Of a DNA stretch of 64,000 nt, positions 1 to 64,000 are shown piece after piece. The DNA is taken from the NCBI RefSeq assembly GCF_040954835.1, contig NC_090716.1:6311605-6375604 (forward strand). The letters run 5' to 3'. Below the pieces are notes generated by a model. The model saw nothing but the letters and a program-made list of their open reading frames with translations, did no database searches and was not told the origin of the DNA. Position 1 is the stretch's first letter. Each line of letters starts with the position of its first letter. Made by a program: the position numbers and the translations under genes. This stretch comes from Lepisosteus oculatus (Eukaryota > Chordata > Actinopteri > Semionotiformes > Lepisosteidae).

Positions 1-2700
1 ACAACATTCTTCTTCAGCATATCTTAATTACAACATTGAAAATGTTGCATTTTGCTTTTTTAATGAAAATTGTTTTAAGAATGCCTTGCTAAAATGGCAC
101 CGGCCCTTCCAACAACAATACAGTAATTCTGGGATGTTTTTCCACTTAACCATTATCTGCATAATGAATTGAAAACACACTGTTATTTTTGCTCTTTCAA
201 GAAAATGACTCTCATTTGTAAGAGTGTGAGTTCTCCTTTCAAACTCTGCTCTGGAGGGTGCTTGCTCCCTGGGAGTCAAAATGAAAGTGTAATGTCCTGC
301 TAGGAATACGATTGACTAACCTTACAGTAGTACAGACTTTTTGCAAAGAAATCTTCAAGTGGAAAATCCTGACGAGTTACAGCAAGGTAAATCTTAATTG
401 AACTGCACAGAAATATGCACATCCATCATATGGCACAGCATCTGTGTATTATCAGACTTGGATTTATACTCCCCAGATCTGTTTTCATAAGACTCAGGAT
501 TAAGCAATAGAAAGCAAAAAAGAGCATTTGTTTGGTGATCAGCTACCGCCTGTATCTCTTATATTCAACTATCTCTCCTTTGAAATTCTATTACAAGGAG
601 GTTATCAGTGTTCACACTCAGTGCAAAGACCGAAAAATGAAGAGAAAAAATATCTGAACACTGTTAAAAGCTCCTTAAAGTGTGGTTATCTCACCTTCCA
701 TTAACCAGGCAAGGAGATGAAACAGGCCGTGCTTTCACTTCTCTGGCAGCAGTTTAAGACCTGCTCTACAGGATGTTTTTAGCGCACATTATTAAACCTT
801 CACAGTCAAAAAGACCAGTTCTGTCTTATCACTGTGGCAGAGTGGAGTTTTATATCTTATTTTAAATAAAAGAAAATCCATTACATAAAATATAAGACTA
901 GTTTCTAAAGAAGGGTTGAGCTTTAAAAAAACAATGTTCCCTGACATGAATTCCTGCAAGGATTGTGTTTTTTTTTTTCCAAAAAAGCCCTCGAAGAACA
1001 GTAAATCCTTCCAAGTAGATTTTCAACTTTACATAGAATGCTGTGTTAAATTATCAAAAACGAATTTTCAAAAACTTTCGATTAAAACTTAACTGTTGTA
1101 ATGGACCTCTGAAAGAAACTGAAGGGGACAGCGGCCCAGGTAGGAAAGAGGATCCTTCAGCAGGAGAATGCACAGAACTAAGGAGGGGAGATGTGCAAAT
1201 GGATTCAGTGATTGACCTCCGGCCATGGTTCTATGGGAACTGGAAACGGCACTTACCCGAGTGCAAGCATTACATTGGTGGGGTGTCACCACAAGAAATC
1301 AGCACTGTGAAAGCCTCATTGACCTTGCAAACAGTTCACCTGTTCACCCATTGCTAATTGAATTCAGCTGGAGCATTTGAGTGTGTGCGTGGTGCTTATG
1401 TACAGTATATCAAAGGGGGGTGTGTGTAGACCTGGAAATGGTAGACTGGGAGAAGTTAGTAGAGTTTGGCTCTCCTGGCTTACCATGATTTAAGTTGAGT
1501 AAAGTTTATTTTAAGATGTTTTTACTGTCATATTCTGTGACAGCTTTAAAATTGTCGTGATCAGTTCCTGGACTTATATTTGTCCACAAAAGAATGTTTT
1601 AAGCCACTGGCTAAACCAAAAGGGTTTAAAGGGTGTAACTAAACATATTAATAGTTTCTACCATACATACCTTACTTTAGTTTAATATAGTTAAACCTAT
1701 AGTTACCTTTTGAAAACAGTAAGGTTTATGTAATGTAGTATAACTGCTACCATTCTTTACATTCTTTTAAGGAGATAACTAAATATTATTACTAAAGGAA
1801 CTATTAAGAAAAGAATATAAATATTACACAGTAATAACTTAAAAAGTAGTAGTATAACTGTTCAAAGATGGATAGGATTTTACCACGTGACATTCACATA
1901 ATATGTGAACCATAATAATGATGATTACCCAGCCCGGGTAATCAGCCTTGTCCTATTTGGAAAAGTTTATAAGAGAAATGCAAAGATTTTACAGAAAAAG
2001 TTTTTAGGGGCCTGTCATTGAGCACTTAAGAATGCCATCCTGAAGGCCAATTTGTCCAGAATGGAAAGGTTGTAATAAAAATGTACTCTGCATGTGGAAG
2101 GTAAAACTTTATGAAGTGAGCCCTAAGATTGCTGTTCCAATTTCATGGCATTGGATGTTGCAGCACCACTGACCTTGCAGATTTGTATGCTGAGTGCCAC
2201 CACATTAGAGGCTTCTCAGTCTCTGCCATTGCATACATGGTACATTAACTTTCATCCTGAGTCCCTTTTGTAATCCAAGGCCAGTTTTGTTTGGCTACCC
2301 ATCCTGTAATACACTGAGTTCCACATACATTATTAAACAGTTTCTTGCACCATCAATTTTCAGCGCAACATTCAGTATATGTCCTCCACGTTTGGCTTGG
2401 AGTGGTTTTGTCTTGCATATTAAGGCCCATGCCATCATTATGTATTGCCTCTATCTCTCTCAGCTCTTCCTTCAACCAGACCCAGTGCCACTTCGAAAGA
2501 GCCTGTTGTGCTTCAGCCTTGCTTGCAGACATTTCCATAGCGGCATAAGATGGCCTAATTGAAGGATGATATTATACGTCAAAGCAGTTCATTAACTGTG
2601 GCCTTGAATTGAGTCATTGCCCTATTAGTTCACTCCACTGCTCTTTAACTTTACTCAAGATACATTTTTCATTCTTGAGCACTTGAATAGATAGGCCAAA
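1..2700. other. Gene-free stretch at window start
   Basis: No exon chain with splice sites, no tRNA or rRNA and no full repeat was recognised on either strand. The open frames here (for example near 1.05-1.35 kb and 2.3-2.55 kb) are short, lack family motifs and overlap on opposite strands. The stretch holds AT-rich single-copy-looking DNA and one 9-bp inverted repeat near 1.93 kb. Confidence 0.5.
1922..1944. repeat. Perfect 9-bp inverted repeat with TAAT cores
   Basis: TGATTACCC, a 5-base spacer and GGGTAATCA form an exact palindrome. Each arm holds a TAATC/GATTA core of the kind bound by paired-type or K50 homeodomain factors. The symmetry is seen directly; any regulatory role is inference. 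Confidence 0.5.
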
Positions 2701-2741
2701 CCATTCATCCAAAAGGACACAATGATTCTTTTCACCTTCAG

Positions 2742-2942
2742 ATGTCAAATATTAATTTTAGGGCTGTTCTTCAAGATGGATTCTTTACAGGCACCCACAG
2801 GCCGGGTCCAGAGGGGGGCTTCCTCTTGTACTGGGTCTATTCCAGCACTACATTGTTTCCTAAACCCAGTTTCAAATCCTACTTTGCATTCACACAAGGT
2901 GGAGCGGAAGGAAATTGGTTTAAACAAATGTCTGAGAAATAA
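2742..2942 (+). CDS. Possible 3'-terminal coding exon, unidentified
   Basis: A pyrimidine-rich tract ending in CAG sits directly before an open frame of 66 codons that ends in TAA. A polyadenylation signal (AATAAA at 3294-3299) follows 350 bases later. The peptide has a plausible globular composition (aromatics, glycines, segment GGFLLYWVYSSTTLFP). I do not recognise a family and found no upstream partner exon in the window, so it may be the last exon of a gene that starts before base 1, or a chance frame. Frames in the other two phases are also open, which weakens the case. Confidence 0.22.
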   Translation: MSNINFRAVLQDGFFTGTHRPGPEGGFLLYWVYSSTTLFPKPSFKSYFAFTQGGAEGNWFKQMSEK

Positions 2943-3299
2943 TTTTACAATTTTGGAAAAGCTGTGGGAACTGATTTCTCTACCTGCCATGCAGAGACAG
3001 ATTGAGATTTGAAAATAGCCTATGATAAGCACACATATGCTAGAAGATTTCTGTAATCGTTTTTATGTGTTTATCTGTATTTCCATTTTCAAATCTGTCA
3101 CTTAAGAATGTTGTATTTTATAGTCCAGAAATACTTGAATCTTTATTAATGCCTTGCACAGTTTCTAATAACACGTTTGAGCATTAATTGCTTGGTAAAT
3201 TGCATTAGCTGCCTATAGTTTTGTATTTATTAATGTCTAATTGTAAACTTTTTAACATTTCAAGTAAGGTAAATTATCATCTTTGCTTTATACAATAAA

Positions 3300-4330
3300 A
3301 TAGGAACTTTGATGTAAATTACACTTGCATATGATTATAACTTATATATTGATTATGTGATTATATATGATTATGCTTATATAATAACATAAACTGAAAA
3401 CTAATTTGGATACCTATGTACTGAAGAGGGATCAAAACACTGATTTATGAAAAACTGAATAAAAGGTAAAAAGAGGTTGCAAAGGCAGTTTATAGTATTA
3501 GGGAGCATACTTTTTTACTGGAACAGGTAAATTTGTAAAATAAAGAACCAGTCAGGACAGGAGTGAAATGTGTCTTCAGCAATCTATCAATTTCTTGCTG
3601 ACAGCACAGTACCAGTTTACAGACGCCAAATTCCCTCTTGGAAGGCCTAGGTAATAAACAAGCTTGTAGTATAACATCACAGTGAAATAGTGGCTTGTAA
3701 ATTAGTTTCAAATTGTTGAAGCAGGTCTGCGTTTCACATCTATTTCACTTGAGAGGCAGTCTCTTATTCCCTTTATTGATACAGCATAATGCTACCCAAA
3801 GCTGCAGTTAGCAGACACCTTTTGAAAGTCTTAGGGAACACTGCAGGGCTTCCTTTTACTTCCTTTTACTGTGTGAAAGAATACAAACTTTTCATACCTT
3901 CATCTCAAGATATCCTCTCTGTTTATTTGCCAAAAAATAAATAAGAGGTTTTTATTTGATAGAGGACATGCATAAAGATTCTGTTCATTTTTTTAAATAA
4001 AAAAAACAATTCTCCATTACATTGGCTGCCTTGTAGGGTTGCAACTTGTGAGTAATAATGTTACAAACGAAAAATGAATTGATGTTACATTATAGTTGAT
4101 CGATCTATGAATTGTAAAAAAAAAGATTGTATGTTTTTTTCTAGTCTTTTTTACATTGGTCTGTCTGTAAGTAAAATCATACAGTATATGACAACTTCAA
4201 CGTACATTTTTAAAAATGTGAGGTCAGAACATGCGACTGGTGTCCCAGGATGGTAATTCAGTTAGAGCACCTGCAGTGTGTCATCTTTTCCCCAATAGTC
4301 TTTTATATTTGTACTGGTGATACATATATC
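3300..4330. other. Non-coding stretch, nothing recognised
   Basis: AT-rich DNA with short A/T runs. I see no exon with flanking splice sites and no repeat that I can name. Confidence 0.5.
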
Positions 4331-4797
4331 ACCAGCAGCCATATCACTCTGCAACTCACAACTGGCAACCCACTGGAGCTCAGCAGGTGTGAGCCTGGTC
4401 AGTACTTGGATGGGAGACCTCCAGGGAAAAACTAAGGTTGCTGCTGGAAGAGGTGTTAGTGGGGCAAGCAGGGGGCGTCCTAATGCCCCAGTAAAGTGAT
4501 ACAGGATGAGACGTAAAACTGAGGTTTCATTAAAAATCCTACGGCATTTCTCAAAAAGAGTAGGGGTGTAACCCCGGTGTCCTGGGTTTCAAATTGGCCC
4601 TTACCAATCATGGCCTCCTAATAATCCCCATTTTTGGACTGGCTTCATTACTCTGCTCTCCTCCCCACTGATAGCTGATGTGTGGTGAGCGTTCTGGCGC
4701 ACTATGGCTGCCGTTGCATCATCCAGGAGGGGAGTCCCCATTACCTGTAAAGCGCTTTGAGTGGAGTGTCCCGAAAAGCACTATATAAGTGTAAGCA
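4331..4797 (+). mobile_element. 5S-rRNA-derived SINE (SINE3-like)
   Basis: The head matches 5S rRNA: a CCATATCACTCTG segment corresponds to the 5' part, AGCTCAGCAGG to the A box, and the run from 4392 (GCCTGGTCAGTACTTGGATG, then GGAGACC) to the C-box part of the internal pol III promoter. The 3' tail (AAGCGCTTTGAGTGGAG, then AAAAGCACTATATAAGTG) resembles the 3' end shared by fish L2-clade LINEs and their SINE partners, and it runs into an ATT microsatellite. A 5S head with a LINE-type tail is the layout of SINE3 elements. The middle is diverged, so this is an old copy. Confidence 0.8.

Positions 4798-4854
<57 letters not shown>
4798..4854 (+). repeat. (ATT)n microsatellite tail of the SINE
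   Basis: About 18 uninterrupted ATT units directly follow the SINE tail. This is the usual terminal simple repeat of such retroposons. Confidence 0.9.
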
Positions 4855-4856
<2 letters not shown>

Positions 4857-7800
4857 GGTGAAATGGAGAGGGCTGATAAAATATATGGAGATCACTCTTC
4901 TGGAAGCCAACACAAGCTCCAAGTGTTCTCCTGACATACTGTTGTACTGAAAGATATTTACTTTTGAAAGAAAAGAGGCATTCTATCTGATGAGGGATTT
5001 ATACTATAATTGTACCCAGATTATAGCCCAGTGGCTGCCCAGAAGAGGCATGTCTTTGCAGGAATGAGTAAATCAGAGGAAGGCTGGTGTGCAGTTTTTT
5101 TGTGCTTCATGGTACTCAAAGCCCTCCGTGATGGTGGACAGTGTTTGTTTACTTTGATCCAGAAATCAGGAACTAATTAGATCTGAAGGGCTTGTCTAAT
5201 CAAATCTGATGGAGTAACAGCTAGATTTATTCAAGCATGCTAATATTATTTGTGGAATTACATACAGTATGGCTAAGGTACTGTATGGATAAAATATTTT
5301 TTTCTTGAAGCATTCTCCAGTTAAGAGTCTGTTCGTTGCACTTCATGACATCTGAGAATTTACAATTTTACATTTCTTCGTGAACTCACACTTTTATAAT
5401 GGTCTCAATATAGTGTGATTCTTGTATAACTATGTTTTCTTTACATTCTCTTTTTCTGTTTTCATGGTTTCTGTGCTCTATCATTGCTTAAAATTAATTG
5501 GTTCAAGTCAGCATTACCTTTTTAAAATTTGCAATGGAGAAAGCTAGCCTAAATCTAATTGTGCTGCTAGTGTGAACACATTTCCCCAGTTCTCTTCAGT
5601 CTTACATCTCTATAATAAAAATGAATGTGCTTCCTTGCTTTAGGGTACTGGGATAGATTGCATATGCAAATGTCTAAATTCTCATGGTAAGGGAAACGAC
5701 CATGTATTAAATGTATGCAGTGAATGATCTACAAGTATCTTAGCTCTGCCAAAGTTTAAATTTTATTTCAAACCTTTATTTTGTATCACTGTTTGTTTAG
5801 TTCAATCTTGAAACTTCTGTACCTTGACATTCACTTTAAGAAAGTAGGGTCTTTCCATAGACTTCAAGATTTAATTCTATTCTATGGCTCCCTTGAGACA
5901 TTGTAGATTATATTTTGTTCCTGTAATTACATACTTTTTCACAATCTGACTTTTAATAGAAAGATTTACAAGTCTCAGACTTGACATTTCCATTCTCCAA
6001 TTTTCCAAAATCATAAAGTCTTTACAGGTAATTCCCTTCCACTTTGGAGAAATAAAGAAGGTCCAATTCAAGATTATATTTTCTAGTATGTAATGAAGCA
6101 GACGTTTTTCTTTTTATAGTTGTGTCTCTGTTGTATGCCTAAGGTATCCCAGTGGTGTTAGATTGTCTACATACCAAATGAATGATCTTCTGAATTTCAA
6201 AGACAAAACCAAATGAGTGGCTTCCTCCATTTATGTTTTTTCTGTTCCTACTAGACTTCATACAAACCTTAGCCATCACTGTTTGAAATAGGGTTTGATT
6301 ATTCCACATAATCAAATTTCCTAGAACAATATTTGAGACAAATTTGGCCTCCAGAAATCCTAATAATCAAATGATCCATTTATTTATTTTTTTCACAGAG
6401 AGAGTTATTTAACCATGATAATAAATGCTATCATTAGAAGCATGCCCTAGTAACTTCTATATGTTCTGACCGTGGGGACCTAAAGGCAACATTTTTGTTG
6501 AAAGGTTGTATTATATAGCTTTGACTCTGTACTGCTTTTAAGAACTTAAAAAAGATTAATAAAAAACAACATGTAATGACCATCCTGTAAATATTTTATC
6601 AATCTGGACAAAAATAAATTCATCACACACGGAAACCCATTAGTACAGACACAACTGATGCTCATGCAACCTGAAAATAAATGCCTTACTTTTATGCCCC
6701 ATTTAAAATGTGGCATAATTTTAAGATGTAAAATTCCATTCAAGCATTTTCTAATCACTTCATCGAATACAGGGTTGCGAGGGAGCCAGAGCCTATCCCA
6801 GCAAGCAATGGGGGAAAGCACAGCCCAGAACAGGACGTCAGTACATCACAAGGAAAACGCTCACACCAGGACCAGTTTTTCTAGAAACCAAGTAACATTT
6901 CTATTCAAGCAACTTTTTTATCATTTTTTTAAATCTGGCAACCACTGTTTAAGCTGTAAGCAAATGTTAATACATATTCAATTGGCCATTCACATCTGGA
7001 AGCTTGTTATAATGACATTAATAACAAATAAAAAGGCATGTTCCCCTTGATGCAAATTTCTAAGATTAACCAATTACAGTAGTCCTAAGGGCAGACCTAT
7101 TTTTTACACTACAAAGTCAGACGTTTTCTTCTGGGCTTTCTCTGCAGTGGTTTCAATGTCTCTGATGCAAAGCAGCTGCTACTTCTAAGTTGGGAGCTAT
7201 AATTATTTAATATGCCTTGCTTTGAACTATAAGTGCTGAAGGATCATGAGGGGACAAATAGTGAGAATATTGCAGATGAAAATGACCAGTATTTTTTCCA
7301 AACTCAAGTTTCTATAAACTTTGGAACTGTGGGGTTTCATTCAGCTGGAATCCTATTCTTTATATATTAGTTACCTGGTTCTTTTTATTCTTTGTTTTCT
7401 TCCTAAGCTTCCAAAGCTACAGCAGTTAAGCAATCACCTTCTCCTCTACTTAAACAAAATAAAAACATGAATAATAACTGCTTTGTATTTTTATATAAGT
7501 GATCATTTTCACCATGAAACAATTGTTCTTAAGCACAGCATGACAAATGCATGTTTCTTTCAGTTGGAATAAAGGTTAACCTGTGCCAGTGTACATGTTG
7601 TGAATTGGATAATAAAGAAAATTCAATAAGAATGTAAGAGTATTTCTTCCAAGATCACCAGTCGCCTGTTAGTGAGATAGTGAATGACAACAGATGACAG
7701 GTGGGAACTGGCACTTTTGCCCTTGGCATCTGTTGCAATCCTGCATAGAACTCAACATATGGTTAGTAATTTAGTAATGTGACTTCTACCTCTTTCATAA

Positions 7801-9916
7801 ATGGTGTAAACATCATAATGCCTCTTCATACGTATTAGAAAATAAACCAATATACAGTATATGCCAAGGTTATTCTGTTGTCAAGCTAGGAACAGCATCA
7901 AGGAAAGCAAGGACAGTCAGGATTTAAAAAAAATAATGTATACTGACAATCAAACAATTTTTTTTGATTTATCAAACTTTCTATTTATTCATGTTTTGGA
8001 ATAATTAAATATATAGCTATATATAAAACTAAACCTAAGTATTTTTTGGAAGAATAAAATCTATGTCGATTGTTGTCTAGGGTGTTCACAGCCTGTAGTT
8101 TCTAACCTGGCATGATGTTACAGCTATCTACCTTGATCAATGCATGTCCTCACATTATTCAATAAAGGCATTTTTTTTAGATTTGAATATGACAGATATG
8201 TGATGGATGCTCTATTCATCAGACAGAAACCCCATTGGGTTTCTGTTGGATGGTCAGGGATGGTATATGCCATTTAGGTTCAGATACCAGTGAACAGGCA
8301 CATGCTTGTCTGGGGTCTATTAGGTTAATAAAATGTCAATATATCTGATGGAAAAATTTTTTTTTTTACTTTATTGTAGTTAGAAGTGATAGGTTGCTTC
8401 TGAAACTCTGCAAATAGTAATATATAAAAGGGATAAAATTAAAATTAAAATATTGAGCATTAAATATCTGCATTTTAAATAGACATCATAAATAGAAATA
8501 CTGTACTATGATATGTACTGTACTATTTTAAATACTGGGATATGTTCCCCGTAGTTACTCTGAGATCATTAGAATATAAATTTGATTTCTGTAAACAATG
8601 TCACTCATAACTCTAAAAAACGTAGTACCAAATGCACACTGCAAAGAATAGCTTTATTAGTTATATCCCACTGAAGAGGAAAATACTATTTGGATATGAT
8701 ACTTACACAGAACTTCTATTCTGCACACTGAATAAAGCACCTAAACAGCTGTCTAGTTTTACAAAGCATAAAGATGTAATTACAGTTAAAAGATTAAACC
8801 TTCTATTGCATCCTCCTGTTTTGAGTTAGACTCCTTTTTATAAACAGTTCAAAGGCTCTCACAAGCTTCCTTTTGTGAGGTCAGCTGGTACTGTAACTTG
8901 TGTTCTTTTGCTCCTTCTGTTAAATTTGCAGCAGAATGATCAAAATGGATAAACAGATCTTGACACGTAAAGAAAAACAGCCAGGAAAGGTGGGTGGAAG
9001 TCATGGATACAAGACAAAGCTGGCATGTGAAGTAGCTAGGAAAAGCAAAGAGATCTTAAATGTCAAACCATTCCGGAAGAATAAAAGGGCATGCAAATGT
9101 CATGGCAAGGTAAACAGGAGAGAAGGATGATTCTCCCTAAAACATGAAAGACCGCACATGCGGAATCAGAATGGCACCTCTGACCACTGAAGGAAAATGT
9201 TCCCTTTAGATCTACTTAAAAATGATATTACTGATTACTGCCAAACTGTTACAACAAAATGTTTTAAAAGTTAATATCATTGCTGTTATTTAACATTTAG
9301 ATTTTTCAGATGTTACAAATCCCACATTATATATGAACATTTAATTGTACACACAAACATGCAACAAAAAATACAATATGCGTCTACTGGAAGAAACCCT
9401 TATAAATACAAAGTGTTGTCTCTTTTTTTGGTTTGTGCTTAAATCCACTGAACTATACTGTATATATATATTCATTTTTAAATCCCATGCCTGAATTAAA
9501 TCCCTGTTAGTGGTAAGATATCAAAAAGGGTATTGAATCATCTGAAGGCTTCCTTAAACCAAGTCTTGTCTTAAATGCCACCAGCTGTGAAAAAATGTTA
9601 ACCAACAGGCAATACCTTGCTAAAACAGTCTGTCTTACAGGGTTTGACTTGCTCTAAGGATTAGAAACACTAACAAGACAGTTGAAAGAGGAATAAAATT
9701 ACAGAGCAGAGCACAATTGTGTTTTCTTTAATTTGTCACAAAACCATCTTACCATTCATTCAGTTAATAAGAAAAGTACTGTACATTAATGCATGGCAAG
9801 TTACTCCAATAAAAAACAAAGATGGATCTCACTGAAGTGCTGGTCTGACACTTTCATATAGTTTGCCATACTTGATAAAAAGCATCATGAGAGTTTTGGT
9901 GATTAAAAATTTAAAC
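4855..9916. other. Non-coding stretch
   Basis: No gene or RNA is supported. It contains one dispersed-repeat fragment (about 6.77-6.88 kb) and many short A/T runs. A 64-codon lysine-rich frame near 8.94-9.13 kb has no splice or family support. Confidence 0.5.
6768..6880 (+). repeat. Dispersed fish repeat, 5' half
   Basis: The segment reads 'acagggttgcgagggagcc', 'agcctatcccagcaagcaat', 'gtcagtacatcac', then 'ctcacaccaggaccagtttt'. This is the order found in the first half of the repeat at 21.3 and 25.5 kb. It is a truncated copy. Confidence 0.6.
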
Positions 9917-9922
9917 TTTAAT
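9917..9922 (-). terminator. ATTAAA polyadenylation signal of the F-box/WD40 gene
   Basis: The common variant signal lies about 70 bases after the stop codon of the minus-strand gene. No AATAAA is closer. This is an inferred 3' end. Confidence 0.35.
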
Positions 9923-9990
9923 ATTTTCTTATTTTACTTCAAACTAATAGTGTAAGCTGCTGTTTTTCCATTAGGTGTGAAATTAATATA

Positions 9991-12900
9991 TTAATAAGAA
10001 GTATATTTAATCTGGTTTTCATTAACATAAGCAATAAGGTCATGAATGGTTTGGAAAAAATTCCTTCTGAGATGCCAGTTATTGCTTCTGTTTTCTGCTG
10101 GTAAACATTCTAAAATGTAACTAATAATAGTAAAAGATATTAAAAAACACACTGTACTTGCCTTATCAGCAGATCCTGTGAAAGATTTCTTTGTCTCTAG
10201 GTCTTGATCAACAGCAAATATGGCCTTAGTGTGGCCCACTAAAGTCTGAAGCAGCTTGCAGTGTCTTAAATCCCACACATTGGCCTGCAAAATTCAGAGA
10301 ACAGCAAAACACAGTAGCAATATATACATGGAACAGGTCATCAGCTTAACAGCTGTCTGGAATGACTTGGCTGTGGGTGAACCCCTACAAACCCCTATTA
10401 AACACTGACCTCTCTTCAGTAGGGGAAGAGCTGAGCTGAATGGAAACCACCTGCCACTGCACTGAGGATACACACTGACAAGCCGCAGTGGAAACATGCA
10501 CCGTGTTGTGTTTGTTTCTTCATTTGATTTTTTTGTCTTTGTTGAAAGTGACCTAGAGTCCTGAGAGCAATTAAAGGAGTGCGCACGCACCAGTCTGTTG
10601 ACTTCAACAGTTTCCCACTGTCCTTTGTCATTCAGCCTTTTACAGCATAGTTTGTGTTTGTTCTTCACACCGTGCGAACATTCACAAAAGAGAAGACATT
10701 TTTAAGAGTTGGTCAAATTTTAGTACATGATCAAAAATGAAACATTAATACTTTTGGTGGAACCAGGTTTGTAAAGCAAACTGAACATGTTCCCTATTAT
10801 ATATTGTAGTGTGTATTACAATGTACTGTAAGTGCTCTACTTAGTTCAAATGATTTGGGCTGGATTCTTATTCTATACACATTGCAGTCAGACTAAACAT
10901 GAAGAGCCACCACACTACTCTGTTAGTATTTGAAACAAAAACATTTCTAACATGAAACTTTTCTGGCTCTGGATGTGTGCATTTAGAGTCCTGTTAAGCT
11001 CTGAGGTGAATTTAAAATGGATATCTTGCACTAACACTGAAAGTTTCACTTAATCTGGAAAACAGTAGCTTTGGATAGCAATAGATTGGTAGCAGATTTG
11101 ATGTCAACATTAATTACGCTTTTGTTAAGTGAGATAGAGAGCTCAGAGCTCCTGAGACAGGTCCATATTGGAAACCACTTTAAGTGATGTGCGTAGAAAA
11201 CACGAGCAAAAAGCTAATGTCACCAGGCATCCACTTCACATCATGAAAGCTGGTTGCAAAATATACTCCTAAAAGCGAATCTGCAACACTCATAAAAATA
11301 ACAAGTATCTTTCAGTATACTGTTACTTGTGTTCTATACATGTAATATGTATGCAAAACTCTCACAATAAAGACCAAATATATATTGAGAATAATGAGAA
11401 GAACATTATTCTCAATATATATTGAGAGACTTTCGATATGAGAAAATGTAGAAGAGCACTGACTACTTACTATCATTGATCCAAGGATTTAAAATGTCTG
11501 GATGAGATCCTTAGATTAATAAGCTACGTCCTACCAAATGGGTCAGATAAGCCAAATGGCCTTCTCTTTGGGTCTGCTGTACACATGTACTGGGTTGCCA
11601 CACAGGCAGAAATGTAAAAGAGAGATGCACAGAATTACATTTATTTATAAGACGTTCCTCTTCACTTGCCTGCTGAGCTCCCCCAATTAAAGTGACTTAC
11701 TGTTAGTTTAAATATTCAAAAATATTCATTAAAAATATCTGTGCTCAGAATGATCCTTTCAATTCAAAGTAGTCTGGCAACTCAGTAGCATGCCGCCAAC
11801 TCTAAATTGTTGCTATTCAATAAGTTCCAAGTATTGCCATGATGCTTAATTAATCTATGTTTCTGTGCAATGAAGAATGAACATTTTCAAAACTACTATT
11901 TATTTATAGTGCAGCTGAAAACTATACGATTGAATGTTTGATATTATGACTAAAGGATTTAATTAATGCATGCTAACCCTACATCTGCTAAATCCATACT
12001 TGTACAAGTGTTAAGCAAAACTGCCAGCATTAGAACCCTCTTCCCTGTGATGCCATTATTTACATCATTTTTATGAGTAAATGTGTTCTTCTGCAGTGTC
12101 TTTGGAAGAGGCTATTCACACAGCTATCTCAGCAATAAGGAATGGGCAGAAGATAGGGTGGTGCAAAATACAGCTTACATACTGTAGATCACAAAGGCTG
12201 TGATTTAATTGGGTGTGATATGAAGTATATTAAGAATTATATTGAATCCGGTTTTCATTAGCATAGCAATAAGGCAAGGCATCGTAGGAAAGAAGGCCTT
12301 TATGAGTTGCCAGTTTTCACTCGTGGGATAAGCATTTAAAATTCAGAATACAGCTGAAATGAAAAAAAGAAATCATTAAAAGGAAACACCACAGGGAACA
12401 CGTCTTTGCAAGTTTTTCTGTTCCCAACTCTTTACCATTCTTGTAGATTCAATATATGTCCAGGCTGGTAATTTAATCTGATGAAATGACCGTGCCTCAA
12501 GTAGCCGAGCTACTTCATTTTTTTTAAAGTTATCTATTGATAATTTTAATTTAATTATGTCAGGAGCAATGAATCTACCAGGTCCTGGGGTAAAACGTTC
12601 GGGATCAATCACACCTGGGAGTAGTGGAAGAAAATTACTTTTTTAATGCTGTCAAAAATAGGGGTAATAGAAAGTGATATTTCACTGTGAAAAATAGAAA
12701 CCCTGGAAATAGCCGAGAGGTCACAGTTATGATTTATCTTTTCAAATGAGCTAATATCATAAATATTGTATTATGCATGCACTGGGAATGCTGAAGCTGC
12801 ACAGCCTATTAGCATTTCCCAGCCTGTCAAAAATACATCGTCTAATGTGAAGCCTGATATGAAAATTAATTAATTTGGTTTTTTGATTCACTCTGTTTAT

Positions 12901-15900
12901 ACAGGTTACTAGAATCGCTTAGCTATCATTCAATGAAAGAGGTACTGTAAAAAGAAATAAATTCCAAAACACGCATGCACACTTTATGAAAGCAGAAATG
13001 AAATTACTATTTGTTACCACCGAGTCTGTTTGTAATTGCTTCACTAGGTACAATACTCAATTTGAGATAACTAGTATGTGGATTTTAGATCAATTTATGC
13101 ATTAATATATTTTTACTAAAACAAATATATAAAAAACTACATGCTGGAGGTTCTATACACTACAATAACCATAGGATTAAAAAATATTTAACTTGGACTT
13201 AAAACAGCTCCAGTCACAAGTGTCCAAAAGAAATATTGATGTTAGACTTATTATTAACATTGTATGTATAGTTCTGCATGAAATGTGTTTAAAGCATCCT
13301 CTATTAGACAAAAATGCCTCAACCAAGGGGCATATTTCTAATTAGTATAATAATTTCAGGATTTTATTTTTGTTTTGTTTCTCATATTTCTCTCTTAGCA
13401 CAAGCAACTGTATGTGATTTGCTGTGAGGTTATGGTTAAAAAAAATGTAGAGGACATGTGCACTCTGAACACCACCAAAGATCCATAGCCTTACTGAAGT
13501 TTCAGTCGACTGCCATTTGCTTGCTTTAAGTGTTGTTCTTGGTGCTGAAGCCATTATTACATTAGGTCAGTTAAGTTTCTCTGCATGAATACTTACTGTT
13601 TTGTCTTGAGATCCACTAAGAAGTATATTGCTTCTCAGCACAATTGACCAGACAGGACCACTGTGTGCAGTTAATGTCCTTACACAGGCACCCAGTCTTA
13701 TGTTCCAGATCTGCAATTAAAGGCATGATTTAGAGCACACACCAGCATGTTTTGTAGGTATGAGTATGAATTCAAGAAGGATTTTTTTGCTTTCTTACTG
13801 CAATATCAACTAAGCCTTTTTAGCTCCAGGTTCAATCACCTCATTAAAAGCGCTAATGCTCTACAGAGCAACATCCAATAGCACCATGCTCTAAGCTCTG
13901 TGTTGTCATATGCTAAAGCATTCTTTTTTTACAGTTCATAATTGGTTTCAAAATAATTTACACCAGACCGACTAAAAGAATTTTAACACTTTTGTATTGC
14001 TAATGAAAGAAACAGAGCAGCTCAGTGCATCAATTCACAGGCTCAGAAGAATTTCTATCTCGAAAGGAGATTAAAGAAAACAAAAGCACTCCTTATGGTA
14101 GGAAATCACATCCCTCTTCCAACTGACTTTATTATGATGAACTGTAACTTGAGAGAATGATTAGTACAATACAGGCCACTGTTAAGTCAGATACAGGGCA
14201 GTGCACAGTAAGTAATAAGTGCTCCCCTTCTACAGAGAACCACTGGAGACTACCAAGAGAGATGGAGTCTGATCAGGAGGTCTGAAAGGGTATCGTTTTC
14301 CCCCCAGATTATGTCAATGAGATTTAACTTGATTATTTCAAAATTAAATCCAGAGTGTACTACATTGCACAGGCCTCTCTGTCTCTAAGACATTTCTTGG
14401 AAGAAAGTTGATAGTTCATAAAATGTTTTATGAACCCTTAAATGGACAACCATTGGGATTTTATTTTTTAATTTGCTTAGCAGATGCCCTTATCCAGAGT
14501 GACACACACTTAATATAAATCTTCTATATTGTAAATGAAAGGAACAATAACATTACTACCGTAAGGGGAGAAATACATTTAATAAAATAACAATGAGGCT
14601 AGCACATAAACTGGAAGAGTGTCACAGAAACAAAATTAAAAAACAATATACAGTACAGACATATATATTGTGGATAAATAGTAGTAATATAAACACACTG
14701 TAGGCACTGCATGTGTACAATGAAGAAGAGAAAATAACATTATTTTACTGTATCCTTGCATCTGCTATTAAGGTGCTGTTCTACAAATCTCATTACCTTG
14801 ATGGAAGAGTCATAGGATGAACTAACTAGGAGGTTCTCTGTAAAGAACTGCAGTCCCCAGACTCCTTTTCTGTGACCTTCCAGAGTCTGGACATGGTTTC
14901 CATTGTGCAAAAGCCACACACAAATAGTTTTGTCTTTACTTCCACTGGCCACATACTTATCACAAACAGCCACACAGCAAACTCTAAAAAATATTGAATA
15001 ATAAAATGATGTCTTTACATAATATCTTGATTATCCTGATCAAACTCAGTGTTCAATAAAATTGTGGATATACAATTCTGTGTGTATGCTTATAGAGGGT
15101 CTGGTCTGGCATCTGGAAGTCAAATTCTTCAACGAGCAGTTTCTTTTATACCAGAAAGAAAAGCTGTGTCTTAATCACAGCAAAAACAAGATCTCCTCTG
15201 AGTCATAATTATAAGGAATGAGTTCTACTTTTTGAGATAGCACATTTTCAATTTTCAAGGTCTTTGTCAAATTTCTTTAATCTCTTGCCCATGAAGTTAG
15301 AGTTTTATTACCACTATACACTTCTGCTAATTAAAGGAGTGGAGGGTAATACATAACAAGTAACAGTGCTCTTTGGTTTCACCTTTCTGAAATAATATTG
15401 GCAAAGGTTAAACTTGCACTTCTACTAAGAAGAACATCTCTATGCTTAATGCTTTGGGTTATATGACGAGAGCAGGTTGCAGAGGTAAAAACAGAAGATG
15501 TGCAGAAATAACATAACCTATTTAAAGAGCACTTGAAGACTTCTCCATCTGTGGATATTAGGTTTTTGAGAGGGCTTTGTTTGGTAGAAGCATACACACA
15601 CAGAGTCACTTAAATTAACAGCATACAAAAGAGTTAATTTTATGTTTAAACTAATTTATGCACACAATAAAACATTTTTAACTGAAGGTAAAATTCAGGT
15701 TAATGTTCTCTAATCACAAAGTAACATTATTGTGTTATGAACACTAAAACACTAATGTAATTATATATATGTGTTTTTTACATGAATTACGCGTGATTAT
15801 ATCAATGTATGCAGTAAACAATGCATTACAGCATCTCTTACAACACTACACTAAAAGATACAGGTTGTGAACTTGGCTACACATCACAAAATTTGTTAGA

Positions 15901-18900
15901 AGCTAAGTAATGGTATAAATTAGGAAAAACAATGCAACTAAACACATACTTGAATTTTCTTCTTGAAAATGTTTTTTAATGATGCAAATCTATCTTGAAA
16001 TGACTTTACAACTAAAAAAAAATCAAAGGAATTTAAGTGTTTCTTACACTGCTGTGTGGCCTTTCAGCTCCACTGTGTAACACCTTCCTCTTTTCCAGTT
16101 CTGTCTCAGACAGTAATCATTCTTAAAGACCCTCTTCCAACTTTCAGCCTGCTCTATCACAGGGATCCCTGAAAAAAAGCACCACCTGGCCTTTCGCTTT
16201 GAAATAATAACTGTAAAGTCATCCTATATTACAAATCAGCACAAGGCATCATACCATCACATCTGGTGCTGTTTTCTAACCAGACTATTTCTGCATTTTG
16301 CATTGGACCATTTTCCTTCAGAAAATAAAGAATAATTAAAGAAGGTATCCTCATGGAGGATTCTCAAGTAACGGACGTGTCACCCTTGAATTTCTGCATT
16401 GCAGCAACTAACAATGCTTCAGCCTTCTGTAATTCCCATGACAGTTGTGTGTGGGTTACTCCTGTACACTTTTCTTTAATGTGTCCGCAGGTCAGTTCAA
16501 ACCCATCCGTGGCCAAAGTATCCTAGATGACAATTTAAAATCAATCGACCTTCAAACCTCTCAATAGTAATGGTTGACTTGAGCAGAGTGACAAAGCCTC
16601 CAGGCATTCCCTGTGTCAGTGGTACCAGCTTTACCACAATGGTCAGGGGAGCTCTTCAGTACGTGCGTTATTACATTTAAATTAATAAATAAAATATTGA
16701 AATAAAATTATCTGTCTTTCCTTGAAGTTCCTGCGCACATCAACACAACCTCTACTGCTGTTTGCTCAGTATCAAAAAGTGATCAATACAGTACATACAG
16801 TATATATATATATTTTGCCAGAAAACTAAGTACATTAAGTCAAACACAACAAACAATAATAGTTTCTATATGGCATGTTCACATAATGTGAATTTCTTCT
16901 TGATCAGTGATAAAGATAATACTGTCCTACTGCTCTTTATACATGTTCATTTTACAGTTAAGATCCAATATAAAACCTGTTTTTTTAAGTGCTACCTGAT
17001 ATGCCTCAACATATCTCAGCAGAAACCTGATTGATAGGGTAAATATAATGTGACCTATAAAAGCAACTAATATAGCCAACATGATATTTTACCTCCTTTG
17101 TAATATCATGTAAAATTCAGACATATAATTCAGCCATATAATTTTGCATACCTTGTAATTTTTTTTAATTTCACAGCCTTTTAATCTCAGCTTTACAGAG
17201 CCTATAAACTATACCCAGTTAATTTTCCAATCTAAATAGACACACTACAACAATTAAGGTTGAAAGCTTTTCATTGATCAGCACTAAGTAAGAGAGGGAC
17301 GAGAAAGGTCTTACCCACTGTAGACTCCTTGCACTTGATCTGCCACAAGCGATTGCTGCCGCAACGTTTATACCATGTTTTACAAACCTGCATGGTTTGA
17401 AACAGAAGCAGTGCATTACACTGAAGTAACATTGTGTCATTTTATCATACAGAGAGCGCCAACTTTATAATTATCTATTAGCAGAAGAGTGAGGCAGGAG
17501 TCAGCCAGTCTAATGACCAAGTCTATGAAGAGGCCCTTCATTACAGTGCTTCTAGTGAAAGCTTACTTTTCTGTCATTAGATAGCTTTTTTGCTCAGTCA
17601 TCAAGGAAACAACATTAAAAAACGTCACCGCTAAGCTTAGCACTTTCAGAATTCAATGATGTCATGCAAAAACAGTAATAAAAGAATTTAATTCGACACG
17701 TAATACTTTTCTCCATTTCAGTCTGTATAAAAAGGTTATTTTACCCACCCAAAATAGGCTTTTCTGTATTCTAAATATTCATGACACAGTATGAATCAAA
17801 ATGTCTTAACTTCACACTTCAAGTAAAATGTGTTTTTAGCAACTAAAAATAACTATTTATTTTGCATAACGTCAGTGAATTTTACTATCCTGTGTGGTAT
17901 TGTTACTGTTTACACGCTTTTTGGATGGTATAGAGAAGAAACCCACCCCCCAATGTCTTTGAATTTTGGTTTTAAAAGAACTGTTAAAGAAAAAATATAT
18001 CAATCATATGAACTAATAAATGACAATCATTTGGAAGAGCAAATTGCATGAATGAATTTGGCTAACTTCCAATTCTAAATACACAGGATCTCCTTCATAT
18101 GATTTCTTCTTAATGATGGCAGCACTAAATATAATGACTTTTTTTACACACAACATACAGCAAAGTAATCAGTAGGAGAGCATTTGATGATGCTTCCTGA
18201 AGCTCAGTCTGTTCATGTGTGCTAAACAACAGGCTTTCTCCGAATGACATAAATGTGAATGACTGAAGCATTAATAGCTTTTGTTGAGGTAAAGTGCTTC
18301 AACATAACATATCAAAGATATCTTTCAAAGACATTGGAAACCAGTGAATAAAAATGAATGCTGTATTGGAGGCTAGCAACTTTTCTCTACAAATACAATT
18401 ACTCTTATGCTTTTGTATGGCAAATAAAACTTCTGAGCATGGCTAGCACGATTGCTGTTGCTAAGCATGACAAATTTGGAAGACACCTTTTGGAGAATTT
18501 CATACTGCTGGAAAGCTAATCGATGAAACCCAGGTTAACTAATGTCCAAAGATCGCACGTCTTTAAGTTTGGATATCTCTACTTCTGGCATTTATTTCTG
18601 AGACTGATAACAATTTTTTACCAAGAAGTTATGTGTGCCCTTTCATGGAGTAATTTTAAAATACATATTGATCAAACACGGCAATCTACACACTCCAAGC
18701 TTGCATATTTCTTAGTTCTCTGGACATAAAAGTGTATTGCAGTTCTGCACATAATTTGGATTTCTATCATCATGATTTAATAAACTATCACTGATGATGC
18801 AAACTGAGAATTAATCACAGTGCAACATTGGTTGACTCTCTGACCACTGAGGAGTAAAGTGCCCGAGATGTGTCAATTTTACTGAAATATAGAAAGTCTA

Positions 18901-21900
18901 CAGTCAGTCATCAGTGAGTGATTTATCTTTAGAGCCAGAAATTGGATTTTGGTGGAGAATCGCGAAGGGTCAATGACAGGAACAAAGAGAATTATTAATG
19001 TGATCAATATCTTTCAAATTGCTTTGTGTCAGATGTGTCTAAAGGCATCTCTGTTTTTACAATAACCTTTTTTAACTGAAGTGTCAGCATTTTCAAATAT
19101 ATTTGTTTGGAGTTTTGTTTGCTACTATATCCACTGGCTATGATCTTGTATTTAAGGTACAGCTATCCTGCAGTTAAAAAAACATATGGAAGTCTCTACT
19201 TTGTCATGAATTTCTACTTCTAGTCCACATGCACAGTTTTTATGTGAACATACATACCGTACTGTACATATATTCTCTTTTAAGGATTTAATTGATATAT
19301 ACATACAGTATATACATCATGTATACTATACAAAAATGCTGGTATAACCAGTAAATAACTGAAAATAAATTGCAAAGTGGAAAAGGCTTCACACCATATT
19401 ATCCATATACTGTATATTCTTACAATCGAAGAGCCAAAAATCTCTCACAATACATACAAATAAATGTTTTCTACACTACGAAGATGTTTCCACCAGTATA
19501 GATAAAACACTGCAATATTAGTAGGTTTTGTGTCATGATTTAACATTATTTCTTGTTTTCAACATCGCCCATTGTACAGAAATATTTCACTTAAGGTGAA
19601 AATTAATTCACCTTAAATAAATATTCCAAAGTATAAGTTCCTACTTATCGTCACCATCAAAACCAAAATGTCATCATCATCACTTTCCAGATTGAAAGCT
19701 CAGACTTGAAGTTCCTCACTGGTGAATTTCAGCTTGTGTTCAGTACTTCGTTGCTGGCTGTGAGTGGAAGTTTCTTCACAATCTGAAAGCTGATTGACAA
19801 TTCTGTACATTCCCCCCAGTCTGTTCCTATATCAGTTTTGGGTGAGTAGTCATAGGACACATCTAATATTGTTCTTCCATTGTTTCCTAGAGCTGCAGTT
19901 CCTCAGGGGTGGGGGTTGTTTCAGTTTCTTCCCAATTTAGAATACCCAGGTACAAATATAATTTTATACAAAACAAAATTAATGCAACACAGAAAGCAAC
20001 AGGAACACAGTAATCAGTTAAACTACCTTTACTCATTTCCTTTGGAAAGTTGAAGCTTTGTGACAAGGCAGTTGCTGAAGCATCTTGGACTACAACACAA
20101 CATTATATTACATAACTCTATTGTAAATTAGATTGTGAATTTGACATTCCAATGTTGCAAAATATATGAAGCTCAATTTGTCCTTAATAGATTAAGAAGG
20201 TAATGTGGAAAAGTTCTAGCCTGGCTAGAAGATGCAATTATGGTAAAAAAAAATCTTTTGAAAACAATTAGCTTTAATGTAAATGCAATCAACTTATAAC
20301 AAATTGCACTGGTTAAACACATTAGAACAGATTGCTGTACAAGGTTTTGGGTGGACATGATGAATTAATTTGAAATAGAATGCTTCTGGTAAAATCAATC
20401 TGCCTTATTCCAGCCATCCTCAAAACCTATATGCATTATTTAAGCTATTTAATTAAAAACCCTGTCCTTTGACTCTTACTGTAATACACGAAGAATCAAA
20501 TCACATTTCAGTGTTAGATCTCCAAGTGAAAGACCTTCCACAAGGAAGAACAAAATTAGAAGTATGCGATGTGAATTGCTTTTGTTTTAAGAATTAAATT
20601 GCTGAATGTGGTTACTGTGGAACGTTTCCTGTTTATGAAATCAAAATGATTCAATTCATTTACATTAAAAAAAATTCAACATCTCACTGAAGTCTAAATT
20701 TTCTACCACATTTCAATTCTTTTTTTCTTGTTTCAGTCACTGTAATCAATTTTAAAATATCAGCAAATCTGTTCAACAATGTTTCCAAATGAATAAAAAT
20801 GCTATGAACATTTCATATTTAAAGAACCAGCACTGGCCCACACTGCCACCATGTGGTCAAATACATCCATCCACCCATTTTCAGTGGCAACATCGTCCTT
20901 AATCATGCTGCCATCAGCAAGAGCCGAATCTTACAGTCACAAAGCATAAGGTTTATAACGCGATTATGACGTGGATGGGACACCGGCCCAATGTGGTCAA
21001 ATCACTCAGTGACTTTCTTTTGTGTAAGGCCTGGAATTACACCATGCACAAAAAGTAAATTTTATAGGTAGGTGTTTCTAATAGATACGATAAGAGATAG
21101 GAAGCAATGTGAAGACTACTATACTTCTAATTATGAGTAATGTGCAGCAATATGAAGCAGTTCTCACTTAAAATGTAGCTCATTTAAATGGATTTCTATT
21201 GTTTTTTAGTGCAAAAAAGCACTGGAAAGATAGTCTAACTATGTAAAGCCATTCCTTTTTTCTTGTCTTTAAAAATTTGTGGAAAAAGAAATGCTATTTA
21301 GACCAGTTTACTTATAACATTCATCCTTCCATTCTTAGCTTTATCCAGTTATTCCAGGAGGCAAGAGGTGCAAGCAGGATCCTGTACAGAACACACACAG
21401 ACACAAATGCACACACTCACACCAGGGCCAGTTTCCCCAGAAGCCGATTAGCCTAACAGCATGTCTTTGGATTTCCTGTTGGAGAACTGAGCACCCAATG
21501 GAACCTGACACAAACACAGGGAGAAACATACAAACCTCACGCAAATATCACCCCAGGAACTGAACCCAGAGCCCCAGAGATACAAGACAGCAATGATAAC
21601 CACTGCACCACCATGTCGCCCTGGTTTCCTTATAAGTTTTTAATAACAATCTGTAAAATTAGGATGAATCTAATAATTAGGATTAATTATTTGTTCCTAA
21701 ATACTGAATGCATTTTTATAGAAAAGTCTTTTCAAATAATCAAGCAGAATTTGGCTTGGCATGTACCTGGCTAGTCAAGAGGAGTTCTCTTGGAGACAGA
21801 AAAGACAAAATCTTTAGGGACAGCTTCTTTGGAAGAAGACCAATAAAATCCCGATAGCACTTTACCTAAAAAGAAAGAGAAGACGTAAACTAGGGTTACT

Positions 21901-24900
21901 GATAAAAAATGAAGCTGTCTTTGAGAAGAAATAGAGAAATAAGAACATGATACTTACGGATTTACTTATGAAAGGACACGATATCTAAAAAATTAGCAAC
22001 ATAAATTGCTAACTGCAAATAGAAAAGTATTACCTATGTACTTTTACAAGACTAAGGAAGAATAAAGAGCACTCTCCAGTAGGAATAGACACTTACTGTT
22101 AAAAATGTCAAAATATAATAATGCTGCCTTAAATCCAAAAGCAGTAATAGTTTCTTGAGCAGGTGATTCCTTTGTGCATCTGGAAGGAAACAAAAAAAGT
22201 GTCATTGATTTATTTTGTTCTTTATCTTGTGTCTGAATGAGAAAGCATTCACCTGGATATTAAAATATGCAACAGACATTGTATGCATTATTTGTTTTAA
22301 TTAGGGGAGAATTCAAAACTCAGATAAAAGTGTTTGGTTTTATTTGCACTATTACCCAGTAAAGGACACCGAAACAGCTCCTGAGGAAAAGAAAGAAAGC
22401 CATAATTCCACAGCATGTGAGACAGTCCTGAATACAAGCTATTCAGTTGCAAGGCAGGTCTCAAAGCACATGGGAGTTTCACCGCATCAATGGGTGAAAA
22501 AACTGAACAGACACTGTCTGAGCTTTAAGATAAAATTTATAACTCTTTGGTACTGGACAGTTAAGCATATTGTGATACTGGATAATATATAATGCGAAGA
22601 TAGAAATGCACTCCAGTGCACTTGTTATTACAGGCATGAATCACATGCCTCGTACAAAGGAGGACACAGAAGTACACATATTGTATAATCAAGTGAAATG
22701 TCATTCTATTTTCCAAATAGGATTAGTGCTGTCTGTATTCAACTCCTCTCTCAGATGTATAGTTCCTAATTACTGTAGTTTAATAAGGGAGGAATGCTTT
22801 CTCTACATCTGAGGGGCAGTTTTTATCTGATACTGTAGCTTTCTGGCCCCATCCTACCAGCGATGGTACAAGAAGATATTCTTTCCGCCAATAGATAAAC
22901 TACTTGAGAAGTTTGGATGTTGAAGATGTTACACTGATTTCCCAGATTACAGTCCTTCGGTTTTAGATGTTTGGATTTTGAAGATGTTACAGTGATTCCA
23001 AAGATTACACTCCTTCCTTTACTCTGAGTTAGAATTGTCCCCTGTAAGCCGTAAATGTACCACTCCACTCCCTGAAAGACACAATCCAGCAGGTTTCCAA
23101 GGTCTTTTTAAACCATTTAGAGTGGAAGACCTTTGAAAAGTGTTAACTTGGCCCAATTGAATTTAAGATTAGCTCAATTATGTCATTAAGAACAGAAGTA
23201 AGTGAAAACCACCAGACACTGAAGACCTCCAGGACTGAAGTTGAACAGCACTGCTGTAAATACTTTAGCTTTGTGTATATGTGTTTGGTGGAGTTTTATA
23301 ATAACATTTTACCTCTAGCATTTTGTCCCTGTTCACCTACAGGAAGGATAAAATGTTAGCTGTGATTCTTTTTCAGTCTTTTTAATCCTGAAGTACACAT
23401 CTACTGTACCTCTGCAAAAACAAAAGGGCTCTGAAACAACATTAGAGCATGAAAGTATGGATCTTTTTCGTTGAACAGATAAGTTAATTGTCCGTGTAAG
23501 CTTATGATTATACAGCCCTGGGGTGTCACACAATGAGTAACAGACCAATTATTTCCATGGCTTCTTTCAGATAAATTAGGGATATAAACACATTTTTTTA
23601 ATGAGGGCCTTTTATTTCAGACACATCACACACATGTGCTCAGATGAAAAGCAATTTAAAAATAAACCACAAGCACGTTCCAAAGACAAACAATTCTTCA
23701 GCACTATAATGTGAACCATGGCTCTGTTTTGTGGACGGTTGTTTAATTAAAACCATGGTTTCAGTTTCAGCTCCAAAGCCCTAATGGAAGAAACTGGCAT
23801 CACTGAGGAGAGTGTGTTAGTCAGCAGGACTGTAAGGCAGTAAGGGGCTAAGTACTGTAACAGAGAAACCTTCTGTTTCAAAGCATTTTTGAATCCAAGG
23901 ATCCTAAATTAATCGAGCTCATTGCGAATGCAGGGTAACTACTGCACTGGAGCACTTGGAGTTCTGCTGATTGAAAGAGAGCAGTCTAACAAAGCCCCAA
24001 TGCATGATTTCCTTTCCACATGGGTACGGCTGAGCAGAACGTGCAACAGAAAATAAAGATGCCATTTGAAGAGCTGCGCCTCCTGATTTGAATGGAGTTA
24101 TGATAAAAATGGAAATTCCTCTTCGCGCAATGAGCCATTCTGTTTACAGTCAGCTCTCAGCAGACTTTACAGGGAGCGACTTCTATTATATTGTGATGCT
24201 GTTAGGTATGGTGAAAAATAGAAAATTGGATTGGAAAGCTCCCTGATGCGAGATTTCTCCTCCAAGAAGGTAATATAATGCTATCATATACTCCTAAGCT
24301 GTTTATATCAACAGTGGTAACCATTTTTTTTGCTGAGGAGGGATGCTACGCACCTCATTAAACTCTGAATTGAATTCCCAGCAAGGGCAATCTTGATGGA
24401 GAGAAGGCTAATAATCGGGCTCTTGTAAACTCAAAGGTTAAGGAAAGAAGAACAGTTTTCACTTTATATTTTTTTCTGAAATCCTTCCACCTTTTTTATG
24501 CTCTCCCACACAGCAAACTATTGCTGCTTCATGACCCAAACACCAGTTACAATGCCAAACACAAGCAAAAGATCTTAAGTAGGTGGGACTGGAAGAATCT
24601 CTATTCAACAACAACAACAAAAATCGTCCCTATGAGCTTCTTAATGTTACTTTACAGAATCGTTACTTTATACTTGTTCATAAATTGTTTTCTGTAAGCC
24701 ATTTAGGCAATTCTGGACCACAGGAACATCCCCCCACAGCCAGAATAGTGATATCCTGTACTGTATAAAACCTAAAGAATAGCAATGAGATTATATTACA
24801 ATCATACAGTCATCTAAATGACAGATGGGTGAAACCTGTAATGCAGTAACAAAGGATACACTGGGAAATAGCTTGTGAACTGTATATGTACATTCAAAAA

Positions 24901-27876
24901 TGTGCATTACTTTCCTAAAATACCATTTTTACTGTTGACACAATTAATTTATTTCAGAATACTTCAAATACCACTTAATCTAATATTGATTATGTTATGG
25001 TTTACATCTTTAACTATTCTCCAGTGGTGAGAAATAGGAAAAAACGTACTGTATATTTACAGAGAACCAGAGAAGCACCGATTTATTTAAATTAAGCTAT
25101 ATGCCATTTTTATCATTTCCAGAATATTGTTTTAGCTTCCTTGCAATCCAACCACATGAAAGCTTTGCCGTTTTAGGATGAACAAACTTCTGTTGAGCAA
25201 CACTGTCATCTTGTGGACAAAGGCATATGCTGGCTAATGTCTATGCACTTAGAGCTAAAATTAAGCAACACTGCTTCTGTCAAGGCCAGGACCATGGAGG
25301 AATGGAAGTTACCCAAAAGCTCTTGTGTACTGTGTCCTCTATTCTGGTCCTGGGCACTCTATCTGTAGATGCTGCATGTACAGTACTCTGTTTGTGTAGG
25401 TTTTCTACGGGTGCTCTGCTTTAGTTCCCAGTGACAAGTTTCTGTTAGGTAAATCCATTTTCTTACCCCTTTACCAATACAGGGTCGGGAGGGGTGTGGA
25501 GCCAGCGATGAGTTCAAGGTGAGATACACCCAGACAGGACATTAGTCCATCGCAGGATAGACACAGACACAGACTCTCACACATTCACATCATGGCCAAT
25601 TCACCCAGAAGCCAATTAACTTACCAGTATGTCTTTGGACTGTGGGAGAAAACCAGAGCAACTGGTGATGATCCACACCAAAGCACAGTAAAAACACTAC
25701 ATAATGCTACAAATTTTAATTAGGAAAGATTAGGATTTACCAATCTCTGAAATTGTAAAGAATAAAGCAACACATGGAATCTGACTATTAGAGACTTCCA
25801 ATATATTGAAGATGAAGAATGATGCATACCATTCCACTGATGTTCATACATTTCAATAATCTGTCCAGGCTTGGGACTAACTCTTCTTCGAGGTAAAACT
25901 TTCTTCCCCTTTTTTAGAAAGATCATCTGTAACAACAAGTTCAAAATACTGTAGAGGTGATGGAACCTAAATTAAAAGAAGTATCTGTTACTTTCTTACA
26001 TTTCAGCTTCAAAACTATAATTTTGTTATTCACTAACAGAGTATCCAAAAGTAAAAGCTACCTGCTCATGACTAGGGTTTACCTCCTGTGACCACATGAA
26101 TGTCCTCTGTGCTAGGCGGAGGTCTTCACAGCAGGGAAGGGCATCTAGCTGGGGTTCAGATCTGTTTTTCAGAAAATCCTCCTGGCTACATAATTTGGGT
26201 AATCTGAGGATGGAAGTACAAATGTTTTAAAAAATGAAATGAAATCCAGATTTATATGTTGAAAATATATATGTATGCTCCGAAACCCAGTTGGGTAGGA
26301 ACACAGCCTGGTGAAAGATGAATGTAAAAATACTCAAATGAAGAAAACTACAGTATTTAAGATAGATTTATGATCTTTAGGCTGGTGAAAATGTGTTGGG
26401 ATTATTTATATATTTCATATCTATTTTAAGAATATGTGTTATTGTAGTCCAGTCAATTTTAGGCTGATTTTCCATACTGTTAACTTTTAAGATAACTGCT
26501 GTTTTAATTTAACATTTTTGTACTTATTTAAATAAATCATAAAATAAATGTTAGAATAATGTTAGTGGATTTTAATATTTTACAGTTTCGTATGCTTTAT
26601 CCACGACGTTGTGCCTTTCTGTCTTTAATACTGTTGAGAATAGTACCTGATTCGCTGTTCTTCGTACTCTTTCACTGGACCAGTCCCCAGCCTCTCTGTT
26701 TGCTCTTGTGTGTGTTGACCGTTCGAGGTGAATCTCCTCACGTCATCCAGATCTCTCAGAAAGACACTGGGGACCCGGAAAAGCCGACCCATCCGCCCAC
26801 CTTTAAACCACCTGCTGAGCCTACGGCTGAACTCGGTGCTGATGGGACTCAGCTGGAACTCAGGAAAAGCCATTCTAGCTTTAAAAAAGACGAAGGAGAG
26901 ACATAACAAGACATTCCCAGACAGAATTTCGCTTTTCAAGAATTTCTCCTTATGCAAAATAACACTGAGTACATTGTTTACACTGATGCATGTAAAACAT
27001 TGCATCAACATTGAGGGGTTTCTACAGAGTCTATAGCTAAAGGTGAGATTATGTGTCACCACCCCACTGTTAACTTTGAAGAACACGTGAGTAGAACATT
27101 CACTCCCATCGCTTTTCATTTGCATGCTCCTGAAAAATATTGTGACTGCAGAAACAGAAAACTCAAGAAAAGCACCACAATAGCTAGCACCACAATATGT
27201 ACAAGACAAACGTGTGAAACCGTAAATTACCGGTGTACATGAAGTCCCTGTGACAGACTGGCTGGAGAATAGTCCACAGCAACTGGATCTGAGAAAACTG
27301 ACTGCGAATCAGCAGCTGCTCCAGTATCCTGCACCTCTGCAATTTAAAATGCTTTTCAATGAACAGAACATCAGCTTGCATTCACTTAAAAATGCAGACT
27401 GATTCACAACACTTTTCAACAATGAAGACTTCTACAAGACCTATTGTTTTATTGGACCTCAGTATTTAAATGCACAGCTTTAATAGGAGGATCATGATGC
27501 TTCTTTCAACTTGACTACTAATCATCAGGTAACAAGTTGCAGCTGTTTTATTTATGTGCTCCTGGTTATCCTTTAATTCACTTACGTGATGCAGTTTTAT
27601 GTGATTCTATCTATACAAACTACACTTTGCCATTACTCAGTCATATTTAAGTTACTATATATACAGTACTGTATATTAATATACCTTAAGTATATTTCAT
27701 AAATGTAAATCAGAATTTAGCAAGTATTGAATGTGCTTTCTATAAATGCACAGTTTACAAACCATTGGATGGTTGTACTCTTCTATCTGTTCCAATATTT
27801 TCTCCAATTGGCTTTCATAATCCTTTTCCAGAAAGGCTTCCTGCTGAAAAGGCAGATTTCTCTGTGTTTTCTCCAT
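9991..27876 (-). CDS. F-box/WD40-repeat protein (FBXW7/FBXW10-like)
   Basis: Likely the substrate receptor of an SCF ubiquitin ligase. The twelve exons, 5' to 3' on the minus strand, are 27876-27763, 27336-27231, 26878-26647, 26203-26083, 25926-25830, 22179-22097, 21865-21767, 17387-17315, 16168-16048, 14983-14797, 13710-13597 and 10284-9991. All are flanked by AG/GT and all phases match, giving 546 residues. The start ATG sits in a strong GCCATGG context just inside the first exon. Residues about 1-75 include a helix ending LQPVCHRDFMYT, which recalls the FBXW10 N-terminus. Residues 225-251 are leucine-rich and D-domain-like. The F-box spans about 255-300 (CYRDFIGLLPKKL, KILSFL, VCKTWY, LWQIKC). 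WD repeats follow from about 340 (ASGSKDKTICVW, SSSYDSSIKIWNIR, SGSQDKTANVWDLR, GSADK). Only four repeats are visible where 7-8 close a propeller, and the last 55 residues are not WD-like, so the 3' end may be decayed or incomplete. I cannot name the ortholog; no F-box gene lies at this site in human. Confidence 0.8.
10003..10120 (-). repeat. Copy 1 of a locally duplicated exon-like block
   Basis: This block ends the coding part of the F-box/WD40 gene (frame ending ENQIKYTSY, then stop). It is related to 12222-12345 on the same strand; the shared core is the stretch whose + strand reads 'ctggttttcattaacata', then 'gcaataagg'. Here the frame is open through to the stop. Confidence 0.6.
11378..11422. 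repeat. Perfect AT-rich hairpin, 19-bp stem
   Basis: ATATATATTGAGAATAATG, a 7-base purine loop, then the exact reverse complement. One further A-T pair extends the stem. It lies in an intron of the F-box/WD40 gene. The stem is too short for an ordinary pre-miRNA; it may be the remnant of a small palindromic MITE or a fold-back duplication. Confidence 0.75.
12222..12345 (-). pseudogene. Copy 2 of the duplicated block, frameshifted
   Basis: Diverged copy of 10003-10120. One base is missing inside the shared 'cata(a)gcaataagg' core, so the frame that is open in the other copy is broken here: the NENRIQYNS part reads in one phase and the NWQL part in another. It sits just downstream, on the minus strand, of the exon-like frame at 12436-12614, inside an intron of the F-box/WD40 gene. 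Confidence 0.5.
12436..12614 (-). CDS. Exon-like open frame with splice sites, unplaced
   Basis: A 179-base open block is bounded by a pyrimidine-rich CCCAG acceptor and an ATG|GTAAAG donor on the minus strand. It encodes 59 residues with ordinary protein composition (contains PERFTPGPGRFIAPDII and EVARLLEARSFHQIKLPAW). Its incoming phase is 1 and its outgoing phase is 0. It lies between two exons of the F-box/WD40 gene that already join in phase 0, so it cannot be a simple cassette there. It could be an exon of a nested gene, a leftover of a partial tandem duplication, or a 3' exon displaced by rearrangement. I do not recognise its family. Confidence 0.4.
14470..14512 (-). mobile_element. 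3' tail of a tRNA-derived fish SINE
   Basis: On the minus strand it reads 'gtcactctggataagggcat' followed by 'ctgctaagca' and an A-rich end. This is the 3' tail shared by many fish SINEs and their partner LINE. Only the tail is present. Confidence 0.65.
20862..20995 (+). repeat. Fragment of a dispersed fish repeat
   Basis: It begins 'catccatccacccattttc' and ends 'gacgtggatgggacaccggc', which resembles the 5' half of the repeat at 21.3 kb. It is strongly diverged. Confidence 0.4.
21323..21622 (+). repeat. Dispersed fish repeat, near full length
   Basis: Ordered motifs are seen: 'ctcacaccagggccagtttc', 'gccgattagcctaacagcat', 'gtctttgg', 'gggagaaacatacaaacctc', 'gaactgaacccagagcccc', and the end 'aaccactgcaccaccatgtc'. 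These are typical of a very common ray-finned-fish repeat that behaves like a SINE or non-autonomous element. It lies in the intron between the F-box exons at 21.8 and 17.4 kb. Confidence 0.7.
22911..23027 (+). repeat. Two-unit tandem duplication, 58-bp period
   Basis: Both units start 'gtttggat', continue 'ttgaagatgttaca' and reach 'agattaca(g/c)(a/t)' then 'ccttc' at equivalent positions 58 bases apart. The units have since diverged by scattered substitutions. Confidence 0.7.
23065..23255 (-). repeat. Dispersed fish repeat ('gtcctggaggtc' family)
   Basis: On the minus strand it begins 'cagtgctgttcaacttcagt', followed by 'cctggaggtcttcagtgtct', a stretch of 'taatgacataattgagct' and a final 'aaacctgctggattgtg'. 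The same plan is seen at 35.4-35.7 kb and 62.1 kb. It is a diverged copy in an intron of the F-box/WD40 gene. Confidence 0.5.
25468..25682 (+). repeat. Dispersed fish repeat, 3'-truncated
   Basis: Same family as 21.3 kb: 'aatacagggtcgggagggg', 'attagtccatcgcaggatag', 'gccaattaacttaccagtat', 'gtctttggactgtgggagaa'. The copy stops before the terminal motif. Confidence 0.65.
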
Positions 27877-28523
27877 GGCTACCTGTAAAAGCAGCACACA
27901 GTTTAAATTTACTGTACATTCAGTGCAGTAAAGCCCTAGACAATATAGTTCTACTGTATATATACTGTAAATATATATACATACAAGTGACATTATATTT
28001 TCCTCCTTCTGTGTCTGAACGTGATGTATCTTTAAATATAAGTGAAACCTTTTTCTGATTAATTTGATAGTTTTAAGAAGATAAATTATATTTTCGTATA
28101 TCGATAAAAACTAGTGTCTTGAAATGCCCTCATCGAGAATTAATCTCGAATCACATTAACAGAATGTATCAGATTGGTAAATGCGAATCTATTAAAAGCA
28201 TTACCTGTAAATCTGGTCCTTTAACAAGAGAATAGTAACTTGATCAATATAATAAATTATGCATGTATATTTATCCACTTTATATTATTTATAACATTTT
28301 ACTAGTGGACTGGATTTAACATGAGTAAACGCTTTGACATCACTTATCCCAAAAAAAATTTTTGAAAGTGTGCAACACGTCCACTGTGAATTAACACAAT
28401 TAAAACTGTGGAATTTTCTACCTACCTTGTGAACTTAATTACATGAAATGAATCATAATATGTTTACAGCTCCGTACAGGTTAACATATGCCTTCCAAGT
28501 AAATGCTCAAAGTAAATACCTAC

Positions 28524-28640
28524 CCGGATTCCGATTGGCTACAGTGTCACCTGGAAACCGTGGATACTTTATAAAGAACTTGCAGGCACCTAGGTCCGGA
28601 GCAAATACTTCCTGCTTCCTTTTACAAAAGGTAAAACATA
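28524..28640 (-). promoter_or_regulatory. Probable promoter / noncoding first exon of the F-box/WD40 gene
   Basis: On the minus strand a consensus donor (CGG|GTAGGTAT) follows a GC-richer block with a CCAAT box and a TTTATAAAG motif. Its acceptor partner would be the CAG just before the start-codon exon at 27882. The transcription start is not defined by sequence. Confidence 0.3.
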
Positions 28641-28683
28641 CTTTGTCACGGGTATCGATGATCAGAAGGACAGGGTTTCAGAG

Positions 28684-28733
28684 TTATTATTATTATTATT
28701 ATTATTATTAGTAGTAGTAGTAGTAGTAGTAGT
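28684..28733 (+). repeat. Compound microsatellite (ATT)n(AGT)n
   Basis: About nine ATT units are followed by about eight AGT units. It lies between the divergent F-box and slc35c1 genes. Confidence 0.9.
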
Positions 28734-28739
28734 GTAGTT

Positions 28740-29662
28740 GTTCAATTAGCATAGCCTTTATAATTTAAGATTTTATTACTGTTGCTAGTTAATTTTTAAC
28801 GTGGTTAGAAATCATATTGACTATATATATAATGACTATACTGTATTGACTGACTATAAACGTATGTACATTAACAGTAGCTTTGCTGTCTATTCTAATT
28901 ACTACTTTAATGCCAGTCGTGCTTTTGACTGAAATTAAGCATGGGAGCGTGTGTAACCCGTCGTGTGAAACTGTACATATTTCAGACGTTCAGGTGCTTA
29001 AGAGTTCGTTTCTTCTTCTCTGGTGCAGAGGCGATATTTCACATTTTTAGTCATGCTGGCGCTTTAAGACAGCAGGATCTTGATGTCTGAAGGAGGGACT
29101 AGGGCCCTGCATTTCTAGTCTGACGTGTGCATTAAGAGATAGGGGTTAGGGAGCGTGCGATTTGGAAAGGATGGGGAAGAGGGTAGTTCCGTGCTGCAAA
29201 ACGCAATGTTTCGACTGTGGAATCTTCCTTGAGTGTTCGGTTCCACGGCCCGACGCGTTCATTGTGTCGCTGTTTCTTATATGATTTTCGCGTGAAATGG
29301 ACCTACTTGTTCCGTATTAGGCGTGGTAAAAAGAAACACAACACAAGGAAGATAACCGGTTTTTCGTACTGCGGGGCTAATAGTTGGGGCAGGGTTTGGA
29401 ATTTCTTCTGCCTTTGTTGTAAGGATTCGTGTGTGGAGTGACGTTTTTTTTTTTTGCTAAAGTATCTTCACAGAGGTTTGCGACCACGCCTACATGGTTG
29501 TGGACTCGAAACGCCTGGTTTTTCAGTGAGGCTGGTAGGTGGGAGGACTCAGGAAGTTGACAAGGAAGGAAAAGAGCCCTCGTACGTGTGAAAGGTCGTG
29601 GGCACCGCGTACAGTCATCACATGTAAAACGTTTCGCTTATTTTGTGCTTCTTTGTTTTGTC
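28740..29662 (+). promoter_or_regulatory. slc35c1: Promoter and 5' leader region of slc35c1
   Basis: This interval is richer in GC and CpG than its surroundings from about 28.9 kb onward, lies between two divergently transcribed genes and leads into the slc35c1 start. It has no clear TATA box. A 25-codon in-frame extension upstream of the chosen ATG begins at 29588 but does not match the family N-terminus. The exact start site cannot be read from sequence. Confidence 0.45.
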
Positions 29663-31616
29663 ATGAACAGGACCCAGTTGAAGCGTTCGAAAATTTTGAA
29701 AATGGCCCTTATGCAGTCTGATTCTTTGGACCAAGAAGGAAAAACGGATTCTTTCTTAATGAAAGCCATTAAAATAGCCTTAGTGGTTGCTCTTTATTGG
29801 TTCATATCAATTACCATGGTTTTTCTAAATAAATACCTTCTGGACAGCCCTGCCTTAAAACTGGACGCCCCTCTGTTCGTGACATTTTTCCAATGCTTCG
29901 TGACTGTGGGGCTTTGCTGGTGTATGAGTCTGCTGTCCAGGTTGTGTCCGACGTCTGTGGAGTTCCCGTCTGTCAAACTCGACCTCAAGATGTCCAGAGA
30001 GATCCTGCCCTTGTCTGTTGTGTTCATCGGAATGATCACATTCAACAACCTGTGCTTGAAATATGTCGGGGTGGCATTCTACAATGTTGGGAGATCGCTG
30101 ACCACTGTATTCAACGTGTTAATGTCCTATTTAATTATCAAGCAAACCACGTCTTCCTATGCCTTACTCTGCTGTGGAGTCATAATAGGTACAGTATGCT
30201 GTTCTTATTTATTTTCTTCGTTCTTTATTTTATCACCTGCTTTTACTGGAGGCGCGCTGTCACGTTAGACACACAGTGTCCCGTAATGGTAAATTATTCT
30301 GCAGGCAGTCTTATTGTCTTCCTTTGGAACAAGGCTTCATATAAGTGATTAACACGCAGACATGCCCGTACTTCCTAAATAAAGCACTTTGCAATGTGAA
30401 TCCAGCACGTTGTGTCAACCAGCACAGCTCTGAAGTAAGGCTGAAAACTGTCCAAGTATGTTTGCATCTACTCTTTATATATTTTGCCGGTTATAAATAT
30501 ATATTGGTATACAGAAAAAGTCATTACCATTTAGAAAGTTATTGAACTAATGATTTTAATAAAAATTTGTTTTAACCAATGATGTGCTCTTGGGTCTTGA
30601 AATCATTTGTCCTTAACCTTTTTTGATTAATAAAATCATAAACTCACTGTTCAGCATTAATCCCTTGGCTGAAGCTCTGCAGGATGATTCCTGCTTTTCC
30701 AATAGTATTGATTTCTGAAGAAATAAGTCCAGTAAATTTGACAACAAAGACATAGAATTCAATTAATTTTACATAAATCAAACAAAAGTAAAACGGTGCT
30801 TGATTATAAATCTTCCTCGAACGCTTAAATATTTGTTGTTGTTTTTAAACAGGAGAACTTTTGTGTGCAAGAACTAGGTTGTGAGCATCATCTACCACTG
30901 GAAGCTTTTTTTAAAAATCTTGTAGCAATTCTACATTAATGGCTATACAAGTCATAGTCATAGCTGTGCTTCAAACTGTAAGCGCAAACTGTATGTGGAG
31001 GGCAAAGGTAACCCATAACCTAATTTTTTTTTGTTCTCCTTGTTTCTGCACAGGAGGCTTTTGGTTAGGTGTGGATCAAGAAGGGGCAGCCGGGTCACTG
31101 TCCTGGACAGGAATCATGTTTGGAGTTCTTGCCAGCCTGTGCGTTTCACTCAACGCCATCTATACCAAGAAAGTGATGCCGGTCGTGGATGGCAGCATAT
31201 GGAAACTAACCTATTATAACAACGTCAACGCCTGCTTCCTGTTCATTCCCCTCATTGTGGTCTTTGGGGAATTTAAAACACTCTTCTACTTCGACAAATT
31301 AGACAGCTGGTACTTTTGGGGTATGATGACCTTGGGAGGGGTCTTCGGCTTTGCTATTGGCTATGTCACTGGCCTTCAGATTAAGTTCACAAGTCCATTG
31401 ACACACAATGTGTCAGGCACTGCAAAGGCTTGTGCTCAGACAGTCTTGGCTGTTATCTACTCTGAGGATACCAAGAGCCTTTTGTGGTGGACTAGCAACC
31501 TAATGGTATTGGCTGGCTCTTTTGCCTATACCTGGGTCAAAGGACTGGAAATGAAGAAACTTCAGCAAGACCCACAGACTAAAAGCACTACTGCCAAAAA
31601 TGACTCAGGTATTTAG
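29663..31616 (+). CDS. slc35c1: GDP-fucose transporter 1
   Basis: Golgi antiporter that brings GDP-fucose into the lumen for fucosyltransferases; loss in human causes leukocyte adhesion deficiency II. Two coding exons, 29663-30188 and 31054-31616, join in phase 1 (VIIG|GFWLG) to give 362 residues, close to the 364 of human. The start is [16 protein letters not shown], which matches the mammalian N-terminus. Family blocks seen: [101 protein letters not shown]. About ten hydrophobic segments fit the nucleotide-sugar transporter fold, and the C-terminal tail is short and polar. One coding intron, as in mammals. No damage is seen. Confidence 0.97.
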
Positions 31617-31856
31617 AGTGCAGACCAGGAGCCATATAAGCAAACATGTGATGAGTCTCCAAAGTGCTTTTTGGATCTTTTCTATTGTGAATTGTACAAC
31701 TGATGCTCAGACTGCAAGTAGGAAAAGCCCTGGCATCAAACTGTGGATGAAAAAGAAGATTTCTGAACTGTTTAAACCTGTTTGTTTGTTTTGTAGTTGT
31801 AAAATTACTTTAGCTAAAGAAAAAAAATATTTTTTAAGTTTCTTTAAAAGTCTGTA

Positions 31857-31862
31857 AATAAA
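31857..31862 (+). terminator. slc35c1: AATAAA polyadenylation signal of slc35c1
   Basis: Canonical signal about 240 bases after the stop codon, downstream of an A/T-rich 3' leader. It is the first AATAAA after the gene. Confidence 0.7.
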
Positions 31863-34369
31863 GAACATTTTAAGAGGTGTGTAAGATATCTCTTTATTTT
31901 AATGACTAGTTGTGTAATATTTCTGTCCAAGCAAAGTAATAAATCAAATATCTAAAACAAACCTTGAAAAGTACGAGCTGTATTGTACATTATTTTACTC
32001 AAGTGATTGAAATGAATCTTCATCATAACATAATACAAAGAAAAAAATAATTAGGACATTGATCATCTTTGCCAACAGAGCCCCCTTATATCACGTTCCT
32101 GGCTCTTGTGTATATATATATACTCACAGATGCCCCTCTGCATGGTGCACAGCTGCTTTGATGGAGGCAGTGGTGAAGCTGGTAAGTGGGTCTGAGGCTG
32201 CCAGATGGTCTCGGTGTGTTACTTAGTCACCAGGCCCCTCTTGGACAGGAGGTGGTTCCTGCTGCCTTCACACCTCCCATGGCTCCATCCCTGGCAGGAA
32301 TGGGGGTGCCCTCTCTCTGACGGCCTCAGCAGTTGGAGACGTGTAGGATGCAACCCTGGAAATGAAGGTGAGCCCCACGTCCAGCCAGTCCTACAGGCAG
32401 CCTTCTCCCTCCTGTGCTCCCGGACCTCGATCTGAGCCCAACCCCCAGCCAAGTTCACAGAAGTTCTCCCTGGTGTTGAGAGAGTGACTGCAGCTATCCT
32501 GGCTAGTGGAACCGCAGCACTGTCATTTCATCTACCTGATCCTGTTGGTTCCCCCCTCGGTGACCACATGGCAACCCTGTAGTCCTGGATTTCCTGGATG
32601 GGCTTCAGTCCTCCTGGGAAAACCTGGTATCTGCCCTTGTGAGATCACTGCGATTCAATGTGTTAATTTACACTGCCATCATTAGGTCCCCAATGTATCT
32701 CAACAAAGTGCCGAATATCAGAGTCTCCTTTATGAGACATTGGGGTTGAAGGCTTTTGCTGTTAATGTGGCCAGTGTTTTACTGAATCCATCTCACACTG
32801 GCCTGTGTTATTGTGGGGATGATGGGTTTCACCTTTAACAAACTACAGACTAAACTGCTACCCTGCCCATCTGACATGATTTAGTGCACAGGCACCAGTG
32901 TTAAATCTGAAACATCATTTCTAGAATCGAAGATGTCATATCCACACATTATTTCAAAGACCATTAGACAAGGCAGAAAAATGCTAGGTGGATCACCACA
33001 GTTCAGTGCTAGATGTGTGATTTATTTCTTAGCTTTTTGGATGGTATTCTAGACCTTACACAAGTATGTAAATTGAGGACTGGATAAAAAAACTTTCCAA
33101 GGTAGTTTGCTAAATTGTTTAATTAAGTATTGTCCCATTTTAGTGATGGTATGTTTTAAATTAATTTCCAGCATGCTTCACTGAAGTAATATTTAAAATG
33201 TGTAACACTGGACACACCAGGCACATATGCATACAGTATATAGTGATTCAGAATCCCAAAAGATTATTTTAATGAGTAATAAGTTTCACGAGCTTCATGT
33301 AGTTTTTAAGCTGTATTTATGCTTTTTTAAAATCCTATAAAGGGGCTTTCACTCACATGAACTCTTTCTAGACTGCTTTGCTATGGGCAAAATACAAAAA
33401 CGATAAACATAGTTTGAGCAAAAGCAGCTGTCCAGATCAAAACTACACTTTAATCATATCATTTAAGGAGAATAATATTAATTTCTGCAGAAAAAAATAT
33501 TCAGCTCTGATTTTAAGCTCCATATTCCCAAATCCTCAATTAGTCAATATTGAATATAGAATCAGAGTATATAATTATAGAAACCACAAAGAAACCAGTT
33601 ATAATTGTGTCTGTTATTTTCTGCTTTTGAATGATTGTTTACACAGTATTGCTGTATATTATGATGGATTTTAGTTATTGATTTAAAAAAAAAAACTTGA
33701 GGGCCATAGTCTAATTTGTGTATCTTCCCCAAAACATTATACTGTATTTTACCAAGGGAAATACACTCTGTATGTTTAACATTAAGAAAGTACTAGTCTT
33801 TGTACAGAGATGCAACCTTATGATAACTGGAAAATAGTTCATTAGAATGACCCCAGTAAAAAAAAGACCTGTTTTTATTGTATTTAATAGGGTTTGTGAA
33901 GTCATATTAGGTCGTAACTTGTACAAAACGATGCCTGCTTCTGTAACATAAAATCGCTAGGTGTCATAGTAGAGTTGCTGAATTTCAAATAAGAAACCAT
34001 GACCTTACTCATAGTTTAAGTATACAGTACTATGCTTAGAAATTTCTGGATAAAATGGTACCCTATTAGGTTTGACCGCTCGCTAGAGCACATTTACGGT
34101 ATGTAAAACAGGATAAATAGTCGTCTGTATCAATCAGCCTATTTTATTTTTTAATTTGAAATAAAAACAAAACCCGAGTGTTTTTACGATTTTGTACTTC
34201 ACAACACACAATACGCACATCATATTTCACTGTCGTAAGAAAACCCGCCTTATATAAGAGCGCTAGGGTAAGTCACGTAACTGCCAGACAACGTAATGTA
34301 CTGTCCGTGATGAGACGATTCTTCCAGCATTTTTTCCCTACTTTATTTCCGATCCCAGGTTAATTCCAA
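31863..34369. other. Intergenic region slc35c1 - cry2
   Basis: No exon chain is supported. It contains a distinctly GC-richer block at about 32.1-32.64 kb with no recognisable coding content, and otherwise AT-rich DNA. Confidence 0.6.
32100..32640. other. GC-rich block without recognised gene
   Basis: The base composition departs sharply from the AT-rich flanks, with many CCTCC, CAGG and TGG words but few CpG. Short frames are open on both strands (about 76-79 codons), neither with motifs. It could be a decayed retrocopy or an old mobile-element body. Confidence 0.35.
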
Positions 34370-34662
34370 CAACACACCAGAGAAACGTGACGGGGCGTGT
34401 CCTACATGTGATCAACAACCAATCGATTAGGAACTGGGCGGAAACTTGTTGTAATAGTCTGAACACGTGTCACCTGTAAGCCAATAGGCGTTGCACTCGG
34501 AGGGAAAGGCTCCAGTTCAGCAACATTGACTGTGCGCAAACTTGTGGAGGTGGAACAGCTTGGCAGTTGAAATCACTTTTCAAGCTTAATATGGACTCTT
34601 TTCGACGGAATTCTGGTTAAAGATTGTGACTGGTGTTTTCTTAAGGTTTGCAAATCGACATC
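34370..34662 (+). promoter_or_regulatory. cry2: cry2 promoter with CACGTG E-box
   Basis: A perfect CACGTG E-box lies at 34464-34469, about 194 bases before the start codon, followed within a few bases by CACCTG. CCAAT boxes occur at about 34420 and 34481, and there is a GGGCGG-like site between them. A partial D-box-like TCACGTAAC lies further up at about 34.27 kb. CLOCK/BMAL1 acts through CACGTG in known clock genes; use of this site here is inference. Confidence 0.6.
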
Positions 34663-37600
34663 ATGGTGGTGAATTCCGTGCACTGGTTCCGCAAAGGGCT
34701 GAGGCTCCATGATAATCCGGCTTTACAGGAAGCTTTGAATATTTCGGACACAGTGCGATGTGTTTACATTTTGGATCCCTGGTTTGCTGCATCGGCTAAT
34801 GTAGGAATCAACAGATGGAGGTTTGTCTTTTATGCTACGTGATTGCATCGTGTGTCCCATTCAGTGCGTTAATGGCGTTCTAGTTTGAATCAGCTTAGTT
34901 TTCTAAACATTTGTGTGTCACGCCAGAGTCGTCACTGCTCGTGTTGGAAACACATGAACGTGGTTTGTGCAGTATCACAGAGCAGAGGCATACGGGGTGT
35001 CCGTGTCTTTTTCTGTCCACTTCCAGAGGTCACTGCATGGCGAATATTATTACATCACTGTAAGGCCATATGACTGCTCTTGCATTTAGGTGAACCTTTT
35101 GCCAAAATGAAACTTCGTTTCCATTTGTCTTGGCAACAATGTACATTGCAAGTAGGAATGGTTACATGTGTTTGCGTCCTGATTAGGATAACCCACTGCC
35201 TTTATCACGCAAAGTTATGCAGTGACTTGCAATTTTCGTGATCAGTGTTACCTTTTAAGATCTTCATTTTGTACTATAGTAACTAGTCTTGTTTAGTTTT
35301 CAGATATTTGTAAATAATTTGACGGGTTTGAATACAAATCAGTTAGGATTTTATATTGAGAATGCCGTCCCAGTAAACCTCTTGCAAGTTGATAATGCTG
35401 TCATTTCATTTCTGAATCCAGAGAAATAATTTAGGGATATAAACTATTGCAGTCCCTCCTGACCACCTAATAATTATGTTGTGAAGAGAATGGATGGAGA
35501 AATGTCTCAATGTCTGAAAAAAGACTCAAAACAACAGCAGAACCACAGCAGGAATCGATTACAGAGATCTGGGAACAAGTTCAGCTAAATGGATTAGTTA
35601 CCCTCAGTGCCTGAGAACCCTGTTGTCCAAAAACTTGATGAGATGGGGTTTTCCCAAGACCAGGGTTGGAAACCACTGAGGAGCAGGAAAGCTAAAGGAT
35701 GGCAGTGGTCATGTGAAATGTGACTGAATTATTTTGCAAAGTAGACAATTTGCTAGTTATCTCAAGGGTTTTAAAGATCCTTTTTACTCGACAGTTTAGG
35801 CTAACTTTATTCTCTCATTTAGATTCCTCCTTGAATCATTAGAGGATCTGGACGCCAGCCTGAGAAAACTGAATTCCCGACTGTTTGTTGTGCGAGGGCA
35901 GCCAGCAGATGTGTTTCCCAGATTATTCAAGGTAAGCTCTGTCGTTCTGTCTCTCTCATGATATTGACATTCGTTCCATTTTTATCTGCTGACTGTGCTC
36001 ATTGAACTTTTGCACACATTGAAATCTGTCTACTGTAACTATTGTCGATTTACATTATGGTAGTTTTACTGCAGCAGTCCGAATGAAGGGTATTTCTCAA
36101 GGGTAGAGCAGTACACATCTGGGATTTGAACTCACAACCTTCCAATTGAGAGCTAGATTCCTAACTACTATTCCTGCATGCATCATTTATTTTGCTCTTA
36201 AGAAGTAGGGTAAATTTCAAGGAATTCAACTGAAATAATATGTACTTAATATTCTGTTTAGTAGTATTTTTTGATTTTCTTTAATGTATTACAATGCATC
36301 GTTCATCATGGAGATTCCTAAATAATCTTTGTAAGTAGTTTTATTGTTCTGTAAATGTCTTTCGTGAAGACTGTTCTAAAATGTGAATAAGTGTTTTTTT
36401 CATCTGGGTTTGGATCTTTACTACTAACTGGAGTCACCGAGGTCATTAGGAGTTCATTTTTAATTAGCTTAATTTGAAGAGTGTTGCTGTTGGTCTGTGA
36501 CGGCATGCAGAGTATTCTTTTACTATATTTAATGGGAAATGTTCACGTTAATGGGGAAATAAAGAGTTCCTTTTCAGCATCTATTGACTCTGTCCTTTTT
36601 TTAATAAGATAAAGCTCGATATTCATCAAAATTTGCTCACAATTTCTTTGAGAATGATCTTCATCATGAGGGACATGGAGTTCTTAGTGATATTTCAATA
36701 TCTCAAGAAAATGTGATATGATATAATCTTTTGTGACAGTATCCACTCTTCACATTTCACTTTCATCAAGATCAAGCCTAATGTGTGAAGTTATTGAAGT
36801 TCCTTGTCATGAAATCAATATCCTCAGCACATGTCTGTTTGAAGAGGCTAGTAACATTTTCTGCTGCTTCTGCTAGGGAAATGAACTCATGAAAGTGTTT
36901 TGCTTAGGTTCTGTTTTTGAAAATTGCTTCAAAGAAGATTCATTTTAGCAATATATTTAAATACTTAAGAAAATTTCTAGATTTAATCATACAATTAAGG
37001 CTTTCTAGTTTTAGATTTAAATGGCAATTTCACTGTTGAGTCATTCCTAATTAAACGATAGCTTTTTTGGCATGATTTATAAGACTGATTTTGAAAAAGC
37101 TTTTAGCTATGCATTATGAAGGAGCAGAACTATTATGTGCTTTTATCTGTTTTTCTCCATCATTATGAGATGTCTCACTCTTGTGTTAAAAGTCACAGTA
37201 TTTTCCCTTTCAGGAATTTCTGGTGCTTGTGTATAGGAAAAACAGTAAAGATTCATTCCATGCTGAAAAGAGAAGAAAAGAAACTCAACATTTCAGCTGT
37301 GAAGCCTTCTTTGAGTCCATTGGGTAAACAATGGACATTTTTTTAGTACAGACTGCAAAATATTTCTTCATAGCATTTGTTACATATGAGTAAAATCTTA
37401 TGTTGTGAAGAGGAATTGTTTGATTAGGAAGGAGTTCTCTTACGAACCTCTTTCAGGTTAGCACAGGCCAAATGAATAGCTCTTTTAATGCCCTTCACAT
37501 AGCAAAAATAGCTCAAGCATGTTTATAGTTTATGAATGATGAAAAATTACTTAAACCACTCTTAATCGGATTTTGTTTCAGAATACCAAAAATGTCTGAC

Positions 37601-40600
37601 CTGTTTATTTTCCTTTTTGCCCTGCAGGAATGGAATGTAACACACCTGACTTTTGAATACGACTCGGAGCCGTTTGGGAAAGAGAGAGATGCTGCGATCA
37701 TGAAGCTGGCACGGGAGTCAGGAGTGGAAACAATTGTACAAGAATCCCATACGCTGTACAGTTTAGACAGGTGAGGCAATGCTGAAAGTAGCAGTTTCGT
37801 ATTTTATTTCTCAAGAAAATTGTTGTGTTAGTGTACAAATGCAGCCATTTGATTTAAATAATGAAATGAATTGCTTAATATGTGGTTTTGCTTTGTTTCT
37901 GTTGGGGCAAAAAACAATTTTGCATCAAGCTATATGTATGTACAGTTCAGACAAAAGTTAGTAAAAAAGATTAATTTGGTCTCTGACAAGTTAAAATTAA
38001 CTAAATGCTGAAAATAGGTTATTGACACTTTGTGACCATGCAAAGGGGCTTTAGTGGTTTCTGAAGTAATTAGATTCCTTCAAATATTTTCACCTGCAGC
38101 TGTGAACATGCTGCTGCAGAAACTGTAATCATCATGAAAAGCAATTAATGTTTTTTTTCTGGAATTGTTTCTCCAACTAGTAAAACCAGAGTGATTATGA
38201 AGTCTTTTGTAACCTGTGTCAGTGTGTATACTTGTAGAAGGTTATTAGGAATACCACCCAGGAAAGATAGATATCTGTATAAAAGATGGAATTCCTAGTA
38301 TAAACAGCAATTGACTGGTTTTGTGAGAGAATTGAAAGGCTGGTTTTGAACCTAGTAAAAATCCAAGTATGAAACTGTTGTTTGTTCTTACTGAAAGTAT
38401 GTGAAATCACGAGAGCCTTTCACCCTTCTCTGTAAATATAATTGATTAAAGTAGACAGCATGTGTCATGTAACCTGTATATGTGAGATGTTATTTTTTTA
38501 TATGATGTCTTCAGCTGCACATAGTTTCTATTCCAGTCCTTTGTATTTGTGTCTAATGGAGGCGATGCTACCACCTAGTGGTGCGCTGCACTAATTATCA
38601 GGCACACTACCCAACATGTGCAGACAGTGGGTGGTGGAATAGCTGTGCTCTACAGTCACCATTGCAAACATGTGCCTTCAGGAGCGTGCAGCCATGCAGC
38701 ACTAGGCACATGTAAGCCGCCTGAGACAGGGCATTCTGGCAGGAAATGACAGAATGGGAGTGGTTAACTGGTTACCGATATAGATGGAGTTGCATAAGCT
38801 GAGGGGGTGGATCTGATCTTTTTCTGCTGTTCATTAGTTCCATGCACCCCATTTATCTCAGAATTCTTTTGTCAGAAATAATTGTGAGCTTTTTTTCTTT
38901 TTTTATCCCATGTTTTGTTTCTTTCTCTCAGTAGAAATACTTCAGACCATGAAAAGAAGTATTTCTTGTTAAGTAAAGAACGTGCCATGCAAATTCAAAT
39001 TTAATTGAAATACTGGGTACTTGTGAAATAGGAAAAAATGATGACTTGTATAGATGTCTTCTGGAAGTTTATGATTTTTACTAAATGCATTTTAAAAGGA
39101 GAATAGAGAAAACTACAGTGGAGCTTGTTACAAATAGTAAGGGGAAATTAAGAAAATAATTATAGGGAATACTTTTGAATTACAGTAAATATTTTGTATT
39201 CTTGTGTCTTGTGTCTGCAGAACATGATAGGAATAACAGGTATTTTTCTTTTTGTACAGCATTTGTTCTGCATCTAACATTGGGATGGAATTAGTCTTCT
39301 ATAAACCTAGCTAAAGATTGCTTGTGGAATCTAGCATGGGTTCATCCTCAACATCTAATTGGTACTTTTGTTTTATTCTTTCCCAGGATAATCGAGTTAA
39401 ATAATAACAGTCCTCCGCTCACATTTAAGCGATTTCAAGCCATTGTCAGTCGCTTGGGGCTTCCAAAGAAACCCCTGGGGACAGTGACCCCCCAGCAGAT
39501 GGAGAGATGTCACACTCCCATCTCCGAGAACCATGACGAATGCTACAGAGTGCCAACTTTGGAGGAGCTAGGTGAGACTCTGAATGCATTCAGCTTTTAG
39601 AAGCAGTGTGTAAGCCCTCCAGGTTAACGAAGGGACTAGAATTTTTTTCTCCTCCGATGTTAAAAATAATTAATTCTTTCGTATTTTAAAACCGGTTTAG
39701 AGATATCAGTGCTTGTCTGTTTTCTGAAGTCTCCTGATTTAACATTGTCAATCTTTAAAGCAGTCTGGCTTACTCCAGCAGTCAGCATGCCACATGGGGA
39801 TAATGTGGACCCACTCTCCTTCAACAGGCCCACCAGCCCCGACCATTCATTATTTGAAATGCTGCAAGCATTTCTGCAGTGCCTCGCAGGAACATTGGCC
39901 GTGAACAGAGGAGAGGTGTCTCTTGCTGACAGCAGTGCCCATTTTCAGGATCCTGGCAAGCTCCAGGGATTGCTGTTTGAGCTGCAAGCCGATGGCATTT
40001 TGGGCTGACTAGGGCACACCCACCCCTGTTGGTAGCCGGCCAGTTATCTGCTGCTGCTTGAGTCATCGTAGGTTAATGACAAGCTGAAAGTGGCAATGTC
40101 TGGACCGAAGGGCTCAACCTGCACTCTGAGCGCCCTTCCTCCACCTTTACTGCTTGATCTAGTGGGATTTTGTCTGTAACTTAGGGTGTGCTTTTTTATA
40201 AAATATACATGCGCTTACAATAAAAAACATGGAGTGCATACTAGGTCTTCATTAAAATTTCAGTTCAGACTACAGGCCATGGAGAAGTAAGACTAGGTTT
40301 CTTGTCTTCCAGGATTTAAGACGCATGGACTCAGTCCATCCATATGGAAAGGAGGAGAAACAGAGGCTGTAAGACGACTAAATAAACATTTAGAGAGAAA
40401 GGTGAGCTGCTGTGTTTCTACCATGCTAATATAGCAAGTGAAAAGGAAGTTCATGCATTTACTTTTGGCTCAAGTTATAGAGTTTTTTTTATACAAAATT
40501 TAATACTAGAATAACCTGGAGCAGCGAATTTCAATTAATTGAATTTCAAGGCCCACATACAGGTGATCAGTAAATGTACAGGAATGTATGTTGTACAAAT

Positions 40601-43600
40601 AAATCTTTGAACAAGTGAAGATTCGAGACTTTTTGTATCTGTCAAGCTTCAAAATGCCATGTACAACTGTAGAATCTCCTATGACATTTTGTACATTTTC
40701 ATGTTTTCCTTTGCATTGAACAATTGTAGCGAGATGAAGGCCCATAATATAAGACTGAACTTTCCTTGTTTTTTCTTTCAGGCCTGGGTCGCAAGTTTCG
40801 AAAGGCCCAAAATTAATGTGTATTCGCTGATTGCCAGTCCAACGGGTTTGAGTCCGTACCTGCGGTTCGGCTGTGTATCATGTCGTCTGTTTTATTACAG
40901 CCTGTTAGAGCTGTATAAAAAGGTAAGTTTTGCTTTTTCTATAGACGTGTGGTTCACTCAAGTTTTTAGTCTTATGTCATAAAATGATTCAAGGAAAATA
41001 TTTTTTGCTTTGTTGAAAAGTGAGACTAATAGGAAGTGGAATAAACGATGATTGGATCAATTAGCTACTAATTACCAAGTGGAGTAGATGAGCAAAATGA
41101 CCTTCCTAGGTTTCTAGTTTCTTCAAGTCTCACCTTTGTAAACCTTCTTATTTTCTAAAAAGACTTTTCCTGTGTTAGAACTAAGAATGAATCATCACAG
41201 ATGTGCCTTCAGGGTGTCCTTCACTTTAAGTTGCTAATTGTTTCATATAACTGTTGCATTTGTTTCCATGTTGTACTTTTTATGGAATAGAAGTGTTTGT
41301 TTGACACATTAATCACACTTACATTCTATAAAAGAAGACAGGGTTATTGCTGGTGTAAATCTTTCACAGCCTGTGCCTCATATGAAGAATCATGTCTTAA
41401 TATTCTTCAGGATGAGTATAAGTGAAGATAAATCAATAGTTACTGCAGTGACGTTTTAGTATATTGTGCACAGTGAGTTGTATCTGATATAGAATATTTA
41501 TTAAGCATTTATAGTAAGACTTACAGTTTTTCTTCTGGTATCTCAAATAGGTCAGAAAGAGTAGCAGTCCCCCTCTCTCGCTATTCGGACAACTGCTCTG
41601 GAGGGAGTTCTTCTACACAGCAGCTACGAATAATCCCAAATTCGACCAGATGGAAGGGAACCCAATCTGCGTGCAGATCCCCTGGGACAGGAATCCAGAG
41701 GCTCTGGCTAAGTGGGCCGAGGGACGGACAGGTTACCCCTGGATCGATGCCATCATGACCCAGCTCCGGCAGGAGGGCTGGATCCACCACTTAGCCCGGC
41801 ATGCGGTGGCCTGTTTCCTGACCCGGGGGGATCTGTGGGTCAGCTGGGAGAGCGGCATGAGGGTATGGGAACCGCAGTATCGGCAGTCTGTTGGGTCCTT
41901 GACTTGCTGACTTGATCTGATGGTTGTGTTGATTCTGTACGTATGAGGTCTGGCTATTTTTAAATCACAGCTAAGACCATGATCCTGAGAGGAGATTTGA
42001 TTGTGTACAAACTGGTAGAAGGGTGAAAGAGCACAATTAAAAGTGCCACATCTTCTCTCAAGTCAGTTGTGATGGATCACTAGTGTTGTGTTGCCCATGA
42101 GCAGATTTTACGAAGGTATGTGTCCGCTGTGGTTTTGTCAGCAGGTTTGGGGAGGCAGTTAAATGTCTTTGGGCAATGGTGTTATCAGAGCATTCAGGCT
42201 GTGACAGAGTACCAAAAATGTATTTTGTTCCTTTCAAAAATAGATAATACCCTTAAAAAAGGTAGTAGTTGACCAGAAAAAAAAAACAATAAAATGTGGC
42301 AAAGAACAGTGACGTAACAGCAAAAGCATATTATAAGATCAGAAAAACGGAGAAAGGCATAGTACAAAAATTAGGAAAGTAAATATGTGACATACTGTAA
42401 TTGTGGTTTATCCATGCAAAAACTATGGAACTGTCATGCAGCCTTCTATGATAAACTTTCATAAAGTAATGGAGCAAGTTATATAGTGCAGCTCCATTGT
42501 AAGAGATAAAAACAGGTATGTTTTGCTTATGTTATGGTGTGTAAGTTACATGCATTTTTAGTTACCGTGTGGGTGATAGTTTGTTTTTCTTAACCAGGTC
42601 TTTGAGGAGCTGTTACTGGATGCGGATTTCAGTGTCAACGCAGGGAGCTGGATGTGGCTGTCATGCAGTGCCTTTTTCCAGCAGTTCTTCCACTGCTATT
42701 GCCCTGTTGGCTTTGGAAGAAGAACGGACCCCAGTGGAGACTATATCAGGTGATTTGGGGGAAGGGATTTGATTGGGATTATAGATTTTAATAGACACCT
42801 TGCATCTAGGTTTAGGTAAGAATTAACAGTAGATCATCACCAGTAAAAGTGGTCAGCCAGAGTACTGGTTGTTTATTCTAGCACACATCACTGGCATGAG
42901 CCTGGGGTGTTAGTCGACTGGGACTGTGGGTGGGTGTGTTTGAAGCATCACTGATCATTATTCAGCTGGTGCACTACAGAGGTGGTTGCCATAAAGTAGT
43001 TTTTTTAGCAACAGCCAGTTCCATCCAAATTGGGCACGTGAGTATAGTAATTAACCATAACTAACACTGGCAAACTAAAAAAGAGAGGATAACTTTGTAG
43101 CTTCTAACGTCACATAATTAAATCAATCCCCAGTTGCGGGTCAGTGTTTCACTTTGTACCGTGAACATGTCCTGCTTCTTACAAATGACAATTAAATCAT
43201 GTTTGTCTTCATCACTAAGTGCATTTATAAGTGAATGATGTTTTAATTGTTTGGAATGGCATGAAAACAGTGGACAATATTGTGTTTCTGTCTTTTATAG
43301 ACGCTATATACCAAAGCTGAAAGAGTACCCAAATAGGTACATTTATGAGCCATGGAATGCCCCAGAAATTGTGCAGAAGGCTGCTAACTGTGTCATTGGG
43401 GTAGACTACCCCAAACCAATGATCAACCATGCACAGGCCAGCAGGCTCAACATTGAACGTATGAAGCAGATATATCAGCAGCTTTCACACTACAAGGGAC
43501 TTAGTAAGTCTGCCTTCAGCTGTAATAAAGAATTATTTTGTGCTACATTATTCTGAAACAAAATTGAGTTGCTTCGAAGTCAGCACGTGCTTTGTGCAGT

Positions 43601-44904
43601 GCACAAGAGGTTCCTTTTCAGCTTTCCTTTTCAGAAAACAAAGCCTTTTTTGTGGGCTAGACCACATCATTCATTAGAAATTGGAAACAGAATTGTTTTA
43701 ATACTGTTTGAGGCAGCCATCTAAAGTGTAATTTTCCCTGTGTTTTGAATACCATAGACTTTTTTTGCAAAACCTTGCTGATAGAAGGTAACATCAGAAG
43801 CAGTTAATTTAATGTCTCACATCACTCGGGGGGAAAAAGGAGGAGTTGAGATTGGTACACTACTGTTAAACTAGTGCTAGGGGCTGTCAGATGTGTTTTC
43901 TGTGAGGCTGAGTGTTGCCTTATCGGATTTGTCCTGTTTCCAAACAATATTAACTGTTGAGTTCAATTTTTACATCCATTTATTGTTAATGGTGCAGGTT
44001 TTTCTATTGCTCTCCTTAATGTATTTACAAAGAAAGTCTCACCCAGTAATAAAACATTAGGCTTTAAACTTTTTTCGTTAGTTTTCTCTTTGCTAAATTG
44101 ACCACACATTCATTAGTATCACATCTGAAAGGAAGAGAGATTATATACAGATAAATCCTAAAGATGATTGAGTCTTTTTATCTTAAAGTTCTTTCTGTTT
44201 GCTGTAGTGGCTTTGATGTTGATAAATCCTTAATTGAATTTGCCCTCACTTCACACTTAAATGGCATCTGCAAGTTATCCCAAAATCTTTTTCTATATCT
44301 TCAATCCTGTTCCCAGACAAAATGTAGATTCTTGCAAATCTTTCTTCATTTCAGTATTGCAGTTATTTCTTATGGATGCATTTGCTGAAAGCCTTTTTAT
44401 GTTGTTACTGAGCTTCAGTATTTTCTGTTTAGGTTTACTGGCATCTGTACCATCTGTCCCTGATGATGCTAGGTCACCTGTAACAGACGATCCGCATGGA
44501 CACAGCAGCAGTGGTAAGATTAATGTTATTACAATAATTGCTTCCATTTATAGAGCATTGTTCTCCCAAAGGATTTTTGCTTAATGTGTTACTGTATAAA
44601 GTGTTTCATTTATATCAGTATGTTTAGGATTCTCTACCACGAGTATGTATCTGTCAATCATGTATGGGTGGGGTTAAGAAGGCTTATAAAATTTCATATA
44701 ATAAGTGTAACCTCAATTCATTTGAAAATACTAATTAAAATCATCGGCATTTATGTTCCAGCTCCATGTTCACGGCACCACAGTAAAAACACTAGCTGGA
44801 GGAAGAGAGAGAGACCCTCTGACCTGGAGAGCGAAGACAAATGCTCTAGGCCTAAAGTCCAGCGGCCCTGTGTCACCGGAAGTAGAGCAAATGACAAACC
44901 ATAA
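34663..44904 (+). CDS. cry2: Cryptochrome-2, circadian repressor
   Basis: Photolyase-like flavoprotein that with PER represses CLOCK/BMAL1 in the nucleus. Eleven exons: 34663-34820, 35823-35931, 37628-37770, 39387-39571, 40313-40401, 40782-40922, 41551-41862, 42598-42749, 43301-43503, 44433-44513, 44762-44904. All phases match, giving 571 residues (human 593). The photolyase-homology region covers about 1-498: [16 protein letters not shown] near the start, [79 protein letters not shown]. The variable tail is 499-571 and contains basic WRKRE and [10 protein letters not shown]2 rather than CRY1 is indicated by [28 protein letters not shown] and the slc35c1/mapk8ip1 neighbours. Oddities: it lacks the longer N-terminus of mammalian CRY2, and the tail end resembles that of CRY1. 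Confidence 0.97.
35444..35690 (+). repeat. Dispersed fish repeat in cry2 intron 1
   Basis: It begins near 'gcagtccctcctgaccacc' and ends 'agaccagggttggaaaccac', with a pyrimidine/purine layout like the copies at 23.1 and 62.1 kb. Diverged. Confidence 0.45.
36065..36180 (-). mobile_element. tRNA-derived fish SINE, 5' part
   Basis: On the minus strand it shows an A-box-like start, then 'ggaaggttgtgagttcaaat' and 'ccca' (a B-box-like GGTTCAAATCC variant), then 'ctgctctacccttgagaaa'. It is the same family as the fuller copy at 55.75 kb. It lies in cry2 intron 2, reversed. Confidence 0.7.
37228..37320 (-). mobile_element. Mini-element, diverged third copy
   Basis: On the minus strand it reads 'aaagaaggcttcacagctg', 'aaatgttgag', a CT-rich tract and 'ttttcagcatggaatgaatc'. 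This is the same order as the copies at 49.4 and 59.4 kb. It has lost the AATAAA (now AATGAA), and no clear flanking direct repeat was seen. It sits in cry2 intron 2, antisense to the gene. Confidence 0.6.
39770..40150. other. GC-richer intronic block in cry2
   Basis: It lies between cry2 exons 4 and 5 and contrasts with the AT-rich intron. It carries an open frame of about 99 codons ending in TGA, without splice sites or family motifs. A mobile-element fragment is more likely than an exon. Confidence 0.35.
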
Positions 44905-45620
44905 TAATGGGTGGAGGTAACAGCTTCTGTATTTTGGGCAACAGTATGCATTTCTCAGTATACTCACAGTACAACACACTGGTGAACATTAAACCAATAC
45001 ATTTAGTTCAAGATGAGCAGCCATGCTCCAAACAGACAAATGGGAAGTGAACAGTTCACTATTTAAGGCAGAAGGTGATAATTATTAGTGAAATCACATG
45101 TCTTCTGCATTGTCTTTCAGATGGGTGCAGAGAAATCAGTAAGATGGAACAAATGAAGGACTGGTAATCTGCTGTGTGCCCATAGTACCTGAGCTGGTAT
45201 TTTTGAGCTGCATCCACATCAAAGGGTCATTTTCTTTTCTGTTATTTGAAAACCATGCAGCAAAAGAATATTGCCAACAGTTTTTCAAAGCTTCTGTACT
45301 CAAATTGTTATATAAACTCTGAATTGTGGAAGAAAACCAATTTTTCTGAAGTGTTGGTTACAATATTTTAATCAGCTGAGTACTTCTTGAAATTGGCAAA
45401 CTGTTAGATACATTTCTGTCTTGTGTCCTTTTTTCAAATTTCCTTGATACCTTGTGAACATTCATGGGCTAAATTAGTTCTGTCACTGAAGCTAAGGCTA
45501 CAATAGCTTGAGGAGAACATTTTGACACATATCTAGTTAGCTATGAAGCAAATTGCATTTTCATACAGCATCCAGTAAATTCTAGTTACAAGTGCCATTT
45601 TGTCTGCTGCCAAAGGTTTT

Positions 45621-45626
45621 AATAAA
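45621..45626 (+). terminator. cry2: AATAAA, first polyadenylation candidate of cry2
   Basis: About 720 bases after the stop codon. Further candidates lie at 45747-45752 and 46927-46932, so the 3' end may be multiple. The sequence alone does not decide which is used. Confidence 0.4.
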
Positions 45627-47433
45627 TAAGCATGACTTATATCTCTAAAACAGGCATCTTATGTAAAATGCTCACTTTAGTTTGTCATTTTTGTTATCCA
45701 TATTCATTCCCTATATGTGCTATGTTGCACAATTATCAGCCTTACTAATAAAATAATGATGCATAGCCTTAACAGTAAATAGGTTCCCCCCTTCACAGCC
45801 ATTGTTTGAACTGTGATGTTCTTTAGCATAATCCCAAAGAAATTGCCATCTGTTTTGAACATCTTCAGATTTCATTCTATGGATGACTTTTTTTTAGATT
45901 TTGTACATCCTGTAATTTCAAGAAAATTAAGTTTAACATGGTTATTAATGAGAGCAATCTTGGTGTATGATGAGCATTGCTTTGTGATTCATATTTTAAT
46001 TTATATATAATACAATGCAATAAATTGCTGTTTAATTTATAGGTAATTACTGCACTCATAATATGAAACATGCAGCAAGTGCTTAGCTTAAAGTCAATGA
46101 GTAAATGTTTAGTATATATGGAGAATGGATCCAAAAGCATCTTCCCATCAAAGCCACTATATATATATATGTGTATGTAATTCTTATGTAACCAAACTTC
46201 CATGTAATAAGAAAATGCAGATATTTCTTACTTGTGAAGCAAACTATTTTTATGCTGCCTATGCAGAAACATAGATTGCAGAAATGTCTTGATATTTCTG
46301 GGAGTCATCTTTATTCACCAGGAACTGAAAAGGCAATCTGAATTTCAAAATGGAATGAAATTGCTTGGTAGCTAAGTATTTACTGGAGCTGAGGAACCTG
46401 TGATAAGTTATACTAAGCAGATGTGCAGTGCTATAGCAGCTTCACACATGCAAGGATTAAACCTTCATTAATTCTATTAAATGTTTTACATAGCAATGGA
46501 AAATGGTTCATTTGTATTTGCAGCAGTTCTTTTGTTTTTGGTGGAGGTTGAAAGAAGTGAAGGAATTATTAAGAAAGCTTCTTTATATGAAGTGTTGTGC
46601 ATAAATTCTGATTTTATTTTCAGTGGTTTCTAAATTGGCTGAACAATTTAAGTTTTGAGTTTTCCTGTAAATGGAAAAATCATATTAATTTTGACCTGAA
46701 CTAAATAGGCCTTTGTTCTTTATTAACTCTCCACTATATAGCATGATGATGAAGGTAAAAGTCCTTGTACAAAATGTTAATTAAAAAATTCAGAAACCCA
46801 CTTTTTGTTTAACGATTTTTGCCTTTCTCCCACTCATATAAAGTACAGTATTTCTGTTAAGATAGATTAATTCCTAGTAACACTTTGTATGTGAGAAAGT
46901 AATACTAATAAGTTATTTTGTTTTGTAATAAATCTTCTATTTGGTGAAAAGGTCAGCCTTTGTGACCCCCTAATCAAAATTAACATAAAGAACAGGCTGG
47001 ATTCATAAAAAGAAATAAAAGAGTAGCCTATAGAGAGAGTCTTCCATTCCTAATCAGACCATATTAACTCTGATGCACTACTTTTAATTAGAACACTTGA
47101 GGCCAATCATGTATAGAATTTCCAATGGTATAAAGTAATATGCTTTAATTTATACAGTACATGGGTGCCTTATCGGTGAACAACCCTCGATATTTATAAG
47201 TAGTTCTCGATATGTTTTGCAAGCTATATATATATAGTTTTTCAAATATATTTAACTTTTGAATCATTTCAGGCTATTCCATCAGATGTTTTGTAGATTT
47301 ATGTGGCAGCTTTGAAAATGTAGCACATGGATGAGTTCTGGGGCTCTAAAAAAGTATTAAGAAACCCTTTAATTATGCCAGAAGACTTCTGGAATAGACC
47401 TACTCTGAATCTGTGATCTTGATTACTTTAGGG

Positions 47434-47819
47434 CAGTGGTTCTCAAACTTTTTGGACCAAGTACCACCCCCGATCAAACCAAAGCATCTAAGCACCAACT
47501 ACAAGTCATCTTCTCATAGGAACCACAGAAAATCTCAATGACTAACATGAGCCCGTACACACATACTCACACACATATAATACGAGTTGCACTGAGCACT
47601 TAGATAATTTGGATCATACCGGCTTGCAGCCATTTTCCGATGCCTGATAACACTAGCAGTGCTGTCTGTGTCAGGTTCAGCAGCCGAGCTAGTGTCGGAG
47701 GCCAATGTATAATTGAGGTATTAATTTTCGATCAATTGTTCTGTAGGCGAATGTGGCACTGTTGGGAGAAATTGTTCCCAATTTCCCCTTAAAAGACTGT
47801 GACAGTTTGAGAACCACTG
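47434..47819. mobile_element. Non-autonomous hAT transposon (MITE), complete
   Basis: The ends CAGTGGTTCTCAAACT and AGTTTGAGAACCACTG are exact 16-bp terminal inverted repeats of hAT (Charlie) type. The element is 386 bp with no transposase frame. It is flanked by perfect 8-bp target duplications CTTTAGGG at 47426-47433 and 47820-47827, the length expected for hAT. Confidence 0.95.
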
Positions 47820-49381
47820 CTTTAGGGAAAGCAATGTTGAACTTGACATGATGGGACAGTGGGTCAGAGGTTTGTCTGCAATGGGGAAGAGAATAACCAG
47901 TGTTTGGTTTTGTATGTCTTAACACATATTAATGTTCCTTTTAAAAGAAACTGCTATTCTCCAAACTTTGGTTTCCTGTCAGGTACTTTGAAAAACTGAA
48001 GCTTTATTTCTCCGTAGAGTTTAAATTACAACTAACCTTAAGCCATAATGATCATAATGAATTCAGATCTCTTGCGTTAAATTGCTTTCTGCCGATCACC
48101 TGTTTTAGCTTGTTTTCAACAAATAGCAAAGAAAAAGCTTTTTGTCAAATGTTAATGTGTGGCTTTCAGATTTTGTTTGTTCATTCTTCGTTTTCTAAAT
48201 TGTGAAATGTTTGTATCATAAATCTCATTTTTGTTTGTTTTAAGAGAGTTTGTAAAGTGTAAAATACTTTTATTCCTAAAATAAAAGCAGCTTCTATGAG
48301 TAATCAGCAACTGATTCCTGTCTGTATCTTATACAGCTCAGACTTAGCATAAGGTGGATGAGGAAAGTTTGTGAGGTACATACTGTATCGTATTTGATCA
48401 GTGTTTTGTTCATGAGGCCAAGTGTCTGTCAGTTTGGCCTTCTATGACCCGGTATTCCTGTATACTGATGTATATACAATATGTTCTTTAACAAATATAA
48501 TATGATTAAAGAATACAAGAGATAAGATATACAATATCTCAGTTTTCTTACATGCTCCTTGTATGATGTGGTTAAATAGAAAGTAAAATAAAAGTTTAGA
48601 TAAACAACATGTTTGTGCAAGTCAAATGGGGCATTGTCATTTTATAATAGTAAGATACTGTAGTTGAGTTCTAGTTGCATTACATAAGCAACTTTTGCTG
48701 TTTTACTGTGTGTAGTTTTATTTGGGGTGTGTTTAACAAAGCTTGATTACAGATTTGAATTGGAAAGCTTAGATTAGTTTCCAAAATTGTGATTGATCCA
48801 TGGGTGCAGTTCCTACAGGGCTTTCAACAGAAATGTACAGTCAATACCTTTTTGCCTGTAATGTGTAGTGTTTCTCACTAGAGGTCTCCTTTTCATAATA
48901 AAGTTATGCAACAGCTTAATCAAAAAATGATTTTTAAAAACAATTATATCAGAGTGTGATGTCTTTATCTTATCTTATAATGGCTAAATGGCAGTATTTT
49001 AGTCTTTCTTATGAAAAGACAGTAAATTAGCTTTCTTGGACCAGGTCCTGCCAATTATGATCTCCAGTTTCATTTGCACAAGCTAAACAAAAAGGCATCA
49101 CGTACACATTTGCTCTTAAAATTGAATAAGGCATGTGTGAGAAAAAGAAATGACACCTAGCACTTTAGATTTTGTCTGCAGCTACAGTACATGGAACTAT
49201 TTCAGTAGGAGTGGTATTGTAGCGTATTACAGAAGGGTTTGTTTTTGCTCTGCTTCTTATTGATTCGTTATAGAACCAATTACCCCCAGCAATTTTCTTT
49301 ATCCATATAATTCCCTTGGACAGTTTACAAAACTCAGGTTTTTGTTTCAGTTATTGGAAAGTCAACTTATTTTCTCTTGTA

Positions 49382-49496
49382 GCTCAAGTAGGGAGCTGCA
49401 TCAGCAGGCATAGGCTGCAAAGGAACAAGTGCAGGCTTATTCCATGTTGAAAAGAGAAGAAAAGAATCGTTTCAGCTGTAGAGCCTTCTTCAGGTG
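49382..49496 (-). mobile_element. Mini-element, complete copy with 15-bp target duplication
   Basis: A 115-bp insert is flanked by perfect direct repeats TTATTTTCTCTTGTA at 49367-49381 and 49497-49511. On the minus strand the order is CACCTGAAGAAGGCT, CAGCTGAAACGATTC, a CT-rich tract ending TTTTCAACATGGAATAA, then 'cttgttcctttgcagcctat' and 'gctgatgcagctc'. It is clearly the same element as at 59.4 kb. Long, variable target duplications point to retroposition. Confidence 0.85.
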
Positions 49497-52400
49497 TTAT
49501 TTTCTCTTGTACTGTGTATTTTAATAAGGTGTCCATGGCTCCAATTAATTGCTCCGGGATCTGCTGTTCACGCAGAATGTTGCTCTGGTGGACTAAAGCA
49601 GCTGAAACGTTTATGGGAGGATCTGTGTGTAAGCACCGGTGAGCCGCTGTTCCGTACATGGCCTCAGGAGCTGCTCCGCTCACTTGAAAAGAGAGCACTT
49701 TACTGCATTATGCACCGATTCTAAAACATTTAGAAGAGGGCTCGGGGAAATTACCCTTCCTTCTGCAAGGTGCCGAAAGTCAAGCCAATTAATAATCCAC
49801 AAAGGGACTGAGAGGAGTGGTATCTGTGAAAATCATGGGGAAGATTAAATTGCATCCTAGATGTTATTGATGTGCTCTTATGGTGTATTAGAAGTTTTGT
49901 AAAAAACAACAACATGGGGGTATCCACTGCTACCACTGGACTTGAACAGACCTAAAACCTTTAGGTATATGACTCCCTTGTGACTCTATTCTTTATAAAT
50001 TGTTCTGCCTTGAATTGAATCACTATCAGTCCAATATCGTTCTGTACCTTGCCATGCCTTTGATGAGCAACAGTGTAAACAGTCTGGACAAGAACAGGAT
50101 AAGTCCATTGACATCTGTTACTATGCATTAGTATCATCTTCTCACTTAGAAGCATGAATAAATACAGCAATATTCTACAATTGTCTTCTGTCAGCAACTG
50201 AAAACAGCAGTGAGATCTGTGAAAATCAGCTTTGCAATGAAGTATCAAAAAATATTGATACCCTTTATAACCGATTTTTAGCCTGACTTGATTGTTTAGA
50301 TTGTTATCATAAATAGCATTCAATAGAAAAAATGCTGTCTCTAATTTTATGTGATAAGCAGAGTAAATATAAAACTGGGCACTTTGCAGCATACACCATA
50401 CAGCTCTTTTCTTCTGTTATTTTCCAAAAATATGTTTTTTAGGGAAAGGCTGACATTAAAACAGATTGCATGAGTTTCCCAACTTGCAGGTCTGCGGGAG
50501 AAATAAGGACAAATTCATCTGGGCATTTTAAATTAATATTTTAAAAATTCCATTAGAATTTATCCTGAAATTAGGTTACTAATTCCTCTATATCTCATTA
50601 ACGCTGCTTAAATTTATGCAAAAATGTCCGTCCTTTCATGTTGACTACAGTTATCCTGCAAATTGAAAGCTACCTGGATTATTCATCATCTAAAATTCAA
50701 TTGGCTGTAATTATCTAAAGTGCCTCAGCAAAAATGTAGTATTTGGGAAGGACATGGCTTAAACTGTTAGAAGGAATCCATAAAATAATTCCTTGCTGTT
50801 GCTGTATATACTGTAGCAGTTATTATGCCAGTGATCCCAATGTACAATACATATAGGATGGGACCCACTTTCTCTTCATTGGATTCTAAAACAAAACTCC
50901 ACATCGAAAGAGCCTCAGGCAAGAACTGAACATTGGAACCAAGTGCTTCTCTAGTTGAGAGTGCTGTCATGCAGCAGTCCTACTGTAACGGCCATGCCAC
51001 CACACTTCTGTCAGTGGAGAAAACAGATTCTAAAAATAAGGCATTCCATAGGTATATACTGTATTCAGTGCTGAGAAAACATCAGATCAGCAGCTTTTAT
51101 AGCATCTGTACATTCATCTCATGTGAAACTCTTCTGAGATACAGGTTATTTCCCGCAATTTATAAGTTTAGAATGACTTATGTTCAGTACATTTCACATC
51201 AAACAAATTATTAAAATGATGGCCTCCGTTTTGCTGTGCAAAGAAATGTTGTCATTCTTTTTCTGCACCTGGTTGTTGTTGGACCACCTGGATGATGATG
51301 ACTTTTTTAAAGAATTTTGTAGGTTGGCGGAACAAATCTTGTCTTGAATTTGCTTAATACCTGTAGGAGAACAAATACTTTTTTTTTCAAATGTACCTTT
51401 CACCTAAGCTATTGCTTAGTGAAAATGCTTGTTTTAATGAAAATACATTTTACATGCTGAGCTGGTTTGCATTCACTCTTTTCCTTTTTCGCTTAAAAGG
51501 AAAGGTTATTAAAACACATGCTATATCTGCTGATATCTGGCATGTCAGCGGAATGACTTTTGTCGGACCAGACTGACGTATCTTTCTTGTGTTTCAGGCT
51601 GTTGTGTGTTTCTAAAGCCCAGCAGGTACTATTGTACAGTATACCACAGCATTTGTTTAATGTACCTTGTTCTTTAAAGAAAATGATCTTTCTGATATAT
51701 AATTCAATTTATTGAACAGTCATTACTCATACAGTATCACATGATAATTGATTTGTAAACCATGAAATACAACATAAAGGGTGTATTAGTGCATTGGTGC
51801 ATTCATTCAGGCCTGCTGCAATCATGTTATGAATAGATTCAGGGATCACAACTCACCAGTCACACCAGGAGGGGCGTTATGGACAAGCTCGGAGATATGA
51901 ATGGGCTGTTTCCCTGGTTACAAAGCACAGTGCAGGGGTAAATAGGCCAATCAATGTGGGTAACTTGAAATGAAATATCAAATTAATCTGCAGTAACTGC
52001 ACCCAGTTGACTTGAGCTCACTTATTAGTGGAGTGAGACAGCATGAATATTAAGAGATAGAAACCATTAATAGGTAATACACTACAAACTCTGTATAGGA
52101 TAAAGGATAAGAAAGAAGTTTATGAAATGATTAAAATAACAACAGGGTCCAATTAATGAAAAGTAAAACAGGATATTTGGGATATTCCAGTAGAGGCTTA
52201 AGTAAAATAAAACTAGAAAGTTGTTCTAGCATTGAAACAGCAGAAGAGCCTTAAAAGATGGCTGATGCACTATTACTAAGTGCTGTTGCCAAGTGGGCTG
52301 GATGGGTCAAGTGAACTCCCCTCATTTGTAACGTGTTTTATGAACAGTATTTCACTCAGGTGATCACCAAGGAAGAAGTCAATAGAATGCCAGGTGGTGG

Positions 52401-52546
52401 AAGGACAACGTTCTTAATATTATTTCTTATCACATTCAGGATATAGGATATACATATGTGGAAAATGTGCATATTTGGATTGACAATAATAAAAAACAGG
52501 ATACAGATAAGAGGCAAATGCTAAGATTTGGGCACACTAATTAATA

Positions 52547-52650
52547 GAGTACCACAGGGATCTATACTAGAACCACTGCTCTGATTCTGGGTATTTAATA
52601 AACTAGTCACGTTTGCAGGTTATACCAAAATAGGAGTCGCAAATAAAATT
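52547..52650 (+). mobile_element. Decayed LINE reverse-transcriptase fragment
   Basis: One frame reads VPQGSILEPLL, a stop, then TFAGYTKIGVA. These correspond to the VPQGSxLGPLLF and FADDTK motifs of non-LTR reverse transcriptases of CR1/L2 type. The catalytic aspartates are lost, the spacing between motifs is shortened and an internal stop is present, so it is a dead fossil. More of the element may extend on either side but is too diverged for me to bound. Confidence 0.7.
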
Positions 52651-53160
52651 CAAAAAGCTTTAGATAAAAATTGCAGACTAGGAAAACACCTGACATATGA
52701 TGTTAAATTGAGGGTGTTGCATGCAGATACCCCTAAACCTTAACTAGGTTTGAACAGAAAAGGCTTCAAAGAGACCTAGTGTATTCAGAGTCCTTAAAGG
52801 CACTTACATTGAACCACTTAAACACGTGGTAACTGTTCCGAATGACCTCGGCATTGTATTTTTTTTTTGACTTGGCTGCTACAATAGCAATATTCATTGC
52901 AACAAGAAAAAATGTATATACTGTAACCACTTTTTGGTTGACAACATCCAATTCTGACACCATTTCAAGTAACTAAAGTATTATTTAATATTTTTCAGAA
53001 GTTTAACTTGCCCTGCTGTGCACTCCATTGAATTAACGACGGATTTTGCATTTTAAGTTGATTTGTTTTCTGAGACGATGACGACAAAGACGATTCTCCT
53101 TGTTTTTCCGGTTAATATCAACGTACACAGGTCCGCTCCGCCTGTTTCTGGGGACCTGGA

Positions 53161-53322
53161 ATGAGAAGCTGGCGCCTCGCCTCCCAATCTCTCTCTCTCT
53201 GTGTGTGTGTGTTGTTTCTCTCGCCTCTCCTCCTTAACTGGATTTCCATCGCAGCATCCCTGCTACTGGGCTACTACTTTCTCCAGGAGCGAACGAATGG
53301 ATATATAATAATAGGGCAGAGA
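53161..53322 (+). promoter_or_regulatory. mapk8ip1: mapk8ip1 5' leader with in-frame upstream ATG
   Basis: An ATG at 53161 is in frame with the mapk8ip1 start, with no stop over 54 codons. The extension would be strongly hydrophobic (CVCVLFLSPLLLNWISIA region), unlike any part of JIP1, which is cytosolic. A TATA-like ATATATAATA lies at about 53.30 kb. I take this as untranslated leader. Confidence 0.5.
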
Positions 53323-53405
53323 ATGGCGGATAGAGAAAAAAGAAACCCGTCTCCAACTGGATCCCCTTTCTTGGGTTTGCACATCACCTCCTCGCCTAAT
53401 TTCAG
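53323..53405 (+). CDS. mapk8ip1: JNK-interacting protein 1 (JIP1), first coding exon, partial
   Basis: JIP1 is a cytosolic scaffold that binds MLK, MKK7 and JNK and links cargo to kinesin-1. This exon encodes the first 27 residues plus two bases: MADREKRNPSPTGSPFLGLH then ITSSPNF and a split Arg. The SPFLGLHI.S.PNFR block is the conserved JIP1 N-terminus. The donor AG|GTAATA follows at phase 2. The remaining exons (JNK-binding domain, SH3, PTB) are not in the window; none was found up to base 64000, so intron 1 exceeds 10 kb. The position after cry2 on the same strand matches human. Confidence 0.93.
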
Positions 53406-55027
53406 GTAATAGAGCTCAGGATAATCAAAGGGTACCGCAAACCCCTATCGAGCCTAAGGGCTTTTCGGATAACGAAGCTGGTGACGGATTGAAAACAGTG
53501 ACAGGCTATAGCAGATAGATTGTTACTGCAGAAAGGGGATGCTCATGAATATACTGTAGTAGTGGTTGCTTCCGAGACGGAAAGTGCATTGTTTTTTTCC
53601 GTGCATCCCGTTATGTAAATTGAATCGATACAGAGAACCGGGGCAAGGCTGGCGGACGCACACAAATAGTTGCTGTTTACAAACACGAGTCTTTCTCATG
53701 TAAATTAAAGGGCGTAGTCCATTTTTATTCAGGTGAACAGATTGAAAACTCCCGTGATCTTGACGACACTGCGCGGAGGAAACAAAACAGATATCAAAGC
53801 TCTGTTTGTTGCTGTTAGAAGTTGGAAAGCGCTGCACGTTATTTTGTTACTGTTTTTGGTTTGGGCTTATTATTTTGCATCAAATCTCGAACACGAATGA
53901 ACTCATTGATCATTTGGAATTGATGAGAATATTAGGCGAAAAGACTACTCGTGAAATCTAAATATCACCATTATTTACTCTTCACTAGAAATGTAAAATA
54001 TAGATTTAACATACTATAAATATATTACGTATCTACTGTACCTATTTATCTAAATAGAGGCATCACACAGCTTTTCAGGTATGTGTGCAACTGGTTGACA
54101 GCAACAGTCATAGTGCTTGTGTGTGAAAAGTCGATACAGAGCGTGAATGGTTTGTTACTAGTTTGGTAGTAACTTTATAATTACCTGACCTTATAATCGA
54201 GAAATATGCATTGTATTTATTCAAGATATTAAGCAAATAAGAGTAAATCCGAACATGCATTATTCTGCTAAATACTTAAGCTCGGAGAGAGGTCGCTATT
54301 AGAACTTTGAATCTGTTGTCCATTTTATGGCATTCAAACCTCCTAAATCCAGTACATTACTACAGCCTTTGCACTTGTGCATAATTTTGCTTCAAGAACT
54401 TAAGGATGCTTTGATTGAATCTGTTATCTGCAGAAAGAAAACAACCTTGGAAACATGTTTCTGTTTCATAGCATTGTGGTTAAAAAATCACAGCAAACAT
54501 TTCACTTTTCCATCAGCATAAACGTTATAGATCAGAAGCCTTTATGGTCTCTAAGGGTAACATGTTTCACCATTTTTATCAGGGTGCAGGATGTGTACAT
54601 CTCTTTTAAAGGGGAAACAAGAAAATGCAGTGATGAGATCTGTCATGCACAGTGTGTGGGGTATGTGCAGTGGTTCGGCTGCTGCTGCCACAGAGTATAC
54701 AGAGAAAAAATGATGAGATCTTGCTGTACAAAAATATGTTACAGTGACATATTCATATCTAGTGGGGTTTCAAAACTCAACAAATTAGGAAAGTATTTGT
54801 GCTGAACGTCAGAAACTGCTCCTGACAAGTATCTTTGCATCTGATTGAAGTGGATAAAAATGTGCACCAGCCAATATTTTCTTGCAGTGTGGGATGCTGT
54901 CCCATTGCAATTGCATACCAAGAATAAGATGCTGACATTAACAAGTAAACAATCATTGCACAGACTGTTGTGATTATTACGGTGACTAAAGTACATGACA
55001 AATGTATTGTTATACTGTGCACAATAC

Positions 55028-55059
55028 TGAAAACTCAGTATTTATGTACTGAGTTTTCA
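55028..55059. repeat. Perfect 13-bp hairpin
   Basis: TGAAAACTCAGTA, loop TTTATG, then TACTGAGTTTTCA. It lies in intron 1 of mapk8ip1. No function can be read from it. Confidence 0.7.
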
Positions 55060-55744
55060 ACCTGTCAAAAATATTAACACACTGTAAAGGAATGTCCACA
55101 CTTGCTTTATTTATGTACAGTATGTGTTTAACTTTCAAGAGACGTAATCTGTCACAGAACTAAGTCAGGATGCACTACAGGGACTGTCATTGCCTACATT
55201 ATTCAGTAAATTCCATAAAATAATAATCTGTAAATCCCTTTTTTTGTTACGTTTAGCTTTCCTGTATTTCTGGGATAACCTTTAAAAATCCCCAGCACTT
55301 CACATGTTGGCTGGTTCCCAACAGAAAGACATCTGTTGACTTATTTTTTATTTACAGTCATTTGCAAGGGTTAGTTTCACAACATGTTATTGCAGTCGTT
55401 TAAAAAACTAGTGTGATATTTTTAATGCTATCTTCTGCTGAAGGCTCAATGGCCCTTATGTGACTTTTCCGGTGTACAGATTGCCTTCCATCAACAAATG
55501 AATGCATTAATGACTGAATAATGATAATAATAGAATTCTGTAATTTGCAGCAAATTAAATCTGACTGCCTGCATACTGAAAGTACCTGCTTAGTTGATTC
55601 AGTATGCTCTTCATGCATCTTTTAGTTCTTTTCAGAAATGTAATCTAAAATGTCAGTAATGTTGGAATTAGATAAACAAATCATTTTTAGCAGGACCTTT
55701 CCTTTGGTTTTCATGCTATTGAAAATGATTTAATTTCATCAGGG

Positions 55745-55940
55745 GCAACAGGAGGTTAGGTTCTAGACTTGTAACTGGAAGGTTGTGGGTTCCAATCCCA
55801 GCTGAGGCTCTGCTGTTGCACTCTTGAGCAAGGTAGTACTTCAACCAAATTGCTCCAGTTGCACCATACCCAGCTGTATAAATATGTGCAAATGCAGTTC
55901 AATTTGGATCAAACCATCAGCCAAATAAATTAATAATAAC
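55745..55940 (+). mobile_element. tRNA-derived fish SINE
   Basis: It has an A-box-like 'ggttaggttctagacttg', a B-box-like 'ggttgtgggttccaatccca', then 'cactcttgagcaaggtagta', 'attgctccagttgcaccata' and 'cccagctgtataaat', ending in an A/T-rich 'aaataaattaataataac'. The layout is that of a common fish tRNA-SINE. Two fragments of the family lie elsewhere in the window (36.1 kb, 14.5 kb). Confidence 0.75.
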
Positions 55941-57269
55941 GAAGGAGAAAGTAGAAGAGGGGAAAGATTGTGAAATTTGGGAAACAAATCAAGTGTCATC
56001 TGAATGGTCAGTGCATACATACTGCATGCTCATACCTATCTCTCTGTTATCAGGCAGCCAGTCATTTTTAGTGATTATAATAAAAGTGATGCAGAAATAA
56101 GTCAATATAAATACAAATGGAGATGTTTAGTAGAGCTCACATAGTATAGTTGTGATTGCCACAGCATTATCCAAATTACCTCTAATTAAATAACAATTGA
56201 ATGTTAACAGTTATAAATTATAAATACTATAATGTTATCCTGATATCCATGGAATACTATACTTTGCTAAAAGCTAGTCCTGTTATTCAATATAAGAGTT
56301 ATGAATATAAGCTATAATATGAGCTAAATAAATATCAGAATTATGTTAAATATACTACAGTTTTGTCTTTGGCAAATCATACAGTACAGTATATCATACA
56401 AAAATCTATGATGATAATTCCCAGTGTTTATTGATTTTTTACTGACTTATTCATGCATGTAATATTGTGACATAAAACTCATATTACATCTTGATCAAGT
56501 ATCCTGACCTCAGTTTCCCTAATTTCAAGTCCTTTGATTACAAATGCACAGTAAACAGCACTCCGGATTTGGTGTTTTGAGTTTGTAATTAAGGGAAATT
56601 GCCCATGATGTACAACCTTATTTCACATTTAGTTTTCCTAATTTAGAGCTGATTTAATGTCCAAGGCAGTATTTGTGTTCTGAAGCAAAGATGTTGTTTT
56701 TCATGAGAAAAACAAAATTGAATAAGATAAGAAGACTAATTAAGGTACCTAGTGGATCACACACACAGCACACCGGGTATGCATTTTTTATTCTCAAAGA
56801 CCTTAAACTCTGTTTGGCTTGGGGACAAATGCAGGCCATTTACAGTATGTTATAAAAGTGGAATCCATTCAAAGTAGTTGCAGATTCTTTTTCATCTTCT
56901 TTTTGTATTGGACACTTGTTATATTTATTACTACCCATAACATAAGGCACATTCTTCTATGTCCTGAAAGCCACTTGTGATCTCAGGCATGTCTTTGATC
57001 ACTGACATACATTTGACTCTGAAACTGCTGTGAACAGCCTTTGTGTTGAGGAGTGTTCTGCTTACCACCTATTTTTAAGTGGGTGATCTGACAGAAGTTC
57101 AATACTAACATTTTGGGCAGTAGTTATCAGTTGTTTTCATATGATTGGCTCTCCTTTTGATGTTACCATTCCATAAGCATTCAGCTGATTTTTCAACAAT
57201 AAGTCCTGTGGTCTCTTATTAACGCTGCCCTCATGTTAATATTTATGTAAAGAAATTAAAGATTTCCAG

Positions 57270-57350
57270 TTCTGGTCAATAGGAATATAATTGTCCTAAT
57301 AGAAAAAAACAGTCCTAGACCATATGTTTCTTTGAGTTGATACAGTTTAC
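57270..57350 (+). repeat. Duplicated intronic block, copy 1
   Basis: It contains 'tggtcaataggaatataat', 'tgtcctaata' and 'agtcctagaccatatgtttc'. The same order recurs about 915 bases downstream. Confidence 0.55.
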
Positions 57351-58184
57351 CCTTTAAGCAAATGTAAAGCAGAAATTCTATAATAAAAAATAAAGTAATA
57401 GTTGTAATGTAGTACAGTAGCATTCTTGCATTGCTTTATGGATTAGACCTTTTAAAATGCATTCCTTTATTTCACCGAGTCTTCTTCGTTTGTTTATGTT
57501 TCTTACAAATACAGTATAAATTGGTGCTGTGAATAGGGACAAAATACAGTTCATCCAAGTGTAGAATCTGAACTTGTAGTAGATGAGATGCATATTTTCA
57601 GACAAATGTCCTCAAAAGAGCTGATTAAGACTCTGATAAAGACACCATAGTCACTATATCTTAATATTCCTGAGGATTACACAGAGCAGAGAACAATGAG
57701 GTGCTATCTGTAAAGATATGTGCAAAGGAAACTGTTCTCTGTCACAAATAAATAACCACATAACAAAAACTTGCTGCTGAAGAGCTACAGTTTAATATGG
57801 ACATATCACATTCACTCAATTTTTGAAAGTCTTGTCTACATAATGTATGTGATTCATTACCTGAACACACATACTACCTGAAATAAAAATAGTAAAATTG
57901 TATACAGTAATTCTACAAATTACAGTTGAATGACTGAATGTACTTTACTGATCTATGGAAAATAGCATTTCCATATTTTTAAGAAGGAAAATGTCCCTGG
58001 ACCTTTTACTCTCATCTCTAGGTGTTTCCATCAGTAGTGAATGGTGCATCTTATTTAATGGGGAATATTATATGAAAGCTCCTGCTTTTTAGTAGCTTTC
58101 TGAATTCTAATGCCCTGCCTTGTAGAGGAAGTCTTCTACAAAGCACATATTTCCTCTTTCATACTAATGCTCTGTTCACCATGT

Positions 58185-58280
58185 TTTGGTCAATAGAAAT
58201 AAAATCATCCTAATAACAGAGCCTATAAAAAATAGTTCCAGACCATATGTCTCGTTCTTTTCAAATTGATTTAATGAGGT
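58185..58280 (+). repeat. Duplicated intronic block, copy 2
   Basis: It contains 'tggtcaatagaaataaaat', 'catcctaataacagagcc' and 'agttccagaccatatgtctc'. It has an insertion relative to copy 1 and scattered substitutions. Either an old local duplication or two copies of an unnamed repeat. Confidence 0.55.
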
Positions 58281-59387
58281 TGTTCTATACAGCAGATGTT
58301 ACTGTGGATTATTTTACCTTTTTTGTCTTTTATTGTTTTTCAGCCTATTCCATCAATTTCTTCAATTTATTTCTTCATCAGTAAAACTACTGCTGAAGAC
58401 ATTTTGGACCAAGTCTGAACCACTGTGATCTATTTTTCTTCTTCAAGTACAAACGCTTTGTGGCGTTACTGCTGGTGTAGTAAGATCTATCAGAAAATAC
58501 CTGTCTGCCCTGTCAGGATTTCCCATTTAACATGAGAGTCTTTTTTGGACTTTATGTAATTGCTCAATTTAAGCATTGACTGCAAGACATTTAAGGCAGA
58601 TTTCTTGACAGTATACTGCTTCTTGACAGTGGTATTAAATCTCGCTGAACGTTTTCCTTTATTATATTTGTGCTTTTGTTTTGTCCAGTACTATATTGTT
58701 ATATACAGTACAATATACAGTTAGTGTTCAATCAGTTTGAACACCAGTAAGAAAAAAGGCTAGAGGATAGGTTAGTACATACTTTTAAAATAACTCATAG
58801 TGCATGTCTGATCTTTAAATTATAGCTACAGTTTATCGTATATGCATGGAATGTGTGCAGTTTTTCATTGCAATTGATAGCGAAAAGATTGCAGCTAAAA
58901 GTTGTCATTTTTCCAGTCCTGAGATTGTTCTGTGTTGGGATAGCTTCAGCTTTTAATATGGTGACCTAAAAAACCCCATCATATTAGTTAATGTTTGTAG
59001 GAATAAATGTGTTTTTGAAATACAGTGTTTCTGGTGTTGCACAATTATTGTTCCATTTTGACAGTAATTAAATTTAAATAATTAAATTCCAGTATAATTT
59101 CATTTGGGGATATAGCTTTCTTCATTCATGCTAAACATACCCTGATTTGGGTTATTATAGGACTGCTACGCATTGCATTAGCACAATTCCAGAAATATAT
59201 AAAACATGGTAGTCAAATTAACAGTTTTTTAAATAAGAAGCACTTAGAAAATTCAAATTAAATATATAATTTGGGAGGCCAGTGATTTGGTGAATTGGGG
59301 ATTTTTCCAACGTTTTATATAGGCTGTAGTCTTTGCTTTTGCTAGAACCAGCCTTTTCTTCTGAATTATATGGGCACTCGTGTACAG

Positions 59388-59511
59388 ACACCTGAAGAAG
59401 GCTCCACGGCCGAAACGTTGTGTTCTCTTTCTCCTTTTTTTCAGCATGGAATAAACCTATTACTTGTTCCTTTGCAGCCTACGCATGCTGACGCAGCTAC
59501 CCACCTGAACT
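59388..59511 (+). mobile_element. Mini-element, complete copy with 12-bp target duplication
   Basis: A 124-bp insert is flanked by exact direct repeats ACTCGTGTACAG at 59376-59387 and 59512-59523. Order of parts: ACACCTGAAGAAGGCTCCAC, GGCCGAAACGTTGTG, a polypyrimidine tract CTCTTTCTCCTTTTTTTCAG, CATGGAATAAACC, then 'cctttgcagcctacgcatgc' and 'tgacgcagctacc'. It has no coding frame and no tRNA, 5S or 7SL similarity that I can see. It lies in sense orientation in mapk8ip1 intron 1. Confidence 0.85.
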
Positions 59512-62129
59512 ACTCGTGTACAGTACTCTTTTATTAAGCAATCAGCTCTGTAGGATAATGTTGAAAGTCATTTACATATTATAATGTTTAAGTGTTTTAG
59601 CCTGGAAGATTTGGCCCAGGCTCAAATGTCTAAACATTATAATATGTACTGTAAATTACAATTTGAGTGAATGAGAAATGTATTCTTGTATACAGCTTTT
59701 GATTTCCTGATGTTTGTAGCATAAGGCTTCTGAACTGTAAGTCAGACAAAGACTAGACATCCTTTAAGATATACAGTGAAAACTCTATAGATAGAGTATG
59801 TTGCACATAATTGATTATAATATGTAATCTGGAAAAATGCAGTTATTTCTTTGACCTTGATAGTGCTCTTTCATCTAACTTGCGCAATCTTCATAAGTTC
59901 TCATTCAGATAAAGGTTTGACTTCTGCTGTTATAGAAAGGAGACGTGAATAAACAATTATAGTAGATTTCAATGACTCTCTTAAATTCACAAATCCATCA
60001 GAAGAATTGCAAAAGCATTTACCTGAGAAAGATGTTGGTCTGGGTGTGGTATTGCTTTTAGAAGATTTAAATATCTCAGAACACTAGAAGTTTCTAAGAA
60101 GTCATTTGTAAAATAATAATATCATCACACTCTACACATTTTGCATTCCTGGGCCCTCTCTAAAATTATTTTGAGTCTTATGTGAATTGTGTTTGTTTGT
60201 ACAACAGCTGCTGTTTGGGATAGTTTTTATTGATTCTGTTGCATGTGAAATTCAGGACTCTGAACTTCCTAGAACTGAGTTCATTGTCATTCCAAGGTCT
60301 TTTTGCTTCAAAAGCAGGAAGGCTATAGTATACTCCAGTCCCAGGGGATGCAGGTTTTTTTTTTATTTTGCACTGTGAAGGCTGTATCTGCAAGAGTAAA
60401 ATTGTAAGGGATAGTCTGAATAAAAAAATACATCCTGATCACTGTTTTGCATAATTTCCATCACCAGTTGTTGAACTTGATTTATGGTATGGTTCTTCTC
60501 TAGTTGTCAAAAGTCCATAACTTTAGTAGTTGTAATTAGTGTTCTGTGTAAATAGAACCCTCTGGAAGAGGTCTCTGCATCACAATCTGAGAACCCAGCC
60601 AGATTTCATGTTGACACAGCCTTCCGCTGGGATTGCTAATGGGGGCTCAGAGCAGCTCTCTTTTCATTGAGCATGCTATTGATATTCCTTCTGGTAGTGA
60701 TTCCTGCTTTGGGAGCTTTGAGGTATATGACCTTTTTCCCTTTTCTGTATTGATCGGAGTCAGTAGTTGTGAAAACCCAAAGAGATATGCTACAGGGATG
60801 CACTTGCTGCATCTTCTTTAGGATTACAGGCTTTGTGAAGAAATTGGTGTGTGAACGACACCTCTTTTATCAGTTGTTTAAGGTGTAAAGTCTAAAACAA
60901 ACTTCTAAACTGAAGTAAAAGAAAAGTGGTGCTGATTAATTTGTTGTTTTTTGTTTATGGTTCTGTGGTTCAATTTCTACAAACAATGCAGTGTTAATGC
61001 AGTGGGTTCTTTGAAGCTGTATAGGAAACACATTTATGGGATGGCTTGAAATGATTCAGAAATTTTGGAGACCTATGACTATGTAGGCTGAGTGAATCTT
61101 GAACTTGTAAACTGCATCACAACAAGTTGAATTACTGCTTTGTAATCTCTTTTGACAAAGTGACTAATATCATTATGATCTTCCACCTTCATGGGTCAGT
61201 AGAAAGATAATCCTGTTGGACAGATTCTTTCTTGGAGACTTAAGAGTGCCTCTGAAAGGGTGGGAAGCAGTATACTGAAGAATGACTTTGTATTGTTTTA
61301 AAAATAATAGAATTTCAAACCTTTTTTAATTCTTTTTTAGGTATAGTAAGATGACAGCAAAGTTTTTTGATATTGTCAAGGTGCAGTGTCTATATAAGGT
61401 AATCATCTGCTGTTTGTGACAGTATTACATAGCTGTCAGTCTGGATTAAGAATATGAGGCGTGCAGTACTGACAGTACATGTTTCTTTCCAGAAATATTC
61501 ATTTTGTTTCTGGTTACTAGAACTCTTATTTGAGCGAAATGGTGTTGAATCTTTGTTGAGAAAAACAGTGCAATTGTGCAGATATTAATGACTAGTAGAC
61601 TGTAAAGCAATTGACACAATCCAGTACATGTGAACTTCTGTACCTAGATTTTTAGCTAAGAGTTTAGATTGATGTCATGGTGGAGTGAGGAAACCAGAAT
61701 ATGCAGAATGACACTGAATGTAATCTTGTTGTTATCCTGCATTACCTTTCCTTTCTGTCTTACCTCATAAGTATTAAACTCCAAATATGGAATGCTTGAT
61801 TAAATCCTGTCCCGTGTTTCTTCTTAGGATAAACTGCTTGATTAAATGGCTTAGGCTACAAGTGGATTTTGAGAGAAGCATCCTGGCCAGGCTTGGGAGA
61901 AGCATGCACAAGCAGCAAACAATGGGGAAGATCACATCATGAGTGTTTATCTTGGCCTGATGCCTTTGGCATGTCACGTAATCATTTCATTGTATTCCCC
62001 ACTGTGTTCCTCAGAGTGTCTTGTGCAGTGCCTGGTGCACTTTGAAAAGGCAATTGCAAGAGACTCCTTTCAACACCACATCATTTAGATGTCCTCCTGC
62101 TACTTTACAGTACCGTTGGGCTCTAGAGT

Positions 62130-62260
62130 GCTTCAGTACAGGGGTCCACAGTTCTGATCCTCAAAAGCCACAGTCAATTCGTCTTACTTGGTTCTCTTAC
62201 ATTAATCAGATATTGAAGACATATTGAGAAGGGTTAAATCGTTCCAATTAAGCTTGAACC
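62130..62260 (+). repeat. Dispersed fish repeat
   Basis: It begins 'gtgcttcagtacaggggtcc', then 'acagttctgatcctcaaaag', and ends 'ttccaattaagcttgaacc'. It follows the same plan as the minus-strand copy at 23.1 kb. Confidence 0.5.
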
Positions 62261-64000
62261 AATAGAATCCTTTATTATGAAAAATATGACGTGAAACTTT
62301 TGACTGCTGTTCTTGAAGCCTGTATTTGGCGACATGAGAATGTGAGAAGAGTAATTAATTTTTTTTTAAAATCCCTACTGGTTAAATTATATAACTGAGA
62401 ACTCAGTTGGAACAAACATCAGCAAATGTGGTGGTCACCAGGGCAAGAATTAGGAGCCCCGGTTTTAGAAGGACCATGTTTACTTCTTGATTCTCTTGTT
62501 GCTAATATTTCTTCCAAAACACATTGTGCAAATATTCACTTATTTTGCCATGTTTAAAATTTCCATCTGTTGATTAGGTTTGCCGTGCTGATATGTCACT
62601 CATACTCTATTTGTAGATATAATTTTGCATTATGATTTATGTAACGTTTCACATTTTCTTTTCTAAATATTTTTTATAATTTGAGCGGTTATTGTTTAAT
62701 AAGGATGGGCTACCCTAAATGGTTAACAGAATTTATGGTTTATAGGGACACAAACAATAGAACAAGAAACATCTAATATCAGTTAGTCATGGTTTCTGCT
62801 ATGCCACCCCTTCCCAGCCACAAAAGCACCTGAAAATCCCCGTAAATGATTTTCTAGAAATGCTTCCATTGGTACTCCACAGTCAGTCTCACCCTCGGCA
62901 CCATGCTGTCAAGCAATGGAGGCCTCCATATGGACAAAAATAAATTATTCTGAACAGTATACAGCATCACCTGTGGTTTACGTAGATACCAGTCCCATTG
63001 TTCAACCCCTTACTGTAAAGTGTGAGACAGGAGGTCTGGACTTCAAGAAACACCATAACCATGCTTCGCAAAGCAAAGATGTCAGTAAAAAAGAAAGCAG
63101 TGTTTTTTTTTTAATTATAATGTGATGTACAGACATTGTTGTCTCTTGTCACATCTGCTGAGGTGTGCATTCCCAAATCAGACGTATGAAGAAAAGTTAA
63201 GGATTTTCACATAATTTTTGATTTTGTAATATTTAAAATTATATTAATTTCTCCTCTTGACTTCACCATGAAACAGGAGCCCCAGCATGCAAACACTGCA
63301 ATTAGACAAAATGTGCATGACTGGGAGTTTCAGATTTAGCACCAATAAACTTCCTGAGCTGTCACAGATATTAATACACAGTTTATAATTCTTGCAAAGC
63401 AGTTGTCAGTGAATTAGCCATAGATGGACTGAGAATGGTGAATATATCATAAAAATATACATAGCATTTTATTGAATTACACAGATTTAATTGCCTCTGG
63501 CCCCTCCTGGCAATATGCTAAAATACTGGATGTAATTAGCATGGATACAGATTGTAGGGAGAACATGGATTAGTATGGATAGTAAAAGATAATCCCGTGT
63601 GACAGAAAGCATACTTATTTACAATGCCACTTTATGAGCATGCAAATGTCTATATGATAGAAATTCAAGAGCTAATTGCTATGCTGAGCAATTAAATGCT
63701 CAGTAAATGGCAAAATGTGAATGTAAATGGTGCCACTATGCAAAGCAGAACCTGATTGAATTCCACAAATCTTTCACTTGCTTTCCCAGACAAATCCCTT
63801 TCCGAAGATGGCATTTTCCACTGTGGTATTAGTGTTCCCTTGCAATATCCTCTTCTTGAAAGGCAGTCATGTTGAGTTGTCTTGCTTACTGAAGAAGTCA
63901 TTTTTTAAAAAGAGAGAGTTCTTCTCCATTGTGTTTCATCTGACCACATGTTTTATCTACATATATAAAACGTAGTCAGCTTAAGAATCTGAAGTCTGAA

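Follow-up and report, generated by a model that had tools for sequence, protein, structure and literature searches.

Features of the locus

The window, a 64-kb stretch of DNA, belongs to a genome of 1.2 Gb and contains two short insertions of one family (Table 1). Unit positions are numbered on the first of these, counting from window 59388 as position 1, so that the preceding base is position 0. The two inserts lie in opposite orientation and share ∼81% identity (BLAST E 3e-25), in agreement with the relationship proposed in the first-pass annotation, and the direct repeats that it had described around them, exact over 12 bp and 15 bp, are both present. A core pattern drawn from both copies gives two matches only in the window (up to three mismatches) and none in 100 shuffles. 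The shorter duplication may truly measure 9-12 bp, since the ACT that opens its right repeat could equally be template positions 125-127. More decayed material of the same kind lies elsewhere in the window, including a possible very old remnant.

The unit does not follow the plan of a SINE. No tRNA gene was called by tRNA gene prediction, no Rfam family reached its gathering score at the insert coordinates, and an Rfam search with E up to 10 returned two matches only, both far under their gathering scores and neither credible; the earlier remark that no tRNA, 5S or 7SL head is visible is thus borne out. A pattern scan of viral contigs gave 0 matches.

Table 1. Features of the insertion family in the window (PLE, Penelope-like element)
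Feature	Position	Strand	Remarks
Left target-site duplication, 12 bp, ACTCGTGTACAG	59376..59387	.	Exact direct repeat
Probable PLE leader unit of the young subfamily (positions 1-124), with one forward arm only	59388..59511	+	
Minimal hammerhead-like motif: ACAC, CTGAAGA, extra A, GGC..GCC, GAAACGTT, GTGT	59388..59423	+	
Tail, unit positions 84-124	59471..59511	+	Absent from the opposite arm of sampled two-armed copies
Right target-site duplication, 12 bp, ACTCGTGTACAG	59512..59523	.	First 3 bp ambiguous with template
Target-site duplication, 15 bp, TTATTTTCTCTTGTA, left of second insert	49367..49381	.	Exact repeat
Probable PLE leader unit, related, more diverged subfamily	49382..49496	-	BLAST to first insert
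Tail part of second insert	49382..49421	-	Alignment against first insert
Target-site duplication, 15 bp, TTATTTTCTCTTGTA, right of second insert	49497..49511	.	Exact repeat
Decayed partial copy, unit positions 7-77	37244..37312	-	nhmmer E 4.5e-13
Possible very old remnant, head-to-head pieces	29178..29230	-	nhmmer E 0.002

Relation to a Penelope-like element

The unit recurs beside a long open reading frame (ORF) at another locus of the genome (L057), where the order is unit, 29 nt, an ORF of 904 aa, the 3'UTR and the beginning of the next unit (positions 1-84). The period is 3,037 bp, and 1,722 bp are 100% identical between the two tandem units. The window unit and the unit of this locus are 99.2% identical over positions 1-127. 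The ATG of the ORF corresponds to unit position 154, which places the hammerhead-like motif wholly upstream of the ORF. A tblastn search of the 64-kb window for this ORF gave no match.

A group II RT model matches residues 432-591 of the ORF (E 1.7e-4, far under the naming cut-off). YIDD (at residue 552), TMDITSLY and GVAMG were recognized by inspection as putative RT motifs. The Pfam RT models gave no match to the ORF, nor did a PDB sequence search. PF01541 (GIY-YIG) matches at residues 808-863 (E 0.0079, under the gathering score), and both the C-terminal position and the motif CISCSKC..IYIGETG fit a GIY-YIG endonuclease. A peptide from this region gave 3,446 first-look candidates in the genome, with 150 matches among the 150 that were scored, and the upstream flank common to some copies leads, at L032, into a GIY-YIG-like reading frame. 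Despite matches below the curated cut-offs, the order of RT and GIY-YIG, the YIDD motif and the tandem plan together fit an endonuclease-bearing (EN+) PLE, which may be Neptune-like.

The family thus combines a single long ORF (904 aa) that contains a putative RT domain, tandem or partial tandem units giving pseudo-LTRs (pLTRs), as in L057, and an inverted head-to-head pLTR with an optional 30-40 bp tail (49/80 copies; see below). Judged by these sequence features, the 124-bp unit is most likely the leader of a PLE, consisting of the pLTR head and a ∼40-bp tail. The suggestion in the first-pass annotation that PLEs be compared proved apt, as the unit is found beside a PLE-type ORF and in tandem; the idea of a complete and autonomous element is not supported, as the unit appears to be the leader, or terminal part, of a 3-kb Penelope-like retrotransposon.

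Copy numbers and sampling

A genome search with the 124-bp unit returned 195 candidates, 40 of which were scored, with 63 matches. Besides the window copy, three copies among the 40 scored are 100% identical over positions 1-124; two of them lie on contig C14 and have identical flanks. In many of the copies matched in this search, part of another copy lies head to head with the main one. The subfamily of the second insert gave 2,967 first-look candidates (40 scored; 42 matches). Exact matches were also counted over the genome: the last 35 nt of the unit (positions 91-125) occur 1,922 times and the 39-nt junctions from the unit into the ORF leader 56 times, and positions 4-35 occur 4,576 times but only 1,346 times with 10 nt more of the upstream 3'UTR sequence, a drop for which ordinary mutation accounts in part.

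The main sample consisted of the first 80 exact 35-nt 3' ends in order along contig C1, all of which were analysed. Sampling by this 3' end was meant to avoid a bias to full-length copies, and the sample accordingly represents copies with an exact 35-nt 3' end on one contig. Arm ends were set by BLAST and may overshoot by a base or two. A second set comprised 39 loci picked by score.

Insertion ends and second arms

An exact flanking repeat of at least 10 bp, with a modal length of 14 bp, was found in 47 of the 70 testable copies and was lacking in 23; among 4,830 mismatched left-right pairs the frequency was 0.37%. The search compared a 42-nt stretch at the left boundary with a 34-nt stretch at the right end, and the test left out ten copies whose left boundary lay too close to the edge of the extracted stretch or which continued into the ORF leader. 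The duplications are richer in A+T (74%) than the flank 20-75 nt away (65%).

Forward arms (n=80) start at -3 to +4 in 31 copies, at 5-95 in 28, at -9 to -4 in three and at -10 or beyond in 18, the last of which extend upstream into the 3'UTR of the element. The 8-nt window from -3 to +4 thus holds 31 observed starts, compared with a maximum of 16 in 20,000 uniform simulations that took in the 66 forward starts between -100 and 90. With 28/80 starting at 5-95 and 18/80 at -10 or beyond, a good part of the sample consists of ordinary truncations or of longer pieces. A head-to-head second arm (within 40 nt) is present in 49 of the 80 copies. Its inner end falls at -4 to +4 in 30/49, and its outer end lies at 82-91 in 33/49, compared with 124 on the forward arm. 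The second set behaves alike, with a second arm in 22/39 loci, the inner end at -4 to +4 in 17/22 and the outer end at 82-91 in 18/22; none of these 22 arms has its outer end at 115 or more.

The largest class in the sample is that of two-armed insertions that hold the leader only and are bounded by duplications. The unit copies most likely mark, within a few bases, where copying of the RNA starts and stops. Retroposition of a whole unit with defined ends, as first proposed for the two inserts, is upheld by the common ends of many copies and by their 10-16 bp duplications, and the reasoning by which the boundaries were drawn is sound. The converse view named in the same annotation, that the copies are internal parts of a longer element, holds for the sequence, which does belong to such an element, but not for the largest class, in which both ends are common to the copies.

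Distribution of the tail

Positions 58-83 are matched exactly at 9,844 places in the genome and positions 58-93 at 4,498, so that the start of the tail is carried by ∼46% of arms. The exact tail core was found twice in the extracted stretch in none of the 80 copies, and none of the 49 second arms reaches position 110. If each arm chose independently, the probability of finding no tail among the 36 second arms with an outer end of at least 80 would be ∼3e-10, which is an approximate value because mutated copies and copies with a single arm also enter into the frequency of the tail. Ten head-to-head pairs (≤200 bp) among the first 100 of the 9,844 places gave one tail in eight cases, none in two and two tails in none. 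As no copy in these samples has the tail on both arms, the two start sites are seemingly used one per side of the insertion. Second arms that carry the tail occur in the ORF-leader set, at L140, L145 and L155 (outer ends 126, 127 and 134, respectively); these three neither confirm nor break the rule, as their far insertion ends lie outside the extracted stretches.

Hammerhead-like motif

The core of the hammerhead ribozyme is defined by CUGANGA, GAAA and UH. Unit positions 1-36 contain this conserved core together with stems I and II and with one extra A after CUGANGA. ACAC and GTGT pair as stem I, and of stem III only the palindrome ACGT is left; the predicted cut lies between 59419 and 59420. 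A strict hammerhead pattern, which was composed after the motif had been noticed, has a single match in the window, where the 4 bp of stem I are complementary, and 200 mononucleotide shuffles gave four pattern matches, none of them with a paired stem I. The Rfam hammerhead models did not score the motif. Minimum-energy folding of the 36-nt motif gave no hammerhead fold, either alone or as a two-strand complex, other pairings being preferred; this argues against a stable monomer and is of no help to the idea of a dimer. The differences among the copies are mainly due to decay.

Dimer-acting minimal hammerheads of PLEs were reportedly described by Lunse, Weinberg and Breaker in 2017 and by Cervera and de la Pena in 2014. 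The present motif, a putative ribozyme, resembles these in the core CUGANGA and GAAA, the near-absent stem III (palindrome ACGU) and the PLE setting; unlike them, it has one extra A between the core and stem II.

Arm ends at positions 31-35, around the predicted cut, account for 2/80 forward starts and 2/49 inner ends, which exceeds the positions nearby only slightly, if at all. Cleavage therefore does not appear to set the usual insertion ends. The in vitro study of the anole PLE likewise reports that cleavage is unnecessary for insertion (PMC11167929).

Putative template jumps and an array of leader repeats

One locus (L138; C8:37210900-37213700) is a single insertion bounded by a 16-bp direct repeat (L138:380-395 and 2257-2272). 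Inside it, a 209-bp repeat that runs from position -23 to 186 is present in ∼3.7 inverted and ∼5.2 forward copies. Both arms end at -2, with an 11-nt filler, and all eight genome matches to the repeat junction (186 to -23; ≤2 mismatches) lie inside this locus, which is the only such array among the loci examined. The structure was probably formed by two cDNAs from one multimeric or circular RNA; the rival readings are that the array expanded in place at a later time or that its source is absent from the assembly.

Same-strand neighbouring pieces were read as template jumps over 139 loci (L009-L047 and L058-L157), and some of these 'jumps' could be two neighbouring insertions. Five of the eight jumps outside L138 leave from -3 to 0 (L139, 0 to 322 and 0 to 99; L142, -3 to 296; L144, -1 to 160; L109, 0 to 61), as would fit run-off at the 5' end of the RNA and continuation on another RNA. 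The remaining three leave from -84 (L099), -89 (L147) and -177 (L045). Of 48 ORF-leader places outside L138, 19 were examined, and a piece starting at -3 to 0 was seen in three or four of them (L139, L142 and L152, with L144 showing it in a neighbouring piece).

Proposed mechanism of insertion

The unit occurs beside the ORF and in tandem, and its copies show common ends, ∼14-bp duplications and head-to-head second arms. On these grounds we consider it likely that the unit represents the leader of the RNA of an EN+ PLE and that it is copied and inserted by the RT and GIY-YIG protein of that element. The template RNA would have its 5' end at unit position about -2 to +1, and reverse transcription would start inside the RNA, at ∼83/84 or 124, and not at its 3' end. 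The endonuclease would cut both target strands ∼14 nt apart, and each 3' end would prime its own cDNA, one from 124 (with the tail) and the other from ∼84 (without it). Where priming takes place in the front leader, both cDNAs would run off the 5' end of the RNA after 84-124 nt as a strong-stop product, and these cDNAs would be joined either to each other, head to head, or to the DNA end on the far side. Priming in a downstream unit of the RNA would lead to longer copies with 3'UTR or ORF. The 5' end of the RNA may be either a transcription start or a processed end; the sequence TCACACC found there fits the initiator consensus YYANWYY. The proposed mechanism agrees with the in vitro results on the anole PLE, in which both strands are cut and extended and two internal RT start sites explain the tail (PMC11167929).

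A more ambitious version, which we regard as doubtful, is an ordered two-RNA, two-strand target-primed integration with obligately different starts (124 and ∼84), in which each staggered DNA end would receive one RNA 5' end and the half-hammerhead would serve to pair the templates through the ACGU palindrome and would not be mainly a cutter. On this view the half-hammerhead, which lies at the RNA 5' end, would become complete only when two RNAs pair via this palindrome. If this version were true, the long-known head-to-head inverted repeats of PLEs would be a direct record of two-RNA pairing.

Alternative explanations

The short form far outnumbers the ORF junctions (1,922 35-nt ends versus 56 39-nt junctions) and its ends are common to the copies, as might be expected of an independent, short non-autonomous SINE-like retroposon that has its own ends and uses the PLE enzymes. 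We consider such a retroposon unlikely, as the ORF-bearing locus contains this very unit (99.2% identity) and longer copies are continuous into the 3'UTR (18/80 at -10 or beyond), so that no separate master is needed. A retrozyme-like origin, in which hammerhead self-cleavage would release and circularise a small RNA that is then copied, seems similarly improbable, although the hammerhead-like motif is present and L138 has two arms of a 209-bp repeat with a junction unique to that locus, as from a circular or multimeric RNA. Insertion ends concentrate at -3 to +4 and not at the hammerhead cut (position 33), with only two of 80 forward starts and two of 49 inner ends at 31-35; the L138 junction (186 to -23) is away from the cut, and both arms of L138 end at -2, as if the RNA ended there. 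The comparison with retrozymes that was suggested at the outset thus led to a difference in how the ends are set.

Two further explanations concern the arms themselves. Fold-back self-priming on antisense RNA, which has been proposed for the inverted pLTR of rotifer Penelope (PMC3846280), would yield head-to-head structures like those in 49/80 copies. It would not account for the ten of these 49 in which the second arm reaches 5 or less although the start of the forward arm lies at 20 or further in, so that the latter holds sequence that the forward arm lacks; nor does it sit well with inner ends that differ by at least 20 nt in 20/49, or with an exact tail core that never occurs twice (0/80) and second arms that never reach position 110 (0/49). 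Fold-back is therefore not the maker of all two-armed copies, and two independently primed cDNAs explain the ten exceptional ones; as the general source of the head-to-head arms we judge it very unlikely. Recombination between the repeats of longer copies, in the manner of solo LTRs, is the least credible proposal and can be given scarcely any weight. It draws on several rotifer solo pLTRs without duplications, ascribed there to recombination or deletion (PMC3846280), but offers no route to an inverted second arm (49/80) or to variable forward starts inside the unit (28/80). Copying of a PLE leader by two separately primed cDNAs is the reading that we retain.

Comparison with known elements

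The present element shares with EN+ PLEs (Penelope/Poseidon and anole PAc; PMC11167929) a single ORF with a putative RT, an arrangement in tandem units, a leader hammerhead motif near the ORF start, a 30-40 bp tail between two internal RT starts, the use of both target strands and AT-rich targets; the C-terminal GIY-YIG of these PLEs has a candidate counterpart in the ORF. It differs from PAc in that the PAc ORF begins at stem II, whereas the hammerhead-like motif here lies wholly upstream of the ORF, and in that leader-only insertions are the largest class in our sample. The anole in vitro data show no difference between strands in the start sites, in contrast to the tail on both arms in 0/80 copies here.

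Rotifer Penelope (Adineta vaga; PMC3846280) also has direct pLTRs with an adjacent inverted pLTR, an optional tail on one pLTR (31 bp in the rotifer), target duplications (8-10 bp in the rotifer) and an Inr-like TCACT in the pLTR. Unlike the present family, it has a low copy number and several solo pLTRs without duplications, and its fold-back explanation fails for the 10/49 two-armed copies discussed above. Metazoan retrozymes (PMC7761336) are likewise small hammerhead-bearing repeats that form multimeric arrays, as at L138; the insertion ends here, unlike theirs, lie off the ribozyme cut.

Implications

The kind of element is already known. What seems new is a leader-only, two-armed class of copies whose ends suggest a single end of the RNA and two start sites used asymmetrically. 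A literature search of limited coverage showed no description of PLE copies that are leader-only or two-armed and twin-primed. For annotation, the lesson is that PLE leader can present itself as a 124-bp 'unknown repeat'. For the biology of the family, short copies in one genome provide near base-level maps of the 5' end of the RNA, of the two start sites, of the stagger and of template jumps. For some of the copies they argue against self-priming by fold-back. Directly testable predictions follow as well, namely the positions of the RNA 5' ends and the strand that carries the tail.

Features of the window

Within the 124-bp leader unit of the Penelope-like element (PLE) inserted at 59388-59511, a CAG closes a pyrimidine tract and is followed by ATG and AATAAA, as read by eye; this part of the leader looks like a splice acceptor and a poly(A) signal. 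On the right side of the same insertion, at a distance of 50 bp, lies an inverted repeat that could be either a small palindromic element or an unrelated hairpin. A full-length 5S rRNA match elsewhere in the window could be a copy of the 5S gene itself, or it could belong to a SINE whose head derives from 5S.

Features in the window and at genomic loci
Feature	Position	Strand	Details
5S rRNA match	window 4331-4449	+	47.4 bits; gathering score 38
Signal-like stretch	window 59423-59455		unit positions 36-68
Inverted repeat	window 59573-59648		two 33-nt arms, 85% complementary; 10-nt spacer
Nine units	G000:C1:6509777-6566363	same strand	spacing mostly ~6.44 kb
Two-armed locus (L023)	G000:C8:37639602-37643725		~750 bp of other sequence between arms
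Leader-repeat insertion (L138)	L138:380-2272 (G000:C8:37210900-37213700)		209-bp repeat

Genomic copies

Contig C14 (60 Mb of the 1,200-Mb genome) holds 17 of the 56 exact junctions between the unit and the PLE ORF, perhaps because recombination is low there, because the region is sex-linked, or because a burst occurred locally. The series of units on contig C1 is a larger tandem array with the unit inside. At L023, a near-identical direct repeat lies on both sides of the pair of PLE arms, between which host DNA was possibly captured.

The L138 locus is a single insertion in which a leader repeat is organized in head-to-head arrays, and its repeat junction was confined to this locus in a genome-wide search. 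An RNA template that was circular or multimeric probably left this structure behind.
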